From Flavobacterium sp. CYK-55 (GTDB lineage Bacteria; Bacteroidota; Bacteroidia; Flavobacteriales; Flavobacteriaceae): 64,000 nt of DNA. The DNA lies in the NCBI RefSeq assembly GCF_018413465.1, contig NZ_JAHCDK010000002.1, positions 391,185-455,184 on the forward strand, in the 5' to 3' direction. Positions 1 to 64,000 of the stretch are shown one piece after another. Within the stretch, counting starts at the first letter, position 1, and every line of letters begins with the position of its first letter. A program made the translations under genes and the position numbers. A model generated the notes under the pieces. It was given only the letters and a program-made list of their open reading frames with translations. It was not told where the DNA came from and searched no databases.

Positions 1-482
1 TAAAAATCCATAAGCGGAGCCGTTTTTTCGTTGTATTCTTGATAGCGATTTCTGATTTTTTCTTCGTCTTGATCATCCGGACGGCCTGAGGTTTTTCCGC
101 GTTCTAAAAGGCGTTGCACCAAGATTTCATCGTTGGCCTCAAGCGCCACGGTGGCCGTAATGCTTTGCCCTTTGGTGGTTAAAAAAGCATCGAGCGCCTC
201 GGCCTGAGCAATGGTTCTCGGAAAACCGTCAAACAAAAATCCGGCTGAATCAGGGTTTTGATCGACCTCGCTTTGCAACATCTGAATGGTGACTGCATCG
301 GGCACCAAATCGCCTTGATCCATATAGCTTTTGGCCAATTGACCGAGCTCAGTGTTGTTTTTGATGTTGTATCTAAAAATATCACCGGTGGACAAATGCG
401 TGAGGTTGTATTTTTCTTTTAAAAATTCGGCTTGGGTTCCTTTGCCTGCGCCTGGTTTTCCGAAGAGAACGATGTTGATCAT
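1..482 (-). CDS. adk: Adenylate kinase (partial, C-terminus outside window)
   Basis: Converts ATP + AMP to 2 ADP in the cytoplasm. Reading leftward from ATG at 482 the protein begins MINIVLFGKPGAGKGTQAEF, which contains the P-loop GKPGAGKG, followed by the AMP-binding segment THLSTGDIFR, a DGFPRT motif and the LID-region sequence RGKTSGRPDD. The frame stays open to base 1, giving about 160 residues of a family usually near 190, so only the C-terminal part is missing. It lies 65 bases downstream of hpt on the same strand, so the two may share a transcript. Family assignment is secure from the motifs. Confidence 0.95.
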   Translation of the reverse strand, partial: MINIVLFGKPGAGKGTQAEFLKEKYNLTHLSTGDIFRYNIKNNTELGQLAKSYMDQGDLVPDAVTIQMLQSEVDQNPDSAGFLFDGFPRTIAQAEALDAFLTTKGQSITATVALEANDEILVQRLLERGKTSGRPDDQDEEKIRNRYQEYNEKTAPLMDF

Positions 483-489
483 TGTGAAA

Positions 490-550
490 GTTTATAAGAG
501 TTTATAAAGTTTAGAAAAGTTTAGGAAGTTTAAAAGGTTTATATAGTTTA
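490..550. repeat. Phased GTTTA array between hpt and adk
   Basis: Seven GTTTA pentamers start at 490, 500, 509, 519, 528, 537 and 546, i.e. every 9-10 bases, separated by purine-rich A/G spacers. The array fills the whole gap between hpt and adk and runs into the last codon and stop of hpt. Function unknown; it could be slipped-strand repeat DNA. Confidence 0.7.
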
Positions 551-1081
551 GTTGGCGGCGAGTTGATAAACGTCGGGCAAATTGCGGCCGAGTCCGTCAT
601 AGTCGAGTCCGTAACCCACGATAAATTTATTCGGGATACGAATGCCAACATAGTCAATTTTGATGTCTTTTTTATACGCATCGGGTTTGAAAAACAAAGT
701 GGCAAACTTGAGGTGTTTGACGTTTTGTGCTTTGAGCAGGGCTTTGAGTTCTTCGATGGTGTTTCCGGTATCAACAATATCTTCAATCACCACTACGGTG
801 CGCCCTTCAAGGTTTTGGTTAACGCCGATGAGTTGTTTGACTTCATGGGTAGTTTGTGTGCCTTCATACGAAGCCATTTTTACAAAACTCACCTCGCACA
901 TACCGCGGTAGTGTTTCATTAAATCGGCCACCACCATAAAAGCACCGTTGAGTACGCCTATAAAAACCGGAACTTCTTCAAAAAAATCGTCGTCCATTTG
1001 TTTGGCCATATTTTGAATGGCGAACTGAATTTCATCGGACGAGATGAAAGGTTCAAAAGTTTTGTCGTGTAAACGTATCAT
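548..1081 (-). CDS. hpt: Hypoxanthine phosphoribosyltransferase
   Basis: Purine salvage enzyme: transfers phosphoribose from PRPP to hypoxanthine or guanine in the cytoplasm. The 177-residue length is normal. The PRPP-binding motif VVVIEDIVDTGNT lies at residues 96-108, and the C-terminal DYVGIRIPNKFIVGYGLDYD segment is typical of bacterial HPRTs. Upstream, reading leftward, a TAAATTTG sequence fits the flavobacterial -7 element, but its TTG partner is 21 bases away, a little long. Adk follows downstream, so two nucleotide-metabolism genes sit together. A xanthine preference cannot be excluded from sequence alone. Confidence 0.95.
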   Translation of the reverse strand: MIRLHDKTFEPFISSDEIQFAIQNMAKQMDDDFFEEVPVFIGVLNGAFMVVADLMKHYRGMCEVSFVKMASYEGTQTTHEVKQLIGVNQNLEGRTVVVIEDIVDTGNTIEELKALLKAQNVKHLKFATLFFKPDAYKKDIKIDYVGIRIPNKFIVGYGLDYDGLGRNLPDVYQLAAN

Positions 1082-1175
1082 GTTGTGCTGTTTGAATAAG
1101 CTGCAAATTTACACAAGTATTGACTACCACCTCAATTGGTTGTGGACTTTTTTGCAAAAATGGTATATTTATGCA

Positions 1176-1715
1176 ATGAATATGAACTTCTACAAACAAA
1201 TCACCACCGGTAACGCCGGACTTAAATGCCGAAACGCGAACATCAAACGCGTACTCGATGCGCCCGAATTGCTGCATGATTTGGTGCAGATAGCCACCAA
1301 TCTTTCAGACAAAAATCAGCACAAAGCCATCTGGATTGTTGAAATGCTCGCCGAACAAAACGCGGCTATACTCCAACCTTACGCGCAAAAATTATTAGAT
1401 ACGATTCCGCAATTTAAGCATGAATCGGCCATTCGTGGCTCGTCAAGGATTGTATTGTTTATGAGCAAGTTTGAGCCCATATTCTTGACCGAAGCCCAAC
1501 AGCAAACTTGCATTGAAATCGCGTTAGATTGGCTCATCAACGACCAAATTAAAGTTGCACCCAAAGCCAATGCCTTGTATACTTTGGCGCATTATATGAA
1601 AAAGCAAACCTGGCTCAAAGATGAGCTCAGAGAAATCATCGGCAAAGATTTCGCCCAGCAATCGGTAGCCTACAAAGCGGCGGCGAAAGTCGTGCTCAAA
1701 AAGCTCAAAGCTTGA
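1176..1715 (+). CDS. HEAT-like helical protein of unknown function
   Basis: About 179 residues from ATG 1176 (a second ATG, 1182, is two codons on; the frame extends further upstream but without a convincing start). The protein is almost entirely predicted helix, with recurring amphipathic segments such as KAIWIVEMLAEQN and ALDWLINDQIKVAPKANALY that look like degenerate HEAT/ARM-type repeats. It has no signal peptide and no visible catalytic motif. It is divergent from hpt and lies about 90 bases upstream of purK on the same strand. I do not recognise a function. A scaffold or protein-binding role would be the usual guess for such a fold, nothing more. Confidence 0.7.
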   Translation: MNMNFYKQITTGNAGLKCRNANIKRVLDAPELLHDLVQIATNLSDKNQHKAIWIVEMLAEQNAAILQPYAQKLLDTIPQFKHESAIRGSSRIVLFMSKFEPIFLTEAQQQTCIEIALDWLINDQIKVAPKANALYTLAHYMKKQTWLKDELREIIGKDFAQQSVAYKAAAKVVLKKLKA

Positions 1716-1802
1716 TGCATTGTTCCGGGATAAAAATTATCTTTGCGCACACAACAACACAACACGTACTGATTAAGTACAAAACCAAAATAACTACAAC
1801 CC

Positions 1803-2960
1803 ATGAATTATTTCTCTTCCGATTTTACCCTCGGAATCTTGGGCGGCGGTCAACTCGGCAAAATGCTCTTGACCGAAACGCGCAAATTTGACCTCAAAAC
1901 TTTTGTGCTCGACCCCTCTGCTGAAGCGCCCGGACAATTTGGCTGCAACCGTTTTTTTCAAGGCGATTTGATGGATTTTGACACCGTTTACCACTTCGGA
2001 AAACAAGTTGATTTGCTCACCCTAGAAATTGAAAACGTCAATCTTGAGGCGCTCGAACAACTCGAAAACGAAGGTTTAAAAGTTTATCCATCTGTCCAGA
2101 CTTTAAAGCTGATACAGAACAAAGGCACCCAAAAAGATTTTTACCAAAAGCATCAAATTCCCACTTCGGCACATCAGAGATTTTCTGATTTAAATGCATT
2201 ACAAGCTGCTGTAACATCAAGCGCAGTCAAGATGCCGTTTGTCTGGAAAGCCGCTCGATTTGGCTATGACGGCAACGGAGTTAAAATTGTGCGCAACTCA
2301 GAAAACTTAAACGCGTTGCCCGATACAGAATGTATTGCCGAACAACTCGTTCCCTTCACGCATGAATTGGCCGTCATTGTGGCGCGCTCAGCATCAGGCG
2401 AAGTCAAAACCTATCCGGTGGTTGAAATGGAATTTCACCCTGAAGCCAATCAAGTAGAATACGTGATTTGTCCGGCGAGAATTCCGGAGGATATCGCACA
2501 AAAAGCTACCCAAATTGCGCTGCAAGTCTCCACTGCTTTCGCGCACGTAGGCCTTTTGGCGGTTGAAATGTTTTTAACGGCAGACGGCGCCATTTATGTC
2601 AATGAAGTAGCGCCACGTCCGCACAATTCAGGCCATTACAGTATTGAAGCCAGTTACACATCGCAATTTGAAAACCATCTGCGCGCCATACTGGGCTTAC
2701 CGCTCGGAAACACCCAGAGCAAAGTAGCCGGCGTGATGGTCAATTTGGTCGGCGCCGAAGGTTATTCGGGCGAAGTTGTGTATGAAAATATCGAAAAAAT
2801 CATGACGCTAGACGGAGTCACACCGCACATCTACGGCAAAAAACAAACACGCCCTTTCAGAAAAATGGGCCATGTAACCATTGTGCATCCTAGTATGAAC
2901 CAAGCGCGCAAAACCGCCGAAGAAGTTAAAAAAACCATCCGCGTGATCAGTAAAAAATAA
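1803..2960 (+). CDS. purK: N5-carboxyaminoimidazole ribonucleotide synthase
   Basis: ATP-dependent carboxylation of AIR to N5-CAIR in de novo purine synthesis. At 385 residues it is normal length. The N-terminal pre-ATP-grasp motif GILGGGQLGKM is at residues 11-21, the central ATP-grasp contains AEQLVPFTHELAVIVAR, and the metal-binding YVNEVAPRPHNSGH follows. purE starts 42 bases after the stop, the classical purK-purE pairing, so the product passes directly to the mutase. A TATCTTTG element at 1738-1745 with TTG 15 bases upstream may be the promoter. No oddities seen. Confidence 0.97.
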   Translation: MNYFSSDFTLGILGGGQLGKMLLTETRKFDLKTFVLDPSAEAPGQFGCNRFFQGDLMDFDTVYHFGKQVDLLTLEIENVNLEALEQLENEGLKVYPSVQTLKLIQNKGTQKDFYQKHQIPTSAHQRFSDLNALQAAVTSSAVKMPFVWKAARFGYDGNGVKIVRNSENLNALPDTECIAEQLVPFTHELAVIVARSASGEVKTYPVVEMEFHPEANQVEYVICPARIPEDIAQKATQIALQVSTAFAHVGLLAVEMFLTADGAIYVNEVAPRPHNSGHYSIEASYTSQFENHLRAILGLPLGNTQSKVAGVMVNLVGAEGYSGEVVYENIEKIMTLDGVTPHIYGKKQTRPFRKMGHVTIVHPSMNQARKTAEEVKKTIRVISKK

Positions 2961-3002
2961 CCGCCGATTGTCTACATTTACAACGTCAAAAAAATCCAAC
3001 CG

Positions 3003-3491
3003 ATGAAAGTAGCCATCATCATGGGAAGCCAAAGCGACCTTCCCGTCATGCAAGAAGCCATAGATGTTTTACACCAATTGGGCATTGCCACGCAAGTTGA
3101 TATTGTATCGGCCCACCGAACCCCCGAAAAACTCGTCGAATTTAGCACCAGCGCACACAAAAACGGCATCAACGTCATCATTGCCGGCGCAGGCGGAGCG
3201 GCACATTTACCCGGTATGGTGGCCTCAATGAGTCCGCTTCCGGTGATTGGCGTTCCGGTTAAATCAAGCAATTCTATAGACGGCTGGGATTCGGTTTTGT
3301 CGATTCTGCAAATGCCAGGCGGTGTGCCTGTGGCCACAGTAGCGCTCAACGGAGCCAAAAATGCAGGCATCTTGGCCGCCCAAATCATCGGCGCATCCAA
3401 CCCTGAAGTGCTTCAAAAAATCATTGATTACAAACAAAGTCTCAAAGAAGCCGTTTTAAAAGCTTCGTCTGAATTAAAGAATAAATATTAG
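3003..3491 (+). CDS. purE: N5-carboxyaminoimidazole ribonucleotide mutase
   Basis: Class I PurE, converting N5-CAIR to CAIR, the step after PurK. The 162-residue chain shows MGSQSDLPVM at residues 7-16, the active-site VSAHRTPE at 35-42, and the glycine-rich AGAGGAAHLPGMVAS at 61-75, all hallmark segments. It lies 42 bases behind purK and is presumably co-transcribed. Downstream, at 3523-3595, an intergenic hairpin repeat separates it from the peptidase gene, so the purine transcript may end there, although no clean poly-T terminator is seen. Confidence 0.97.
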   Translation: MKVAIIMGSQSDLPVMQEAIDVLHQLGIATQVDIVSAHRTPEKLVEFSTSAHKNGINVIIAGAGGAAHLPGMVASMSPLPVIGVPVKSSNSIDGWDSVLSILQMPGGVPVATVALNGAKNAGILAAQIIGASNPEVLQKIIDYKQSLKEAVLKASSELKNKY

Positions 3492-3522
3492 AAGCTTTTT
3501 CCCGCTGTTCGATTACAAAGTG

Positions 3523-3595
3523 TTTTGCTAAAGCAAAAATACCTGAAGCCCACCGGGCTTCCTCCTCTTAATATCAAATCATCGGGGCTAAAGCC
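3523..3595 (-). repeat. Hairpin repeat family A, copy 1
   Basis: Copy of a dispersed element, inverted relative to the copies at 63246-63297 and 63421-63472. Two hairpins are seen on the plus strand: TTTTGC-taaa-GCAAAA (3523-3538) and GAAGCCC-acc-GGGCTTC (3545-3561). They are followed by CTCCTCTTAATAT and a GGCTAAAGCC motif. The stem bases differ from the other copies while pairing is kept. Confidence 0.75.
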
Positions 3596-3617
3596 AACGT
3601 TTTCGCTCAATAACATT

Positions 3618-5642
3618 ATGCAAATACTTACCCAACGTTTCACGACACCACACAATACGGCACCGTTTAGCCAAATCAAACTCGAAGATTATCAACCGGC
3701 TTTTGAGGCCAACATCGCCGCCGCCCGCGCCGAGATTGACGCCATCATCAGTAATCCCGCAGCGCCCACTTTTGAAAACACCATTGAAGCTTTGGAATGC
3801 TCCGGGCAAGCGCTTGATCGGTTATCATCGATTTTCTTCAACTTAAATTCAGCCCAAACCAACGAAACCATGCAAAAAATAGCGCAAGAAGTTTCACCCT
3901 TGCTCACGGCTTTTGGCAACGATATTGCGCTCAACGAAGATTTGTTCAAACGCGTCAAAACGGTCTACGAGCAGCGCGATCAGCTGAATCTTACCGCCGA
4001 ACAAAGTATGTTGCTCGAGAAAAAATTCAAAGGTTTTAGCCGCAACGGAGCTTTGCTCTCTGAAGATAAAAAAGAGCGTTTGCGCGAAATTGACACCGAA
4101 CTCGCCAAACTCAAACTCACCTTTGGCGAAAATGTCTTGGCCGAAACCAATGACTATCAGTTGCACATTACCAACGAGGGTGAATTATCAGGTTTGCCCG
4201 AAGGCGCTAAAGAAGCTGCGGCTGCACTGGCACAATCTAAAAACCTTGAAGGTTGGTTGTTTACGCTAGATTTTCCGAGTTATATGCCGGTGGTTACCTA
4301 TGCCGACAACCGAGCTTTGCGTCGTGAAATTGCTTTGGCTTATGGCAAAAAAGCATTCCAAAACAACCCATACAACAACACACAAAACATTCAAAAAATA
4401 GTAGCGCTGCGTCATGAACGCGCACAATTGTTGGGCTACGAATCACATGCGCATTTTGTACTTGAAGAACGTATGGCGCAAAACCCCGAGCGCGTAAAAA
4501 CCTTTTTAGAAGAGTTACTGCAAAAAGCCAAACCGGCTTCTGAGCGCGAATTTGCACAGCTGAGCGCTTTTGCAAAAAAATTAGATGGCATTGAACAACT
4601 CGAAAAATGGGATGGCGCTTATTATTCTGAAAAACTCAAACAAAAATTATTCAGCTTAGACGATGAATTGCTCAAGCCGTATTTTAAACTCGAAAATGTT
4701 TTAAATGGAGCGTTCACGGTAGCTGAAAAACTCTTTGGCATTACTTTTCACGAAGTATCCAACATTGAGAAATACCATCCGGAAGTGCAAACCTATGAAG
4801 TGCGCGATTTTGAGCAGGAACTCGTGGCTATTTTTTATGCCGATTTCTTTCCGCGCAAAGGCAAACGCCCGGGCGCTTGGATGACTTCGTTTAAATCGCA
4901 ATCTATTCAGAATGGCATCAACGAACGTCCGCATGTATCGATTGTGTGCAACTTTACCCCGCCAACACCATCCAAACCATCGTTGTTGACTTTTAATGAA
5001 GTGACAACTTTATTCCACGAATTTGGTCACGCACTACACGGCATGCTCGCCAATACAGTATATCCGAGTTTATCGGGTACTTCAGTATATTGGGATTTTG
5101 TGGAACTCCCAAGCCAAGTCATGGAAAACTGGTGTTACGAGCCCGAAGCTTTGGCTTTGTTTGCGCATCACTACCAAAGTGGCGAAGTAATTCCGCAAGA
5201 ATACGTGAACAAAATCAAAGAAAGCGCGAGCTTTTTAGAAGGTATGGCTACTGTGCGTCAACTGAGTTTTGGTTTGCTCGATATGGCCTATCACACGCAG
5301 GCAACCGAAATCAAAGACGTCAAAGCTTTTGAAGTGGCAGCTACCGAGCGCACCGCTTTGTATCCGGATGTGACGGAAAATTGTTTGAGCGTGTCGTTTT
5401 CGCATATTTTTCAGGGCGGATATTCATCGGGCTATTACAGCTACAAATGGGCCGAAGTTTTGGATGCCGATGCTTTTGAGTTCTTTCAAGAAAACGGAAT
5501 TTTCAACAAAGAAATTGCCGAGCGTTTCAAAGAAAATGTTTTGTCAAAAGGCGGAACCGAATTACCGATGGAACTCTACAAACGCTTTCGCGGACAAGAA
5601 CCCAAACCGGAAGCTTTGCTCAGACGCGCGGGTTTGTTGTAA
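3618..5642 (+). CDS. M3-family oligopeptidase (Dcp/PrlC-like)
   Basis: Zinc metallopeptidase cleaving short peptides. The start ATG 3618 (MQILTQRF) is preferred because the upstream in-frame stretch reads through the hairpin repeat; this gives 674 residues, normal for the family. The zinc motif HEFGHALHG begins at residue 467, in the context TLFHEFGHALHG typical of thimet/oligopeptidase A enzymes. The N-terminal half is helical. There is no signal peptide, so it is probably cytoplasmic (peptidyl-dipeptidase Dcp-like or oligopeptidase A-like; I cannot separate these). It is convergent with the T9SS cargo gene at 5659-7008, only 16 bases between the two stops. Confidence 0.93.
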   Translation: MQILTQRFTTPHNTAPFSQIKLEDYQPAFEANIAAARAEIDAIISNPAAPTFENTIEALECSGQALDRLSSIFFNLNSAQTNETMQKIAQEVSPLLTAFGNDIALNEDLFKRVKTVYEQRDQLNLTAEQSMLLEKKFKGFSRNGALLSEDKKERLREIDTELAKLKLTFGENVLAETNDYQLHITNEGELSGLPEGAKEAAAALAQSKNLEGWLFTLDFPSYMPVVTYADNRALRREIALAYGKKAFQNNPYNNTQNIQKIVALRHERAQLLGYESHAHFVLEERMAQNPERVKTFLEELLQKAKPASEREFAQLSAFAKKLDGIEQLEKWDGAYYSEKLKQKLFSLDDELLKPYFKLENVLNGAFTVAEKLFGITFHEVSNIEKYHPEVQTYEVRDFEQELVAIFYADFFPRKGKRPGAWMTSFKSQSIQNGINERPHVSIVCNFTPPTPSKPSLLTFNEVTTLFHEFGHALHGMLANTVYPSLSGTSVYWDFVELPSQVMENWCYEPEALALFAHHYQSGEVIPQEYVNKIKESASFLEGMATVRQLSFGLLDMAYHTQATEIKDVKAFEVAATERTALYPDVTENCLSVSFSHIFQGGYSSGYYSYKWAEVLDADAFEFFQENGIFNKEIAERFKENVLSKGGTELPMELYKRFRGQEPKPEALLRRAGLL

Positions 5643-5658
5643 TGCTCAATTCTGAAAA

Positions 5659-7008
5659 TTATAGTTTGATTACTTTTAAGGATCTTGGTTTTTCTTGCTC
5701 AAAGACTTTCAACCAATAAACACCTTTTTCTAATGAACTTATATCAAGTTCTGTTTGATTGATTTGAGGATAACTATGATCTATTACAGATTTTCCGAGC
5801 ACATCAATCACCTGGATTTTTTGTATGTTTTGACCCGTAACCGTTAGAGATTTTTCAGTTGGATTTGGAAAGGCTTTGAGTGGATTTTTAGATGTAAAAT
5901 CAGTAATTGCAAAGCAACCACAAGGTGTAGCATTCCATTTAAAAATTCCGCCAACCAAAGGGCTTTCACTATAACCGCCTGCAAAACCATGACTTAGACT
6001 AAACATAGATATTTGGTTTCCATCAACCGGGACTGAATCATATATAGGCTCCCAAGTAATTCCTGAATCTACTGTGTAAGAAGAGCCTCTTTGAAAAATA
6101 TGATCACTACCTATCACAATATAGGCATGGAGAAGTCCGGGAATTGAAGAAATTGAGCCGTCGCGAAAATCCCCAGACCAAGCATGTTCAAACCAACTAT
6201 TGCCTCCGTCAGAGGTATAATACAAATTGAATTCTGATGCCAATATTCCGTTGTTTTGATCTGTAAAAGCAAAATCAACAGTTTCGTTATTGATCATTGC
6301 ACCGCCAAAATCAGGGATTGGAGATGACAAAGCAGTCCAAGTAAGGCCTCTGTCAGATGATTTTAAAAGCCGGTTATAAGTGGTCAGAATCCAAATGGTG
6401 TTTTCGGTAACTGTGTATTTATTGCGTATACCGTATTCATCGGTAGCTAATGGAATTAATGCTTCTGAAATAGCCACGCGTGACCAATTCGCTCCGCCGT
6501 TGGTTGTGGTATAAATTTCAAAATAACCACCCGCCGGATCGCCCATGGCTACTCCTTGATTTTGATTCCAAAAATGCACTAAGTTTGGATAGGATGATTC
6601 ATCAGAGAAATCAGCTGAATTCTGTCTGTTCCAATGAACACCCCCATCGATGGTTTTCCAGATACCGCCCAAAACATTAGATGTTGTAGGAAAAACGGCC
6701 GCATAAGCTTCAGACGCAGAAGTTCCGGATATGTTGGCAATTTCTAAATTGGGTGCATCTGAGCCTAAATCAATTTCTGCAGAGGCCCAAACAAAACCGC
6801 CATCAAGGGTTTTTGAAAAACGTCTGATAGAACTTTGAGTTGATGCTCCGGATTCCATATTGAGCCATGTGACATTTTCATCGACAATTGAAATACTTCT
6901 AACGCCGGTGCCTTGAGCGGTTTGTGCTGTGGAATATTGTGTCCAAAAATCTTGGGCTTGGGCTTTTGAAGCCAGAAATAAAATAAAAATGAGGACTGCT
7001 TTTTTCAT
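5659..7008 (-). CDS. Secreted photosystem/BNR-like propeller protein with T9SS type A sorting domain
   Basis: About 449 residues from MKKAVLIF (ATG at 7008; an earlier in-frame start would spoil the signal peptide). The signal peptide ends near SKAQAQ. The body carries recurrent TTNGGANWSRV, SSDRGLTWTAL and TSDGGNSWFEH segments, each an Asp-box/BNR-like blade of a beta-propeller (sortilin/YCF48-like). The last ~75 residues, with AFPNPTEKSLTV and KGVYWLKVFEQ ending in KVIKL, are a Por-secretion (type A) C-terminal domain, so export through the type IX system is inferred. Substrate unknown. It stands alone and is convergent with the M3 peptidase. Confidence 0.88.
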   Translation of the reverse strand: MKKAVLIFILFLASKAQAQDFWTQYSTAQTAQGTGVRSISIVDENVTWLNMESGASTQSSIRRFSKTLDGGFVWASAEIDLGSDAPNLEIANISGTSASEAYAAVFPTTSNVLGGIWKTIDGGVHWNRQNSADFSDESSYPNLVHFWNQNQGVAMGDPAGGYFEIYTTTNGGANWSRVAISEALIPLATDEYGIRNKYTVTENTIWILTTYNRLLKSSDRGLTWTALSSPIPDFGGAMINNETVDFAFTDQNNGILASEFNLYYTSDGGNSWFEHAWSGDFRDGSISSIPGLLHAYIVIGSDHIFQRGSSYTVDSGITWEPIYDSVPVDGNQISMFSLSHGFAGGYSESPLVGGIFKWNATPCGCFAITDFTSKNPLKAFPNPTEKSLTVTGQNIQKIQVIDVLGKSVIDHSYPQINQTELDISSLEKGVYWLKVFEQEKPRSLKVIKL

Positions 7009-7113
7009 GATTGGATGGATTATACAGTTTAGAATCAAACAAATATAGTTTTAAATGAATAAGATTTAACATCAAAAATGAATTGATTAAAACCCATTTT
7101 ATAGGGAAACACT

Positions 7114-7261
7114 TGCGCTAGGGATTGCAGCAGAAAGCCCGCAGCGCAGCGAGGACTTGCCGCGAAAAGCCCGACCTGAGCCAAAAGGAATGAAACAATC
7201 TTGTAGACTTTTTTTAGTGAGCAACACGAATTTGCAGTGACGCGTATGCAAGGGAGCGCCC
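7114..7261 (+). repeat. Dispersed repeat family B, copy 1
   Basis: Begins GCGCTAGGGATTG, contains AGAAAGCCC and a second AAAAGCCCGAC block, and ends GGGAGCGCCC, five bases before the stop codon of the gene at 7266. Related copies lie at 15888-15964, 46178-46310 and, inverted, 59899-60027. The internal parts vary. Confidence 0.75.
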
Positions 7262-7265
7262 AAAA

Positions 7266-8084
7266 CTAACGCGATAAAAACCAAACCGCGGCCCACCAAA
7301 CCACCGGAATACTCTCGGCCCAAAACCATGAAAAATACCGTGATTGGTTGGCGTTGGCTTGCCACAACATCAGCGCTACTGTGGCGGCTAATCCGAATTT
7401 GACCAAGGAAATTTGCCACAGTTGGTGTGGCCAAACCAATTCAATGAACACAAAAATAGCCATGAGTAGCCAGCCCAAGCGGCGGGTAGCCTGCACCCCT
7501 ATTTGTTGCGGAACGGTTTGCAAGTGTGGATCATCGGTTTTGAGATCGACAATTTCAAAAATGAGCACCAACGAAAATATCAGCAAAATGCGTTGTGCCG
7601 CAAATAAATAAAACGCTGAATCGATGGGCATTTGGGCATTAATCACCGGCAAAAAAAGGGTAACGCCCAGCCAACAAATCGTAACGATGTAGATTTTGAT
7701 TCCGGCCCAATTGCGCGCGTTTTTTCGGTTCGGAAAAAAGGGCAAAGTATACAAAACAGTCAACAACAAAACCAGTAAAGAAAGCAGCTGAGTAAAGGCG
7801 TGCAAATGCCAAAAACAATAAACTGCACCGAGCACAGCCATAAAACTGAGACCGGCAATGAGCAAATGTTTTGATTGGGGCGGCCTTTTTTGGGTTCGGA
7901 CCAACGCGTCGTATTTGACAAAATTATAACCGACGATGGTTCCGAAAAAAGCAAAACCCGAAACGGCTTTATCATCGGGTAAGTGAAACCAGCATTGCGT
8001 GAGTTTGACCAAGGACCAACACGAAAGCGCCACATGAAAACTGGCTTGCAGGTAAAAATCGAGTATGCGCTTAAAAATCGACAT
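7266..8084 (-). CDS. UbiA-like prenyltransferase family membrane protein
   Basis: A 272-residue integral membrane protein with about eight hydrophobic segments. Two acidic motifs in the right places suggest the UbiA superfamily: NFVKYDALV near residue 54 (first NxxxD) and EIVDLKTDD near residue 190 (second DxxxD). The first motif is weaker than in classical UbiA (only one Asp), so activity is uncertain. Flavobacteria commonly carry such proteins without a defined product. It is alone on its strand, with gcvP divergent upstream and repeat B abutting its 3' end. Confidence 0.65.
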   Translation of the reverse strand: MSIFKRILDFYLQASFHVALSCWSLVKLTQCWFHLPDDKAVSGFAFFGTIVGYNFVKYDALVRTQKRPPQSKHLLIAGLSFMAVLGAVYCFWHLHAFTQLLSLLVLLLTVLYTLPFFPNRKNARNWAGIKIYIVTICWLGVTLFLPVINAQMPIDSAFYLFAAQRILLIFSLVLIFEIVDLKTDDPHLQTVPQQIGVQATRRLGWLLMAIFVFIELVWPHQLWQISLVKFGLAATVALMLWQANANQSRYFSWFWAESIPVVWWAAVWFLSR

Positions 8085-8227
8085 AGCACAAAATTAGCAA
8101 ACCTGTTAATAAGACTTGATTTTGGTTAACAAATTAATATAAATGAACCGTTAAATGGCCCTGATTTTTGAGATTAATCCATAAATTTGTGCATCAAAAT
8201 TTTAAACCTCTACCCTATTAATACCTT

Positions 8228-11077
8228 ATGAAAACGGACGCTTTTGCTTTACGACACATTGGACCAGGTGAACAAGATTTGGCTCATATGTACAAAACCA
8301 TCGGAGTTGAATCAATGGAGCAACTTATATACGAAACCTTGCCCGATGATATTCGATTAAAAGCACCACTTAATTTGCCCCCGGCGATGACCGAATATGA
8401 GTTTGCTTTGCACATTCAGAAGTTGGGCGAAAAAAACAAAATGTTCCGCTCATACATTGGTTTGGGATATCATCAAGCGATAGTTCCTGCGGTGATTCAG
8501 CGTAACATTTTAGAAAATCCGGGTTGGTATACAGCCTACACGCCTTATCAAGCCGAGATTGCGCAAGGCAGATTAGAAGCGATTTTGAATTTTCAAACCA
8601 TGGTGATTGAACTCACCGGAATGGAAATCGCGAATGCCTCTTTACTCGATGAATCAACTGCTGCGGCTGAAGCCATGGCACTTTTGTTTGATGTTCGTTC
8701 ACGCGATCAGAAAAAAAATAATGTGTGCAAATTCTTTGTATCAGAAGATGTTTTGCCACAGACCATTTCGGTTTTGCAAACGCGTTCAACGCCGCTGGGT
8801 ATTGAACTCGTGATCGGCGATCACAAAACTTTTGATTTTTCGACAGAATTTTTCGGAGCCGTATTGCAGTATCCGGGCAAATATGGTCAGGTTGAAGATA
8901 TTTCAGGATTCATCGCACAAGCAAAAAACAACGAAATTAAAGTGGCTGTTGCCGCTGATATTTTAAGCTTGGTAAAACTCACACCTCCGGGTGAAATGGG
9001 CGCCGATGTTGTTTTTGGAACTACACAACGCTTTGGAATTCCATTGGGTTATGGCGGGCCACACGCGGCTTATTTTGCCTCAAAAGAAGAATACAAACGC
9101 AGCATGCCGGGTCGTATTATTGGCGTAACGGTTGATACCGACGGCAATAGAGCTTTACGTATGGCTTTGCAAACACGCGAGCAACACATCAAACGCGATA
9201 AAGCGACCTCAAATATTTGTACTGCTCAGGTTTTATTGGCGGTCATGGCCGGAATGTACTCGGTTTATCACGGTCCGAAAGGCTTGAGATATATTGCTGA
9301 TAAAGTTCATGCATCAACGGTTACTTTGGCAAATGCACTTAAAAATATCGGTGTCGAACAAACCAACACGAGTTATTTTGACACTTTGGTGGTGAAAGCC
9401 GATGCACAAAAAGTACGCCCCTTAGCCGAAGCCAAAGAAATCAACTTTTATTATATAGATGCGCAAACCATTTCAATCGCTCTCAATGAAACCGTGAGTT
9501 TGAATGATTTAAATGATATCGTTTCAGTGTTTGCTCAAGCAGTCGGAAAATCTGCTGATACTATAAACGCATTGAGTTCTACTGAATATATTCCGAATGA
9601 ATTACTGAGAACTTCAACTTTTTTAGAGCATGAAGTGTTTAACCAACACCACTCTGAAACTGCCCTGATGCGTTACATCAAAATGCTCGAGCGCAAAGAT
9701 TTGGCGTTGAACCATTCGATGATTTCATTGGGTTCTTGTACGATGAAACTCAATGCTGCGGCCGAGATGATTCCGCTGAGCAACCCACAATGGAACAACA
9801 TTCATCCATTTGCGCCGCTTAATCAAGCGCAAGGTTATCAAGAAATGTTGTCGCAACTTGAAAAATACCTCAACGTAGTAACCGGTTTTGCGGGCACAAC
9901 TTTACAACCGAATTCAGGCGCGCAAGGTGAATACGCGGGGCTGATGGTGATTCGTGCGTATCATCATTCCAGAGGTGATTACCACCGAAACATTGCACTG
10001 ATTCCTTCATCGGCACACGGAACCAATCCGGCATCAGCGGCCATGGCAGGAATGCAAGTTGTAGTGACCAAAACCTTAGAAAACGGGAATATTGATGTGG
10101 ACGATTTACGCGAAAAAGCCATTTTGCACAAAGACAATTTATCGTGTTTGATGGTGACTTATCCGTCAACGCACGGTGTTTATGAAGCATCGATTATTGA
10201 AGTAACCAAAATCATTCACGAAAACGGCGGACAAGTTTATATGGACGGAGCCAACATGAATGCCCAAGTTGGACTCACCAATCCGGCTACCATTGGTGCC
10301 GATGTTTGCCACTTGAACTTGCACAAAACCTTTGCGATTCCACATGGCGGAGGCGGCCCGGGTGTAGGCCCAATTTGTGTAGCGCCGCAATTAGTTCCGT
10401 TTTTACCGACCAATCCGGTAGTGGCAACCGGTGGTGCGCAAGCCATTACAGCTATTTCGGCAGCACCGTGGGGTTCGGCTTTGGTTTGCTTGATTTCATA
10501 CGGATACATCTCCATGTTAGGCGCAGAAGGTTTGACCAAATCTACAGAAATGGCCATTCTGAATGCCAACTATATTAAGGAACGCCTGAGCGGACATTAC
10601 GATACGTTATATTCTGGCGAAATGGGTCGCGCGGCACACGAAATGATTTTGGAGTGTCGTCCGTTTAAACAAAAAGGAATTGAAGTAACCGATATAGCCA
10701 AACGTTTGATGGATTACGGTTTCCACGCACCAACGGTATCGTTTCCGGTAGCCGGAACTTTGATGATTGAGCCAACCGAAAGTGAAAACTTAGAAGAACT
10801 AGACCGTTTTTGTGATGCGATGATATCCATCAGAAAAGAAATCGAAGCGGCATCAGCAGAAAATCCGAACAACGTTCTTAAAAATGCACCGCATACTTTG
10901 AACATGTTGACCTCAGATGTTTGGAATTTACCATACACCCGAGAACAAGCGGCTTTCCCGCTGGAATATATTGCAGAAAACAAATTCTGGCCAACGGTTC
11001 GCCGCGCCGATGATGCTTATGGCGATCGCAACTTGATTTGCAGTTGCGCTCCGATAGAAGCGTATATGCAAGAATAA
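8228..11077 (+). CDS. gcvP: Glycine dehydrogenase (decarboxylating), P-protein of glycine cleavage
   Basis: PLP enzyme that decarboxylates glycine and passes the aminomethyl group to lipoyl-GcvH. The 949-residue single-chain form fuses the two halves found as GcvPA/GcvPB in other bacteria. It opens with FALRHIGPG and has [19 protein letters not shown] near residue 78 onward. The PLP lysine is K700 in [18 protein letters not shown], followed by the glycine-rich loop. A TAAATTTG element at 8182-8189 is a plausible -7 site with a CTG, not TTG, at 18 bases upstream. A terminator follows at 11090. gcvT and gcvH are not in the window. Confidence 0.98.
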
Positions 11078-11089
11078 ATTTTAAATATA

Positions 11090-11127
11090 AAATCCCAAAT
11101 TCAACTCAGAGTTTGGGATTTCTTTTT
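11090..11127 (+). terminator. Intrinsic terminator after gcvP
   Basis: AAATCCCAAA pairs with TTTGGGATTT across a 12-base loop, followed by CTTTTT. It lies 13 bases after the gcvP stop and just before the haemoglobin start. Confidence 0.85.
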
Positions 11128-11131
11128 CATC

Positions 11132-11512
11132 ATGAAAGACATACAAAACCAAGATGATTTGTTGCAATTGGTGACTTTGTTTTATGAAAAGTTACTCGCC
11201 GATGAATCCATCAGTTATATTTTTACGGAAGTAGTCAAAATCAAACTTGAAGAGCACTTACCTATATTGGTGACTTTTTGGTCGCAAGCAGTTCTGGGAA
11301 CCGGTGGTTATACCCATAACCTGACGCAAATTCATTTGGAAGTAAGCGAAAAATCCTATCTATCACCTGAGCTTTTTAAGATTTGGCTGGGGCATTTCAA
11401 CAATAGCGTAGATGCACTTTTTACTGGTGAAAAAGCCGAACAAATTAAAACCAATGCACTGAGTATTGCAACGATAATGCAGATTAAAATTCATCAGCAA
11501 AAACAGCAATAA
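11132..11512 (+). CDS. Group III truncated haemoglobin
   Basis: A 126-residue 2-over-2 globin. The family pattern is visible: phenylalanines near residues 17-30, LPILVTFWSQAVLG with the FW pair in helix E region, GGYTHN, then the proximal-side histidine in IHLEV, and HFNNSVDALF near the C-terminus. TrHb3 proteins bind haem and O2/NO; the physiological role (NO or oxygen handling) is inferred from the family only. The start ATG lies directly after the gcvP terminator, leaving almost no untranslated leader unless the hairpin is read through. KASIII-like gene follows 119 bases on with its own promoter. Confidence 0.85.
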   Translation: MKDIQNQDDLLQLVTLFYEKLLADESISYIFTEVVKIKLEEHLPILVTFWSQAVLGTGGYTHNLTQIHLEVSEKSYLSPELFKIWLGHFNNSVDALFTGEKAEQIKTNALSIATIMQIKIHQQKQQ

Positions 11513-11587
11513 TTCTGACTTTCAAAAAAATAGCTGTTTTATTTTAAAGAATTCGCAAATCGGATTCACAAAAGAAACTATTTCGCA

Positions 11588-11615
11588 TTGCCTGTGTTTT
11601 TTATGGGTACATTCG
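11588..11615 (+). promoter_or_regulatory. Bacteroidota-type promoter for the KASIII-like gene
   Basis: TTG at 11588-11590, a 17-base spacer, and TACATTCG at 11608-11615 match the Bacteroidota sigma-A consensus (TTG-n17..19-TAnnTTYG). The coding start is 17 bases further on. Confidence 0.65.
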
Positions 11616-11631
11616 TTAGAAATCTACCTAT

Positions 11632-12690
11632 ATGAATATCAAAATTATTGGTTCCGGAAGCTACATACCATCAATAGAGGTTAAAAACGAAAACTTCAAC
11701 CAACATCAATTTTTGACTGAAGAATGTCAGGAGATTTCTGACACTAATGAAGTTATCATTGAAAAATTCAAAGCCATCACTGGCATAGAAGCGCGAAGGT
11801 ATGCCGAAAGTCAATTCAACACTTCAGACATGGGTTTTATGGCCGCGCAAGAAGCCATTGAACAATCAGGCATAGACCCTGAAACTTTAGATTACATCAT
11901 TTTTGCGCACAACTTTGGCGATGTAAAACCCGGCGCGATTCAATCGGATATGCTTCCGACTTTAGCGACCAGAGTTAAGTTTAAACTCAAGATCAAGAAC
12001 CCGAATTGCGTGGCCTATGATTTACTTTTTGGTTGTCCGGGTTGGATTGAAGGTATTTTGCAAGCACGTGCTTTTATCATGTCAGGTATGGCGAAACGCT
12101 GTTTGGTGATTGGTGCTGAAACTTTATCACGTGTGGTTGATGTGCACGACCGCGACAGCATGATTTATGCCGATGGTGCCGGAGCTTCGGTAGTTGAAGT
12201 AAGTCATGACCAAACCGGACTGATATCTTATAAAAGCGCTACTTATACTTTTGATGAAGCTTATTATTTGTATTTCGGGAATTCCTACAACAAGAATCTT
12301 GATCCGGATGTTCGATACATTAAAATGCACGGGCGAAAAATTTATGAATTTGCGCTGAATCAAGTTCCGATGGCGATGAAAGCATGTTTGGACCAAAGCG
12401 GCATTGACATCAGCCAAGTTAAAAAAGTGCTCATTCATCAAGCCAATGAAAAAATGGATGAAGCCATCATTCATAGATTTTATAAGTTACACGGCCAACT
12501 CCCTCCGAAAGATATTATGCCGATGAGCATTCACAAACTGGGCAATTCAAGCGTAGCAACGGTTCCTACCTTGTTTGATTTATTGCAAAAAAACCAAATT
12601 AAAGACCATAGGTTGAGCAAAGGTGATATCTTAATTTTTGCTTCAGTAGGCGCTGGCATGAACATTAATGCTTTTGTATATCGTTATTAA
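11632..12690 (+). CDS. 3-oxoacyl-ACP synthase III (FabH/KASIII) family protein
   Basis: Thiolase-fold condensing enzyme, 352 residues. The catalytic triad is intact: Cys135 in LLFGCPGWIEG, His269 in LIHQANEKMD, and Asn305 in KLGNSSVATV. True FabH usually has a shorter N-terminal region and a CAAFxxGL-type Cys motif; here the Cys context FGCPGW is that of FabH-like paralogues, so a role in a specialised acyl condensation rather than primary fatty-acid initiation is possible. It is not beside other fab genes. Monocistronic with its own promoter at 11588-11615. Confidence 0.85.
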   Translation: MNIKIIGSGSYIPSIEVKNENFNQHQFLTEECQEISDTNEVIIEKFKAITGIEARRYAESQFNTSDMGFMAAQEAIEQSGIDPETLDYIIFAHNFGDVKPGAIQSDMLPTLATRVKFKLKIKNPNCVAYDLLFGCPGWIEGILQARAFIMSGMAKRCLVIGAETLSRVVDVHDRDSMIYADGAGASVVEVSHDQTGLISYKSATYTFDEAYYLYFGNSYNKNLDPDVRYIKMHGRKIYEFALNQVPMAMKACLDQSGIDISQVKKVLIHQANEKMDEAIIHRFYKLHGQLPPKDIMPMSIHKLGNSSVATVPTLFDLLQKNQIKDHRLSKGDILIFASVGAGMNINAFVYRY

Positions 12691-12772
12691 TTTTGATCAA
12701 TTATTTGAGGTTTATATGAAATGTATTATTTTTATTTTGTAAGAATTTTATATCTTAAAAAATAATATTTAT

Positions 12773-12822
12773 GCATTTCATCGATTTTTTTTGTTTTTAA
12801 TCGAACAATCGTTGTACTATTG
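12773..12822 (+). promoter_or_regulatory. Upstream block shared by both WG-repeat genes (copy 1)
   Basis: TGCATTTCATCGATT followed by a T-rich stretch and AATCG also occurs at 14183-14232 upstream of the paralogue. TCGATT and AATCGA form a dyad here. In both copies a TTG sits 21 bases before a TAnnATTG (12815-12822 here). It may be a promoter with a regulatory site. Confidence 0.5.
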
Positions 12823-12870
12823 CCTCGTGTTTAAACGAAAACAAAATAAATTAATTAAACCCTAAATTTT

Positions 12871-13506
12871 ATGAAAGCATTTTACACCTACGCCGCTTTG
12901 GCCTTTTGCTCAATCTCATTTGGTCAACAATTATTCATCGTTAACTCTGACAACAAATATGGTGTTGTGAATGAGAACGGTGTTGAAATTATTCCTGCTA
13001 AATATTCTTCAGTAGAAGAGTTTGACAAAATTCATCCAAACTGGTCAAAAGTTGGATTGGGAAGTTTGTACGGATTCATCGATAAATCAGGTAAGATTAT
13101 CATCGAACCTAAATATGAAGAAATCAGTGCCTACAACGTTTATCATGAAGGTTGGGCATTGGTGAAAAAAGATGGAAAATTCGGATTTATTGACAATGCC
13201 GGAAAAGAAATTGTTCCAACTGTATATGACAAAGTAGGTGCTTTTGGCGACTATGTAAAAGATTGGATGTTGGTTGAAGCCAATGGTCTGAAAGGATTTG
13301 TTGATAAAGAAGGAAACGTAATTGTTCCTATTAAATATGTTCAAATTGAGAAATTTGACAACGTAAGAAAAAACTGGTCTTTGGTTAAAGACAGTAAAGA
13401 TAAGCTTGGATTCATTGACAGAACCGGAAAAGAAGTTATTCCGGTGGTGTATGACAACATCGAAGCTTTCGTAAAAAAACCCACAGCGCTTGCCAACGCT
13501 GACTAA
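12871..13506 (+). CDS. Secreted WG-repeat protein (paralogue 1)
   Basis: 211 residues. Signal peptide of about 18 residues ends SFGQ. The mature part is five tandem beta-repeat units of about 28-35 residues, each with a core such as YGFIDKSGKIIIEPKYE or FGFIDNAGKEIVPTVYD, the WG/KWG beta-repeat pattern. Such repeats are thought to mediate binding; no enzyme motif is present. It is about three-quarters identical by eye to the protein at 14276-14911, with the methyltransferase gene between. The last coding portion contains a 47-base stretch identical in both paralogues. A terminator follows at 13530. Confidence 0.85.
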   Translation: MKAFYTYAALAFCSISFGQQLFIVNSDNKYGVVNENGVEIIPAKYSSVEEFDKIHPNWSKVGLGSLYGFIDKSGKIIIEPKYEEISAYNVYHEGWALVKKDGKFGFIDNAGKEIVPTVYDKVGAFGDYVKDWMLVEANGLKGFVDKEGNVIVPIKYVQIEKFDNVRKNWSLVKDSKDKLGFIDRTGKEVIPVVYDNIEAFVKKPTALANAD

Positions 13507-13529
13507 CCTTAAGTTTTGAATTAGTAATG

Positions 13530-13557
13530 AAGGAGCCTGAATAAGGCTCCTTTTTTT
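13530..13557 (+). terminator. Intrinsic terminator after WG-repeat gene 1
   Basis: AAGGAGCC-tgaataa-GGCTCCTT followed by a T run. Confidence 0.9.
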
Positions 13558-13605
13558 ATGTCTTTTTTTTTTGCTTCGTTATATTTGCAAGACTAAAAAT
13601 TCATC

Positions 13606-14130
13606 ATGTACGAACAGAGTTACCCCACCAAGAGATTTGAAATCACCTTGAAGTTTTTAAAAAAGCACATCACAACCTCAGAAACTATTCTGGATTTAGG
13701 TGTAGAAAATCCATTTTCGGCAATTATGAAAGCCAATGGTTATGTAGTTCAGAATACAATGGGTGAAGATTTAGATCAAAATCAAAACACTTTGCAAAAC
13801 TCTGACGCAAAAGTGATTACCGCTTTTGAAATTTTTGAACACTTGCTCAACCCGTATACCATTTTACAAGAAATCAAAGCCGATAAAATTTTAATTTCTG
13901 TTCCGCTCAGATTATGGTTTTCTCCGGCTTACAGAAGTAAAACTGATCCATGGGACCGACATTACCACGAGTTTGAAGATTGGCAACTTGATTGGCTTTT
14001 GGAAAAAACCGGTTGGCGCATTATCGATCGAAAAAAATGGACGCATCCGGTTAACAAAATAGGAATCAGACCATTACTAAGATACTTTACACCGAGATAT
14101 TATATGGTGTATGCTGAAAAAGTTCGATAG
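13606..14130 (+). CDS. Class I SAM-dependent methyltransferase
   Basis: 174 residues. The nucleotide-binding motif I is ETILDLGVENPFSAIM near residues 31-46, followed by an acidic MGEDLDQN and the ITAFEIFEHLLNPYTIL segment typical of Methyltransf_11/23 type enzymes. The substrate is unknown. A TATATTTG -7 element lies at 13580-13587 with no clear TTG partner. It stands between two WG-repeat paralogues with its own terminator overlapping its last codons, so all three genes appear separately transcribed. Confidence 0.8.
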   Translation: MYEQSYPTKRFEITLKFLKKHITTSETILDLGVENPFSAIMKANGYVVQNTMGEDLDQNQNTLQNSDAKVITAFEIFEHLLNPYTILQEIKADKILISVPLRLWFSPAYRSKTDPWDRHYHEFEDWQLDWLLEKTGWRIIDRKKWTHPVNKIGIRPLLRYFTPRYYMVYAEKVR

Positions 14131-14148
14131 AGAAATCGAACTTTTTTT
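14121..14148 (+). terminator. Intrinsic terminator overlapping the methyltransferase stop
   Basis: AGTTCGAT-agagaa-ATCGAACT followed by TTTTTT. The left arm overlaps the final codons and stop (14128-14130). Confidence 0.88.
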
Positions 14149-14182
14149 GTAAGATTTTTATATGTTATTATTTCATTTTAGT

Positions 14183-14232
14183 GCATTTCATCGATTATTT
14201 TTGCTTTTTATCGGTTTTTTGACGTAACATTG
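14183..14232 (+). promoter_or_regulatory. Upstream block shared by both WG-repeat genes (copy 2)
   Basis: Matches 12773-12822: TGCATTTCATCGATT, a T-rich centre and ATCG. A TTG at 14201-14203 lies 21 bases before TAACATTG (14225-14232), the same spacing as in copy 1. Confidence 0.5.
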
Positions 14233-14275
14233 CTCCGTAATAATAATTCGAAAAATTAACGAAATTTAAATTTTT

Positions 14276-14911
14276 ATGAAAGCAATCTACACCTACGCGG
14301 CTTTGGCTTTATGTTCCGTTAGTTTTGGTCAAAAATTATTTATCGTCAGTTCAGATGATAAATTTGGCGTGATCAATGAAAATGGAGTAGAAATCATACC
14401 TACCAAGTACAGCTCGGTAGATGATTTTGACAAAGTACACCTCAACTGGTCAAAAGTTGGGTTGAATAATCTTTATGGTTTTATCGATAAAAAAGGTAAA
14501 ATCATTGTTGAACCAAAATATGAAGTCATCAACGCGTATGGCAAGCTCAACGAAGGTTGGGCCATGGTTCAAAAAGAAGGTAAATTTGGATTTATTGACG
14601 ATTTAGGAAAAGAAATCGTTCCGCCAATTTACGACAAAATAAGTGGCTTTGGTGAATATACCAAAGACTGGATGCTTGTTGAAGCCGATGGACTAAAAGG
14701 GTTTATTGACAAAGAAGGCAACATCATTGTTCCGGTAAAATATGTTCAAATTGATAAATTTGACAATGTGCGTAAAAACTGGGCTTTGGTTAAAGACCGA
14801 AAAGAAAAACTGGGCTTTATTGACAAAACCGGAAAAGAAGTTATTCCGGTGGTGTATGACAACATCGAAGCTTTTATGAAGAAAAAATCGACGGTTGCCG
14901 AGTCAAACTAA
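14276..14911 (+). CDS. Secreted WG-repeat protein (paralogue 2)
   Basis: 211 residues, the same length as paralogue 1 with no internal gaps. The signal peptide ends SFGQ and is followed by the same succession of WG-type beta-repeats (for example YGFIDKKGKIIVEPKYE, KGFIDKEGNIIVPVKYV). The C-terminal tail KKKSTVAESN differs from paralogue 1. Conservation of upstream sequence, repeat number and flanking terminators points to a duplication with the methyltransferase either caught between or inserted later. Function unknown; secretion is inferred from the signal peptide only, as no T9SS domain is present. Confidence 0.85.
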   Translation: MKAIYTYAALALCSVSFGQKLFIVSSDDKFGVINENGVEIIPTKYSSVDDFDKVHLNWSKVGLNNLYGFIDKKGKIIVEPKYEVINAYGKLNEGWAMVQKEGKFGFIDDLGKEIVPPIYDKISGFGEYTKDWMLVEADGLKGFIDKEGNIIVPVKYVQIDKFDNVRKNWALVKDRKEKLGFIDKTGKEVIPVVYDNIEAFMKKKSTVAESN

Positions 14912-14941
14912 TCTAATCCAACCTTTCAATCATACAATCTA

Positions 14942-14976
14942 AAAGGGATTTCTTAAATGGAATCCCTTTTTTTTTA
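14942..14976 (+). terminator. Intrinsic terminator after WG-repeat gene 2
   Basis: AAAGGGATT-tcttaaatgg-AATCCCTTT followed by a long T run. Confidence 0.9.
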
Positions 14977-15002
14977 TTTTTATGGCATAAACCCATCACC
15001 GA

Positions 15003-15851
15003 ATGCAATATTACCTCATTATTCCGGCGCACAATGAAGCGCGATTTATCAGCGCTATGATTGAATCTGTTTTGAATCAAACCTTAGCCGCCAAAAAAAT
15101 AGTCGTGGTAAACGATCATTCAACCGATCAAACCGAGCAAATTGTTCGTGATTTGGCACAAAAAGATTCGAGAATCGTTTTGCTCAACAATCTATCAGAT
15201 GCGGTTCATCAACCGGGCAGTAAAGTTATTCGTGCCTTTGAAAAAGGTTTGTCAGCAGTAGATGATACCTATGATTTTATTGTCAAACTAGACGCGGATT
15301 TGATTTTGCCACAGAATTACTTTGAAACCGTTGCCAACCATTTTACACAAAACCCAAAAGTAGGCATGGTGGGTGGATTTGCTTATATCGAAAAAAACGG
15401 AAACTGGGTTTTAGAAAACCTTACTGATAAAGACCACATTCGTGGAGCTTTTAAAGCCTATCGAAAAGAGTGTTTTGAACAAATGGGCGGTCTCAGACCT
15501 GCGATGGGTTGGGACACCGCGGATGAACTCTTGGCGCGTTATTATAATTGGGACATTTTGACCGATGAATCCCTCAAAGTAAAACACCTTAAACCCACCG
15601 GAGCCAATTATAATAGAGACGCTGGACTCAAACAAGGCGCCGCTTTTTACACGTTGGGTTATGGTTTTATGATTACACTGATTGCCTCGATTAAATTGGC
15701 ATTGCGCAAAAAAAGGCCTTTGCTTCTTTTTGATTATATGTTGGGGTTTTATCAGGCCAGAAAAAATCGAAAACCCATGCTCGTAACGCCACAGCAATCT
15801 AAATTTATTCGAGATTATCGCTGGATGAAAATCAAACAAAAACTCACCTGA
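15003..15851 (+). CDS. Glycosyltransferase family 2
   Basis: 282 residues with a GT-A fold. The N-terminal LIIPAHNEARFI, the nucleotide-binding KIVVVNDHSTDQT near residues 32-44, and the metal-binding DAD at 97-99 (in VKLDADLILPQ) are the family hallmarks. A hydrophobic stretch near residues 220-233 may attach it to the inner membrane. It probably transfers a sugar to a lipid or polysaccharide acceptor; the specific substrate is not predictable. It is followed by repeat B and the mlaEF genes, with no functional link evident. Confidence 0.88.
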   Translation: MQYYLIIPAHNEARFISAMIESVLNQTLAAKKIVVVNDHSTDQTEQIVRDLAQKDSRIVLLNNLSDAVHQPGSKVIRAFEKGLSAVDDTYDFIVKLDADLILPQNYFETVANHFTQNPKVGMVGGFAYIEKNGNWVLENLTDKDHIRGAFKAYRKECFEQMGGLRPAMGWDTADELLARYYNWDILTDESLKVKHLKPTGANYNRDAGLKQGAAFYTLGYGFMITLIASIKLALRKKRPLLLFDYMLGFYQARKNRKPMLVTPQQSKFIRDYRWMKIKQKLT

Positions 15852-15887
15852 AAACGCGTTGCGTGAGATTTGAAATTAGTCTGAGTC

Positions 15888-15964
15888 GCGTGAGGGATAG
15901 CAGCGAAAATCCTTTTGTGCAACAAAAGATTGCAGCGCATAGCCCGACCCGCAGGGGCACGCCC
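15888..15964 (+). repeat. Dispersed repeat family B, copy 2
   Basis: Starts GCGTGAGGGATAG, contains AGCGAAAATCC, a CTTTTG..CAAAAG hairpin, AGCCCGACCCG, and ends GGGGCACGCCC. This is the shortest copy. It occupies the gap between the glycosyltransferase and mlaE. Confidence 0.75.
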
Positions 15965-16033
15965 TTAAAAAAACTCAAAACCCATAACCGAGAACTGACA
16001 ACTTCTTCCTAATTTAGCGCATATTTAAAAACT

Positions 16034-16780
16034 ATGATGCTCGTACGCTATTTGTCGCAAATTGGACGGTATTTCTTGATGCTCAAAGACATTTTTAATA
16101 AGCCTACCAAATGGTCGGTGATGCGCAATTTGATCTTTAAAGAAATTGACGATTTGATCATTGGTTCGCTCGGAATTGTTGCGTTTATCTCATTTTTTGT
16201 GGGTGGTGTTGTATCAATTCAAACTGCGCTCAACTTGACCAATCCGCTGATTCCGAAATATTTGATTGGTTTTGCGACGCGTCAATCGGTGATTTTAGAA
16301 TTTGCCCCGACGTTTATTTCGATTATTATGGCCGGAAAAATGGGCTCGTTTATTACTTCGAGTATCGGAACTATGCGCGTTACTGAGCAAATTGACGCAC
16401 TTGAAGTAATGGGCATCAACTCACTGAACTATTTGGTTTTTCCGAAACTGATTGCTCTGCTGCTCTACCCATTTTTGATTGGGATTAGTATGTTTTTGGG
16501 TATTTTGGGTGGATGGATTGCTGCCGTATATGGTGGTTTTGCTTCGAGTTCACAATTTATTGGCGGAATTCAGCAAGAATTTATTCCGTTTCACATTGCT
16601 TATGCGTTTATCAAAACCGTAGTTTTTGCTTTGCTGTTGGCCACCATTCCGTCGTTTCACGGTTATTATATGAAAGGCGGCGCGCTTGAAGTAGGAAAAG
16701 CCAGCACCATATCATTCGTTTGGACTTCAGTGTCTATTATTTTGATGAACTACATACTAACCCAGTTATTACTTGCCTGA
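16034..16780 (+). CDS. mlaE: MlaE-family ABC transporter permease
   Basis: Inner-membrane permease of the lipid-transport (Mla/MCE) ABC family, 248 residues with five to six hydrophobic segments. The conserved EQIDALEVMGINSLNYLVFP motif is at about residues 116-135, and GKMGSFITSSIGTMRVTEQ precedes it. The stop codon overlaps the ATG of the ATPase gene by one base, implying translational coupling. The usual MCE-domain partner (MlaD) is not adjacent, so it must be encoded elsewhere or absent. Confidence 0.92.
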   Translation: MMLVRYLSQIGRYFLMLKDIFNKPTKWSVMRNLIFKEIDDLIIGSLGIVAFISFFVGGVVSIQTALNLTNPLIPKYLIGFATRQSVILEFAPTFISIIMAGKMGSFITSSIGTMRVTEQIDALEVMGINSLNYLVFPKLIALLLYPFLIGISMFLGILGGWIAAVYGGFASSSQFIGGIQQEFIPFHIAYAFIKTVVFALLLATIPSFHGYYMKGGALEVGKASTISFVWTSVSIILMNYILTQLLLA

Positions 16781-17547
16781 TGATAGAAGTAAAAAATGTA
16801 GAAAAATCGTTCGGAGATTCAAAAGTACTCAAAGGAATTTCTACTGTTTTTGAAACCGGAAAAACCAATATGATCATTGGCCAAAGTGGTTCCGGAAAAA
16901 CGGTTTTGCTCAAATCATTATTGGGTATTCACACGCCTGACGCAGGAACTATTTCATTTGATGGACGTGTTTATTCTGAGCTTTCACGCGATGAGAAAAT
17001 GGAACTCCGTACTGAAATTGGTATGGTATTTCAAGGCAGCGCGTTGTTTGACTCGCTTACGGTGGCCGAAAATGTAGGCTTCCCGTTGCAAATGTTTACC
17101 AACAATTCAAAATCTGAAATCAACGATCGTGTAGATTTTGTGCTCAAACGGGTAAACTTGATTGATGCGCATAAAAAACTGCCTTCTGAAATCTCGGGTG
17201 GAATGCAAAAACGGGTGGCGATTGCCCGCGCTATTGTTAATAATCCGAAGTATTTATTTTGTGACGAACCCAACTCCGGGCTTGATCCGAACACGTCGAT
17301 TTTAATTGACAATTTGATCAAAGAAATTACTGAAGAATACAACATCACCACCGTGATCAACTCACACGATATGAACTCGGTGATGGAAATTGGCGAGAAC
17401 ATTGTCTTTCTCAAAAACGGTCTCAAAGCATGGCAAGGGACACGTCATGACATTTACAAAACTGATTCGCAAGCCTTGGTTGATTTTGTGTATTCTTCTA
17501 ATTTATTCAGAAAAGTACGCGAAGTTCAATTAAGAGAGAACTTATAG
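16780..17547 (+). CDS. mlaF: MlaF-family ABC transporter ATP-binding protein
   Basis: ATPase partner of the MlaE permease, powering phospholipid movement between membranes. The ATG at 16780, overlapping the mlaE stop, gives 255 residues beginning MIEVKNVEKSFG; the frame extends upstream but only inside mlaE. Walker A GQSGSGKT is at residues 34-41, the signature SGGMQKR is followed by the Walker B region LFCDEPNSGLDP, and the H-loop is in TVINSHDMNSV. It is convergent with the large type-B T9SS gene, 16 bases apart. Confidence 0.93.
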   Translation: MIEVKNVEKSFGDSKVLKGISTVFETGKTNMIIGQSGSGKTVLLKSLLGIHTPDAGTISFDGRVYSELSRDEKMELRTEIGMVFQGSALFDSLTVAENVGFPLQMFTNNSKSEINDRVDFVLKRVNLIDAHKKLPSEISGGMQKRVAIARAIVNNPKYLFCDEPNSGLDPNTSILIDNLIKEITEEYNITTVINSHDMNSVMEIGENIVFLKNGLKAWQGTRHDIYKTDSQALVDFVYSSNLFRKVREVQLRENL

Positions 17548-17563
17548 ATAATTACCCATACGT

Positions 17564-20500
17564 TTATTTGGTTACATACACCCAGCCTGTCTTTTCCTCA
17601 CCTGATTGTAGCTTCAGATAATAAAAATAAATTCCGTCAGGCAATGTATGGTCATTGTAATCTTGTCCGTGCCATTGGTCTGTATAATCATCTTGTTCAT
17701 AAACTAAGGTGCCGTATCGATTAAAAATCTCTAACTCGATTACCCCAAATCCGGTTAAATCAAATGTTTCATTGGATCCGTCAACATTCGGTGAAACTCC
17801 GGCCGGAATAGCACATTTAGTTTTGAGAATTTCTGTGCTTTGCGTTTGTGAACAACCATTGACATCAGTTACCGTTACCGAATAATTTCCGGTGTTTAAA
17901 CTATTCAAAACTACCTGTTCATCATGACTGCTATAACCATCAGGACCTTGCCAAAAATAAGTAGCTGTTTCTGGATCAAAAGAATTTTCAAGCGGCACAA
18001 CATATAAAATTTGATTATTGTTGGCACAAATTGTTTTCATGCTCAGCAACAGCTGTGGACTAACATTTATTTGGATTTCTGCCGAAGATTCACACCCGTA
18101 TGCCTGTGCTTTTACTGTGTAAACACCATTGTTTTCAGGGGCGGCTTGCAAAATCTGAGGATTAGCATCAAGTGAACTAAAATTATTAGGTCCGGTCCAA
18201 GAGTAACTTACATTGGGCATAGTCTGTATTTGAAACTGTATCGCATCGCCTTGGCAAAATTGCTGTGACATGTTTATATCGGGGGCTTGTAGCACATCTA
18301 TCAAAGTAATATCAAAAACAGCTTCATCAAAAAAATCACAAAAACCAGGTACAATATATTTAAAGGTATAGGTTCCGGCAGAAAGTCCGGCAGGCAACCA
18401 AAAATGCCCGTTGAGCATACCGCTATTAGTGGTTTCAATCCAATATCCGTATGCATCATATATACCACTTCTGAACAGATTTAAATCAAAGGCATTTCGA
18501 GCACAAATGGTAGCTGCATTATCTTCACCTGCCCGAGGATTGGTTCGGTCTTGAATGGTATACGGAACCGTTATGTCTATACATGACAGCGGTGATTCTG
18601 AATAAATACGAACATAATAAGTTCCCGGAGTTGTATTAACTGAAAAGGGACTAAAATGCAAATTACTAGTGGTACTCAATATTAGATTTGGATCATTGGC
18701 ACTCCACCACTGATAACTCAAAAACGAAAAAGGCTGAACACTGAGTTGTCCTTCTTGTCCATCGCACAATTCAGAAGCTGAAACAACAGGCTCTGACAAA
18801 ACCGTAACGTCAAACAATCGCATGGCAATGTTGCCGCAACCATCGGTAACTTTAAACTTGTATATGGCCGGAGCCAATCCGTTGAACAAATTTGAGTTTT
18901 GATTGTTTACATAAAACGACTGCCCATCTTTTTCAATAATTTCATAGGTTAATGGCGAGGTATCGCCAGCCACAATCAGCACTTGCGAAGTTCCTCCTGA
19001 GCAAGCCATTTTGAAAGCATCGGTTATTTTTAAAGTGCCCAGAAAATCAAATTCAGTCAAAACATTTACACACGGAATCATAGCTGAAGATCCGTTTGAA
19101 TAAATATAATTTACCTTGATAACTCTAAAATGTCCGATAGCAGTTAAATTGTAATTGTTGCTTGAAAGCAAAAGTGAATTCTGTCCATTCGGAAATGAGT
19201 TCGGACTATAGGGCACGCCTGTATATGGGTGCTCCCAACGATTGAAGTTTGGATTAAATTTTTGCAATAAAAAAGCAGGACCTGTTGTAAATGAGTTTCC
19301 GTCTTGAGTCAGAAACAAATTAAACGCGCCACAAAATCCCTGAATCTCAACATTCGTATTGTAAAAATGATTGCCTATGTTGAGTGTGCCGGTGTGCACT
19401 TTTCCGCAAAAATCTGTACCTGTAAACTCGTAATCGCCTTCTGGTAAATTATTCATATACAACCTCTTGATAAAAGGATCTATCAAAAAGCTAACATCAT
19501 ACGGCATGGTTTGGGCATAACTTGCGGGTGCCGAAATCATGGTAATAGAACTCAATCCGGTATTGGAAAAAAAGGGAACCCCAACCTGAATAGAACCCAG
19601 GCCCGGCAAACAACCTTCTGATACTGAACATTCTAATGCGCCTTCATACAATATCAACGGAACATTAACCTCAAGCGGAGGGTAATAAAAATTACATTCG
19701 TCATTTACTTGAATAACATAATCTCCGGAGGGCAAATGTTCTAATTTAATTTCGTTATCAAAATCGGGACTGTTGAGCAAATCTGAAACATCATGCGGTA
19801 ATGGATGGTTATATCCCAAAGGCGCTTGAACCACTACAACAGATGTAATTTCAGGGTTATCCTGAAAAGAAACCGTAATAGAACCGAGATTATCACAGCC
19901 AAACTCATTGCCTGTCTCAGTAATTGCTTGCGGAAGTATTTCAGGAATTTCAAGAATAACCGTATAAGGATTTCCACAAATATTGACCCCTGTATAGGTG
20001 TAAATTCCCGGAATACTCAGATGATCAATAAAGGCGCCTCCTTCTATTTGACCTGTAAAATCATGAGGTAAAGCAAGCGGGTATCCTTGGGGAGCTCCGC
20101 TTAGTGTGATTGTCTGAATAGGAACAGTTGATGCAGGAATATTAATCGGAAAATACAACACACAATCTTCATAATATTTATAGTCAAAATCAATAACCCC
20201 AAGAGATTTTGGAACGGGCACTTCAACACTACCTTGTATGACCCTACCACAAGCATCAGTCACTTGAATTAAATAATTACCCGTTGGAACTTGATATTGA
20301 TCATTTGAAAAAAACACCACTGGTGTATTGTATGGACCTAAACCACCGGGATTAAAATGAATTGGATTAAAACCTGCCGGAGCTGACAAAAAATTTAACG
20401 TTATAGGGTACATCACCCCGCAAGGTGCGATTCCGAGTCTGGTTTCGCATACATTCGCGTCTTGCGCTGACAGTTCAAGAGTAACACAAGCTGAACCAAC

Positions 20501-21397
20501 AGCAACCACAGGCCCTTGGGAAACATTGTTGCAAAAATCGGTTATCTTAATACTGTATGAAACGCTCTGGTGGTTGTAAAACGGAACAGCAAACTCAATA
20601 GACTCTGCAAATGGGTTACCCGAATTGACCGTTTGATTGATGATCACTGGCGTGCCTCCGCCGGGCGGATAAATGGTAATCTCAGCATAAAACGGATAGG
20701 GAATCGTAGCATTTAAAGCCGCATTGATTGGCACGCTAATTTGTGCCTGATTACATGATAATAAGCTGCATTGTTGATAGGTAATGGTTGTTGGAAAAAT
20801 TAAATCATCCGGGTCAAATTCATAAAAAAGCGTACAAGCTTGAACCAGCGCATCACCACAAGTGTCGGTAACCTTTACCGTGTATTGACCAAGCGGCAGA
20901 TTGGCTAAGATGTTTGAACTTTGTGGCGGTACAATCACAGGCCCAGAAATAATTTCATAAGTAACCGGATTTCCGTGGGCCACTTGCACATCAATATTCG
21001 CCCGTTGACAATTAATGGGTACGCAAACTGCCTGATATTGAAGCAAGTTGCGATTATCGTTTACCGTGACCGTTTGTTGCTGGGTATTGCTTAGTGCCCC
21101 TAATGATTGTGTTGCAATCACTTGATATAAACCAGAGCTTAAGCCCGTCAATAGGTTACTACTAATTACGGCAATCGGTGTTGTGGTGTCAGGCAATCGA
21201 TATATAGAGTAAAAAATACTAGCTCCGGGCGAGGTGTTACTGACAGTAAATGAAAGTGATCCGTTTCCGGTACAAGTTTCGTGATTCGGGGTTATGGTCA
21301 ATGAAAAATTTGATAATTGTGCATAAACTCTTGAATGAGGTAAGAGAAAAAAAAGCACAACAATACAAGCAAAAAAACGGATTGGTTTCGATATCAT
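17564..21397 (-). CDS. Giant secreted protein with T9SS type B (gliding-associated) C-terminal domain
   Basis: 1277 residues with a signal peptide (cleavage near VYAQ). The body is a chain of Ig-like/SprB-type repeats rich in Asn, Gly and Cys, including recurrent DLP-like phrases such as LPSGDYVIQVNDECNFYY, LPEGDYEFTGTDFCGKV and LPLGQYTVKVTDTCGDA, each about 90-130 residues apart. The final ~75 residues, with ISPNVDG-like GVSPNVDGSNETF and the ending DGIYFYYLKL...TGWVYVTK, form a type B sorting domain as in gliding adhesins. Cell-surface adhesin function is inferred. It lies alone between mlaF and manC; a terminator for manC separates it from upstream transcription. Confidence 0.88.
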   Translation of the reverse strand: MISKPIRFFACIVVLFFLLPHSRVYAQLSNFSLTITPNHETCTGNGSLSFTVSNTSPGASIFYSIYRLPDTTTPIAVISSNLLTGLSSGLYQVIATQSLGALSNTQQQTVTVNDNRNLLQYQAVCVPINCQRANIDVQVAHGNPVTYEIISGPVIVPPQSSNILANLPLGQYTVKVTDTCGDALVQACTLFYEFDPDDLIFPTTITYQQCSLLSCNQAQISVPINAALNATIPYPFYAEITIYPPGGGTPVIINQTVNSGNPFAESIEFAVPFYNHQSVSYSIKITDFCNNVSQGPVVAVGSACVTLELSAQDANVCETRLGIAPCGVMYPITLNFLSAPAGFNPIHFNPGGLGPYNTPVVFFSNDQYQVPTGNYLIQVTDACGRVIQGSVEVPVPKSLGVIDFDYKYYEDCVLYFPINIPASTVPIQTITLSGAPQGYPLALPHDFTGQIEGGAFIDHLSIPGIYTYTGVNICGNPYTVILEIPEILPQAITETGNEFGCDNLGSITVSFQDNPEITSVVVVQAPLGYNHPLPHDVSDLLNSPDFDNEIKLEHLPSGDYVIQVNDECNFYYPPLEVNVPLILYEGALECSVSEGCLPGLGSIQVGVPFFSNTGLSSITMISAPASYAQTMPYDVSFLIDPFIKRLYMNNLPEGDYEFTGTDFCGKVHTGTLNIGNHFYNTNVEIQGFCGAFNLFLTQDGNSFTTGPAFLLQKFNPNFNRWEHPYTGVPYSPNSFPNGQNSLLLSSNNYNLTAIGHFRVIKVNYIYSNGSSAMIPCVNVLTEFDFLGTLKITDAFKMACSGGTSQVLIVAGDTSPLTYEIIEKDGQSFYVNNQNSNLFNGLAPAIYKFKVTDGCGNIAMRLFDVTVLSEPVVSASELCDGQEGQLSVQPFSFLSYQWWSANDPNLILSTTSNLHFSPFSVNTTPGTYYVRIYSESPLSCIDITVPYTIQDRTNPRAGEDNAATICARNAFDLNLFRSGIYDAYGYWIETTNSGMLNGHFWLPAGLSAGTYTFKYIVPGFCDFFDEAVFDITLIDVLQAPDINMSQQFCQGDAIQFQIQTMPNVSYSWTGPNNFSSLDANPQILQAAPENNGVYTVKAQAYGCESSAEIQINVSPQLLLSMKTICANNNQILYVVPLENSFDPETATYFWQGPDGYSSHDEQVVLNSLNTGNYSVTVTDVNGCSQTQSTEILKTKCAIPAGVSPNVDGSNETFDLTGFGVIELEIFNRYGTLVYEQDDYTDQWHGQDYNDHTLPDGIYFYYLKLQSGEEKTGWVYVTK

Positions 21398-21488
21398 AGC
21401 AGTTTGTTTAATTTGGGTTAAACCCTCTCAAATGTAAAAAATAATATTTTACTTACGAGCTAAACCGAGCTTAATTAACTGATAAAGA

Positions 21489-21517
21489 ATAAAAAAGCGG
21501 AATATGTATTCCGCTTT
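21489..21517 (-). terminator. Intrinsic terminator after manC
   Basis: Reading leftward: AAAGCGGAAT-acat-ATTCCGCTTT then a T run, just past the manC stop. Confidence 0.88.
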
Positions 21518-21520
21518 ACT

Positions 21521-22579
21521 TTATTTTGGCAATTGACTCACAATTCCCTTGATTTCTTGCTCTTTGCTTTTGGGATAAATGAGCAGAACATGGTCTTTAT
21601 CGACAATGATAAAATCTTCCAATCCGTCAATGATCACCAACTTATCTTTTGACGTACTGATGATGTTGCTTGAAGCGTTGTTGATCATTACCGTAGCATT
21701 GACTACTGCGTTGTTGTTTTCATCTTTATCAAGCTTTTCATGCAATGAACCCCAAGTACCTAAATCGTTCCAGTCAAAAGTAGCCGGAAGCACATAGACA
21801 TTTTGGGCGTTTTCCATGAGCGCGTAATCAATTGAAATGTTTTCGGACTGAGCATAATACTGATCAATAAAGTCTTGTTCTGAATTGGTATTGTATTTTG
21901 TCCAACCTTGCATAAACAAACTATTCATCGCTGGCTGATATTGTTCAAATGCTTGGGTAACCGAGGCGACGCTCCAAATAAAAATACCTCCGTTCCATAA
22001 AAAGTTTCCTTGCTCTAAAAACGATTTGGCCGTTTCATAATCAGGTTTTTCTCTGAATTGATTGACTTTTTTCACGGCATTTGCATCGGCTTTATCAAAT
22101 TCAATATAACCAAATCCGGTATTCGGAAAAGTGGGCTGAATACCCAAAGTCATGAGCGCATTGTGCTCGCTGCAAAAATCAAAACACTGTTGCACATTGG
22201 CAGTAAAAGCCGCTTCGTCTTCAATCCAGTGATCGCTGGGCGCAACAATCATCAATGCCTCTGGATTTTGCTTTTTTATTTTGAGTGAAGCGTATAAAAT
22301 ACAAGGAGCCGTATTGCGCATGGCCGGTTCGGTCAAAACCTGACTCGGATTGATTTGCGGCAACTGATCTAAAACAATCGAACTGTATTTTTCATTGGTA
22401 AGCACCAAAATATTTTCGGCCGGAATGAGTTTTGACAAACGGCTAAAAGTTTTTTGTATCAAGGTTTGCCCGGCACCGAGCATATCGTGAAATTGTTTCG
22501 GAAAATCAGCAGTACTCACAGGCCAAAACCTAGAACCTACTCCGCCGGCCATAATTACGGCATAATAATTTTTGTTCAT
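21521..22579 (-). CDS. manC: Mannose-1-phosphate guanylyltransferase
   Basis: Makes GDP-mannose from mannose-1-P and GTP for glycan and capsule synthesis. The 352 residues cover only the nucleotidyltransferase domain, without the C-terminal isomerase cupin of bifunctional ManC. The signature VIMAGGVGSRFWPVS is at residues 8-22, FPKQF at about 27-31, and FREKPD and WNGGIFIW further on. It is the last gene of a tight trio transcribed leftward: SDR, SprT-like, manC, with gaps of 3 and 1 bases. The trio shares no obvious pathway. Confidence 0.93.
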   Translation of the reverse strand: MNKNYYAVIMAGGVGSRFWPVSTADFPKQFHDMLGAGQTLIQKTFSRLSKLIPAENILVLTNEKYSSIVLDQLPQINPSQVLTEPAMRNTAPCILYASLKIKKQNPEALMIVAPSDHWIEDEAAFTANVQQCFDFCSEHNALMTLGIQPTFPNTGFGYIEFDKADANAVKKVNQFREKPDYETAKSFLEQGNFLWNGGIFIWSVASVTQAFEQYQPAMNSLFMQGWTKYNTNSEQDFIDQYYAQSENISIDYALMENAQNVYVLPATFDWNDLGTWGSLHEKLDKDENNNAVVNATVMINNASSNIISTSKDKLVIIDGLEDFIIVDKDHVLLIYPKSKEQEIKGIVSQLPK

Positions 22580-22580
22580 A

Positions 22581-23180
22581 CTAATTGTGTAATAATTCTA
22601 CTTCTGCATTCGGGTTGAATAAGTACAATCTTCCGCTGCTGATTTCAAGGCATTCATAGCGTTTAATTCGCAAAGCGCCTTTCTGAAAAATTTTCCCGTT
22701 GTGGATTCTAAAACGGCTTCCGTAAGGGATTTCAAAGATATAACTTTTATCGTTTTGACCATCGAACTGTTTGAGCGCCAAAGTGAGCGTAGCATCAACA
22801 TCGCTACTGGCCGAAGGATTTTTAAAATGCCGCGCCACCAGCGGAAGCAATGAGCCGGGAAAAATTTCAGGCCTGATGTACGGAACCATCAATCGCTGAA
22901 AAGTGTATTTCCACTCGTTTCCATGCGGTTTGATGTTGTGTCCAAACTTTTCAAAAGCAACCAAATGTGCTATTTCGTGAATAAGTGTAATGAGAAATTT
23001 ATATGGATTTAAATTGGCATTGACTGTAATTTCATGCTTTCCGTCGGGGCCTTTTCTGTAATCGCCATGACGTGTTACCCGCTGATTCACCACTTTTAGA
23101 TGCACACTGTTTTGCACGATTAAATCAAAAACCGGTGCCACGGCATGCTCAGGCAAATATTTAGACAGAACCGGATTCAT
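22581..23180 (-). CDS. SprT-like zinc-metalloprotease domain protein
   Basis: 199 residues. The zinc motif HEIAH (residues 68-72, in TLIHEIAHLVAF) with a third ligand candidate in KPHGNEW (His86) is characteristic of SprT/Spartan-like metallopeptidases, where HExxH is followed by PHGxxW. No C-terminal zinc ribbon is apparent, although a short Cys-containing segment (YECLEISSG) remains. In eukaryotes Spartan cleaves DNA-protein crosslinks; the role of bacterial homologues is not established. It sits between SDR and manC in a tight operon. Confidence 0.85.
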   Translation of the reverse strand: MNPVLSKYLPEHAVAPVFDLIVQNSVHLKVVNQRVTRHGDYRKGPDGKHEITVNANLNPYKFLITLIHEIAHLVAFEKFGHNIKPHGNEWKYTFQRLMVPYIRPEIFPGSLLPLVARHFKNPSASSDVDATLTLALKQFDGQNDKSYIFEIPYGSRFRIHNGKIFQKGALRIKRYECLEISSGRLYLFNPNAEVELLHN

Positions 23181-23183
23181 GTT

Positions 23184-23858
23184 TTAAGGCGTAGTTGACG
23201 AAACCTGAATGATTTTTCCGTTGTGAAATTGATTTCCGGTCAAGGCAAAATGAGCAATATAATGCGCCATCTGAGCAGCCGTTACCGGAGCTTGATAGCC
23301 CGGAAAAGCTTCGGCAAGCATTTCTGTTTGTACTGCGCCCAAAGCCAAAACATTAAAGGCTATGCCTTGTTCTTTGTATTCTTCAGCAAGTAATTCAGTC
23401 AAGGTTATCAGCGCCCCTTTACTAGAACTATAAGCCGAAAGTCCGGAAAATTTCATACTGCCTTGAATTCCGCCCATAGAACTGATGCTCACTACATGAC
23501 TCCCGGGCTTGAGATAAGGCAAACAAATTCTGGTCAAGTTGGCCACCCCGAAAAAATTGGTTTTATAGACATACTCAAAATCTTCTTGTGTAGTTTGAGC
23601 GAAAGGTTTTGATAAGAGCAAACCCGCATTGTGAATCATGATATCAACCTGATGCCAAGTTGAAGATATAAATTCGTTTACCTGATTTAATTCTTTTTCT
23701 TTGGCAATGTCAACAGAAAGCGATGTAACATTAGGTTGTGACAAAAGTTTGGGGTTGATCTTTCTGGAAATAGCTAAAACTTCATGTCCAAGAGCAGAAA
23801 GTTGTTTGGCTAGTTCAAATCCGATACCGCGAGAAGTACCCGTTATAATAATTTTCAT
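23184..23858 (-). CDS. Short-chain dehydrogenase/reductase
   Basis: 224 residues with the complete classical SDR pattern: the cofactor loop TGTSRGIG at residues 6-13, HNAG at 76-79, Ser126/127 in SISS, and the catalytic Tyr143 and Lys147 in YSSSK. The substrate is unknown. The protein lacks a C-terminal substrate-lid extension, so it is a short member. It is the first gene of the SDR / SprT-like / manC transcript. A terminator (23884-23913) of the upstream small-protein transcript lies 26 bases before its start. Confidence 0.9.
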   Translation of the reverse strand: MKIIITGTSRGIGFELAKQLSALGHEVLAISRKINPKLLSQPNVTSLSVDIAKEKELNQVNEFISSTWHQVDIMIHNAGLLLSKPFAQTTQEDFEYVYKTNFFGVANLTRICLPYLKPGSHVVSISSMGGIQGSMKFSGLSAYSSSKGALITLTELLAEEYKEQGIAFNVLALGAVQTEMLAEAFPGYQAPVTAAQMAHYIAHFALTGNQFHNGKIIQVSSTTP

Positions 23859-23883
23859 TTAGATGAATTTGCTTGTAAAAATA

Positions 23884-23913
23884 ACAAAAAAAGGCAACCC
23901 TCACGAGCTGCCT
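23884..23913 (-). terminator. Intrinsic terminator after small membrane protein
   Basis: Reading leftward: AGGCA-gctcgtgagggt-TGCCT followed by a T7 run. It isolates the SDR operon from the small-protein genes. Confidence 0.75.
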
Positions 23914-23917
23914 GCAC

Positions 23918-24010
23918 CTAACTAAAACAATAAAAAATAAAAATACCGATGGCTGCATAAATACAAAACAAGAGTATTTCTAAGCGGTACTTTTCAATAA
24001 AAGGCTCCAT
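23918..24010 (-). CDS. Predicted 30-residue single-pass membrane protein
   Basis: A small open frame too short for ordinary gene finding. It reads MEPFIEKYRLEILLFCIYAA and continues IGIFIFYCFS before TAG. The N-terminal ten residues are charged, and residues 11-30 are one hydrophobic segment. It lies 24 bases downstream of the 104-residue membrane protein and directly in front of an intrinsic terminator, which is the expected position for the last gene of a transcript. No family is recognised. It could still be chance, as short hydrophobic frames are common in AT-rich DNA. Confidence 0.5.
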   Translation of the reverse strand: MEPFIEKYRLEILLFCIYAAIGIFIFYCFS

Positions 24011-24034
24011 TAAAATGAGTATTAATAGTCATTT

Positions 24035-24349
24035 TTAAAGAAAAAAAACAAAAATGCTACCTAAAAAAACAAATGACAAAATACTGACGGTTTTTAAGCC
24101 TTTATTTTGCTCTTTCAAAAATAAAAAGGCACTCAAAGCAAACATGATATAACCCAACAAGGCCATAAAACAAGGATAACCCTGATACAGGTCTCGGATT
24201 GCTTCAGGAACCGACAATAAAGTTTGCGTTTTAAACCCTGTTGACGATAATTCATAGAAACCTTCGGAAGCACTTAATCCAATAAAACTCAAAAGGATAA
24301 GACAAGCCAATCCGAAAATAGTTAGCACGGAGATTTGTCTGAAATTCAT
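24035..24349 (-). CDS. Small membrane protein of unknown function
   Basis: 104 residues with three hydrophobic segments: ISVLTIFGLACLILLSFIGL near the N-terminus, PCFMALLGYIMFALSAFLFL in the middle and VSILSFVFLGSIFVFFL at the C-terminus. The loops between them are short. I recognise no family. It is followed by the 30-residue membrane frame and then a terminator, so a two-gene transcript is possible. The 345 bases upstream hold no gene. Confidence 0.6.
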   Translation of the reverse strand: MNFRQISVLTIFGLACLILLSFIGLSASEGFYELSSTGFKTQTLLSVPEAIRDLYQGYPCFMALLGYIMFALSAFLFLKEQNKGLKTVSILSFVFLGSIFVFFL

Positions 24350-24694
24350 AGCTGCATTTTTTAAAAAAATACACTGAAGGCACCAGTTTATTCTATTACT
24401 TAATTATTGATTGCATCATTCTCAAAAAAACAATATAAAAAACCACCACCGATGCCTTGCGAAGTGTATTTTGTTACGTTTTGCACTACCCAAAAATTTA
24501 CTCAAATTGGGCTTAATGCGAAACTAAGGTATTCAATTGTGAGAAAAACCGCTTAAAAACTTGATAACTGCATTCAAAAATGAGTAAGTGCTGCTTTGGA
24601 TGAGATAAGTGATAAAGCACTAAGTATAACTGAACTTCATCTAAGGCATAAGGTTTTAAATAATGATTACTTTTACCTTTAAATAAGAGTCAAC
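24350..24694. other. Non-coding stretch upstream of the sensor kinase
   Basis: 345 AT-rich bases between divergent genes. I see no tRNA, clear repeat or strong promoter consensus. It presumably holds the promoters of both flanking genes. Confidence 0.5.
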
Positions 24695-27598
24695 TTGAAA
24701 AGTTTTTTACTTACTTTATTTTTGTTTTTAACCTCATTGCTTTGGGCGCAAGATCCGTTTTACATTCGTTATTCAACTGCTGATGGGCTGCCATCGGCCA
24801 ATGTATACTCAGTATTTAATGGCTCAGACGGTCAAATATGGTTTACAACCGATGCCGGAATTGTCAGATACAACAGCCATACTTTTACCGTAATAAACAC
24901 CGATAACGGCCTTTCAGACAATGAGATTTTTCAGATGAAAAAAGATCATTTAGGTCGCATCTGGATGCTCACCTTAAGCGGAAAAACATGCTATTTATAC
25001 AAAGGAAAAGTCTATAACCAAAATAATTCAAAATTAGTTCAAGCGGTTTCGGGTTCTAGTGTTATGCTTGACTTTTATCAAACCGCCGATCACACCATTT
25101 ATTTTCAATATCGCGATCGAGAAATTACCGTATTAAAGCCCAACGGAAAAGTACTAAAATTAGACCCTTTGAAAGTGCCTGTCCCTGAAATGAAAAAGAT
25201 ACGAAGCGAGTATTTTTTTCTCAAAAATTGCGGAATCATCAAACAAATGCATCCTTTATTTGCGCCCGGCCATCCGGAGTCAAACACCTATCGCTCTTAT
25301 CACTATGGCTATAAAAATTTCTTTAGCAGCGGCCAAGGCTTGTACCAAATTACAGCTCAGCAGGAAATCGTTAAAGTAGCCGAAATTCCGGACAAAACCG
25401 AGATCATTCAGATGTATCAGGAATCTCGAAATAAGTTGTGGATTTGCACACGAAACGGGCTTTATTTATTTGAAAATCAAATTTTTGTAAAAAAGTATTT
25501 TAATAAAGAAAGCATATCTTATATAGCGCAAGATTTTGAAGGAGGCTATTGGATTTCAACGCTCAAAAATGGGGTTTTCTATGTTCCCTCATTTGATATT
25601 TATATCGATCAACTCGGATTTTCAGAACCTACAAAATTTAATTGCCTCAATGTAAATCACAATGGTGTGTGGGTTGGAGGCGATAACAACAAGTATTTTT
25701 TCAGATTATTTAATGGTGATGTAAAAAAATTTGAAGTTATAGACAAAAAAGAAATCCCGGATCAAATCAGTCGCATCAGGCAAATAGACGGAAAAATTTA
25801 CATCATCGGAAAAAAACAAATTGAAAGAATAGATGCAAATAATCAAAGAACGCCTTTTGGATTTGGCGGAAATGATTATCTGTCAACCGATAAAGATTAT
25901 TTTATAGCCTACAATTACACTTTTAAAGTGGCTCGAAAAAATTTATCCGAAGAAAATCTCAGTCAAGTTATTTATGACAGCATTTTAATCAACAGACGAG
26001 CTACGGTGTTTGAACAAGACCAATCAAAAAATGTCTGGATAGGAACCAATTATGGCTTGTACGAATATAAAACCAATGGAGAAATTAAAAATTGGAGTCA
26101 AAAAATTCCCGAACTACAAGTTTCAATTTTAGATTTATATTATGATACTGTATATCATTTTTTGGTCATAGCCACAAGCTCCAAAGGTTTGTATGTGATC
26201 AAAAATGACAAAATCATCTTTCACATCACCAACCGCCAAGGGCTCAATAGTGTTTCTTGTAACACCATCAAAAAACTAACAGATCATTATTATCTAATCG
26301 GATCAAACAACGGAATCAACGGAATTATTTTAGGTAAAAACACATTTGAAGTCAAAAATCTCAATGCTTTATTAGGGCTAAAAAACAAAAAAATAAATGA
26401 TATTGATTGTTATAAAAACTCGGTCTATTTGGCAACTGATGAAGGTTTATTAAATTTTGACATTCAAAAAATTCGCCGAAAAAAAAGCCGGCCGATTTGC
26501 TTGATTGAATACCTCAAAAATGAAAATCACTACTGGCAACCCATGCTCGGTCAAGAATATCGCTTTTCATACAACAACAATGATGTCAGCATAAGCTTTA
26601 ACGGCATTTCTTATATCAACCAAAACAATCTCAAATATTATTATCGGTTGGGCGGACAAAATGATCGTTGGTTTGAAAGTTCAGAATCGCAAATCAACTA
26701 TAAATCCTTGGCACCAAACCATTATACTTTTAGCGTTTATTGCGTTGATGGTTATGGCGTAAAAAGTAAAATTCAAACAGTACATTTTGAAATTGAAACC
26801 CCGTTTTGGCAAGAAACCTGGTTTAGTTTGTTGTGCATATTGGCTATTTCAATGGTTATTTATGGTTTTGTAAAATATAGATTGGTTCAGCAACAAAAAA
26901 CTTTTGAAACCGAAAAAGCGGCCATCCAACTTGAACGCGACAAAGCCAACCTCGAGAAACAAATGACCGAACTCGAACAAAAAGCACTCAGATTACAAAT
27001 GAATCCGCATTTTATTTTTAATGCACTCAACACCATCAAAGGTTATTATTCTGAGGGCGATGTAGTTAATGCCAGCACCTATATATCAAAGTTTTCGCGA
27101 CTATTGCGCATGTTACTCGAAAACACCGATCCAACTTTATCCTTGGCCTCAGAAATTGAAATGTTGCAATTATACCTAGAACTGACCAAAATCAGATACA
27201 AAAACAAATTTGAATACGAAATCAACGTTGACCCAAACCTAAATCAAAATGACACAGCCATACCTACTTTGCTGCTACAACCCATTGTTGAAAATGCCAT
27301 CATTCACGGATTGGCGCCCAAAAATGACCCCGGAGGAAAACTCACTGTATCATTTAAAATGAACAACAACATGCTGGAATGTGCGGTACAAGACAATGGC
27401 ATTGGACGTAGAGCCTCTGAAAAAATGAAAACGCATCGGGATCACGAATCAAAAGCTTTAGAAATTACCCGAGAACGCATCAAACTTTTTGACCACCAAA
27501 ATGGCCTGTCAAATATTGAAATTACTGATTTAGAAACCCATCAAAAACCCAGCGGAACACTAGTAGTAGTAACAATTCCAATAACAAATATATGGTAA
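24695..27598 (+). CDS. Two-component-propeller sensor histidine kinase (LytS-type kinase domain)
   Basis: 967 residues starting at TTG 24695; no in-frame ATG precedes it and MKSFLLTLFLFL...WAQ makes a good signal peptide. Order: periplasmic Reg_prop beta-propeller blades (for example DGLPSANVYSVFNGSDGQIW, NRQGLNSVSCNTIKKL), a Y_Y_Y-like domain near residues 620-700 (YYRLGGQNDRWFES, LAPNHYTFSVY), one membrane helix near 708-730, a coiled coil, then the His_kinase domain with the H-box QMNPHFIFNALNTIKG near 768 and an ATPase domain (PIVENAIIHG, DNGIG). It lacks a receiver. The stop overlaps the regulator start (TAATG), so they are coupled. The ligand is unknown. Confidence 0.9.
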   Translation: MKSFLLTLFLFLTSLLWAQDPFYIRYSTADGLPSANVYSVFNGSDGQIWFTTDAGIVRYNSHTFTVINTDNGLSDNEIFQMKKDHLGRIWMLTLSGKTCYLYKGKVYNQNNSKLVQAVSGSSVMLDFYQTADHTIYFQYRDREITVLKPNGKVLKLDPLKVPVPEMKKIRSEYFFLKNCGIIKQMHPLFAPGHPESNTYRSYHYGYKNFFSSGQGLYQITAQQEIVKVAEIPDKTEIIQMYQESRNKLWICTRNGLYLFENQIFVKKYFNKESISYIAQDFEGGYWISTLKNGVFYVPSFDIYIDQLGFSEPTKFNCLNVNHNGVWVGGDNNKYFFRLFNGDVKKFEVIDKKEIPDQISRIRQIDGKIYIIGKKQIERIDANNQRTPFGFGGNDYLSTDKDYFIAYNYTFKVARKNLSEENLSQVIYDSILINRRATVFEQDQSKNVWIGTNYGLYEYKTNGEIKNWSQKIPELQVSILDLYYDTVYHFLVIATSSKGLYVIKNDKIIFHITNRQGLNSVSCNTIKKLTDHYYLIGSNNGINGIILGKNTFEVKNLNALLGLKNKKINDIDCYKNSVYLATDEGLLNFDIQKIRRKKSRPICLIEYLKNENHYWQPMLGQEYRFSYNNNDVSISFNGISYINQNNLKYYYRLGGQNDRWFESSESQINYKSLAPNHYTFSVYCVDGYGVKSKIQTVHFEIETPFWQETWFSLLCILAISMVIYGFVKYRLVQQQKTFETEKAAIQLERDKANLEKQMTELEQKALRLQMNPHFIFNALNTIKGYYSEGDVVNASTYISKFSRLLRMLLENTDPTLSLASEIEMLQLYLELTKIRYKNKFEYEINVDPNLNQNDTAIPTLLLQPIVENAIIHGLAPKNDPGGKLTVSFKMNNNMLECAVQDNGIGRRASEKMKTHRDHESKALEITRERIKLFDHQNGLSNIEITDLETHQKPSGTLVVVTIPITNIW

Positions 27599-28344
27599 TG
27601 AGAGTACTAATTATTGAAGACGAAGAACAATCCATTTCAGCTTTGCGCTCAGAAATCGCTTTGAATTGCCCAAGCCTTGAAATTATTGGCGTGGCAAAAA
27701 CGGTGTCTGAAGGCATCTTAATGATTGAAACTTTACAACCTGAGTTGATTTTTTTAGACATTCAACTCTCTGATGGAATTGGTTTTGACATCTTGACCCA
27801 TTTTCAAGATAAAATTGATTTTAAAGTTATTTTTACCACGGCTTACAGCCAATATGCCATTAAGGCGATTAAGTTCAGCGCGCTCGATTATTTGCTCAAA
27901 CCCATTGATGCTGAAGAACTCAAAACAGCTGTTGACAAGGCTTTGAAAGCTCCGCAAAACGAACTGACCACCAAAATTGAAACATTAATTCGCAACCAAA
28001 CTGAATCGTCAGCGCGCAAAAAAATTGTACTGGCCACTTCTGATGGAATCTCAGTTTTTGATGTTGAAACCATTTTAAAATGTTCGGCCGAGAGTAATTA
28101 TACCTGTGTATATTTTACCAACGGCAAGAAAATGTTGTTCTCAAAAACGCTCAAAGAATTTGAAGAATTACTTTGTAACAGCGGCTTTGAGCGTATTCAC
28201 AATTCGCACATCATCAACCTAAATCATTTGAGCAGTTTTGTTAATAAAGATGGCGGTTATGTGATTTTATCCGACAAAAGCACGCTGCCGGTTTCGCAAC
28301 GAAAAAAAATCAATTTGATGGCTGCCCTGAGCAGGCTGAGCTAA
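27598..28344 (+). CDS. LytTR-family response regulator
   Basis: Cytoplasmic partner of the adjacent kinase. From ATG 27598 (an ATG six bases earlier is equally possible) it has 248 residues. The receiver domain has the acidic pair at E7/D8, the phospho-acceptor D54 in IFLDIQLSDG, and the conserved TTAYSQYAIKAI and LDYLLKPI. A LytTR DNA-binding domain follows with KCSAESNYTCVYFTNGK and RIHNSHIINLNHL. Targets are unknown; LytTR regulators usually bind paired direct repeats. It is convergent with the LysE-like gene and their stops overlap. Confidence 0.93.
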   Translation: MRVLIIEDEEQSISALRSEIALNCPSLEIIGVAKTVSEGILMIETLQPELIFLDIQLSDGIGFDILTHFQDKIDFKVIFTTAYSQYAIKAIKFSALDYLLKPIDAEELKTAVDKALKAPQNELTTKIETLIRNQTESSARKKIVLATSDGISVFDVETILKCSAESNYTCVYFTNGKKMLFSKTLKEFEELLCNSGFERIHNSHIINLNHLSSFVNKDGGYVILSDKSTLPVSQRKKINLMAALSRLS

Positions 28345-28976
28345 TTTACGTTGTACTTTTTTCTGTATCGAAAGATTTGATACAAAGCCAACAAAACAAA
28401 AAACAGCGGAACGATAAAAGACAACAAATACTTTTGCAACTCTGCTGATTGTTCTGTAAAATAAGCCAATACAAGAACAATAGTCAGCATTCCGAGCATT
28501 GTGCCGGCCAAAGCGCCCAGAAAATAAAAATTTCTACCCAACAGATTCGGACGGTAATTTTGGTTCACGTATAAATGCCATCCCAACCAAAACGGAATTT
28601 GCATCAAATTGATTAAGTTCAAACCAATTCCTTTCAAGTAAAAAGAGCCTTCGCCCAAGCTGTATTGGTTAAATTGCTGATGATTTTCGCTGGTTCCGCT
28701 TGACCCAAAAACAAAGGCCAAAACCAACAAAAAAACAATACTGAACAACTCTATAAAACGTTTTATTTGGGTTTGCTTACTCAAAAAAAGAGCGCTTTTA
28801 TAGGTAAAATAAAGGATGAAAACCTCAACCGAAACAACCCCAAAAAGGTAAGCCATCAATGCTTGTAAACCCGCTTGCTCATATACCTGAAAACCAATCA
28901 CATTGAGATAGCCCAGCGGAATCGAACCCAAAAAACTGATTGCAAATCCGAGCAGCAAATGCTTGAGCAAAACCAT
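28341..28976 (-). CDS. LysE-like transporter family membrane protein
   Basis: 211 residues, six hydrophobic segments. The N-terminus FAISFLGSIPLGYLNVIGF resembles the first helix of LysE/RhtB exporters, in which a GxxPGP-like turn follows. The rest diverges, so this is a distant member at best. Substrate unknown. It is the last gene of the minus-strand cluster beginning at 33403, one base after the ATP-grasp gene, and its stop overlaps that of the convergent response regulator. Confidence 0.65.
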   Translation of the reverse strand: MVLLKHLLLGFAISFLGSIPLGYLNVIGFQVYEQAGLQALMAYLFGVVSVEVFILYFTYKSALFLSKQTQIKRFIELFSIVFLLVLAFVFGSSGTSENHQQFNQYSLGEGSFYLKGIGLNLINLMQIPFWLGWHLYVNQNYRPNLLGRNFYFLGALAGTMLGMLTIVLVLAYFTEQSAELQKYLLSFIVPLFFVLLALYQIFRYRKKYNVN

Positions 28977-28977
28977 T

Positions 28978-30012
28978 TTAAAAATTCAAAATTTGACGAT
29001 TGTGTTTGCGGTGCAGTCTGTATTGCTCCATTCCTTCTGTAAAAGACAAATAAGCCAATCCTTTTTTGTGGTTCATTTGACTAATTTTGAACATATAATG
29101 AATGTGTCGCAGAAGCTCTTTCCAGCCAAAAAACAGACTGTGCTTCGGATCGTAAATATGAGTAGGCTCGCTGGCCGAACCGTTGAGTTCAACAATCTGA
29201 AAATTTTGCCCGGCTTCAAGCTGCGCCCAACTTTCAAACATCAAGTCTAATCGGCCAAAATAAAAACCCGGAATTTGTTGACAAACCTCATCAATTGCTT
29301 GATTGAGTTTGGGTGTAATGCGGTGGCTGGCGTCAATAAATTTGGCTCCGCGGATGTGATTTCCATACGGAACCAACGTACATTTTTCACCCGCCGGTAA
29401 TATCTTTTTCATTGTAAGCCCGTGCTCTTTAGCAATGGCTTTTTGTTGCATCTGATGTCGCGGATCTTTTTGAAGTAAGGCTTCGATGGTTGATGTTCCG
29501 TCACCGGTAACGGTGAGAAATTCTTTGGCCACAATGCCCGTAATCTGGCCTTTGGAGGCACCCGGAAATCGAACATAGAAAATACCAACTTCATTTTGAT
29601 ACGGAATCAAATCCTGAATTAAATAATCAAAACCGGCGCGCTGATGATACTGCTTTAGCAGGCTTTCAGATTCAATTTTCTTTACCGCTGAACCGCGTAA
29701 ACCAATGTCAGGCTTGGCTATGAGCGGATAAGTCAAGCCCAATGTTTCTATTTGTTCTTTGACTTTTTCAAATGAGCAACCTGAGAGAATCAATTGTGTT
29801 TTGGGATAAAATGGCTTCGGAATAAGCGAATATATATTCATTTTAGATTCCATAAAAAAGCCGCCATTCTTAATACCCGGATTGGCTGCATTAAAAAAGA
29901 AAATGGTTCTGCTGCGCAAAGCATACCAGAGCCAAACCAAATAAACCGGAATATAAACCAGCTGCATAGGCCAATATTCCCAATGAGTGAGTTTATGAAA
30001 AAACAACCGCAT
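28978..30012 (-). CDS. ATP-grasp domain protein
   Basis: 344 residues. An N-terminal segment with a probable membrane-proximal helix (YIPVYLVWLWYAL) precedes an ATP-grasp core: PLIAKPDIGLRGSAVKKI near residues 95-112 as the lysine/glycine loop, YLIQDLIPYQNEVGIFYVRF, and the metal-binding GRLDLMF...FQIVELNG near 240-275. Such enzymes ligate a carboxylate to an amine or thiol with ATP; the substrates are unknown. Homologues are often loosely labelled D-alanine-D-alanine ligase, which the sequence does not support specifically. It lies two bases after the NRDE gene. Confidence 0.8.
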   Translation of the reverse strand: MRLFFHKLTHWEYWPMQLVYIPVYLVWLWYALRSRTIFFFNAANPGIKNGGFFMESKMNIYSLIPKPFYPKTQLILSGCSFEKVKEQIETLGLTYPLIAKPDIGLRGSAVKKIESESLLKQYHQRAGFDYLIQDLIPYQNEVGIFYVRFPGASKGQITGIVAKEFLTVTGDGTSTIEALLQKDPRHQMQQKAIAKEHGLTMKKILPAGEKCTLVPYGNHIRGAKFIDASHRITPKLNQAIDEVCQQIPGFYFGRLDLMFESWAQLEAGQNFQIVELNGSASEPTHIYDPKHSLFFGWKELLRHIHYMFKISQMNHKKGLAYLSFTEGMEQYRLHRKHNRQILNF

Positions 30013-30014
30013 TT

Positions 30015-30719
30015 TTAAATCTTGATAAATGAATAATCAAACGCTTCTTGGGCTATCAAATCGCGATAATGCATTTGCCATTTGTTGGTATCAATGACCG
30101 TTTGTGTGATGCTCAAAGTTTTCAGACTATTGCGATGAATCACCAAACCATTATGCTCGTCATCAGAATGGGTAAATTGATGAAATTCTAATATTTGACT
30201 CGGCGTGGGCTGCGGATGCTTCTGCAAAAACAGCTCAAACCATGCTGTCCGCTGGGCTCTGACCGGCGCCGGATACAAAGTAGAAGAAGACCAAATATGT
30301 GATTGCTGCGGATAGAGCAGCAGCGTGCTTTTTTGTCTTCCGTCCCAACGCAATTGATACAATTCAGACTTAAAATACAGCACAATCGTAAAAGGTTCTA
30401 CTCGGTCTAAATCAAGAGCATCCCAAAAATCGAGCATTTCATTACTGCTGATGATGTCAAGCGCAATCAATCCTCGGCTGCGTCTGTACGGTGGTTGCCA
30501 CAAGTGTTTTTCGTCGGCTCCGTTGAGCAAAACCAAAACATGGGCGTGTTCATCAGCCGCATACCAAGTTCCACCGGCCTTGGGGTCTTTCGGAAAGCAA
30601 ATGTTTTTTCCGTTGATTGAATAGGTTTTGGGCGCCCAAGCAGGTCTGGCCACTTGTTCATCGCGATTTGAGGTAATGATTATTTTACCTTCTGAAAAAA
30701 CATAGCTTACTGTGCACAT
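30015..30719 (-). CDS. NRDE-domain (TANGO2-like) protein
   Basis: 234 residues beginning MCTVSYVFSEGKIIITSNRDE; the N-terminal Cys2 and the SNRDE motif at residues 17-21 define the NRDE/TANGO2 family, which belongs to the Ntn-hydrolase-like group. A later KAGGTWYAAD motif also fits. Function in bacteria is not established; the eukaryotic homologue has been linked to haem or lipid trafficking. Its start overlaps the end of the DinB gene by 13 bases, indicating translational coupling in the operon. Confidence 0.88.
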   Translation of the reverse strand: MCTVSYVFSEGKIIITSNRDEQVARPAWAPKTYSINGKNICFPKDPKAGGTWYAADEHAHVLVLLNGADEKHLWQPPYRRSRGLIALDIISSNEMLDFWDALDLDRVEPFTIVLYFKSELYQLRWDGRQKSTLLLYPQQSHIWSSSTLYPAPVRAQRTAWFELFLQKHPQPTPSQILEFHQFTHSDDEHNGLVIHRNSLKTLSITQTVIDTNKWQMHYRDLIAQEAFDYSFIKI

Positions 30720-31195
30720 TGTTTTCTGTATTGAATTGTGGCTCTTGCTACGCCAAAATGATCATCAAAAACCACTTCTGGCATGGATAACAAAGCCACT
30801 CGAATCAGCGCTTGATGATGCACACAATGCTCAAGGTTATAAGCCAATTCGCGGTGGTAATTGGTTTTCATTTTTATGATGCCTTGATCAAAACTTTGGG
30901 TCAGGGTCAACTCTTTATTGGGTTTATCCAACTTACTGAGCAATGATTGAATGACTTTGGCTGCAACGGTTCGATCGCTTTGAACCGATAAATCACGGGC
31001 GCGCAACTCATAGTTAATCTCTTGAGCATCGTACTGATTCACCAAGCAAACAAACAATTCCAAAATATGTCGCACGTGCGCTCCAATACTGGCTCCGCTG
31101 AGTTGGGATTGGGGTACACTATATTGTTCGTTGGTGAGTTGGCTCAGTATGTCGAGCAATTCATTTAAAACAGAATCTATAGCTGATTTTAACAT
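30707..31195 (-). CDS. DinB-like four-helix protein
   Basis: 162 residues. Helical, with histidines in the positions of the DinB/YfiT metal site: GAHVRHILELF near residues 53-63 and LEHCVHHQALIRVAL near residue 120 onward. DinB-superfamily proteins are metal-binding four-helix bundles, some acting as thiol transferases or damage-induced proteins; the substrate here is unknown. It is separated from doxX by 21 bases and overlaps the NRDE gene by 13 bases. Confidence 0.85.
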   Translation of the reverse strand: MLKSAIDSVLNELLDILSQLTNEQYSVPQSQLSGASIGAHVRHILELFVCLVNQYDAQEINYELRARDLSVQSDRTVAAKVIQSLLSKLDKPNKELTLTQSFDQGIIKMKTNYHRELAYNLEHCVHHQALIRVALLSMPEVVFDDHFGVARATIQYRKQCAQ

Positions 31196-31216
31196 ATATT
31201 ACCGTTTAGAGTTCAT

Positions 31217-31618
31217 TTAATTTTTGAAAAGCCCGTAATGTTTGAGCAACTCTTCAATCTGCTTTCGATGTAAAAAAAGCAGTACAACACAGCTCAAGGC
31301 AGTTACTAGCGCCAGAAAAAACAACAAGCCACCGTCATTTTGAACTTCAACACCCAAAACAAAAAGATGACTAAAAATAGCTCCGAACATCGTTGCTAAA
31401 CCCATCAAAGCTCCGAGCCAAGTGGTGCGCGGCCAAAGAATCAAAATAGCCGAAATCAATTCAAAAACACCCGAACCAATTCTTCCGTAAGGTTCAATAC
31501 CAAGGGTGCTGAAAATATAAACGCTTTCGGGAGCTGCCGTAAATTTAAAGAAAAGAGTCTGAAGTAAAATTACTGCTGGTATCAGGCGCAAAGTCCAAAG
31601 TATGCTGCTTGTTTTCAT
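31217..31618 (-). CDS. DoxX-family membrane protein
   Basis: 133 residues from MKTSSILW (ATG at 31618, forming an ATGA overlap with the YHS gene stop). Four hydrophobic segments: LRLIPAVILLQTLFFKF, RIGSGVFELISAILILWP, WLGALMGLATMFGAIFSHLF and LLFFLALVTALSCVVLLFL. This four-helix arrangement with the conserved RxxxG-like first segment is typical of DoxX/DoxD membrane subunits. DoxX proteins have been connected with thiosulfate/quinone redox and oxidative stress; here that is only inference. Confidence 0.85.
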   Translation of the reverse strand: MKTSSILWTLRLIPAVILLQTLFFKFTAAPESVYIFSTLGIEPYGRIGSGVFELISAILILWPRTTWLGALMGLATMFGAIFSHLFVLGVEVQNDGGLLFFLALVTALSCVVLLFLHRKQIEELLKHYGLFKN

Positions 31619-32079
31619 GATTTGATGATTTTTTGCCAATTTTTATCTGCTTGTTTTTTGAGTTTTGTCTCGTCTTTATTCCAACTTTTGAGCGTGTTGT
31701 TGAAGTAGGCATTGTAAAATAAGTACAACTTTCCGTCTAGAATTTTATAGGTTTCCGAGTCAACTTCGACCTTTTCGCCATTGCTGCCCATGGCATAAGC
31801 GCACCAACCACCATATTGCGGCTCATAATTCTGTGGGTTCTTTACAAAAGCGTCTTTGTGGGTTGGATTGGCAAAATAGTAGGTAACACCTTCAAATTGA
31901 ACGGCTAATTCCTTTTTCCCTTTTAAAGGTTTTTTCTGTAAAAAATAGCTCACCGGATCATATCCTTGTAGCGCTAATTTGTTGTCTAAGTTGAAATCTT
32001 GTTGTCTTTGTTTAACAGACTGAGCTTGTATACTGAGGCTTGTGACCATCAGCCAAAGAAGAATTTTAATTTTCATCAT
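31615..32079 (-). CDS. Secreted YHS-domain protein
   Basis: 154 residues with a signal peptide (LWLMVTSLSIQAQS). The YHS core LQGYDPVSYFLQKKPLKG is at residues 37-54, followed by VTYYFANPTHKDAFVKNPQ and YEPQYGGWCAYAM, the latter containing the Cys of many periplasmic YHS proteins. YHS domains bind metals, often copper, in transport and chaperone proteins. It is three bases after the outer-membrane protein gene and couples to doxX. A periplasmic metal or redox role is inferred from the neighbours. Confidence 0.88.
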   Translation of the reverse strand: MMKIKILLWLMVTSLSIQAQSVKQRQQDFNLDNKLALQGYDPVSYFLQKKPLKGKKELAVQFEGVTYYFANPTHKDAFVKNPQNYEPQYGGWCAYAMGSNGEKVEVDSETYKILDGKLYLFYNAYFNNTLKSWNKDETKLKKQADKNWQKIIKS

Positions 32080-32082
32080 GAT

Positions 32083-32979
32083 TTATTTAAGTTGTATTTG
32101 ATAATTTACTGAAACCACCCAAGCGCGTGTGAGCCCATCAGGTCTAGAATCGCGAACCACAAAAGGAGTGGCAGCTACGAGCTCTATTGATTGTTTGGGC
32201 GACCATTTCCAGCTAGCAGATAATACACCGTTGAGTGTAAGTCCGCTTGAGCCGTCGATAGAAACCCTGCGCCCGTATATGTTTTCATACGAATCTTCGC
32301 CTAAGTGATAAATTGCCAATAAAGAAGGCTGTAATTGAAATGAAGAACGACGAATGAGTTTATAAGCCATTTTGAGTAAAGCATCGGGTTTTCGTTCAAA
32401 TAAATTGGTCGATTCAAAATCATCGGTCGGACTGTATTCTTTGAAATAAGAATTTCGGTTTTTATTTAAAAATGGCCATTGCAATCCGCTTGAAAAACGC
32501 CAATTATTGCGCTCATAAGAAAGCCCCAACAACACATCAAAAGTTCCTAAACTGGGCTGATAATCCATCGGTAAAGAATAGCCATTGATTTTGAGGTTGG
32601 CTGCACTTAATGGCGCTTTAAACCCGACAGATAGATTCCACAACTGATGCTTTTGGGTGGACCATTCATAGCCGCCTGTGAGATATACATCGCCAAACTG
32701 ACCGCGGGTTCCCAATTCGCCGTGGACTTGATTATAAGTGATTCGAGAGCTAAATGAATATCCTTTATGAAACTGACGTTTATAGGTAATAGCTGGTGCA
32801 AAATAAATAACACCGGCGGCTCCTTCGGCTATTTGCGGACTGAATTCAAGTGAGTGTGTCGCGAGAGAATCTACCGAAATACTTGAATCAAAATTGCAAA
32901 TACCAGCATCACTACAACCTTGTGCCGATAATGAAAATGGCATCGCCCAAAAAACCAGAAAATAAATTGTCTTTTTCAT
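32083..32979 (-). CDS. Predicted outer-membrane beta-barrel protein
   Basis: 298 residues. The signal peptide ends near SLSAQ. The mature sequence starts with a Cys-containing GCSDAGICNFDSS and then shows alternating hydrophobic/polar strands with aromatic ends (for example GYSFSSRITYNQVHGEL, HQLWNLSVGFKAPL, SWKWSPKQSIELVAATPF) and the C-terminal VVSVNYQIQLK, typical of barrels. It resembles the uncharacterised transporter-type barrels encoded beside YHS/DM13 genes. It is one base downstream of the DM13 lipoprotein gene. Confidence 0.7.
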   Translation of the reverse strand: MKKTIYFLVFWAMPFSLSAQGCSDAGICNFDSSISVDSLATHSLEFSPQIAEGAAGVIYFAPAITYKRQFHKGYSFSSRITYNQVHGELGTRGQFGDVYLTGGYEWSTQKHQLWNLSVGFKAPLSAANLKINGYSLPMDYQPSLGTFDVLLGLSYERNNWRFSSGLQWPFLNKNRNSYFKEYSPTDDFESTNLFERKPDALLKMAYKLIRRSSFQLQPSLLAIYHLGEDSYENIYGRRVSIDGSSGLTLNGVLSASWKWSPKQSIELVAATPFVVRDSRPDGLTRAWVVSVNYQIQLK

Positions 32980-32980
32980 C

Positions 32981-33403
32981 TTACATCTGAGGAATTAATT
33001 GCCCATAAGCAAACAAATGACTGTATTGCTGACAATGAATCAGCACATGAGTGTATACCGAAAAATCAATTGATTCAGGCAAAACATAAATTTGTTTTCG
33101 GGATAAGTTGCCCAAATTGACAAACTCATGCTGTGCATTGCTTTGTGAGAGATAAACTTTTAAATCAGGGCCATCTTCAATGGAATAATCTACCAATCGA
33201 AGCTTGAATCTGTTTTGATCTGAATAAACCTCGGCCATACCGGTGCCGGAAATACCTTCAGTAGTGATAAAAGTAGTGGTGTAAACCAATCTGGCTTGAT
33301 CAGACAAAGCTGAATCTGAAGCGTGATTACGGGTTAAATCACCATCCATCTGACAAGAAATCAGCAATAAGAATAACGGAATTGTTTTTAAATAACGACT
33401 CAT
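32981..33403 (-). CDS. DM13-domain lipoprotein
   Basis: 140 residues. The lipobox LLISC puts the lipidated Cys at residue 17, after a short hydrophobic leader. The rest matches the DM13 pattern: ISGTGMAEVYSDQNRFKLRL, GPDLKVYLSQ, and YTHVLIHCQQYSHLFAYGQL with a conserved Cys. DM13 has been proposed to be a redox domain of extracytoplasmic proteins. First gene of the eight-gene minus-strand operon, with a palindrome at 33442-33461 about 40 bases upstream. Confidence 0.85.
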   Translation of the reverse strand: MSRYLKTIPLFLLLISCQMDGDLTRNHASDSALSDQARLVYTTTFITTEGISGTGMAEVYSDQNRFKLRLVDYSIEDGPDLKVYLSQSNAQHEFVNLGNLSRKQIYVLPESIDFSVYTHVLIHCQQYSHLFAYGQLIPQM

Positions 33404-33441
33404 CTTTTTTTATTCAAAAGTAGAGAGCCGCGAAATGCAGA

Positions 33442-33461
33442 AATGTCAGCAACCCGACATT
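33442..33461. promoter_or_regulatory. CRP-geometry dyad upstream of the DM13 operon
   Basis: AATGTC-n8-GACATT, a perfect 6+6 inverted repeat. TGTC-n8-GACA has the same half-site spacing as a CRP operator (TGTG-n8-CACA). It lies between the Crp/Fnr-type gene and the operon, 39 bases before the operon start. Confidence 0.55.
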
Positions 33462-33472
33462 AGCGATAAATT

Positions 33473-34153
33473 TTATTTTAATTTTTCGATATCGTCAATA
33501 ATGATTTCTTTTCGGCTGTAATAAACCAATCCTGAAGATTCTAATTCTTGGAGCAACAAAACAGCGGTTTGCCTTGAAGTACAAATGATTTGGGCGATGT
33601 CATTTTGGGTGAGATAATTCTCGATATAAACTTTTCCGTTGTGCGGTTTGCCTTCTCTTTCGGCCCATTCGCGAATAAATGTTATCAGCCGAGAACGCGC
33701 ATCTTTTGACATCAAATTATTGTAGTTGTTTTTGAGACGCTTCATCTTTAAACCTACAAACTTGGTATATGACAAAGCCAAATCAGGATGCTTGAGCATT
33801 AAATGTTCAAAATCAGATTGCAAAAAACTACAGATAGATACCTCTGGCGATAATGCTTTTGCGTATTCGTTGATTTCCTGCGAATCATCGAGTTCTAAAT
33901 GTCCGAATAAATCGCCTTTCTGAATAACATCCTTAACCACTTCGTTACCATCTTCATCTAAAGCGACAATCTTAATGCTGCCTTTTTTCAGTAAATAAAT
34001 TCGGGGAAGCTCTCCGGAACCAAAATAAATCACATCGCCTTTTTGGGCTTTTTTATATCCGGTGATGATGCATAATTGCCTGATTTGAGACATACTCAAA
34101 GCCCGAAACAACTTGTGGTCGCGCAGATACCAATATTTGAGCTCTTCATACAT
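33473..34153 (-). CDS. Crp/Fnr-family transcription regulator
   Basis: 226 residues. The N-terminal cyclic-nucleotide-type sensor barrel (GDVIYFGSGELPRIYLLKKG near residues 39-58, DLFGHLEL) is joined by a long helix to a C-terminal winged helix-turn-helix (LTQNDIAQIICTSRQTAVLLL near residues 186-206). No Cys cluster for an iron-sulfur centre as in FNR is seen, so the ligand is unknown. It precedes the DM13 operon on the same strand with a 69-base gap holding a palindrome of CRP spacing; control of that operon is a reasonable inference. Confidence 0.9.
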   Translation of the reverse strand: MYEELKYWYLRDHKLFRALSMSQIRQLCIITGYKKAQKGDVIYFGSGELPRIYLLKKGSIKIVALDEDGNEVVKDVIQKGDLFGHLELDDSQEINEYAKALSPEVSICSFLQSDFEHLMLKHPDLALSYTKFVGLKMKRLKNNYNNLMSKDARSRLITFIREWAEREGKPHNGKVYIENYLTQNDIAQIICTSRQTAVLLLQELESSGLVYYSRKEIIIDDIEKLK

Positions 34154-34176
34154 AAAGCTAAAGTAAGAAGATTTGC

Positions 34177-34209
34177 ATCAAAAAACCCGTTCATTGGGTT
34201 AAACGGGTT
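34177..34209 (-). terminator. Intrinsic terminator after acyl-CoA dehydrogenase
   Basis: Reading leftward: AACCCGTT-taacccaatg-AACGGGTT then TTTTT, about 23 bases past the stop. Confidence 0.88.
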
Positions 34210-34231
34210 ATTTATTTTATGCTGACAAGGT

Positions 34232-35371
34232 CTATTTCACCAAACCTCTTGATATAACAATGCGTTGAATTTCAGAAGTTCCTTCGTAAATCTGAGTGAT
34301 TTTGGCATCGCGCATCATACGCTCTACGTGGTATTCGGCTACGTAACCGTTTCCACCGTGAATTTGCACTGCCTCATTGGCCACTTCTAAAGCAATTTCA
34401 GAAGCGTACAATTTAGCCATCGCGCCTGAGTGAGCAATGTCTTTGCCTTCGTCTTTTTCGCAAGCTGCTTTCATGACTAAAAGTCGAGCCGCCGTTACTT
34501 TGACAAACATATCGGCCAACTTAAAGGCAATTGCTTGGTGATTGAAAATTTCTTTACCAAACGCTTTTCTTTCTTTAGAATACTTCAATGCGATTTCATA
34601 AGCTCCAGTGGCAATTCCCAAGGCTTGTGAAGCAATTCCGATGCGGCCTCCGTTGAGCACGGCCATCGCAAAGTTAAACCCGAAACCGTCTTCGCCAATG
34701 CGGTTTTCTTTCGGAACCTTTACATCAGTAAACATCAATGAATGCGTGTCTGAACCGCGAATACCCATTTTCTTTTCTTTCGGACCAACCTCAAATCCGG
34801 CCCAGCCTTTCTCTACAATAAACGCATTGATTCCTTTGTGGCCTTTTTCAACATCAGTTTGTGCAATCACGATATAGGTAGATGCTGTTGAACCATTGGT
34901 AATCCAGTTTTTGGTTCCGTTGAGCAAATAGTGATCTCCTTTGTCAATCGCAGTTGTTTTTTGCGAAGTAGCATCAGAACCCGCTTCAGGCTCTGACAAA
35001 CAAAATGCACCGATTACCTGACCTTGCGCCAGAGGAACCAAGTATTTTTGCTTTTGCTCTTCTGAGGCATATTTTTCTAAACCGGCACAAACCAGTGAAT
35101 TGTTGACAGACATAATCACCGCAGCCGAAGCATCTACTTTGGCAATTTCGGTCATGGCCAACACATACGATACGCTGTCTAAACCTGAACCACCGTATTT
35201 TGGGTCAACCATCATTCCTAAAAATCCCAGCTCAGCCATTTTTTTGACTTGCTCTTCCGGAAATTTAGAATGTTCGTCTCTTTCAATAACACCCGGCAAC
35301 AATTCTGCTTGTGCAAAATCTCTGGCGGCTTCTTGAATCATCAGGTGTTCTTCGGTTAAATTAAAATCCAT
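34232..35371 (-). CDS. Acyl-CoA dehydrogenase
   Basis: FAD enzyme catalysing alpha,beta-desaturation of acyl-CoA. 379 residues, normal. Family signatures: GAFCLSEPEAGSDATSQ near residues 127-143, NGTKNWITNG near 151-160, and the catalytic glutamate in QIYEGTSEIQRIV near residue 363. Chain-length preference (short-chain/butyryl-type most likely from the overall look) cannot be determined by eye. It is monocistronic, divergent from anmK, with a strong terminator. Confidence 0.95.
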   Translation of the reverse strand: MDFNLTEEHLMIQEAARDFAQAELLPGVIERDEHSKFPEEQVKKMAELGFLGMMVDPKYGGSGLDSVSYVLAMTEIAKVDASAAVIMSVNNSLVCAGLEKYASEEQKQKYLVPLAQGQVIGAFCLSEPEAGSDATSQKTTAIDKGDHYLLNGTKNWITNGSTASTYIVIAQTDVEKGHKGINAFIVEKGWAGFEVGPKEKKMGIRGSDTHSLMFTDVKVPKENRIGEDGFGFNFAMAVLNGGRIGIASQALGIATGAYEIALKYSKERKAFGKEIFNHQAIAFKLADMFVKVTAARLLVMKAACEKDEGKDIAHSGAMAKLYASEIALEVANEAVQIHGGNGYVAEYHVERMMRDAKITQIYEGTSEIQRIVISRGLVK

Positions 35372-35467
35372 CGTATGTTGGTTTTTTGTTAGTTGATTCT
35401 TTATTTTTAGTGCCCCAAAAGTATGATATTAATGTTAATTTTTCAAACGATTTCGTAAATTTAAAAG

Positions 35468-36535
35468 ATGTTGAACAATCGCTATAATGTGGTCGGTGTA
35501 ATGTCAGGAACTTCGCTCGACGGAGTTGATTTGGCGCATCTTAAATTCAGTGTTGATGAAGGTCATTGGTCATTTGAAATTTTAGAAGCCCAGACGATTA
35601 CTTATTCAGATTTTTGGGTCAATCAACTCAAATCAGCCGTTGATTTTTCTGAGCAACAATTGCAAAAACTCAACGAAGATTACACAGAACTTTTGGTCCA
35701 TCACATCCGCGATTTTATACAAAAACACCAACTTAAAAATCTCGATGCGGTATGTTCGCACGGACACACGATTTTGCATCAACCTCAAAACGGTTTTACT
35801 TTACAAATTGGCAATCTACCCGAAATAGCTAAGCATTGCGGGCAAACTGTGGTCTGTGATTTTCGCGTGCAAGATGTAAAACTCGGCGGACAAGGCGCTC
35901 CACTAGTACCGATTGGCGATCGTTTGTTGTTTGCCGATTATGATTATTGCTTGAATTTGGGTGGATTTTCAAATGTTTCTTTTGAAACACCCGCCGGTAG
36001 AATTGCTTTTGATATTTCACCGGTGAATACCGTTTTGAATTTTTATGCCCACCAACTCGGGCTTGTTTATGACGACCGCGGAACAATCGCGCGCTCGGGC
36101 CAATTGAACCCGATGCTTTTAAAAGCACTCAATGAGTTGGATTACTACCAACTTGCCTATCCAAAATCATTGGGCATCGAATATGTCAAAAATACCTTGT
36201 TGCCTTTAATTGAAAAGTTTGAAATCCCGACCGAAGATAAACTACACACTTTTGTACAACACATTGCCTATCAAACAGCTTTGGCTTTGCCCAAAAAAAC
36301 AGGAAAATTATTGGCTACCGGCGGCGGCGCTTACCATGATTTTTTGATGCATCACCTCAGAAGTGAACTGCCCGAAATGGAGATTGAAATTCCGTCAGCT
36401 AAAATATTAGAATACAAAGAAGCGCTCATTTTTGGTTTGTTGGGCGTACTCAAACTTCGTGGCGAAATCAATGTTTTATCGAGTGTAACGGGTGCAAAAA
36501 AAGACCACAGTAGTGGCCTTGTTTATAAAATTTAA
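35468..36535 (+). CDS. anmK: Anhydro-N-acetylmuramic acid kinase
   Basis: Cytoplasmic enzyme of peptidoglycan recycling: phosphorylates and opens 1,6-anhydro-MurNAc to MurNAc-6-P. 355 residues. The ATP-binding VMSGTSLDGVD is at residues 11-21, SHGHT near 98-102, the substrate-binding CDFRVQDVKLGGQGAPLVPIGD around 132-153, and LATGGGAYHDFL later. All family landmarks are intact. It ends 11 bases before the convergent T9SS cargo gene, with no hairpin between them. Confidence 0.95.
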   Translation: MLNNRYNVVGVMSGTSLDGVDLAHLKFSVDEGHWSFEILEAQTITYSDFWVNQLKSAVDFSEQQLQKLNEDYTELLVHHIRDFIQKHQLKNLDAVCSHGHTILHQPQNGFTLQIGNLPEIAKHCGQTVVCDFRVQDVKLGGQGAPLVPIGDRLLFADYDYCLNLGGFSNVSFETPAGRIAFDISPVNTVLNFYAHQLGLVYDDRGTIARSGQLNPMLLKALNELDYYQLAYPKSLGIEYVKNTLLPLIEKFEIPTEDKLHTFVQHIAYQTALALPKKTGKLLATGGGAYHDFLMHHLRSELPEMEIEIPSAKILEYKEALIFGLLGVLKLRGEINVLSSVTGAKKDHSSGLVYKI

Positions 36536-36546
36536 ATATTGAATTT

Positions 36547-37452
36547 TTATTTCTTGACTAACTTAAAGGTTTGTTTTTGGTTGCCTTGCGATACAGAAAC
36601 CATGTAAAAACCGCTTGGATAGCTTTGACCAAATTCTTGTTTACTTACTTCAGAGGCATCTATTAATCGTCCCTCAACTTTTCGTCCGGTGGCATCAAAA
36701 ACTTCAACATTAACAGCACCGCTCAATTGGGTATCGCTCAATTTAAAAGTTTGCTCAAACGGGTTTGGATAAGCCGTCCAATTTTGTGATTCAAAAGCCA
36801 TATTGTTGAGCAATCTGAACATATTGACATGTACTGATGGCGTGGTGGCGGTTTCGCTTTGTAATACTAAATTGTTGTTGGCTAAGGCTATTGCTGTTGA
36901 GACCGTATTCTGTTCACAGTAAACTACTAAAACATTCAAAGTAATTCCGGGTGTTGAAGTAGTTGGAAAAGTCAAATCAGTTTCTGAATTGATATCCCAA
37001 TCCATTGAGCTTTCGAATCTGAATCGCGCAAATTTGAGCGCTATATTGGATGGCAAATCAACCGCATTAGCTCGATTTGTTGGGGTTTGAGCCCAACGCA
37101 ATTGTCTCATTGCCGCAGAATGTTGCGCTGGTGAAATATTATTAAATGTTGCAAAATTACCCGTTTGATTAGGCTGTTCAACAACGGTCAAAGTGCCTTG
37201 AGCACCCATCGGCAAAAAATTATCGCCATAAAGTACATTTCCACCAAAACCAGCCATTTTGAGCGATGTAGTTCCGATGTTCTTTACAAAAATATCATAT
37301 TCTAGAGCGTTAGCGGTTGCTGTAACATTGTCAATATAAATAAGGACTTTGTTGCCCACGCATTGCTGTGCTTGTACTTTTATGACCGAAAAAAACAAAG
37401 CACCCATAAGGATTATTTGACAGAATTTAATAAAAGTAGTTTTGCTCTTCAT
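36547..37452 (-). CDS. Secreted protein with T9SS type A sorting domain
   Basis: 301 residues. The signal peptide ends near KVQAQQ. The central ~190 residues look like a beta-sandwich with no recognised family (YDIFVKNIGTTSLKMAGFGG, ALKFARFRFESS). The final ~75 residues, from NWTAYPNPFEQTF through PSGFYMVSVSQGNQ to FKLVKK, are the Por-secretion C-terminal sorting domain. Export by the type IX system is thus inferred; function is unknown. The neighbouring larger protease also carries this domain. Confidence 0.85.
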   Translation of the reverse strand: MKSKTTFIKFCQIILMGALFFSVIKVQAQQCVGNKVLIYIDNVTATANALEYDIFVKNIGTTSLKMAGFGGNVLYGDNFLPMGAQGTLTVVEQPNQTGNFATFNNISPAQHSAAMRQLRWAQTPTNRANAVDLPSNIALKFARFRFESSMDWDINSETDLTFPTTSTPGITLNVLVVYCEQNTVSTAIALANNNLVLQSETATTPSVHVNMFRLLNNMAFESQNWTAYPNPFEQTFKLSDTQLSGAVNVEVFDATGRKVEGRLIDASEVSKQEFGQSYPSGFYMVSVSQGNQKQTFKLVKK

Positions 37453-37583
37453 ATCATATTATTTTTAAACTCTAAAATCAAAGATAGAGAATTCATTATT
37501 AACATTTTAAAAAATAAATCAGCTTTAAATGGTTTGAGACTTCAATTGAGAATATAATTGATAAACGCACTATACAAAAAAAC

Positions 37584-37614
37584 AAAAAACGCCACTCAAT
37601 GAGCAGCGTTTTTT
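37584..37614 (-). terminator. Terminator after the M12-type protease gene
   Basis: AAAAAACGC-n13-GCGTTTTTT; symmetrical, so it could act in both directions. It lies 20 bases past the protease stop. Confidence 0.8.
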
Positions 37615-37633
37615 AATTTATAATAATCTAAAA

Positions 37634-40600
37634 TTATTTTTTGATAAAACGTTTGACAACCGTTTCTCCGTTTGATTCTAGTTCTAACATATAGATATTG
37701 GCGGACAATCCTGAAACAGAAATTGCTCCGTTTTGAATGGTTCCTTTTGAAACTTCTTGCCCCAGCAAATTGATAATTCTGTATGATGCGTTCTCAGCCT
37801 CTGAAACGTTCAAGAAATCACCCTGAACCGGATTCGGAAATAATTTGATGTTGCTCAAACTTGAAGTCGCTGCGGCCGGACGATTGTTTAATCCGCCACA
37901 AGTATCCGTAGCAAAAGAATCCCATTCACCCGTTAAATTAAAGGTAGCATTAGGTGACAAAATGGTAGCTTTTCTTCTGAGGGTAACATCAATGGCAAAG
38001 TTGGCCGTACCTCCGTTAAAAGTTCCGATGATGTCAATGAGCACGCCGTTCTTGAACAAGCCCACAGCATCATTACCGTTAAAAGTCAACTCAGTTCCGG
38101 CGGTTGAAATATTGGCCGATGCAGCACTGTAACAAGCCACATTAATTGAGCTGTTGACCATAACAAACTTGGCTCCGTTGTTCAAAGTACCTGAAAGCGT
38201 AATTCCGGTTGACCATGCTCCTGCTCCGTTGGTTTGTTTTTTTACGGTGTAAATAGAAAGGTTTACAGCGGCACCTGTATTGTTGGCAATTTCAAGCGCT
38301 TTGTTGTTTGATGAACCTTCTATGTATTCTGAAAACATCAAATCAGTCGCGTTGCCTGAATTGGCCAAAGTAGTTACATTAACCGTATTACTAGCTGCTG
38401 AAATATTTCCGGCAGCATCTTTGGCTTTTACCGTAAATGCATAAGCCGTTGAAGCCGTCAAACCGCTCACCGCAAAAGTAGTTGCCGTTGTTGTCGAGCC
38501 TATTAAAGCAGCACCTTGATAGACATCATATCCGGTAACTGCAACATTGTCGGTTGAAGCCGTCCATGATAAATTAGTAGTCGTTTGTGTGGTTCCTGAA
38601 GCAGCTAAGCTTGTTGGCGCGGTTGGTGCTGTGGTGTCAGATGCTGCTAAGGTGGTCACGTTTACTGTATTGCTCGCCGCTGAAATATTTCCGGCGGCAT
38701 CCTTGGCTTTTACCGTAAATGTATAGGCAGTTGAAGCGGTTAATCCGGTTACAGCAAAAGTAGTGGCTGTAGTGGTAGAACCTTTTAAAGTTGCCCCTTG
38801 ATATACATCATAACCCGTAACACCCACATTATCGGTTGAAGCTGTCCAAGATAAATTAGTTGTAGTTTGTGTGGTTCCTGAAGCAGCTAAGTTTGTCGGA
38901 GCTGTTGGCGCTGTAGTATCTGATGAACCCGCGGTAATCGTAAAATTGGTATTTGAAACATCAAAGAAAATATGATTGGTTCCTTTGACCATAATACGAT
39001 TGGTTGTTCCCGGCGTATTCGGAATAGTTACCGCCTGCGTTCCGTCATTTGGGGTTGCAGCCAATAAAGTACTCCAAGTGGTTCCGCTGTTGTTAGAAAT
39101 TAAAATGTCTACATTGGCGCAATTCACACCGTTGGCTGTTGTTCCTGATACGTTCCAAGTTACGGTTTGCGTACTTCCGCCCACATACGAAACAGCCGTA
39201 TTAGGAGCTGTTACAGCAAATGGCCCGGCAGTTCCGTTAACAGTTACAATCATATCGTCGCTGTTGTTTCCGGCTCCACCTGCTCTATTGTCGCGAACGG
39301 TAAATCTAAAGTTGAGTGTTCTGGCTACTGAAGACAAAGCCTCAACGGTGATTTCGCTTCCCGCTGTGGTGGTTGCACCGGTTAATACCGATGACATTTT
39401 CGGAAAATAACGCGTTGGAGATGTGGTTGGTGAATATGAACGATAATTAACTCCCGTAGTTTTAGTCGCACTTGGCGCTGCAGCTGTTGTTTGAGAATTC
39501 ATTTGCTCCCAGTTGTAGGTCAGCGTATCTCCGTTGGCATCAGTACCTGTTCCGGTTAACATGAATGGAGTGCTTTTCGGAATTGTATAATCTAAGCCGG
39601 CATTGGCTGTAGGTATAGAATTTCCGGTAGCCGAATTAACTTGACAAGTCGTGGTTTTAACATAATTGGTTACCTGCTGAATACTAACGGCATGAAAATA
39701 AGCATCAGAATGCGGCTGAACATCCAATGTGGTAATACCTGCATAACCCATGATGGTTGAACCCGAACCCGGTTCTACCTGAACTCCAGTTCCTTCATTA
39801 CCTCCGTGTGTCCATGTATGGTTGGCGCCGAATTGATGCCCCATTTCATGAGCAACATAATCAATGTCAAAATTATCACCTGAAGGAATTCCATCGCCTG
39901 GCGAAGTGTATGCACTTCCTTTATAGTTGTTAGGGTAAGTGATTCCGGCATCGACAAATGTAGACATGTCATTGCTGCAAACACAACCAATACAGCCTGC
40001 GTTTCCGCCGCCGCCGGTGGCTCCGAAAAGGTGACCAATGTCAAAATTGGCGTTTCCAATTACCGAACTCAGGGTATTCATCAATTGATAATTCCAATTA
40101 TCTAAAGCTGATGCCGGCGAATAAGGGTCTGTTGATGCACTCGTATAAATAACAGAATCGGTATTGGCAATCAAATTTAAGCGAACCGCAAAATCTTTTT
40201 CAAAAACGCCATTGACACGCGTCATACTGTTGTTGATGGCTGCCAATGCCAATGCTTTTGTACCGCCAAAATAAGCAGTGTATTCACCCGTTACTGACAT
40301 TGCTAAACGATAAGTTCTCAGAGTAGCATCATCTGCATTTGGTCTTGCAGCCGCAGCTACCCCCAAATCTTGCTGTACATCTTTGACCACTTTACATTCA
40401 AAACGGTTCAACGAGGCAGTTCTATCTGCTCTGCGATATACGGCATACGTACTTAAATTGGTGGTGTATGGCTCGATGAATTCTGTTGATTGGTCAGCTC
40501 TCATCACCATGGTTTGCAAACCTAGTGGCGATAAACTAAAATAAATGGTCGAACTTGGCGAAGTTACGCCTTGACCAACATACGATTTTATTTCAGGATA

Positions 40601-40912
40601 TCGAGCTGCCAAAGCCGGATCCATGTTGGATGATTCTTTAATTCGGTATTGTTCCATTTTACCCTCAGCATTAGGAAAAGAAACAATCACATTTGATTTT
40701 CCTGCTACTGACCTATCAGGCACATTGATCAACGATTGACGCAATGCAACTACGTCTACTGAAAATAGTCTCGGGTTAATTAAACCGGTCTTGTTGGCAA
40801 CCACTACTTCATTAGCTTTATGAGTGGCTTGAGTGAAGGCAATCCTTCCCGTTTGGGCAAAGGAAAAACCAGAGATTGCTATAGCAGCAATCAAGAGTAA
40901 TTTGTTTTTCAT
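37634..40912 (-). CDS. Secreted reprolysin-like zinc metalloprotease, FnIII and lamin-tail domains, T9SS type A
   Basis: 1092 residues. Signal peptide to about SFAQ (20). An N-terminal propeptide-like region leads to a metzincin domain with [13 protein letters not shown] at about residues 353-365 (HExxHxxGxxH zinc site) and a downstream Met-containing IMGYAG. A PKD-like segment follows, then two near-identical FnIII domains (each starting DTTAPTAPT; 38378-38640 and 38641-38930), a lamin-tail-like domain ([18 protein letters not shown]), and a type A sorting domain ending [10 protein letters not shown]. Predicted extracellular protease exported by T9SS. The FnIII copies differ by only a few residues but by many silent bases. 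Confidence 0.9.
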
Positions 40913-41151
40913 CCTTATTGTAATGAGTTAGATTAGATGCCAAATATATTGATTTCTAACTATCATTTACCTATTGTTGAAAACTCTTTATTTATTTAAC
41001 GTTTAGCTTAAAATACTTTTAAGTTAAAATCACAATTTAATAACATAAAAACAATCAACTTCTCATTGTTTGTTTGACGTTCAATTGCATTAAAATGCTC
41101 TTTTCTCAGATGGTATTTGTTATATTTGCCACGCCCAAAAGCATCATAATT

Positions 41152-42378
41152 ATGAAAGATTTACTCGAAAAATTTGAAAATAAAAGCCCTGAAATAGTAT
41201 TCAATTGGAAAGACCCTGAAACTGAAGCCGAAGGCTGGACTGTGATTAATTCTTTGCGTGGCGGAGCTGCAGGCGGAGGAACACGCATGCGCAAAGGTTT
41301 AGACATGAACGAAGTTTTATCGTTAGCCAAAACCATGGAAGTTAAATTCTCGGTTTCAGGACCGGCGATTGGCGGAGCTAAATCAGGCATTAACTTTGAC
41401 CCGAATGACCCGCGCAAAAAAGGCGTTTTGCAACGTTGGTACAAAGCCGTTTCACCACTGCTGAAAAGCTATTACGGAACCGGTGGTGATTTGAACGTAG
41501 ATGAAATTCACGAAGTAATTCCGATGACCGAAGAATGTGGTGTTTGGCATCCGCAAGAAGGTGTTTTCAACGGGCATTTCAAACCAACTGATGCCGATAA
41601 AATCAACCGCATCGGGCAACTTCGCCAAGGTGTTATTAAAGTAATTGAAAATCCGAAATTTTCTCCGGATGTTTCCCGAAAATACACCGTTGCTGATATG
41701 ATTACAGGTTATGGCGTGGCCGAAGCGGTTCGTCATTACTATGACATTTACGGGGGTAACTTCAAAAGCAAAAAAGCCATTGTGCAAGGTTTTGGCAATG
41801 TTGGGTCGGCGGCTGCTTTCTACTTGGCCGAAATGGGCGTAAAAGTAGTCGGTATTATTGATCGCGATGGTGGTTTGATTTCAGAAAACGGTTTTACTTT
41901 TGACCAAATCAAAACCTTATTCCTCAACAAAGACGGCAATAAACTCGTAGCGCATAACCTTAAGCCATTTGAAGAAATCAACGAAAAAATTTGGTCGATG
42001 GGCGCTGAGATTTTTGCTCCTTGTGCAGCCTCAAGATTGGTTACACAAGACCAAACCGAGCGTATGATTGCCTCAGGATTAGAAGTCATTACGTGCGGAG
42101 CGAATGTTCCGTTTGCTGATCAAGCTATCTTTTTCGGACCCATCATGGAAGCAACCGATGCCAATACAAGCTTGATTCCGGATTTTATATCGAATTGTGG
42201 TATGGCACGCGTTTTTGCCTATTTTATGGAAAAGAAAGTACAAATGACCGATGAAGCTATTTTTTCAGACACATCAGAAACCATCAAAAAGGCGATTCAA
42301 AAAGCATATGATCAAAATCCGTCTAAGACAAACATCAGCGCAACCGCTTTTGAAATTGCGTTGAAACAATTGTTATAA
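41152..42378 (+). CDS. Glu/Leu/Phe/Val dehydrogenase family enzyme
   Basis: 408 residues from ATG 41152 (MKDLLEKFENKSP); an upstream in-frame ATG would start inside a likely promoter, as TATATTTG lies at 41121-41128. The catalytic dimerisation domain has GGGTRMRKGLDMNEVLSLA and SGPAIGGAKSGINFDP (the lysine is retained), then YYGTGGDLNVDEIHEVI. The NAD(P)-binding domain has VQGFGNVGSAAAFYLAE near residues 205-221. Oxidative deamination of an amino acid is certain as a family trait; whether glutamate or a branched-chain substrate is used cannot be read from sequence. Confidence 0.88.
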   Translation: MKDLLEKFENKSPEIVFNWKDPETEAEGWTVINSLRGGAAGGGTRMRKGLDMNEVLSLAKTMEVKFSVSGPAIGGAKSGINFDPNDPRKKGVLQRWYKAVSPLLKSYYGTGGDLNVDEIHEVIPMTEECGVWHPQEGVFNGHFKPTDADKINRIGQLRQGVIKVIENPKFSPDVSRKYTVADMITGYGVAEAVRHYYDIYGGNFKSKKAIVQGFGNVGSAAAFYLAEMGVKVVGIIDRDGGLISENGFTFDQIKTLFLNKDGNKLVAHNLKPFEEINEKIWSMGAEIFAPCAASRLVTQDQTERMIASGLEVITCGANVPFADQAIFFGPIMEATDANTSLIPDFISNCGMARVFAYFMEKKVQMTDEAIFSDTSETIKKAIQKAYDQNPSKTNISATAFEIALKQLL

Positions 42379-42458
42379 ACTTAGCCAAACCCGTCTTTTT
42401 ACATCGACAATTTTGTGTAGATTTATTCGTTTTAAAAGACAAGTTAACGCTATTACCT

Positions 42459-43352
42459 ATGGATATTACAATTAATAAAGACCAGCAAAAATCTATGCTT
42501 TTGACCGCTTTGGTCATGGCTTTACTGATTTTAATTTTGTTTTTTATTCGTTTTTGGCCACCTTCAAACTTAGAGGAACTCATAGGCGGCGGTGGCGGTG
42601 GCGGCATTGAAATGAACTTTGGCGACAGCGATTACGGCTTGGGTGACAACTATAAAAGCCAAACGCTCAATGTGAAAAATGAGGCTCAATCAGCCCCAAC
42701 TCCTACAGCAACGCAAGACAATGTGCTCACGCAAGACAACGACGATGAAGATGTTGTTTCGATGACACAAAACGAGAAGGTAAAAAAAACCACACCGGTT
42801 CCGACCAAAGTTGAAACCAAACAACCTTCGCCTGAAAAACCAAAAGTTTCAAAAAACACCAACGATGCTTTGGCTAATTTATTAAACGGAAACAAAGGTG
42901 GCGACGGAAATGACAAACAAGCAGGTAACAAAGGTCGCCCTGACGGCAGCTTGAGTTCATCCGGATACAGTGGCTCTGGTTCAGGAACAGGATCAGGCAC
43001 CGGAAACGGATCCGGAAATGGTTCTGGCAACGGTTCAGGAAATGGCAGCGGTAATGGCTCAGGAAGCGGAAACGGTAGCGGACCAGGTTATTATTTAGGC
43101 AACCGAAAAGCACTGAGTAAGCCTGTTCCGAATTATACTTGTAATGAAGAAGGAAAAGTAGCAGTACAGATTTCAGTAGACCGATCAGGCAATGTTATTG
43201 ATGCCAAACCCGGCGTCAGAGGAACCACCAATGCCGCAAAATGTCTTTTAGACGAAGCCAAAAATGCAGCACTGCGCACCAAATGGCAAGCCGATGATAA
43301 AGCTGCTGACAAACAAGTCGGGATGATTATTTACAGCTTTAGTTTGAATTAA
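42459..43352 (+). CDS. TonB-like energy transducer with Gly/Ser linker
   Basis: 297 residues. One N-terminal membrane helix (LLTALVMALLILILFFIRFW, residues ~11-31), a glycine run, then a long disordered periplasmic linker: a Pro/Lys part and a low-complexity (SGNG)n tract at about residues 170-208. The final 80 residues form a TonB/TolA-like C-terminal fold (AVQISVDRSGNVIDAKPG...). It faces exbD and exbB across a shared terminator, so it very probably forms an ExbB-ExbD-TonB energy-transducing complex for outer-membrane uptake. The (GGN/SG) tract may vary in length between strains. Confidence 0.82.
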   Translation: MDITINKDQQKSMLLTALVMALLILILFFIRFWPPSNLEELIGGGGGGGIEMNFGDSDYGLGDNYKSQTLNVKNEAQSAPTPTATQDNVLTQDNDDEDVVSMTQNEKVKKTTPVPTKVETKQPSPEKPKVSKNTNDALANLLNGNKGGDGNDKQAGNKGRPDGSLSSSGYSGSGSGTGSGTGNGSGNGSGNGSGNGSGNGSGSGNGSGPGYYLGNRKALSKPVPNYTCNEEGKVAVQISVDRSGNVIDAKPGVRGTTNAAKCLLDEAKNAALRTKWQADDKAADKQVGMIIYSFSLN

Positions 43353-43374
43353 AACTGCACATCATAAAAAAACA

Positions 43375-43412
43375 AAAAAGCAATAGCCGCGAAAGAAACT
43401 ATTGCTTTTTTT
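43375..43412. terminator. Bidirectional terminator between tonB-like and exbD genes
   Basis: AAAAAGCAATAG-n12-CTATTGCTTTTT: A-run before and T-run after, suited to stop transcription from both convergent genes. Confidence 0.9.
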
Positions 43413-43431
43413 ATGTTCTGTTTTAAATGTT

Positions 43432-43827
43432 CTATTTTGGACTTGTGGCGATCACAAATTTGAGTTTGTTTCTTACACCAATCTGAAGCACATCAACCAA
43501 ATCTTGAACTTGCATATTAAACGGAATGCGAATTACTACTGTTTGATCTTTATCGCCGCCCATTTTTGACAGCAAAGTTTGTTCGAGGTTTTCAAAAGGA
43601 ACTTCTTCTTTATCTACAAAATAGCGTTTCTCTTCAGTTACCGAAAGCGAAATGTGCTGCTTGTTGGTTTTTTCGTTGTTCTTTGATTTGGGCAACGTCA
43701 TTCGAATCACGTTCGGATTGGCCAAGGTGGAAATAATCAAAAAGAACAGCAACAAAAAAAACATGATGTCGCTGAGCGAAGAAGTAGCAACTTCTGCGTG
43801 GAATCGTTTATTTCGTTTTATCGCCAT
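43432..43827 (-). CDS. ExbD/TolR-family proton-channel subunit
   Basis: 131 residues. Short cytoplasmic N-terminus, one membrane helix (SDIMFFLLLFFLIISTL, residues ~18-34) with the functionally essential Asp in the SLSDIMF motif, then a periplasmic domain. Start ATG 43827 overlaps the exbB coding end by 20 bases, indicating coupled translation. With ExbB it converts proton motive force for the TonB-like protein encoded opposite. Confidence 0.9.
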   Translation of the reverse strand: MAIKRNKRFHAEVATSSLSDIMFFLLLFFLIISTLANPNVIRMTLPKSKNNEKTNKQHISLSVTEEKRYFVDKEEVPFENLEQTLLSKMGGDKDQTVVIRIPFNMQVQDLVDVLQIGVRNKLKFVIATSPK

Positions 43828-44524
43828 GATTTGGTCTTTGAATGATACTGACGAATTCTAATACTTGCTTTTGGATAGCCAAAGTAAAACTGTCGATGCG
43901 ACCATTAAATAAATGGTAAGCACTATAGGCTAAAATTCCAACGATCAAACCGGCACCACTACTGATCATTTTTTCATACAAACCACCTGAGATGTTACCG
44001 ATACTGATGTCTTCGGTAACTGAGATGCTGTAGAAAATTTTAATAACCCCAGAAATGGTTCCGATAAAACCAAGCGTAGGTGCAATTCCGGCAATGAGTC
44101 CGAGTTGACCAAGTTTCTTTTCCATCTCGCCAATTTCAATGTTGGCAGCGCGCTCCATATTGGATTCAATTTCTGAAATCGGACGGCCAATAGTCAGAAT
44201 ACCTTCTTTGAGCACATTTCCTTGAGCATTACCCACACGATCAGCTACAGAATAAGCCATATCTAAGTTACCTGTATTGAGGCTGTTGCGGATGTCTTTG
44301 ATTAAGTGCGTGTCCATTTTGGCCACTTTTTTAATATACATGGCGCGTTCAAAAATCAGATAAATGGTGTACACCAATAAAACAACAATTGGAATCAGGA
44401 AAAAACCACCTTTGAAAATAAATTCAAGAACAGAAATTTCATTTGTTAATGGCGAATCTTGCAGTGCTTGAACGGGAGCTTGAGCAAGAGAATCAGCTTG
44501 TACCTGTAAGAAAGTAATCAGCAT
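43808..44524 (-). CDS. ExbB/TolQ/MotA proton-channel subunit
   Basis: 238 residues with three membrane helices: IFKGGFFLIPIVVLLVYTIYLIF near the N-terminus, then LGLIAGIAPTLGFIGTISGVIKIFYSI and GLIVGILAYSAYHLF in the C-terminal half. The GIAPTLGFIGTISGVI loop and the L-L-G spacing are typical of ExbB/TolQ. An N-terminal extension (LQVQADSLAQAPVQ) probably lies in the periplasm. First gene of exbB-exbD; divergent from folC. Confidence 0.92.
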   Translation of the reverse strand: MLITFLQVQADSLAQAPVQALQDSPLTNEISVLEFIFKGGFFLIPIVVLLVYTIYLIFERAMYIKKVAKMDTHLIKDIRNSLNTGNLDMAYSVADRVGNAQGNVLKEGILTIGRPISEIESNMERAANIEIGEMEKKLGQLGLIAGIAPTLGFIGTISGVIKIFYSISVTEDISIGNISGGLYEKMISSGAGLIVGILAYSAYHLFNGRIDSFTLAIQKQVLEFVSIIQRPNHGDKTK

Positions 44525-44646
44525 AGAGGATTGAATTTTGACTTTAAATTAAATAGTTTGACATTTGTATCGACGAGCGACAGCTACAATATTAAACTAA
44601 AAATGATAGAAAATATTTTGCGCTAAAATAATTTATTAAGAAAGTA

Positions 44647-45867
44647 ATGAACTACAACGATACCGTACACTGGATGTTTGCGCAATTACCTATGTATCAA
44701 CAACAGGGCGCTTCGGCTTACAGAAAAGATTTGCACAACATTCAGGCATTGACAAAACATTTACAGCATCCTGAGCAGAAAATTAAGTGCATTCACGTGG
44801 CCGGAACCAACGGAAAAGGCTCTACTTCTCACCTAATCGTCTCGGTATTGCAAGAAGCTGGGTATCGTGTCGGACTGTATACTTCACCGCATCTGAAAGA
44901 CTTTCGCGAACGAATTAAAATAAATGGTGAAATGATTTCAGAAGAATATGTTGTTGATTTTATAGCACAACACCAACCTTTTTTTGAAAAACATTCATTG
45001 AGTTTTTTTGAAATGACTGTCGGATTGGCTTTTGATTATTTTGCACATCAAAAAGTGGATATTGCGGTTATTGAAGTAGGCATGGGTGGCCGATTAGACG
45101 CTACCAACATCATCACACCTTTGGTTTCAGTGATTACCAACATCAGCAAAGACCACACGGCTTTTTTAGGAAACACATTGGCCGAAATTGCCGGTGAAAA
45201 AGCAGGCATCATCAAACCCAATATCCCGGTGGTGATTGGTGAATATACCGCTGAAACAAAACCTGTTTTTGAAGCAAAAGCCAAAGAATGCAATGCGGAG
45301 ATTTTCTATGCGCAAGATTTAATTCAAACAACGCCGGCCACTGAATTGCTCGGCGAATATCAGGAGTTCAACAAAAAAACAGTAATGCAAACCTTGCGCA
45401 TTTTGCAATCGAAAAAACTACTATCCATTTCAGAAAATCATATTTCGGATGGTTTTATGAACGTAATCATCAACACCGGACTTCAAGGCCGATGGCAACA
45501 ATTGGGTTCAAATCCGAAAATTATTTGCGATACGGCGCATAATTCGGCCGGACTCAAAATCGTGATGCAGCAAATTGAACATGAAAAATTTGAAGAGTTA
45601 CACATGATTTTAGGTGTGGTTAACGATAAAGATTTGACTGAAATCCTGCCTTTGTTGCCTCAGAAAGCACATTACTATTTTTGCAAGCCCGATTTACCCC
45701 GCGGTCTTGATGCTGAAATTTTAAAAAAAATCGCAACTAATTTTGGCCTTACAGGCGATGTGTATAGCTCAGTTTCAGAAGCTTACCAAGCAGCCCAAAA
45801 CAAGGCAGCTCAAAATGATTTTATTTATGTAGGTGGCAGCACCTTTGTAGTAGCAGAAATATTGTAA
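44647..45867 (+). CDS. folC: Folylpolyglutamate synthase / dihydrofolate synthase
   Basis: Adds glutamate to (dihydro)folates in the cytoplasm. 406 residues, Mur-ligase fold. P-loop GTNGKGST at residues 53-60, the carboxylated-lysine/metal region VIEVGMGGRLDATNII near 143-158, and CDTAHNSAGLKIV near 296-308. Whether it also makes dihydrofolate (bifunctional) is not clear by eye. Monocistronic; 67 bases before the tRNA-Val gene, which has its own promoter. Confidence 0.95.
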   Translation: MNYNDTVHWMFAQLPMYQQQGASAYRKDLHNIQALTKHLQHPEQKIKCIHVAGTNGKGSTSHLIVSVLQEAGYRVGLYTSPHLKDFRERIKINGEMISEEYVVDFIAQHQPFFEKHSLSFFEMTVGLAFDYFAHQKVDIAVIEVGMGGRLDATNIITPLVSVITNISKDHTAFLGNTLAEIAGEKAGIIKPNIPVVIGEYTAETKPVFEAKAKECNAEIFYAQDLIQTTPATELLGEYQEFNKKTVMQTLRILQSKKLLSISENHISDGFMNVIINTGLQGRWQQLGSNPKIICDTAHNSAGLKIVMQQIEHEKFEELHMILGVVNDKDLTEILPLLPQKAHYYFCKPDLPRGLDAEILKKIATNFGLTGDVYSSVSEAYQAAQNKAAQNDFIYVGGSTFVVAEIL

Positions 45868-45884
45868 TAAATCTGATTTTTTAT

Positions 45885-45914
45885 TTGCACATAACAAAAC
45901 TTGCTTTATATTTG
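45885..45914 (+). promoter_or_regulatory. Bacteroidota-type promoter of the tRNA-Val genes
   Basis: TTG at 45885-45887, a 19-base spacer, and TATATTTG at 45907-45914, a full match to the TTG-n17..19-TAnnTTTG consensus. The tRNA begins at 45935. Confidence 0.8.
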
Positions 45915-45934
45915 CACTCGCAATCAAGCTGTAC

Positions 45935-46009
45935 GGGCGATTAGCTCAGCTGGTTCAGAGCACCTCGTTTACACCGAGGGGGTCGGGGGTTCGAACCCCT
46001 CATCGCCCA
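45935..46009 (+). tRNA. tRNA-Val (anticodon TAC)
   Basis: Acceptor GGGCGAT pairs with ATCGCCC, T-arm GGGGG-TTCGAAC-CCC, and anticodon stem CCTCG/CGAGG with loop TTTACAC placing TAC at 34-36. Discriminator A at 46009; CCA is not encoded. A terminator-like hairpin follows at 46012. Confidence 0.95.
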
Positions 46010-46011
46010 CA

Positions 46012-46038
46012 AAAGCAAGCCTCACCGCTTGCTTTTTT
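46012..46038 (+). terminator. Hairpin/terminator between the two tRNA-Val genes
   Basis: AGCAAGC-ctcacc-GCTTGCT followed by TTTTT. It could end the first tRNA transcript or only thin transcription into the second. Confidence 0.75.
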
Positions 46039-46050
46039 CATTTTAACAGC

Positions 46051-46127
46051 GGGTCATTAACTCAGCGGTTCAGAGTGCTACCTTGACAGGGTAGAAGTCA
46101 CTGGTTCGATTCCAGTATGACCCACCA
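46051..46127 (+). tRNA. tRNA-Val (anticodon GAC), CCA encoded
   Basis: Acceptor GGGTCAT pairs with ATGACCC, anticodon stem CTACC/GGTAG with loop TTGACAG placing GAC at 34-36 (reads GUC/GUU, valine), T-arm CTGG-TTCGATT-CCAG. After the discriminator A at 46124, CCA is encoded at 46125-46127. It has no promoter of its own that I can see, and a terminator follows. Confidence 0.92.
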
Positions 46128-46163
46128 AAAACGCCTTCTCATTCGGGAAGGCGTTTTATTTTT
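46127..46163 (+). terminator. Intrinsic terminator after second tRNA-Val
   Basis: AAAACGCCTTC-tcattcggg-region-GAAGGCGTTTT followed by ATTTTT; stem arms at 46127-46137 and 46147-46157. Confidence 0.85.
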
Positions 46164-46177
46164 ATGGATATGGTTTT

Positions 46178-46310
46178 GCGTTAGGGATTGAAGCGAAAAG
46201 CCCACAGCGCAGCGAGGACATGCAGCGGAAAGCCCGACGCGTAAATCACAAGCGGATGAATGATTCGGATTGAACTGAAACTCTGCGCGCGTGATTTGCG
46301 GGAAACGCCC
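46178..46310 (+). repeat. Dispersed repeat family B, copy 3
   Basis: Begins GCGTTAGGGATTGAAGCGA, carries AAAAGCCC and GGAAAGCCCGACGCG blocks, a self-pairing GCGTAAATCACA/TGTG-like interior, and ends GGGAAACGCCC, whose last base is the first base of the murF stop codon. Confidence 0.78.
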
Positions 46311-47596
46311 TATTGAATATAGGCCAACAAACGTTCAAGCGCCATTCCACGTGAACCTTTGATGAGCATGGTTTGGTTTTGAAAAGTCTGCGTCTGGATG
46401 TGCGCGGCTAAATCATCAAAATGTTCAAAAAACTGCAACTGAGGCGCTGAAATGGTTTGGGCAGAAAAATCTTTTCCGACAAAAATACAAGCGGTTTCCG
46501 GATGGGCAGCCACCAACGCAACGATGCTTTGATGCTCTTGAGCACTTTCTGGGCCCAGCTCAAACATATCGCCCAAAATCATGAGCTTGTTGGGCTTGTC
46601 TAGCTGAACAAAGTTTTCAATGGCTACCTTCATACTGCTCGGATTGGCATTATAGGCATCGAGAATGATTTCATTACTGCCTTTTTGCAGCAGTTGCGAG
46701 CGATTGTTTTCAGGAATATAACTTTCAACCGCGGCTTTGATTTGCTGATGGCTGACACCGAAATATTTTCCGATGGTGGCCGCTGCCAAAATGTTGTTGG
46801 CATTGTAAAGCCCGATGAGATGAGAATTGATTTGAACGTCTTCAAAGGCTACTTTTACGAGCGGATTGGCTGAAACTTCATCAATTTTGAGATAGGCATC
46901 TGAAGATTTTTGCGAGAATCCGAAGCGTTCAATTGAAGTTGTTTTTTCATTTTGAAGCGCATCGTCAAGATTGACAAAGGCTTTGCGATTGTGCTCAATC
47001 AGAAAATGATACATTTCGCTTTTGCCTTTGATGACGCCTTCAACGCCACCGAATCCTTCAAGATGAGCCTTGCCGAAATTGGTAATATAGCCGTAATCAG
47101 GACGAGCGATTTCGCACAAAAACTCGATTTCTTTTTGGTGATTAGCACCCATTTCAACAATTCCGATTTCGGTTGAAGCATCAAACGACAACAAGGTAAG
47201 TGGAACCCCGATGTGATTGTTCAGATTGCCCAAGGTTGCTTTGGTGTTGAACTTTTGTGAAAGAACCGCATAAATCAATTCTTTGGTGGTGGTTTTTCCG
47301 TTGCTTCCGGTTAATGCAATGATTGGCAAGTTGAGATAGGCGCGATGAAACTGAGCCAAGGCTTGCAAGGCACGCAAACTATCCGGCACCACGATGGTTC
47401 GCTCATCAATGTAATAGTTAAGATTATCAATGACTACGTAAGCTGCTCCCTTTTGAAGCGCTTCGGCAGCAAAAGTGTTGGCATCAAAACGGTCACCTTT
47501 GAGTGCCACAAACATTGAGTTGAGCTCTATTTTTCGTGTATCGGTTGAAATGGAAGAGCATTGTAAAAACAGCTCGTGAATTTTTTGAATATTCAT
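46310..47596 (-). CDS. murF: UDP-MurNAc-tripeptide:D-Ala-D-Ala ligase
   Basis: Adds D-Ala-D-Ala to the muropeptide precursor in the cytoplasm. Start at MNIQKIHELF (47596) gives 428 residues; an upstream in-frame start lies inside the gldJ terminator and is unlikely. The Mur-ligase P-loop ALTGSNGKTTTKE is at residues 94-106, EMGANHQKEIEFLC near 150-163 and LDAYNANPSSM near 310. It lies downstream of gldJ but behind a terminator. Repeat B abuts its 3' end. Confidence 0.95.
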   Translation of the reverse strand: MNIQKIHELFLQCSSISTDTRKIELNSMFVALKGDRFDANTFAAEALQKGAAYVVIDNLNYYIDERTIVVPDSLRALQALAQFHRAYLNLPIIALTGSNGKTTTKELIYAVLSQKFNTKATLGNLNNHIGVPLTLLSFDASTEIGIVEMGANHQKEIEFLCEIARPDYGYITNFGKAHLEGFGGVEGVIKGKSEMYHFLIEHNRKAFVNLDDALQNEKTTSIERFGFSQKSSDAYLKIDEVSANPLVKVAFEDVQINSHLIGLYNANNILAAATIGKYFGVSHQQIKAAVESYIPENNRSQLLQKGSNEIILDAYNANPSSMKVAIENFVQLDKPNKLMILGDMFELGPESAQEHQSIVALVAAHPETACIFVGKDFSAQTISAPQLQFFEHFDDLAAHIQTQTFQNQTMLIKGSRGMALERLLAYIQ

Positions 47597-47603
47597 AACC
47601 GTA

Positions 47604-47636
47604 TGAAAAAACAAAAGCCCTAGAGAAGGGCTTTTG
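47604..47636 (-). terminator. Intrinsic terminator between gldJ and murF
   Basis: Reading leftward: CAAAAGCCCT-tctct-AGGGCTTTTG followed by TTTTTTC. Confidence 0.88.
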
Positions 47637-47653
47637 CAATATTTGATATTTGA

Positions 47654-49372
47654 TTAATTTCTTGGTCTTTTCTTTTTGTCGGCCTTAGGACCAACTCTTG
47701 ACATAGCACAACGGAATCCGATGTAGTCAGTAGCCATATCTTGCGGGAAGTATCTTCTTTGCGCAGGATCTAACCAATAAGCTCTGTCTCTCCAAGAACC
47801 TCCTTTGTATACACGAACATTGTCGTTAACCAAAGTAGTTCTTTTACTTGACTTGTCATATTTTCTAACCATGTTCCCCAAACTGTCAACGGTTACGTTG
47901 TGTACCGGAGAATCATACATTCTTTGTTGTGTTTTGTTTTTCCCGTCTTCTTCTTCAGAGTTTCCGAATTTAAAATAACGTGTTGATTGTTTGTCACCAT
48001 CACGGTAATTACGCTCATCACTTTTATCAAAGTTTTGTCTGAGGTAGGTTTCTTTTTCATCAACCGGAACCTGAGCCAATTGACCCGGATAGTTACGTGC
48101 CATAACACGACCATTAGCAAGCGTATCAAAAACCTGTGTTTCAGCAGTTACTAATTCGGCTTTACCATCGTCGCCAATTTTGTTTTTGGTGTAGATGTTA
48201 CCTCTGTAGTAGTTAAAGTCACTGGCTTCATCATCAACAATTGGTCTGTACACATCGGCAACCCACTCAGCAACGTTACCTGCCATATCATACAAACCAA
48301 AATCATTTGGCGGGTAAGATTTTACGGCATTGGTAATATCGGCACCATCATCTGACCAACCTGCGATTCCGCCGTAGTCACCTTTTCCTTGTTTAAAGTT
48401 TGCCAATTGATCGCCACGTACTTTGCGTTTTCCTGAACGAGTGTAGGTTCCTGACCAAGGGTATTTCTTTTGTCCTCTGTAAATATTGTATTCACGTTGA
48501 CCTACATCGGCAGCAGCAGCATACTCCCACTCTGCCTCGGTTGGCAATCGATACTCTGGCAAAATCAAACCAGAAGTACGTTGGGCATATACATTTTTCT
48601 GAGCAGATTCTGTTGCCGGCTGATCTTTTGTTCCTTTGGTTTTTGTAGCCTTAGCTTTTGAATTTTTTCGGCCTTTTAAAATAACTTTATCGTCACCGCC
48701 GAAAGCTTTAGTTGGCTGATTCAAGTATGTTTCTGTACTAAATGTTTTATCAGCACTGACCTCAGTAACTTTGGCGTCTTTTTTCAAGAAACCTTCTCTT
48801 TCGAGCACGTTTTCGTTCACACGATCAGTTCTCCATTTGCTGAATTCAACTGCTTGAATCCAATTCACTCCTACTACCGGATAATTGGCATAAGCCGGAT
48901 GTCTCAGGTAGTTGTTGGTCATGGTTTCATTATAACCTAAACGATTTCTCCAAACGAGTGTATCTGGCGAAGCTCCTTCATAAATATTTTTGTAGTTTTC
49001 TTGGTCTGGTGGAAAAACGCGCTTCAACCAATCTAGATACTCCATGTACATGAGGTTGGTTACCTCTGTTTCATCCATGTAGAATGACTGAACGTGTTGC
49101 TGATTAGGCGTGTTGTTCCAGTCGTGCATTACGTCATCTTGTACTTTACCCATGGTAAAAGTACCACCCTCAACCATTACTAACCCAGGACCGGTTTCTT
49201 GCTTCTTGAAATTAGAAGCATATTGGAAGCCACCTTTCTTGTCGTTGATCTTCCAACCCGTAGCCGAAGAAGTGTTCTTGGCATTCGACTTTTTACTACA
49301 ACCTGTAGCCGCCCCTAGTACAACAACCATTGACAATAGGAGTCTTACAGTCATAATTTTGTTTAGTTTCAT
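47654..49372 (-). CDS. gldJ: Gliding motility lipoprotein GldJ
   Basis: 572 residues. Lipoprotein signal with the lipidated Cys at residue 25 (LGAATGC). The rest is a formylglycine-generating-enzyme (FGE/SUMF, C-type-lectin-like) fold: VEGGTFTMGKVQDDVMHDW, FYMDETEVTNLMYMEYLDWL, YPVVGVNWIQAVEFSKWR, LPTEAEWEYAAA, YDMAGNVAEWVADVY, and C-terminal DYIGFRCAMSRV. A charged insertion near residues 205-245 (KGRKNSKAKATKTKG) is distinctive. GldJ is required for gliding and type IX secretion in Flavobacterium. It is divergent from porU, the conserved arrangement in this group. Confidence 0.93.
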   Translation of the reverse strand: MKLNKIMTVRLLLSMVVVLGAATGCSKKSNAKNTSSATGWKINDKKGGFQYASNFKKQETGPGLVMVEGGTFTMGKVQDDVMHDWNNTPNQQHVQSFYMDETEVTNLMYMEYLDWLKRVFPPDQENYKNIYEGASPDTLVWRNRLGYNETMTNNYLRHPAYANYPVVGVNWIQAVEFSKWRTDRVNENVLEREGFLKKDAKVTEVSADKTFSTETYLNQPTKAFGGDDKVILKGRKNSKAKATKTKGTKDQPATESAQKNVYAQRTSGLILPEYRLPTEAEWEYAAAADVGQREYNIYRGQKKYPWSGTYTRSGKRKVRGDQLANFKQGKGDYGGIAGWSDDGADITNAVKSYPPNDFGLYDMAGNVAEWVADVYRPIVDDEASDFNYYRGNIYTKNKIGDDGKAELVTAETQVFDTLANGRVMARNYPGQLAQVPVDEKETYLRQNFDKSDERNYRDGDKQSTRYFKFGNSEEEDGKNKTQQRMYDSPVHNVTVDSLGNMVRKYDKSSKRTTLVNDNVRVYKGGSWRDRAYWLDPAQRRYFPQDMATDYIGFRCAMSRVGPKADKKKRPRN

Positions 49373-49573
49373 ACGTATAGTAGGTAATAAATTTTGTGGC
49401 GCAATATAACAATTAACCTTTATATAGCAACACCTTTTTTAATTTTTTTCTTTCCGTTTAGCGGATTTATTGGCTCAAACGCAAATTTGAATTTAATATT
49501 GCCAATCGAAAATCAAAATTTTATTTTTACAGACTTTTGTAATAAATCATACCCAAATGCGTTTCTAAAAGCG

Positions 49574-52500
49574 ATGAAAAAAATCTTGACCTTATTTACT
49601 CTTCTTGCTACGAGCTTATTTTTTGGGCAACCAAAGGACAACATCACTATTGAGTGGACTGAAAAATCTCCTATGACAATAGGCGAAACCAAAATAATCA
49701 TCCCGCAATTCAACCCCAAGAACTTTCAATTTGACAGCTACAAAAAGCAACTTTTTTTTTGCTGGAGCATAAAAACAACTTCTTTAATTGATGAAAATTT
49801 TATTGAGCTGACCAACATTGTTTATGAGAACATCACTCAAAATCAATTAGGTGATTTATCGATAGCAGCCATTCCGAATGAAATTAGTGTAAAAGTCAAT
49901 AATGCGAGAGCTCGCAGTGATATGTATGCACAACTTTCACTAAACCCTATTATAAAAGACGGAACCGGTTTTAAACGACTCAAATCTTTTAGTTATTCAC
50001 TCAAAAACGCAAACAATCAAAACCGATTAAACACCAATCAAAATTTCACTCCCATATCAAATTCAGTATTAGCATCCGGAAACTGGTTTAGATTTTATGT
50101 AACCAAATCAGGTGTTTACAAATTATCGAAAGAATTTCTCAGAAATATTGGCGTAAGTGTAGATGGCCTTGACCCAAGAAAAATTAAAGTATACGGCAAC
50201 GGAGGAAGAATGCTGCCACTCAAAAACGGCGATGATTATCCAGCAGATTTGGCAGAAAACGCAATAGAAGTTGTGGGCGAAGATGACGGTATTTTTAACG
50301 ATTCTGATTATGTTCTTTTTTATGCTGAAGGTGTAGACCAATGGAATTCCGAGAGCCAAACCACCAACAATTTATACGATTCCAAATCATATTATTACGT
50401 AAATGTTGACGGAAATGACGGAAAACGCATTACTGATATGCTACAGCCAAGTGCATCGGCAGCTGTAACCGTTACTGAATTTGACAGTTATACTTACCAC
50501 GAAACAGACCAGGTGAATATTGCCCGATTAGGCCGAAGATGGTTCGGAGAACAATTTGATTTCACTGAAGAACAAAGTTTTGACTTCAACATCCCGAATA
50601 TTGTTACCACAAGCCCGATTAACCTTTATATATATGCCGCCGCTATATCATCAACCACAACCTCAATGAGCGTCAAAGCCAATAATGATGTGGCCGGAAC
50701 CATCAGTTTCTCGGCAATTGCCGGCTCACTCAAGGCTGACTGGGGCACGTTAAACACAAATATCTCAGCCACTGAAAACACCCGAATTACTTTGACCTAC
50801 AACAACAATGGAGTTCCTGATTCAAAAGGTTTTTTAGATTATATTTTACTCAAAGCAAAAAGAAATTTAGTTGGACACAACAAGCAATTTGCTTTTCAGT
50901 ATGACGCTTCGGCAACAAGTTCGCAAATTGGAGAATATCAAATCACCAATGCCGGCAACATTAAAAAAGTCTGGGACGTGACTGATATTTATAATGTAAA
51001 GCAAGCCATCAATAACAGCCAAAGCGTTTTTTCATTTAAAGCAAATTTTGGTTCGCTCAAAAAATACATTGCGGTTGATGCCAACGATTTTTATACTCCC
51101 AGCACAGAGTCGCGAACTCGAGTAAGTAATCAAAACTTAAAAGGCACCATTTTTAACGATGACCAAGGCCAATTTAAAGACATTGATTACATAATCATAA
51201 CACCTAATTTTTTAAAAACTCAAGCAGAAAAGCTGGCTGCCTTTCACAGAACCGACAGCCAACTCAACACCAAAGTAGTTACTCTTGAAAGTATTTATCA
51301 AGAATTTGCTTCCGGCAAACAAGACGTAGCGGCTATTAGAAATTTCATCAGGTATGTTTATTTAAACGCTTCAGCTCAAGACAAGCGAGTTAAATATGTA
51401 AATTTATTTGGCGACGCTTCATATGATTTTAAAAACAGAATATCAATATCAGCCAATGTAGTTCCGATATATCACGCCCTAAACAGCTTCACGGTTGACC
51501 CAAGTTCTTTTGCTTGTGATGACTTCTTTGGTTTAATGGATGATGACGAAGGAAATTTAGACGCAACTTATCCTGTAAAAACCGGCTTGATAGATATAGC
51601 TGTAGGCAGAATGATTGCCAACAACACAACCCAAGCAGCTGAATTAGTCAACAAAGTAGTTGAATATCGCGACTTAAAATCGTACGGAAATTGGCGCAAC
51701 AACATAGTCGTAGTGGCAGATGATGCTGACAAAGACAGCGATAGTTCACTTCAAGTTCGAATCAATAATATGGCTGATGCCATTATAGCCCAAAAGCCAT
51801 TTTTGAATTATGAAAAAGTTCTTTTAGATGCTTATGTTCAAGAAACTTCAGCCGGAGGTAGTCGTTACCCTAAAGCCCGAAAAGACTTTTTTGATTATTT
51901 TGAAAAAGGAGCGCTTATTGTAAACTATCTCGGGCATGGCGGTGAAGATGGCTTATCGCAAGAACGCATCTGGGAAAAATCTGACGGCCAAAACCTGGCC
52001 AACCGATACAGATATCCACTCTTTATAACCATTACTTGTGAGTTTTCAAGATTTGACAATCCGTTCAGACCTACTGCCGGTGAATATGCCTTTTGGAATC
52101 CGAAAGGCGGAGCCATCTCAATGATTACAACGGTTCGTGAAATTTTTCAATCTACCGGTGAGAACTTCAATGATGTTTTGTCAGAATTCTTGTTTTCGTA
52201 TGGCTCAGATCAGTATATCTCTATGGCCGAAGCACTTCGATTGGCCAAAAATGATTTTGGCTCCAGAACTGATATCGTCTTTTACTTAGGTGACCCGGCA
52301 CTCAAATTAGCTATTCCTTCGCCAAGAGTTATTCTAACAAAAGTAAATGATGTACCGCTCAACGGACCTAACACCGTTGATGATTTTAAATCTTTGGCAT
52401 ACGTAAAATTAGCCGGTGAGATTACTGATGAAAACAACCAACTACTCACCCAATACAACGGTGAGTTATTGGTTAACATTTTTGACAAAAACATTGTGCG

Positions 52501-53410
52501 CACAACTCTAAACAACGACGGAAACAGCACGCCAATGAACTTTAACACTCTGGGCGAAACGATTTTCAGAGGCAATGCAACGGTAACCAACGGACAGTTT
52601 GAATTTGGGTTCGTGGTTCCGAGAGACATTAATATTCCGGTAGGCAACGGAAAAGTGAGTTTCTATTCAAAACAAACCGGACAAAAACTTGACAAAACCG
52701 GATACAATACCAACATTAAAATTGGCGGAATAAATCTTAATGCGGCTACCGACAATATTGCGCCGAAAGTCAAATTATACATGAATGATGAGAGTTTTAT
52801 TTCCGGAGGAATCACCAACCAATCACCGCTTTTCTTAGCCTTTTTAGAAGACGAAAACGGCATCAACACCGCCAGCGGAATCGGCCATGATATTGTAGCA
52901 ATTCTTGATGGTGATGAAACCAATCCGTACAAACTAAATGACTACTATGAAACTGCACTTGACAATTATAAAAGCGGAAAAGTAAAGTTTCCATTCAGAA
53001 ATCTCAAAACCGGATTACACACCTTATTATTTAAAGCTTGGGATGTTTATAACAATTTAGTTACTGCTGAAATTCAGTTTGTAGTAGTTGGCGATGATTC
53101 ACTTACATTGAGCAACGTGCTAAACTATCCGAATCCCTTTACAAGTTATACAGAATTTTGGTTCAACCACAATAAACCACTAGAGCCGCTTGAAGTACAA
53201 GTGCAAGTATTAACCATTACAGGTAAAATTGTCTGGACCAAAAACCAAACCATTACTACCGATGGCACTTTGGCTCGAAGCATCACTTGGGACGGTCGTG
53301 ATGATTTTGGCGACCGCATCGGAAAAGGTGTATACATATACAAGTTAACCGTTAAATCCCTGTTGAGTAACTCAAAGGCAGAAAAGTATGAGAAACTTGT
53401 AATACTTTAA
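49574..53410 (+). CDS. porU: Type IX secretion system sortase PorU
   Basis: Start MKKILTLFTLLATSLFFGQ at 49574 (a clean signal peptide; upstream frame is not signal-like) gives 1278 residues. PorU is the gingipain-family (C25) surface sortase that removes type A sorting domains and attaches cargo to the cell surface. The catalytic dyad is visible: His788 in VNYLGHGGEDGLS and Cys822 in TITCEFSRFDNP. The C-terminal 90 residues (NVLNYPNPFTSYTEF, FGDRIGKGVYIYKL) resemble a sorting-type domain. gldJ is divergent upstream, and porV follows 37 bases downstream. Confidence 0.93.
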   Translation: MKKILTLFTLLATSLFFGQPKDNITIEWTEKSPMTIGETKIIIPQFNPKNFQFDSYKKQLFFCWSIKTTSLIDENFIELTNIVYENITQNQLGDLSIAAIPNEISVKVNNARARSDMYAQLSLNPIIKDGTGFKRLKSFSYSLKNANNQNRLNTNQNFTPISNSVLASGNWFRFYVTKSGVYKLSKEFLRNIGVSVDGLDPRKIKVYGNGGRMLPLKNGDDYPADLAENAIEVVGEDDGIFNDSDYVLFYAEGVDQWNSESQTTNNLYDSKSYYYVNVDGNDGKRITDMLQPSASAAVTVTEFDSYTYHETDQVNIARLGRRWFGEQFDFTEEQSFDFNIPNIVTTSPINLYIYAAAISSTTTSMSVKANNDVAGTISFSAIAGSLKADWGTLNTNISATENTRITLTYNNNGVPDSKGFLDYILLKAKRNLVGHNKQFAFQYDASATSSQIGEYQITNAGNIKKVWDVTDIYNVKQAINNSQSVFSFKANFGSLKKYIAVDANDFYTPSTESRTRVSNQNLKGTIFNDDQGQFKDIDYIIITPNFLKTQAEKLAAFHRTDSQLNTKVVTLESIYQEFASGKQDVAAIRNFIRYVYLNASAQDKRVKYVNLFGDASYDFKNRISISANVVPIYHALNSFTVDPSSFACDDFFGLMDDDEGNLDATYPVKTGLIDIAVGRMIANNTTQAAELVNKVVEYRDLKSYGNWRNNIVVVADDADKDSDSSLQVRINNMADAIIAQKPFLNYEKVLLDAYVQETSAGGSRYPKARKDFFDYFEKGALIVNYLGHGGEDGLSQERIWEKSDGQNLANRYRYPLFITITCEFSRFDNPFRPTAGEYAFWNPKGGAISMITTVREIFQSTGENFNDVLSEFLFSYGSDQYISMAEALRLAKNDFGSRTDIVFYLGDPALKLAIPSPRVILTKVNDVPLNGPNTVDDFKSLAYVKLAGEITDENNQLLTQYNGELLVNIFDKNIVRTTLNNDGNSTPMNFNTLGETIFRGNATVTNGQFEFGFVVPRDINIPVGNGKVSFYSKQTGQKLDKTGYNTNIKIGGINLNAATDNIAPKVKLYMNDESFISGGITNQSPLFLAFLEDENGINTASGIGHDIVAILDGDETNPYKLNDYYETALDNYKSGKVKFPFRNLKTGLHTLLFKAWDVYNNLVTAEIQFVVVGDDSLTLSNVLNYPNPFTSYTEFWFNHNKPLEPLEVQVQVLTITGKIVWTKNQTITTDGTLARSITWDGRDDFGDRIGKGVYIYKLTVKSLLSNSKAEKYEKLVIL

Positions 53411-53426
53411 TAAAATACTATATTTG
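53397..53426 (+). promoter_or_regulatory. Promoter for porV overlapping the porU end
   Basis: TTG at 53397-53399 (inside the last codons of porU), a 19-base spacer, then TATATTTG at 53419-53426. porV starts 22 bases further on. Confidence 0.65.
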
Positions 53427-53447
53427 TAAACTTTTTAAAAATTCAGA

Positions 53448-54629
53448 ATGAAAAAGATTTTAGTCGGATTTCTTTGTTTAATATCCCTGCAATTTTCATT
53501 TGCCCAAACCACAACTACTAGAGTAATTACTACAGGTGTTCCGTTTTTATTGGTTGCCGGAGATGCTCGTGCTGCTGGTATGGCAGACAATGGTGTTGCT
53601 ACCTCTGCCGATGTTTTCTCACAGCAATGGAACCCTTCAAAATATGCCTTCTCAATTGATCGTCAAGGTTTTTCTGTAGGATATACACCCTATTTAGTTG
53701 AGTTGGTCAACGATATCTCTTTATCGCAAGTTACTTACTTTAATAAATTTGATGAGCGTATGGCTTTTGCCGGAAGTATACGCTATTTTAGTTTGGGTGA
53801 AATTGAACTTCGAAATCAAGCAGAAGATGCTCCGAACATTGTAAAACCGGCCGAATACGCCATTGATTTGTCCTACGCATTGAAACTCAGCGATTATTTC
53901 TCGATGTCGGTGGCAGGTCGCTTTATTCGTTCCAACTTAAGAATTCCTACTGAAGGTCAAAGTTCTGCTGCGGCTAACTCATTTGCTGTTGATGTATCAG
54001 GTTTTCACCAATCAGAAGAAATGGCTTTTAATAACTTCAACGGAAAATTGCGTTGGGGATTCAACTTTCAGAATTTAGGGCCAAAAATTAATTATGACAA
54101 ATCACAAGGCGATGCAGGTTCAAATTTCTTGCCTTCAAACATGAAATTAGGAGCTGGCTTTGACTTTATCTTAGACGATTACAACAAGGTCACATTAAAC
54201 ACCGAAATCAACAAACTCTTAGTTCCAACACCTATCGAACCAACTGATGCTAATGATAACGGAACCATTGAGGATTCAGAAAAAGCTCAGGCCATTTCAG
54301 ATTATGATAAAATTGGTTGGGTTGAAGGCATTTTCAAATCGTTTGGAGATGCGCCGGACGGATTCAGTGAAGAGCTAAAAGAATTTACCTACTCTATCGG
54401 AACTGAATACACCTACCAAGATTCATTTGCTTTCAGGCTGGGTTATTTCAATGAAAGCCCTGACAAAGGAGCAAGAAGATTTGCTTCGTTAGGTGCCGGG
54501 TTCAAATACAACGCCATCAAAGTAGATGTTTCCTACTTGTTTGCTATTTCAAAAGTTAAAAACCCACTTGAAAACACACTGCGCTTCTCGCTGAGTTTTG
54601 CTTTCGGTGATAAATACGATGAATACTAG
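53448..54629 (+). CDS. porV: Type IX secretion outer-membrane protein PorV (LptO)
   Basis: 393 residues, FadL-like outer-membrane barrel. Signal peptide ends near FSFAQ. The N-terminal PFLLVAGDARAAGMADNGVATSADVFSQQWNPSK is the PorV/PorQ signature, with NPSK residues typical of plug regions. Barrel strands end in aromatic residues and the chain finishes LSFAFGDKYDEY. PorV shuttles T9SS cargo from the translocon to PorU. Located directly after porU with its own promoter candidate. Confidence 0.94.
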   Translation: MKKILVGFLCLISLQFSFAQTTTTRVITTGVPFLLVAGDARAAGMADNGVATSADVFSQQWNPSKYAFSIDRQGFSVGYTPYLVELVNDISLSQVTYFNKFDERMAFAGSIRYFSLGEIELRNQAEDAPNIVKPAEYAIDLSYALKLSDYFSMSVAGRFIRSNLRIPTEGQSSAAANSFAVDVSGFHQSEEMAFNNFNGKLRWGFNFQNLGPKINYDKSQGDAGSNFLPSNMKLGAGFDFILDDYNKVTLNTEINKLLVPTPIEPTDANDNGTIEDSEKAQAISDYDKIGWVEGIFKSFGDAPDGFSEELKEFTYSIGTEYTYQDSFAFRLGYFNESPDKGARRFASLGAGFKYNAIKVDVSYLFAISKVKNPLENTLRFSLSFAFGDKYDEY

Positions 54630-54650
54630 ACCACAAATAATTTAATTAAA

Positions 54651-54688
54651 AATCCAAATTTCTACTTTTGAAATTTGGATTTTTTTTC
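54651..54688 (+). terminator. Intrinsic terminator after porV
   Basis: AATCCAAATTT-n9-AAATTTGGATT followed by T7. Confidence 0.9.
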
Positions 54689-54700
54689 CCTTGTACTTTT

Positions 54701-55183
54701 ATGAAGAACATTTCGATCAACACCCAACTCACGGTTTTCGAATCACTTTCTGAATTGCCGCAAAACATTCAGCAACTCATGCAACAAGCCGTAACGATTA
54801 GAAAAAAAGCCTATGCCCCGTATTCAAATTTCAGAGTGGGCGCTGCTTTGCTCTTAGACAACGGTCAAATCGTGTTGGGCTCTAATCAAGAAAATGCTGC
54901 TTATCCATCGGGCTTGTGTGCCGAGAGAGTAGCCATTTTTCATGCCGGTGCTGTAGCTCCTGAAGCCAAGATTGTTGCTATGGCCATTACCGCTGCTTCT
55001 GACACCAATCAAACCCAATCACCCATTCCGCCTTGTGGTGCTTGCCGACAATCAATAGCCGAATACGAATTCAAGCAAGAGCAGTCTATTCCTATTTATT
55101 TTATGGGTGAAATCGGCAACATTTACCTGTCCGATTCGCTTAAAAATTTACTGCCGTTTACCTTTGATAAAAACTTCTTGTAA
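54701..55183 (+). CDS. cdd: Cytidine deaminase
   Basis: 160 residues from MKNISINTQLTV (ATG 54701); upstream in-frame codons lie within the porV terminator. Zn-dependent deamination of (deoxy)cytidine in pyrimidine salvage. Motifs: YAPYSNFRVGAALLL, the zinc/catalytic CAERVAIF with the glutamate, and PPCGACRQ with the two further zinc cysteines. The family tetramer length is usually ~130-150, so it is slightly long at the N-terminus. Confidence 0.94.
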   Translation: MKNISINTQLTVFESLSELPQNIQQLMQQAVTIRKKAYAPYSNFRVGAALLLDNGQIVLGSNQENAAYPSGLCAERVAIFHAGAVAPEAKIVAMAITAASDTNQTQSPIPPCGACRQSIAEYEFKQEQSIPIYFMGEIGNIYLSDSLKNLLPFTFDKNFL

Positions 55184-55240
55184 GGGTTGTAAAAATTACG
55201 GTTTTAAATTTCAATTCTTGGTTGGAATGTTTACTTTTGC

Positions 55241-55274
55241 CTTTCGCAAAATGGTGTGAGGCGAAAGTTTTGCG
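55241..55274 (+). promoter_or_regulatory. Overlapping dyads in the pdhA leader
   Basis: CTTTCGC (55241-55247) pairs with GCGAAAG (55261-55267), while CGCAAAA (55245-55251) pairs with TTTTGCG (55268-55274). The two pairings share bases and cannot coexist. A TACTTTTG -7-like element is at 55232-55239. Confidence 0.4.
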
Positions 55275-55322
55275 TTTTCAAAAAAAACATCATTCAACAA
55301 CCATCAAGTCTAAAGAAACACG

Positions 55323-56321
55323 ATGAAAGAAATTACAAGAGAAGTTTACTTAAAATGGTATGAAGACATGCTATTTTGGAGAAAATTTGAAGACAAACTA
55401 GCCGCTCTTTACATTCAACAAAAAATTAGAGGATTCCTTCACTTATACAACGGTCAAGAAGCTGTTTTGGCAGGTGCATTACATGCCATGGATTTATCCA
55501 AAGACAAAATGATTACCGCTTACCGCAACCACGTTCAACCTATTGGTATGGGCGTTGATCCAAAAGCCGTTATGGCTGAGTTACTCGGTAAAGTTACCGG
55601 TACTTCAAAAGGAATGGGCGGATCAATGCACATTTTCTCAAAAGAAAAAGGTTTTTACGGCGGACACGGTATTGTAGGAGCACAAATTCCGGTAGGTGCC
55701 GGAATTGCATTTGCCGATCAATATTTTGGTCGCGATGGTGTAACCCTTACCTATTTTGGCGATGGAGCCGCCCGTCAAGGTTCTTTACACGAAGCCTTTA
55801 ATATGGCCATGCTTTGGAAACTTCCGGTGGTTTTTATCGTTGAGAACAACGGTTACGCCATGGGAACTTCAGTTGAAAGAACTGCCAACCACACCGATGT
55901 TTGGAAACTCGGTTTGGGCTATGAAATGCCTTGTGGCCCTGTGGATGGAATGAATCCAGTAAAAGTAGCCGAAGCCATGCACGAAGCCATTGAGCGTGCC
56001 CGTCGTGGTGATGGCCCAACTTTCTTAGAAATGAAAACGTATCGCTACAGAGGTCACTCGATGTCTGATGCGCAATTATATCGCTCTAAAGAAGAGGTTG
56101 ATGAATATCGTAAAATCGACCCGATTACCCAAGTGCTTGATGTGATCAAAGACCAAAAATATGCTACCGATGCAGAAGTTGAAGCCATCGATGAGCGTGT
56201 GAAAAATTTGGTTGAAGAATGCGCAACGTTTGCCGAAGAATCTGACTTCCCGGATATTCAACAAATGTATGACGTAGTATACGAACAAAGAGATTATCCA
56301 TTTATTCCACACAAATTGTAA
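55323..56321 (+). CDS. pdhA: Pyruvate dehydrogenase E1 component, alpha subunit
   Basis: 332 residues, ThDP-dependent E1 alpha of the two-chain (alpha2beta2) type. The ThDP-binding motif GDGAARQGSLHEAFN...ENNGYAMGTS is present, preceded by GSMHIFSKEKGFYGGHGIVG, and RYRGHSMSD, the phosphorylation-loop region, follows. The beta subunit is not adjacent, as in other flavobacteria. The E2 gene starts 14 bases after the stop, so E1 alpha and E2 form an operon. Confidence 0.94.
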   Translation: MKEITREVYLKWYEDMLFWRKFEDKLAALYIQQKIRGFLHLYNGQEAVLAGALHAMDLSKDKMITAYRNHVQPIGMGVDPKAVMAELLGKVTGTSKGMGGSMHIFSKEKGFYGGHGIVGAQIPVGAGIAFADQYFGRDGVTLTYFGDGAARQGSLHEAFNMAMLWKLPVVFIVENNGYAMGTSVERTANHTDVWKLGLGYEMPCGPVDGMNPVKVAEAMHEAIERARRGDGPTFLEMKTYRYRGHSMSDAQLYRSKEEVDEYRKIDPITQVLDVIKDQKYATDAEVEAIDERVKNLVEECATFAEESDFPDIQQMYDVVYEQRDYPFIPHKL

Positions 56322-56334
56322 TTGCGTATTGACT

Positions 56335-57957
56335 ATGGCAAAGATTATAACCATGCCCCGTTTGAGCGATACCATGACTGAAGGTGTTGTGGCCAAATGG
56401 CTCAAAAAAGTAGGAGATAAAATTAACGAAGGAGATATTTTAGCCGAAATTGAAACTGACAAAGCCACCATGGAATTTGAGTCGTTCAATTCAGGAACTC
56501 TTTTACACATTGGAATCCAAGAAGGCGAAACCGCTCCGGTTGATTCACTTTTGGCCATTATTGGTGCCGAAGGCGAAGACATCACTCCGTTGTTACACCT
56601 AGGAAAAGCACCCGCAGCTTCAACGGCTGCCACTGAAACTCCGGCAGCAACTGAAGCTCCTGCCACGGCTGCCACTGCATCAGCATCGTCTGAATTACCT
56701 CAAGGAGTAATTGTGGTCACCATGCCAAGACTCAGTGATACCATGACCGACGGAACCGTTGCTACTTGGCTCAAAAAAATAGGCGATACTGTTAAAGAAG
56801 GCGATATTTTAGCCGAGATTGAAACCGACAAAGCCACCATGGAGTTTGAATCATTCAACGCGGGAACTTTGTTATATATTGGTGTACAAGAAGGCCAAAC
56901 CGCTCCGGTTGATAGCGTACTGGCCATCATCGGACCTGCAGGCACCGACATCACCGGCGTGGCCGAAAACTTCAAAAAAGGTGGAAACACTGCTGCTCCG
57001 GCTTCAGCTCCGGCAGCAACACCAACCGTTATAGAAACAACTACACCAGTTTCTTCTTCAGATGACCGAAGAGTATTCATCTCTCCGCTCGCCAAAAAAA
57101 TGGCCGAAGAAAAAGGAATTGACATTGCCCAAGTAAAAGGCAGTGGCGAAAATGGTCGCATCGTTAAAAATGATATTGAAAACTTCAGCCCAAGTGCAGC
57201 GCCAATGGCTACTTCTGTAGCTCCGGCTGCTACAAGTTCTGCAGCAGCGGTTCAACCATTTGTACCGGCAGGCGAAATGTACTCTGAAGAAATCAAGAAT
57301 TCGCAAATGCGCAAAACCATTGCCAAGCGTTTGTCTGAATCTATATTTACCGCACCGCATTTCTATTTAACCATTGAGGTTGCTATGGACGAAGCCATGC
57401 GCTCGCGCGGCAAGATCAACAGCATCCCGGATACCAAAGTATCATTTAACGATATGGTGATCAAAGCTTGTGCGATGGCCTTGAAAAAACATCCGAAAGT
57501 CAACTCACAATGGAGAGAAGACGCCATCATCATCAACCACCATGTCAACGTGGGTGTGGCTGTTGCGGTTGAAGACGGATTGGTGGTTCCGGTATTGCGT
57601 TTTACCGACCAGATGAGCCTTTCGCAAATTGGTGCCCAAGTAAAAGATTTGGCCGGAAAAGCGAAGTCTAAAAAACTACAACCTGCCGAAATGGACGGAA
57701 GCACTTTTACCGTTTCTAACTTGGGTATGTTTGGTATTACTGAGTTTACTTCAATCATCAACCAACCCAATTCTGCCATTTTATCGGTAGGAGCCATTGT
57801 TGAAAAACCGGTGGTGAGAAACGGTCAAATTGTAGTAGGCAACACCATGAAAGTAACTTTGGCGTGCGATCACAGAACTGTTGATGGCGCTACAGGAGCA
57901 CAATTCTTGCAAACGCTCAGACAATATTTAGAAAATCCGGTCACGATGTTGGCCTAA
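56335..57957 (+). CDS. Dihydrolipoamide acetyltransferase, E2 of pyruvate dehydrogenase
   Basis: 540 residues from MAKIITMPRL (ATG 56335). Two tandem lipoyl domains, with lipoyl lysines at K43 and K166, both in EIETDKATMEFESF; the DNA of the two domains is strongly conserved. Then Ala/Thr/Pro-rich linkers, a peripheral-subunit-binding domain (SPLAKKMAEEKGIDIAQVKG...GRIVKNDIE) and the acyltransferase core with the catalytic His513 in CDHRTVDGATGAQFL. It is the transacetylase of the PDH complex; branched-chain E2 cannot be fully excluded but pdhA context favours pyruvate. Terminator follows. Confidence 0.94.
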   Translation: MAKIITMPRLSDTMTEGVVAKWLKKVGDKINEGDILAEIETDKATMEFESFNSGTLLHIGIQEGETAPVDSLLAIIGAEGEDITPLLHLGKAPAASTAATETPAATEAPATAATASASSELPQGVIVVTMPRLSDTMTDGTVATWLKKIGDTVKEGDILAEIETDKATMEFESFNAGTLLYIGVQEGQTAPVDSVLAIIGPAGTDITGVAENFKKGGNTAAPASAPAATPTVIETTTPVSSSDDRRVFISPLAKKMAEEKGIDIAQVKGSGENGRIVKNDIENFSPSAAPMATSVAPAATSSAAAVQPFVPAGEMYSEEIKNSQMRKTIAKRLSESIFTAPHFYLTIEVAMDEAMRSRGKINSIPDTKVSFNDMVIKACAMALKKHPKVNSQWREDAIIINHHVNVGVAVAVEDGLVVPVLRFTDQMSLSQIGAQVKDLAGKAKSKKLQPAEMDGSTFTVSNLGMFGITEFTSIINQPNSAILSVGAIVEKPVVRNGQIVVGNTMKVTLACDHRTVDGATGAQFLQTLRQYLENPVTMLA

Positions 57958-57977
57958 CAATTCAATACATTGAATCA

Positions 57978-58009
57978 AACCCGTCCTGATTTTTCTAGAC
58001 GGGTTTTTT
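57978..58009 (+). terminator. Intrinsic terminator after the E2 gene
   Basis: AACCCGTC-n12-GACGGGTT followed by TTTT. Confidence 0.9.
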
Positions 58010-58038
58010 GTTTAACTTTCGCTCAAATTTCAAAGAAG

Positions 58039-59892
58039 ATGAAAAACCTATTTTTCCTGAGTTTGCTATGGATGGCTTTTGCTTGTCAGAAAAAAGAAAA
58101 CAACGTCGAGCTAAAAAATGCAACGGCCCAAGACAGTCATACTTTTTCAAATCCGCAAGCAGCTGTAGTCAAACATTTAGACTTAGATATCAAAGTTGAT
58201 TTTGACACGCAAACCATCGCCGGAAAAGCCTCTTGGACCATTGATAATTTGAGTAAAGGAAACGAAATCATCTTGGATGAAAACACCCTAAACATCAGCA
58301 AAGTTACCTTGGGCAAAGACGAAAAACCCACCACTTTTACACTAGGAAATGAAGTTGAATTTCACGGAAAACCACTACGCATCAGCATCGAACCCAACAC
58401 CACACAAGTCAACATTTACTATTCAACCACTAAAGATGCCATCGCATTACAATGGTTAAAACCCGAGCAAACCGCTGATAAAAAATATCCGTTCTTGTTC
58501 TCACAAGGCGAAAGCATTTGGTCGCGCACCTGGATTCCGTGTCAAGATTCTCCGGCTATTCGCTTTACATATAACGCAAAAGTGAGTGTTCCCAAAGAAC
58601 TCATGGCCGTAATGAGCGCTGTAAATCCGCAACAAAAAAACAACACCGGAATCTATACTTTTAGCCAAACCAAAGCGATTCCATCTTATTTAATGGCGAT
58701 TGCCGTGGGCGATATCGGTTTTAAATCAATTGACCAGCGCACCGGAGTATATGCCGAAAAATCAGTTCTAAACAAAGCTGCCTGGGAATTCGGTCAGCTC
58801 GGGCAAATGGTTACTGCTGCCGAAAAATTATTTGGTCCGTATCGCTGGGGACGCTATGATGTACTGGTTTTACCACCTAGTTTTCCGTATGGCGGCATGG
58901 AGAATCCGAACCTTACGTTTTTGACTCCAGGCGTGATTGCCGGTGATCGTTCGCTTACCAGTTTACTCGCTCATGAACTCGGTCACAGTTGGAGCGGTAA
59001 TTTGGTGACCAACGCCACTTGGAACGATGTTTGGCTCAACGAAGGGTTTACCACCTATGTTGAACACCGCATTGGCGAAACAATTTTCGGTATTCAAGAA
59101 GCTAAAATGCAAGATGTTTTGAGCCGAAAATCATTGCAGGACAACATGGAAGCTTATGGTCCGAAAAATCCTGCTACCCAACTCAAAGTCAAGGTCGACG
59201 GGCTCAATGCCGATGAATCGCTGAGCGATATTCCGTATGAAAAAGGATATGCATTTCTGCAAACCGTAGAAAATGCGGTGGGGCGCAAAGCCTTTGACCA
59301 ATTCATTACCGAATACTTCAATGCGCATGCTTTTCAATCCATCACCACTGAAGATTTCCTCAAATATTTTAACGAGCATCTCATCAAAGGCAACAAAGAA
59401 CTCGCCAATCAAATCAAAGCCGAAGAGTGGATTTATCAACCCGATATTCCGTCAAATATCATCCCGGCAACCTCTGAAGATTTCAACGCCATTGACCAAA
59501 TTCAAAAAACTTGGCGACAAACCGGCGTGAAAGGACTCAGTGCAAAAATCAAATCCACCAACGAAAAACAACACTTCATAGATTATCTCCCGGCAGATAT
59601 GACCCAGAAAGAAATGGCCGCCATTGACCAAGAATTCAATTTTACTCAAGGCGGAAATTTTGTAGTCAAACGCCAGTGGTTTGTGCAGGTCATCAAACAC
59701 CAATACCAACCGGCTTACCCGGCCGTTGAGCAATTCATGATCGGCACCAGTCGCACCGGCTCATTGCAAACACTCTATACCGAAATGGTCAAAACACCGC
59801 AAGGAAAAACTTGGGCCAAAAGCATTTTTGAAAAGGCCAAATCGGGCTATCATTTAACCACGGTTCAAGATTTACAGAAAACCGTACAGTAA
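58039..59892 (+). CDS. M1-family aminopeptidase lipoprotein
   Basis: 617 residues from MKNLFFLSLLWMAFAC (ATG 58039), with the lipidated Cys at residue 16. Zinc peptidase of the M1 (leukotriene A4 hydrolase/aminopeptidase N) family: the substrate loop YGGMENPNLTF, zinc site HELGHSWSGN (HELGH 312-316) and third ligand Glu335 in WLNEGFTTYVEH. The C-terminal helical domain is the LTA4H type. The lipoprotein leader places it in the envelope, presumably to trim extracellular peptides. Its stop is 7 bases before repeat B copy 4. Confidence 0.93.
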   Translation: MKNLFFLSLLWMAFACQKKENNVELKNATAQDSHTFSNPQAAVVKHLDLDIKVDFDTQTIAGKASWTIDNLSKGNEIILDENTLNISKVTLGKDEKPTTFTLGNEVEFHGKPLRISIEPNTTQVNIYYSTTKDAIALQWLKPEQTADKKYPFLFSQGESIWSRTWIPCQDSPAIRFTYNAKVSVPKELMAVMSAVNPQQKNNTGIYTFSQTKAIPSYLMAIAVGDIGFKSIDQRTGVYAEKSVLNKAAWEFGQLGQMVTAAEKLFGPYRWGRYDVLVLPPSFPYGGMENPNLTFLTPGVIAGDRSLTSLLAHELGHSWSGNLVTNATWNDVWLNEGFTTYVEHRIGETIFGIQEAKMQDVLSRKSLQDNMEAYGPKNPATQLKVKVDGLNADESLSDIPYEKGYAFLQTVENAVGRKAFDQFITEYFNAHAFQSITTEDFLKYFNEHLIKGNKELANQIKAEEWIYQPDIPSNIIPATSEDFNAIDQIQKTWRQTGVKGLSAKIKSTNEKQHFIDYLPADMTQKEMAAIDQEFNFTQGGNFVVKRQWFVQVIKHQYQPAYPAVEQFMIGTSRTGSLQTLYTEMVKTPQGKTWAKSIFEKAKSGYHLTTVQDLQKTVQ

Positions 59893-59898
59893 TTTTTT

Positions 59899-60027
59899 GG
59901 GCGTGCCGGCTCGTCAATGATTTGCTTTCCTGAAAGTTTACACGCTCGCCGTCGGGCTGTGCGCTTTATCTCTCCGCTACGCTACGAGGATATCGCTGCT
60001 GCCTGCCGGCAGGCAGGTCCCTCACGC
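59899..60027 (-). repeat. Dispersed repeat family B, copy 4 (inverted)
   Basis: Read on the minus strand it starts GCGTGAGGGA, contains CAGCGATATCC, AGCGGAGAGA, CAGCCCGACGGCGAGCG and ends GGCACGCCC. It holds an 18-bp perfect palindrome CTGCCTGCCGGCAGGCAG at 59999-60016. The GGGCGT end is adjacent to the M1 peptidase stop. Confidence 0.75.
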
Positions 60028-60104
60028 TATTTAATCTAACATCTCAAGCTAGTTTAAAGTTTTTTCAGACGCATTGATACTTAACTCAAAATAAAAGCTA
60101 TTAA

Positions 60105-61307
60105 CTATATTGTCTTTATCTTTTTTTTTAATACAAATTTTGCAATTCCACCGCTCAAATAAACTTGGTTCCACCACCAACCACTCAAATTTTTGAAAAG
60201 CATTTTCTTTCTTAATCGATAAGTCTTATAGTGTTTCATAATTCCCAAATAGGAATTCATGCTACTTAAAAATTGCTTTTGGTCATCACTACTAGGCTTA
60301 GTATTTTGAACAACCTCATTTTGTTTCATAATAGCTGTATAAAAATTCCCCTTTGTTCGATTACTGATGAAAATGCGATTGGGCTTGATAAATGTTCCCA
60401 AAAACTTAACCCCTTTACTGTAATGCTGAAAATATATTTTCTTTGGGTGTAAAGTTAGTTGTAATTTTGTTTTAAGAAAATTGGTAATTATTGGTAATAA
60501 TGATTTTAGATATTCTTTATCTTGATGCACAATTACAAAATCATCAACATAACGACCATAAAACTCAATATCTAGTTCTTTTTTGACATAATGGTCAAAA
60601 ATGTTCATATAAAAATTAGCAAAAACTTGACTGGTTAAATTTCCTATTGGCAAACCAAAATTTAATGGACTGTAAAATAAGCTTTTGCTATTAGGCAATC
60701 CAATCCAATTGCTTTTATTGCCTTTGATGATACAATTTTTTGTTGGGTCATTAAAAATAATTTTGCTGCATAAAAAAAGAACCAGTTCTCTGTCTGGTTC
60801 GTGATATTTTTTATTGATAAAGTCGAATAGCCTTTCATAAAGAATGCTTCTATTGATATTCATAAAAAATCCTTGAATGTCTAACTTCAAAATAAAACAA
60901 TCTTGTTTGTAGTTATTTGAACAAGACTTAATAAAACCATCGACTCTTTTTATACCAAAATGAGTTCCTTTTCCTATTCTACATGCATAACTATCTTGTA
61001 TAAATACATCCTCAAAAATAGGATTGAGCTTGTTGATTAGAAAATGATGCACCACTCGGTCTCTAAAATCAGCAGCGAAGATTTCTCTTTTTACAGGTTT
61101 GTTTACTATAAAGGCTATGGATTTGCCTGGAAAATAGGTTTTTGTTTTGATTTGCTCTATAAGTACAAATAAGTTGTGCTCTAAATGTTTTTCAAAACGA
61201 AGTGCATTAAGTGTGTTCCGTTTATTTTTTCTACAAGCATAATAAGCCAAAAAGACTTCTTCGGCTAAGGATAGTGGTACTGTATCAGAAAAAAGTTCTA
61301 ATTGCAT
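60105..61307 (-). CDS. DGR reverse transcriptase
   Basis: 400 residues. Copies the template-repeat RNA into adenine-mutated cDNA. RT landmarks: KREIFAADFRDRVVHHFL near residues 73-90, catalytic motif A LDIQGFF (142-148), the DGR-specific motif GLPIGNLTSQ (218-227; other RTs have a QGxxxSP-like sequence) and YVDD (253-256). The last ~80 residues are basic, with GWWWNQVYLSGG. It lies 48 bases from the TR and is transcribed in the same direction as the variable protein. A/T content is higher than in neighbouring housekeeping genes. Group II intron or retron RTs are excluded by the SQ motif and the adjacent TR/VR pair. Confidence 0.97.
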   Translation of the reverse strand: MQLELFSDTVPLSLAEEVFLAYYACRKNKRNTLNALRFEKHLEHNLFVLIEQIKTKTYFPGKSIAFIVNKPVKREIFAADFRDRVVHHFLINKLNPIFEDVFIQDSYACRIGKGTHFGIKRVDGFIKSCSNNYKQDCFILKLDIQGFFMNINRSILYERLFDFINKKYHEPDRELVLFLCSKIIFNDPTKNCIIKGNKSNWIGLPNSKSLFYSPLNFGLPIGNLTSQVFANFYMNIFDHYVKKELDIEFYGRYVDDFVIVHQDKEYLKSLLPIITNFLKTKLQLTLHPKKIYFQHYSKGVKFLGTFIKPNRIFISNRTKGNFYTAIMKQNEVVQNTKPSSDDQKQFLSSMNSYLGIMKHYKTYRLRKKMLFKNLSGWWWNQVYLSGGIAKFVLKKKIKTI

Positions 61308-61320
61308 ACTATAAACAATA

Positions 61321-61343
61321 AACCTCCGATTTTATCGGAGGTT
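61321..61343 (-). ncRNA. Hairpin between TR and reverse transcriptase
   Basis: AACCTCCGAT-aaa-ATCGGAGGTT (10-bp stem), 11 bases past the TR 3' end and 14 bases before the RT start. It may protect or shape the TR RNA, or hamper RT translation; it lacks a following T run. Confidence 0.6.
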
Positions 61344-61354
61344 GTTTCCTATTG

Positions 61355-61546
61355 AATCCCTGAGGCAACGCACCGAGAAACCGTTTTTCTTATTATTGTT
61401 GTTTCTGTTTGCATTGCTGTTGTTATAATTCAGGTTGCGGTTCCAAGCGTTTGTTGTTGAGTACTCTGACGAACTCCACCAGTTACCGTTGTTGCCAATG
61501 TTGTTGAATGTTCCATTGTTGTTACGATAACCTCCCGGAAGACCCG
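61355..61546 (-). repeat. DGR template repeat (TR)
   Basis: 192 bp aligned without gaps to VR (62092-62283). On the coding strand it is rich in AAC/AAT codons: 21 Asn when read in the VP frame. All 30 differences from VR are at TR adenines, against none at the 123 non-adenine positions (about 69 adenines, hand-counted). The apparent 76-codon frame across it is template sequence, not a gene. Confidence 0.96.
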
Positions 61547-61676
61547 ACGCTGAAGTAACCACTATTGTTTTAGCTACACCAAACCTTACTATTAAAGGTA
61601 TTTACTAATGCAGCGGGTTACCGGATTTAATTTGATCTCTTCTGTTTGCCGTAACATTCAGAACGCTGTCTGGAAA
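61547..61676 (-). other. DGR spacer between Avd and TR
   Basis: 130 bases of AT-rich leader of the template RNA. Just before TR the frame reads TIVVTSAS, unlike VP, so the match to VR starts abruptly at the GLPGG codons. No gene seen. Confidence 0.6.
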
Positions 61677-62018
61677 CTATTGAGTTGATTTGTGCCAACC
61701 TGTGAGTTGTTTTGATACATCTTCTACCTTAGAATTGATGTTTACAAAATTTTTAATGCTTATTTGATGTAAATCTTTCATTAAGCGTATTAATAGACGA
61801 ATCACTTCTATTCGTTCTTTGGCTTCTTCTAGCACTTTTCCTTTATCATGCCTTGAATTTACTCTATAAATAAGGATTAACAAATCTATAGTTTCTTTTT
61901 TCAAGCTCTCCCCCACTGTATATTTATACTCTTTACTAAAGCTTTTGGTAAATTCAAAAATTCCTAAAAGCAAGTCATAGGTACTTTTATAAACTGGTAA
62001 ATCAGAATATAATTTCAT
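61677..62018 (-). CDS. avd: DGR accessory variability determinant (bAvd-like)
   Basis: 113 residues, all-helical: the segments VYKSTYDLLLGIFEFTKSF, GESLKKETIDLLILIYRVNS, VLEEAKERIEVIRLLIRLMKDL and NINSKVEDVSKQLTGWHKS fit a four-helix bundle. This is the bAvd/23S-IVP-like family, a positively charged scaffold that binds the RT and the TR RNA in DGRs. Position between VR and TR supports the call. Its start is directly preceded by the VP-terminator-like hairpin, so its translation could be coupled to readthrough. Confidence 0.88.
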   Translation of the reverse strand: MKLYSDLPVYKSTYDLLLGIFEFTKSFSKEYKYTVGESLKKETIDLLILIYRVNSRHDKGKVLEEAKERIEVIRLLIRLMKDLHQISIKNFVNINSKVEDVSKQLTGWHKSTQ

Positions 62019-62024
62019 TTTTTC

Positions 62025-62048
62025 AAAAAAAAGGGGCTTACGCCCCTT
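62025..62048 (-). terminator. GNRA-loop hairpin/terminator downstream of VR
   Basis: AAGGGGC-gtaa-GCCCCTT (7-bp stem, GTAA loop) followed by TTTTTTT on the minus strand; 43 bases past the VR end and 7 before the Avd start. It looks like an intrinsic terminator. DGR target recognition also uses a stem-loop 3' of VR, so both roles are possible. Confidence 0.7.
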
Positions 62049-62089
62049 ATCAATTTTTCAAAGAGTCAAAGAGTCAAAGGGCAAAAGGG

Positions 62090-62773
62090 CTAATCCCTGA
62101 GGCAACGCACCGAGAAACCGTAAATCTTATTAGTGTAGCCTCTGCCTGCACTGCTGTAGTAATAATTCAGGCCGCGGCCCCAAGCGTTCGTCGTAGAGTA
62201 CTCTGACGAACTCCACCAGGTACCGTCGTAGCCAATGCTGAAGAATGTTCCACCGTCGTAACGAAAACCTCCCGGAAGACCCGTAAAACCACTGCTGTTG
62301 GTATTTGTAATACCGGGATAAGTAGCCCATCCTGTTGTGGCTTTCATTTTGTTTCCTGCTAATGCTTCGCCGCCTAAAAAGGTGGTTAAAGTTGTCCACT
62401 CGGCATCGCTGGGCACATGGTAACCCGTTGGTGCTAAACCACGGGGGTCGTTTACGGCATACCAATTGTATAATTTGCCATAAACAATCCCATTTGCAGT
62501 ATTGTTTTGATAATAACACCATGCACCACTCGTAAGGTTTGTCCATTGTGACGGATCCTGTACTTGTGGAATTATATCTCCATTCTTGTAACGACTCACA
62601 TTTAAGTTTTTAGTCATCCAGATTTGGTTGCCGATTTGAACTTCTGCGGCCTGAACCGGTACTGAAGGTCTGGAAGCTGGCTGTGTTTGAGATTTATTAT
62701 CTTCTTGCTGTGAACAAGAAATCACTACGATAACTAAACAGAAGATTAAGGTTGCTGAGAAGTAGTTTTTCAT
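62090..62773 (-). CDS. DGR variable protein: TIGR02145-type (Fib_succ_major) lipoprotein
   Basis: 227 residues from ATG 62773 (MKNYFSATLIF); a TTG upstream would add five residues. Lipobox VVISC places the lipidated Cys at residue 20, then an acidic QQEDNK spacer. The domain is the Fibrobacter-succinogenes-major-paralogous type: VQIGNQIWMTKNLNVSRYKNG, YGKLYNWYAVN, GYHVPSDAEWTTL, and the C-terminal WWSSSEYSTTNAW...GFSVRCLRD. Residues ~164-227 are encoded by VR; 20 of them differ from TR. Such folds resemble C-type lectins and display variable loops. Surface exposure is inferred. Confidence 0.95.
   Translation of the reverse strand: MKNYFSATLIFCLVIVVISCSQQEDNKSQTQPASRPSVPVQAAEVQIGNQIWMTKNLNVSRYKNGDIIPQVQDPSQWTNLTSGAWCYYQNNTANGIVYGKLYNWYAVNDPRGLAPTGYHVPSDAEWTTLTTFLGGEALAGNKMKATTGWATYPGITNTNSSGFTGLPGGFRYDGGTFFSIGYDGTWWSSSEYSTTNAWGRGLNYYYSSAGRGYTNKIYGFSVRCLRD
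62092..62283 (-). repeat. DGR variable repeat (VR)
   Basis: Encodes the last ~64 codons of the variable protein and ends two bases before its stop codon is complete. 162 of 192 positions equal TR. The 3' 29 bases are identical and hold only two adenines, serving as the initiation-of-mutagenic-homology region. 30 substitutions, 27 of them amino-acid changing and 3 silent (Ser-Thr-Thr codons). Confidence 0.96.
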
Positions 62774-62844
62774 GGCTTGTTTTTTCAAATATAAAAAGAA
62801 AACTACTAAATTGATTGTTGTTGATAATTTTATACAATCATCCT

Positions 62845-62958
62845 TGTCATGCTGAGGAACGAAGCATCTCTCACCCTGTTGTCATGCTGAGGCACGAAGC
62901 ATCTCATTCATGGAGTACTGATTTTAGAACAAGATTCCTCCTTGCGTCGGAAGGACAA
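62845..62958. repeat. MITE-like repeat upstream of the DGR
   Basis: A 26-base unit starting TGTCATGCTGAGG and ending GAAGCATCTC occurs at 62845-62870 and 62880-62905 with one difference, followed at 62932-62958 by an inverted partner AGATTCCTCC...GGAAGGACA. This pattern is a known type of dispersed bacterial intergenic element. No coding content. Confidence 0.65.
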
Positions 62959-63039
62959 AAGGGTTGAAAAATAAACAGAGTGATCGTATTAATTATAAAG
63001 AACAAAACTATTTGCTTCCCATTCTTATAAGCGCAACTT

Positions 63040-63157
63040 TGTGACAAATTTGAAAACAATTTTTATTTTGTCACAAAAGTTGTGACAAATTTTAAATTTA
63101 CTTTTATTTTGTCACAGATTCTGTGACAAATTTTAAGTTTTGTTTTTTTTTGTCACA
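63040..63157. repeat. Three 36-bp units with inverted TGTGACAAA / TTTGTCACA ends
   Basis: Units at 63040-63075, 63081-63116 and 63122-63157 with 5-base spacers (AAAGT, GATTC). Each begins TGTGACAAAT and ends TTTTGTCACA around an AT-rich centre. Period is 41 bp. The spacers are far too short for a CRISPR array. Confidence 0.85.
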
Positions 63158-63245
63158 AATCTTGAACTCATCAAAACTTATAGGTATGAGCAAGCTCGGT
63201 GAGCTTGAGATTTAGCTTTGCTCAGTTCGGCTGCGCCTCGGGTAG

Positions 63246-63297
63246 ATATTAAGAGGAGGACTGCCAGTGGCAGTCAGGTACGCGAACTTCAGTTCGC
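63246..63297 (+). repeat. Hairpin repeat family A, copy 2
   Basis: ATATTAAGAGGAG, hairpin GACTGCC-agt-GGCAGTC (63259-63275), AGGTAC, hairpin GCGAAC-ttca-GTTCGC (63282-63297). Stems differ from copies 1 and 3 but still pair. Confidence 0.8.
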
Positions 63298-63312
63298 TAA
63301 TACTATAAAAAC

Positions 63313-63341
63313 AAAAAAACCCTCACGTTAGTGAAGGGTTT
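63313..63341 (-). terminator. Terminator hairpin 4 downstream of the rRNA operon
   Basis: Reading leftward: AAACCCTTCAC-taac-GTGAGGGTTT then a T run. One-base bulge. Confidence 0.65.
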
Positions 63342-63420
63342 CTAAAAGACCCGAGGGCACCGCCCGAACTGAGCGAAGCTAAAGGCGACATTTGACACGA
63401 GCAAAGCGAACTGGCGAAGC

Positions 63421-63472
63421 ATATTAAAAGGAGGAAGCCCGGTGGGCTTCAGGTACGCGAGCTTTAGCTCGC
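63421..63472 (+). repeat. Hairpin repeat family A, copy 3
   Basis: ATATTAAAAGGAG, hairpin GAAGCCC-ggt-GGGCTTC (63434-63450), AGGTAC, hairpin GCGAGC-ttta-GCTCGC (63457-63472). Confidence 0.8.
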
Positions 63473-63486
63473 CTATAAAACCATAT

Positions 63487-63522
63487 AAAAACAACAAAGC
63501 CTGTCTAAAAAGACAGGCTTTG
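63487..63522 (-). terminator. Terminator hairpin 3 downstream of the rRNA operon
   Basis: Reading leftward: CAAAGCCTGTC-tttttа-loop-GACAGGCTTTG then TTGTTTTT. Confidence 0.7.
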
Positions 63523-63573
63523 AATAAAGAAAGGCGACGAACCGAGCCCGCAGGGCGAACACATTGCCACCAA

Positions 63574-63605
63574 AAACAAAAGCCCCGACTAAAAAGTCGG
63601 GGCTT
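63574..63605 (-). terminator. Terminator hairpin 2 downstream of the rRNA operon
   Basis: Reading leftward: AAGCCCCGAC-n6-GTCGGGGCTT followed by TTGTTTTT. Confidence 0.75.
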
Positions 63606-63658
63606 CACTAAAAAAGGCAATGACTTGAGGCTTTAGCCGACAGCGTCGTACCTATAAA

Positions 63659-63689
63659 CAAAAAACCCCAACCTTTTCAGGTTGGGGTT
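63659..63689 (-). terminator. Terminator hairpin 1, directly after 5S rRNA
   Basis: Reading leftward: AACCCCAACC-tgaaaa-GGTTGGGGTT followed by TTTTT; about ten bases past the 5S 3' end. Confidence 0.88.
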
Positions 63690-63699
63690 CTCTAAAAGA

Positions 63700-63806
<107 letters not shown>

Positions 63807-63936
63807 AGTTTTTAATTACGAATTAAGAATTATAAATTACGAATTATCATAAATAACATCCCTCAGACGTAATTGCAACATCGGTTGCTAATATCTTAAC
63901 ATACTGAGATAAAGAAATACATTTGGAAAGATTGCA

Positions 63937-63956
63937 CTCCCGTCTTGCGACGGGAG
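63937..63956 (-). ncRNA. Hairpin in the 23S-5S spacer
   Basis: CTCCCGTC-gcaa-GACGGGAG, 8-bp stem with a four-base loop, soon after the 23S end. Probably a processing or stability structure of the rRNA transcript. Confidence 0.6.
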
Positions 63957-63966
63957 ATGCGACGTA

Positions 63967-64000
63967 CATAAGCTTACGGGTTATTAGTACTACTCGACTA
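63967..64000 (-). rRNA. rrl: 23S ribosomal RNA, 3' end (partial)
   Basis: Minus-strand GTACTAATAACCCGTAAGC corresponds to the conserved 3'-terminal helix region of 23S rRNA (E. coli GTACTAATGAACCGTGAGGC). Only about 34 bases are inside the window, so the rest of the operon lies beyond the right edge. The exact 3' end is uncertain by several bases. Confidence 0.8.

Follow-up and report, generated by a model that had tools for sequence, protein, structure and literature searches.

A chromosomal diversity-generating retroelement in Flavobacterium with a predicted lipoprotein target and an RT-7-like RNA ahead of its template repeat

The question raised by this locus is whether a short run of genes on a bacterial chromosome amounts to a complete diversity-generating retroelement (DGR) and, if so, whether it has rewritten its target and how its template RNA is laid out. 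The window analysed here, a 64,000-nt stretch of the genome of Flavobacterium sp. CYK-55, had been annotated as carrying a complete DGR at 60105 to 62788; every coordinate given in that initial annotation checks out, as does the claim that the components are intact, since all open reading frames are open and the motifs of the reverse transcriptase (RT) are undamaged. All parts lie on the minus strand. The target gene (62090 to 62773, with its ATG at 62773 and a stop ending at 62090) encodes a predicted lipoprotein with a signal peptide, the lipobox VVISC followed by SQQED, and a C-terminal FISUMP (Fib_succ_major) domain. The variable repeat (VR, 62092 to 62283) occupies the 3′ end of this gene, extending one base into the stop codon. 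Then come avd (61677 to 62018), encoding a bAvd-like accessory protein of 113 aa, an RT-7-like RNA in the gap between avd and the template repeat (61547 to 61671), the template repeat itself (TR, 61355 to 61546), and the RT gene (60105 to 61307), whose 400-aa product carries GLPIGNLTSQ and YVDD. We consider it very probable that this is a chromosomal DGR in which RT and Avd, as predicted, copy a 192-base TR RNA with errors at adenines, the copies going into the 3′ end of the predicted surface-lipoprotein gene.

The RT matches RVT_1 (5.5e-21), and its closest solved relative is 8ub7, “Reverse transcriptase” (4e-31), which we take to be the BPP-1 enzyme (bRT), ahead of a maturase (4e-9). Avd scores 57 bits with the Pfam bAvd model against a cut-off of 40, and 57.9 bits with the NCBIfam Avd model, under that model’s cut-off of 80; Avd is frequent in DGRs and not known to be universal. 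The assignment of the target as a TIGR02145-type lipoprotein is borne out by the Fib_succ_major and TIGR02145 models (158.9 and 105.1 bits, both over cut-off). A first structure model of the target was poor (pLDDT 65) and was superseded by a later one. An RT placing with group II introns or retrons had been named as a result that would refute a DGR. The family models speak against such a placement: TIGR04416 gives 104.5 of 300 bits and the retron St85 model 53.3 of 235, both far under cut-off, and a group II intron or retron RT was rejected on these scores. The RT tree, on the other side, has no clean split. The RT falls within a well-supported 6-row set of close relatives, placed by RT sequence and not by TR/VR pairs, but the DGR label requires 3 changes on the tree, long branches meet, and none of 200 bootstrap trees has a clean DGR/non-DGR division, so that the tree was set aside as a clean DGR test. 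RT similarity alone retrieved 89 loci, and 74 of them carry an A-specific repeat pair, pairs with less than 70% of their mismatches at A not being accepted as such.

Over 192 bp, TR and VR show 30 mismatches, and all 30 are at TR adenines (16 A to G, 12 A to T, and 2 A to C, in a TR containing 69 A). A search for further VR copies had been suggested. When the genome was searched at the DNA level with the TR (E ≤ 0.001), only the TR and one VR were returned, and the same outcome in the second genome described below led us to reject multiple VRs; FISUMP paralogs are present, none of them matching the TR.

What lies immediately 5′ of the TR bears on the layout of the template RNA. The gap between avd and TR matches Rfam RT-7 (RF03028) with 56.8 bits and an E value of 1e-12, below the gathering score of 116.8, hence the term RT-7-like; the match ends 1 nt before the TR. 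One relative (L116) scores 132.4 for RT-7, and of the RT-7 matches in five relatives, 2 are weak (L019, E 5e-5; L018, E 0.002). Two helices, also on the minus strand, make up the structure: P1 (61663-61659 with 61644-61640) and P2 (61621-61616 with 61560-61555). Across six leaders, 92.4% of cells are paired, against 64.7% when shuffled and 38-50% when slid, with changes on both sides in 10 of 11 pairs, the structure having been read from these same sequences. In an 11-row alignment, itself fitted to the structure, P1 and P2 are 95.8% paired against 62.6% when shuffled, and 10 pairs show a double change, a count reached by 36 of 500 shuffles. Folding energy was dropped as evidence, being not unusual (z -0.61). 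Nor can an RT-n RNA be assigned to every related locus, with matches in 10 of the 49 run against Rfam and none in the other 39, 29 of which were run only at gathering level. In all 9 loci in which both could be located, the TR by repeat comparison, an RT-7 or RT-15 match ends at most 7 nt from the TR, and on this sequence evidence the two families look like DGR template-RNA leaders. The RT-7-like RNA before the TR is likely to belong to the copying machinery. A different explanation, which we judge rather improbable, would place the leader outside the template RNA, as a regulatory RNA in its own right or as an RT-gene attenuator. Rfam types RT-7 as “Gene; sRNA”, and a terminator-like hairpin of 10 bp (61321 to 61343, minus strand) sits in the 47-nt spacer between TR and RT. 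Against such independence, the 3′ end of the leader stays no more than 7 nt from the TR in all 9 loci, even though the TR-RT distance varies (its median is 39 nt across 73 related loci, and L019 reaches about 1 kb). If the leader is instead part of the template RNA, as we prefer, that RNA would comprise leader, TR, and short 3′ spacer, and might extend into the RT gene. Helix P2 lies 8 nt ahead of the TR and may halt the enzyme at the boundary of the TR or aid its docking.

A close comparison is with the DGR of Bordetella phage BPP-1 (bRT, Avd, mtd), which this element resembles in its RT (best PDB match 8ub7), in Avd, and in the A-specific TR/VR pair, although BPP-1 is a phage system and the present one has a bacterial host and a predicted lipoprotein target. 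The BPP-1 spacer between TR and RT is long, whereas the 47 nt found here leave no long folded 3′ spacer of that type. According to the available portions of PMC12875486, the BPP-1 TR lies between avd and RT, as here, but there avd coding sequence forms the 5′ flank of the TR, and the RNA that folds and primes is the 3′ spacer; in our locus the covarying RNA lies 5′ of the TR. It is conceivable, if somewhat short of probable, that in this DGR branch the template RNA is reversed relative to BPP-1. A conserved folded 5′ leader (RT-7, RT-15), and not a long 3′ spacer, would then organise the copying complex, with P2 ending cDNA synthesis at the boundary of the TR, and both RNA families would be pieces of DGR template RNAs. 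On this reading, DGR modules would also pass from one Flavobacterium species to another by homologous exchange via the target gene, and fossil VRs would be what they leave behind. Should RT-7 and RT-15 be template leaders, two RNA families gain a role, covariance models could be used to find DGR templates, and cDNA start and stop become testable in a non-BPP-1 layout. Matches to RT-7 and RT-15 (RF03018) lie directly 5′ of TRs, but the copy in the window is under the family threshold. The Rfam description line assigns no role to either family, and the tie to the TR is drawn in this analysis. No printed link between RT-7 or RT-15 and DGRs was found in the literature searched; the source paper of both families, reportedly Weinberg 2017, lies outside that literature and may already state the link. 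The available part of PMC7657543, on such RNA names, speaks of the RT-3 structure only.

A hairpin (AAGGGGC-GTAA-GCCCCTT, followed by a T run; 62031 to 62048, minus strand) lies 43 bp behind the VR and may mark the homing site, act as a terminator, or both. BPP-1 also has a hairpin behind its VR, and phage DGRs are reported, in the accessible text of PMC3240598, with a GRNA loop and a distance of 4-34 bp; the loop and distance seen here fall outside both. A stem search behind the VR found a hairpin in the window, L016, L018, and L019 and none in L015, L017, and L023, while L022 has only an A+T-rich stem, farther off. Hence the hairpin was rejected as a shared feature, and its patchy presence across loci leaves it a candidate.

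Has the element been at work? A second Flavobacterium genome (JAIXSK010000016.1) has a DGR at the same place with the same gene order. The TR is identical in both genomes, and the avd-TR-RT block differs by 5 substitutions in 1,987 bp, in flanks that are about 86% alike. Near-identity extends over 59999 to 62467 (no strand assigned), with edges inside the target gene and behind the RT, and of the 2,277 positions of this block outside the VR, 7 carry substitutions, with one 3-nt indel besides. The two VRs, by contrast, differ at 37 sites, 36 of them at TR adenines (VR versus rest of block: odds ratio 95, p 2e-35). In the second genome the VR departs from its own TR by 30 changes, 29 at TR A and one at a G, and of the TR A sites 16 are changed in both genomes, 14 only in the window, 13 only in the second genome, and 26 in neither. 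Lack of VR diversity had been named beforehand as what would refute a DGR here; two genomes with identical TRs carry different VRs. Third-position adenines are changed as well (4 and 5 of 10), and each genome has three silent codon changes, a pattern that favours copying errors over a choice of residues. The comparison is, at the level of sequence, a natural test of DGR activity: with one TR, one VR, and a near-identical sister element, it offers a clean view of the rate and sites of DGR rewriting, and it covers DGRs outside phages and gut. It is unlikely, to our mind, that the element is frozen, that is, formerly active, with homing ceased and old VRs retained in both lineages. The signs of activity come from sequence comparison, the genus also harbours a DGR remnant and fossil-like VRs, and Treponema denticola is described, in the part of PMC4891356 available, as having leftover VRs without an RT; but the VR was rewritten in a time that brought the remainder of the block no more than those 5 substitutions, and the open frames and intact RT motifs also argue against a dead system.

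Along the 64-kb comparison, 1,987-bp segments over the block reach 99.8% identity, whereas the 956 scorable segments ending before 60,000 reach at most 95.1% (median 86.0%). Such a near-identical block in diverged flanks suggests that the lineages exchanged the module recently. That one DGR stretch was joined to two genomes during assembly is very unlikely: a mixed contig is possible, the second genome being a MAG and that of the window a 53-contig assembly, and the second contig starts within the target gene, in a stretch also present in its contig C18, but the contigs that hold the block measure 455 and 457 kb and have the same gene order, and the copies have 5 substitutions outside the VR and distinct VRs and flanks. 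As we read it, homologous exchange has likely carried the module and the target tip from one Flavobacterium lineage to another, one crossover probably falling inside the target gene. The Legionella pneumophila DGR (Arambula 2013) is similar in being chromosomal, in its surface-lipoprotein target, and in having related DGRs among isolates; as far as the available text of PMC4891356 goes, it sits in a genomic island, while the exchange here resembles homologous replacement at one locus.

The element is flanked by an rRNA operon, with a 5S rRNA gene upstream of the target (63698 to 63806, minus strand), and by a peptidase gene. The same peptidase gene adjoins rRNA or FISUMP genes in several congeners that have neither avd nor RT, and a prophage setting was rejected on the basis of this location and its recurrence. 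The rRNA-operon setting, the RNA leader between avd and TR, and the second genome were absent from the initial annotation. Among gut-metagenome and Bacteroides-phage DGRs, Fib_succ_major/DUF1566 targets likewise use a C-terminal FISUMP domain as VR carrier, and one is a predicted lipoprotein (available parts of PMC4159848 and PMC8143477), so FISUMP-domain and lipoprotein DGR targets are already in print; the present target differs in lying on a Flavobacterium chromosome and in being one of a family of rRNA-linked lipoproteins that share a leader. Its putatively lectin-like tip would sit outside the cell and bind varying partners. The idea that rRNA-linked FISUMP genes at large are DGR products was rejected, the signal being weak (48/71 versus 43/84, p 0.049). 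A codon footprint of past DGR editing is seen in 16 FISUMP genes from 13 congeners with no detected DGR reverse transcriptase, and fossil VRs would show that cells retain useful DGR products after the machine is lost.

Along the minus strand at 60105-62788, 2.7 kb carry, in order, the target lipoprotein gene, the accessory gene avd, the template repeat (TR, 61546-61355, minus strand) and the reverse transcriptase (RT) gene. The families matched (RVT_1 for RT, bAvd for Avd, and Fib_succ_major/TIGR02145, here FISUMP, for the target) agree with the components of the diversity-generating retroelement (DGR) named in the initial annotation. The variable repeat (VR, 62283-62092, minus strand), like TR of 192 positions, differs from it at 30/192, and all 30 mismatches fall at TR adenines (16 A>G, 12 A>T, 2 A>C), an A-only pattern with a chance probability of 3e-16 given 69 A among the 192 TR sites. 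As read from the sequence, the target begins with a signal peptide and the lipobox VVISC, followed by SQQED; a motif of this kind behind the lipobox Cys can mark surface export in the host's phylum. The claim of a complete DGR with a predicted lipoprotein target holds. A whole-genome search for further VR copies, with TR as query, returned only TR itself and the single VR. Both FISUMP targets and lipoproteins have already been published for DGRs (passages of PMC4159848 and PMC8143477), as have cellular aquatic DGRs in Bacteroidetes (PMC8144416, section 7); for T. denticola, passages of PMC4891356 report isolates that differ in VR, with leftover VRs present. The comparison of two genomes makes the present element a good addition to the known DGRs, and by its 5′ leader it is a variant of them.

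The second genome (JAIXSK010000016.1, G309, a Flavobacterium pond MAG) was found by an RT scan of GTDB contigs, and its element occupies the equivalent genomic place. The 1,987 bp of the block 62091-60105, which lies outside VR, contain 5 mismatches between the two genomes (3 in avd, 2 in RT), and none of them is in TR or the three gaps. Because both RT changes and 1 of the 3 avd changes are nonsynonymous, the near-identity holds at silent sites as well, which argues for a recent common origin of the block. The surroundings are far more divergent: identity is 86.3% in the adjoining peptidase gene, 76% across 108 aligned bases of the target 5′ part, and 85.8% overall (56,974 aligned bases). Windows of 1,987 bp covering the element reach 99.8%, versus at most 95.1% (median 86.0%) for the 956 windows ending before 60,000, only those at least 90% aligned being taken. 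Near-identity begins and stops sharply, at 62467 and 59999, and one of these edges falls within the target gene. On the identical TR, the two VRs differ at 37 positions, 36 of them TR adenines; VR diversity is present between the genomes. The G309 VR departs from TR at 30 positions (29 A, 1 G); of the TR adenines, 16 are changed in both VRs, 14 in the window only, 13 in G309 only and 26 in neither (Fisher p 0.14), and the base is the same at 7 of the 16 shared sites. Third-position A is changed at 4/10 sites in the window and 5/10 in G309, with three silent codon changes per genome. We conclude that an exchange between lineages probably included the module and the target tip, and that rewriting of the VRs followed.

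Across 398 genomes of the genus, RT matches at E<=1e-20 occur only in these two. A 5S gene lies upstream of the window's target gene, and the only other assembled 5S of the genome (contig C3) also has a FISUMP lipoprotein gene behind it, with nearly the same leader. A FISUMP gene follows within 2 kb of 2/3 5S genes in G123 and 0/2 in G016, and lies beside the peptidase locus in 5 of 13 other congeners; avd or RT was found at that locus in 0/13 (in the stretches examined, some of which reach a contig end within 300 bases). An rRNA-linked FISUMP gene is therefore probably older than the DGR at the window's locus, avd-TR-RT lying between its stop and the peptidase gene. Eleven congener genomes of one or two contigs gave no FISUMP match.

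An rRNA operon followed by a FISUMP lipoprotein gene is seen at the ends of C2 and C3 (L048) in the window's genome, on C7 and C39 of G123, and at the starts of C9, C18 and C26 of G309, which begin within or just ahead of these genes. The rRNA-linked genes of the window's genome have the upstream stretch and leader in common and different tips. The 5S-target interval (63160-63040) holds repeated TTTGTCACA/TGTGACAAA inverted-repeat units, and similar units precede the FISUMP gene of C3. Flavo-1 RNA (RF01705) matches lie near FISUMP and peptidase genes at L048, L067, L094, L095, L098, L101 and L105; a similar stretch that follows the RT gene of the window (about 60025-59899) has no Rfam match.

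Fossil-like VRs are seen in genomes in which no match to the window's RT was detected. Of 27 FISUMP genes first aligned to the TR peptide, those set aside were one duplicate, one from G309, that of the G372 remnant and 8 linked to rRNA, which are treated separately. The 16 that were kept come from 13 congeners with no match to the window's RT at E<=0.001, although assemblies may have missed an RT because the genomes are 77-99% complete. Among residues with a free third base, C/T ends 108/115 codons at TR asparagine (AAY) positions, versus 263/451 elsewhere in the region (odds ratio 11, p 4e-15) and 571/1,116 upstream. This excess is, at the level of sequence, the trace that would be expected from A-to-N rewriting of AAY codons; in the 8 rRNA-linked genes the footprint is only weak. 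Genes with the footprint include those of G016, G002, G398, G150 and G349, among other genomes lacking a DGR RT match. The remnant in G372 (L050, contig C270) is a decayed DGR: a FISUMP gene whose tip resembles a VR is accompanied by residues 1-51 of avd, at 96%, and by residues 310-375 of RT, the latter interrupted by stop codons; TR was not seen in this 67% complete genome, where the contig ends. In G019 a FISUMP gene is broken and residues 1-55 of avd are present.

The avd-TR gap (61670-61548) matches the Rfam RNA family RT-7 (RF03028) at 56.8 bits (E 1e-12), short of that family's gathering score, 116.8. Genome contigs supplied 9 loci with a related RT, not counting L014, and viral contigs another 80, the best of 587; A-tolerant self-comparison found TRs in 74/89, that of L015 being located separately. 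Rfam was run on 49 loci including the window: RT-7 matched the window, L015, L018 (E 0.002), L019 (E 5e-5), L020 and L116, RT-15 (RF03018) matched L132, L155, L163 and L187, and 39 had no RT-n match, 29 of these at gathering level only. L116 and all four RT-15 matches exceed the gathering score. In the 9 loci where an RT-n match and a TR/VR pair are both present, the end of the RNA nearly coincides with the start of TR (given as end/start): 61548/61546 in the window, 1985/1990 in L015, 4737/4738 in L018, 1362/1356 in L019, 2144/2140 in L116, 1322/1321 in L132, 3877/3876 in L155, 3861/3861 in L163 and 3888/3886 in L187, with L132 and L155 looking like near copies of each other. L020 lacks a TR/VR pair; its RNA ends at 4741 and a target-like stretch starts at 4726. 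An RT-7 scan of the phylum hit 2/345 genomes, the window's and G569, where the match adjoins avd and an RT.

Six aligned leaders share two helices, P1 and P2, whose 11 pairs are paired in 92.4% of cells, against 64.7% on shuffling (0/500 shuffles reach 92.4%) and 38-50% on sliding, figures biased in the structure's favour because it was read from those same sequences; 10/11 pairs show changes on both sides. A covariance model of the six gave 17 matches at E<=0.01 in 93 sources. Beyond the six and the L014 copy, four end 8 nt or less from TR (L148, L117, L118, L153), the one in L112 stops close to a TR edge, which a further comparison puts upstream at about 3776, and five misfit or are not judgeable (L111, L016, L019, which is partial, L166, and L186 on the opposite strand). 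With start codons assigned by rule and some values negative, the median distance is 39 nt from TR end to RT start (n=73) and 168 nt from avd stop to TR start (n=31). In BPP-1, according to passages of PMC12875486, cDNA synthesis is primed by a folded spacer 3′ of TR and ended by an avd motif; in the window, by contrast, the leader RNA lies 5′ of TR. In the window's branch of DGRs, the 5′ leader may take over docking and/or termination, P2 sitting 8 nt from the TR edge, which would be the last point reached by the enzyme. No printed link between RT-n RNAs and DGRs was found in the papers searched.

Among the relatives, the single contig of L015 holds a pair of related RTs along with two matches to avd; seen from the second RT, its TR lies 3 kb upstream. 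In the Gracilibacteria MAG L017, a relative of the window's RT is 57% identical to it and, translated with table 11, contains 2 in-frame stops, TGA being a sense codon in this lineage; the MAG also has a TR/VR pair in which 15/15 mismatches are at A. Six RT proteins (P0004, P0005, P0017, P0107; P0015, P0120) have an extra Fib_succ_major stretch of N-terminal size or PF07603, which is perhaps TR translated in frame into RT.
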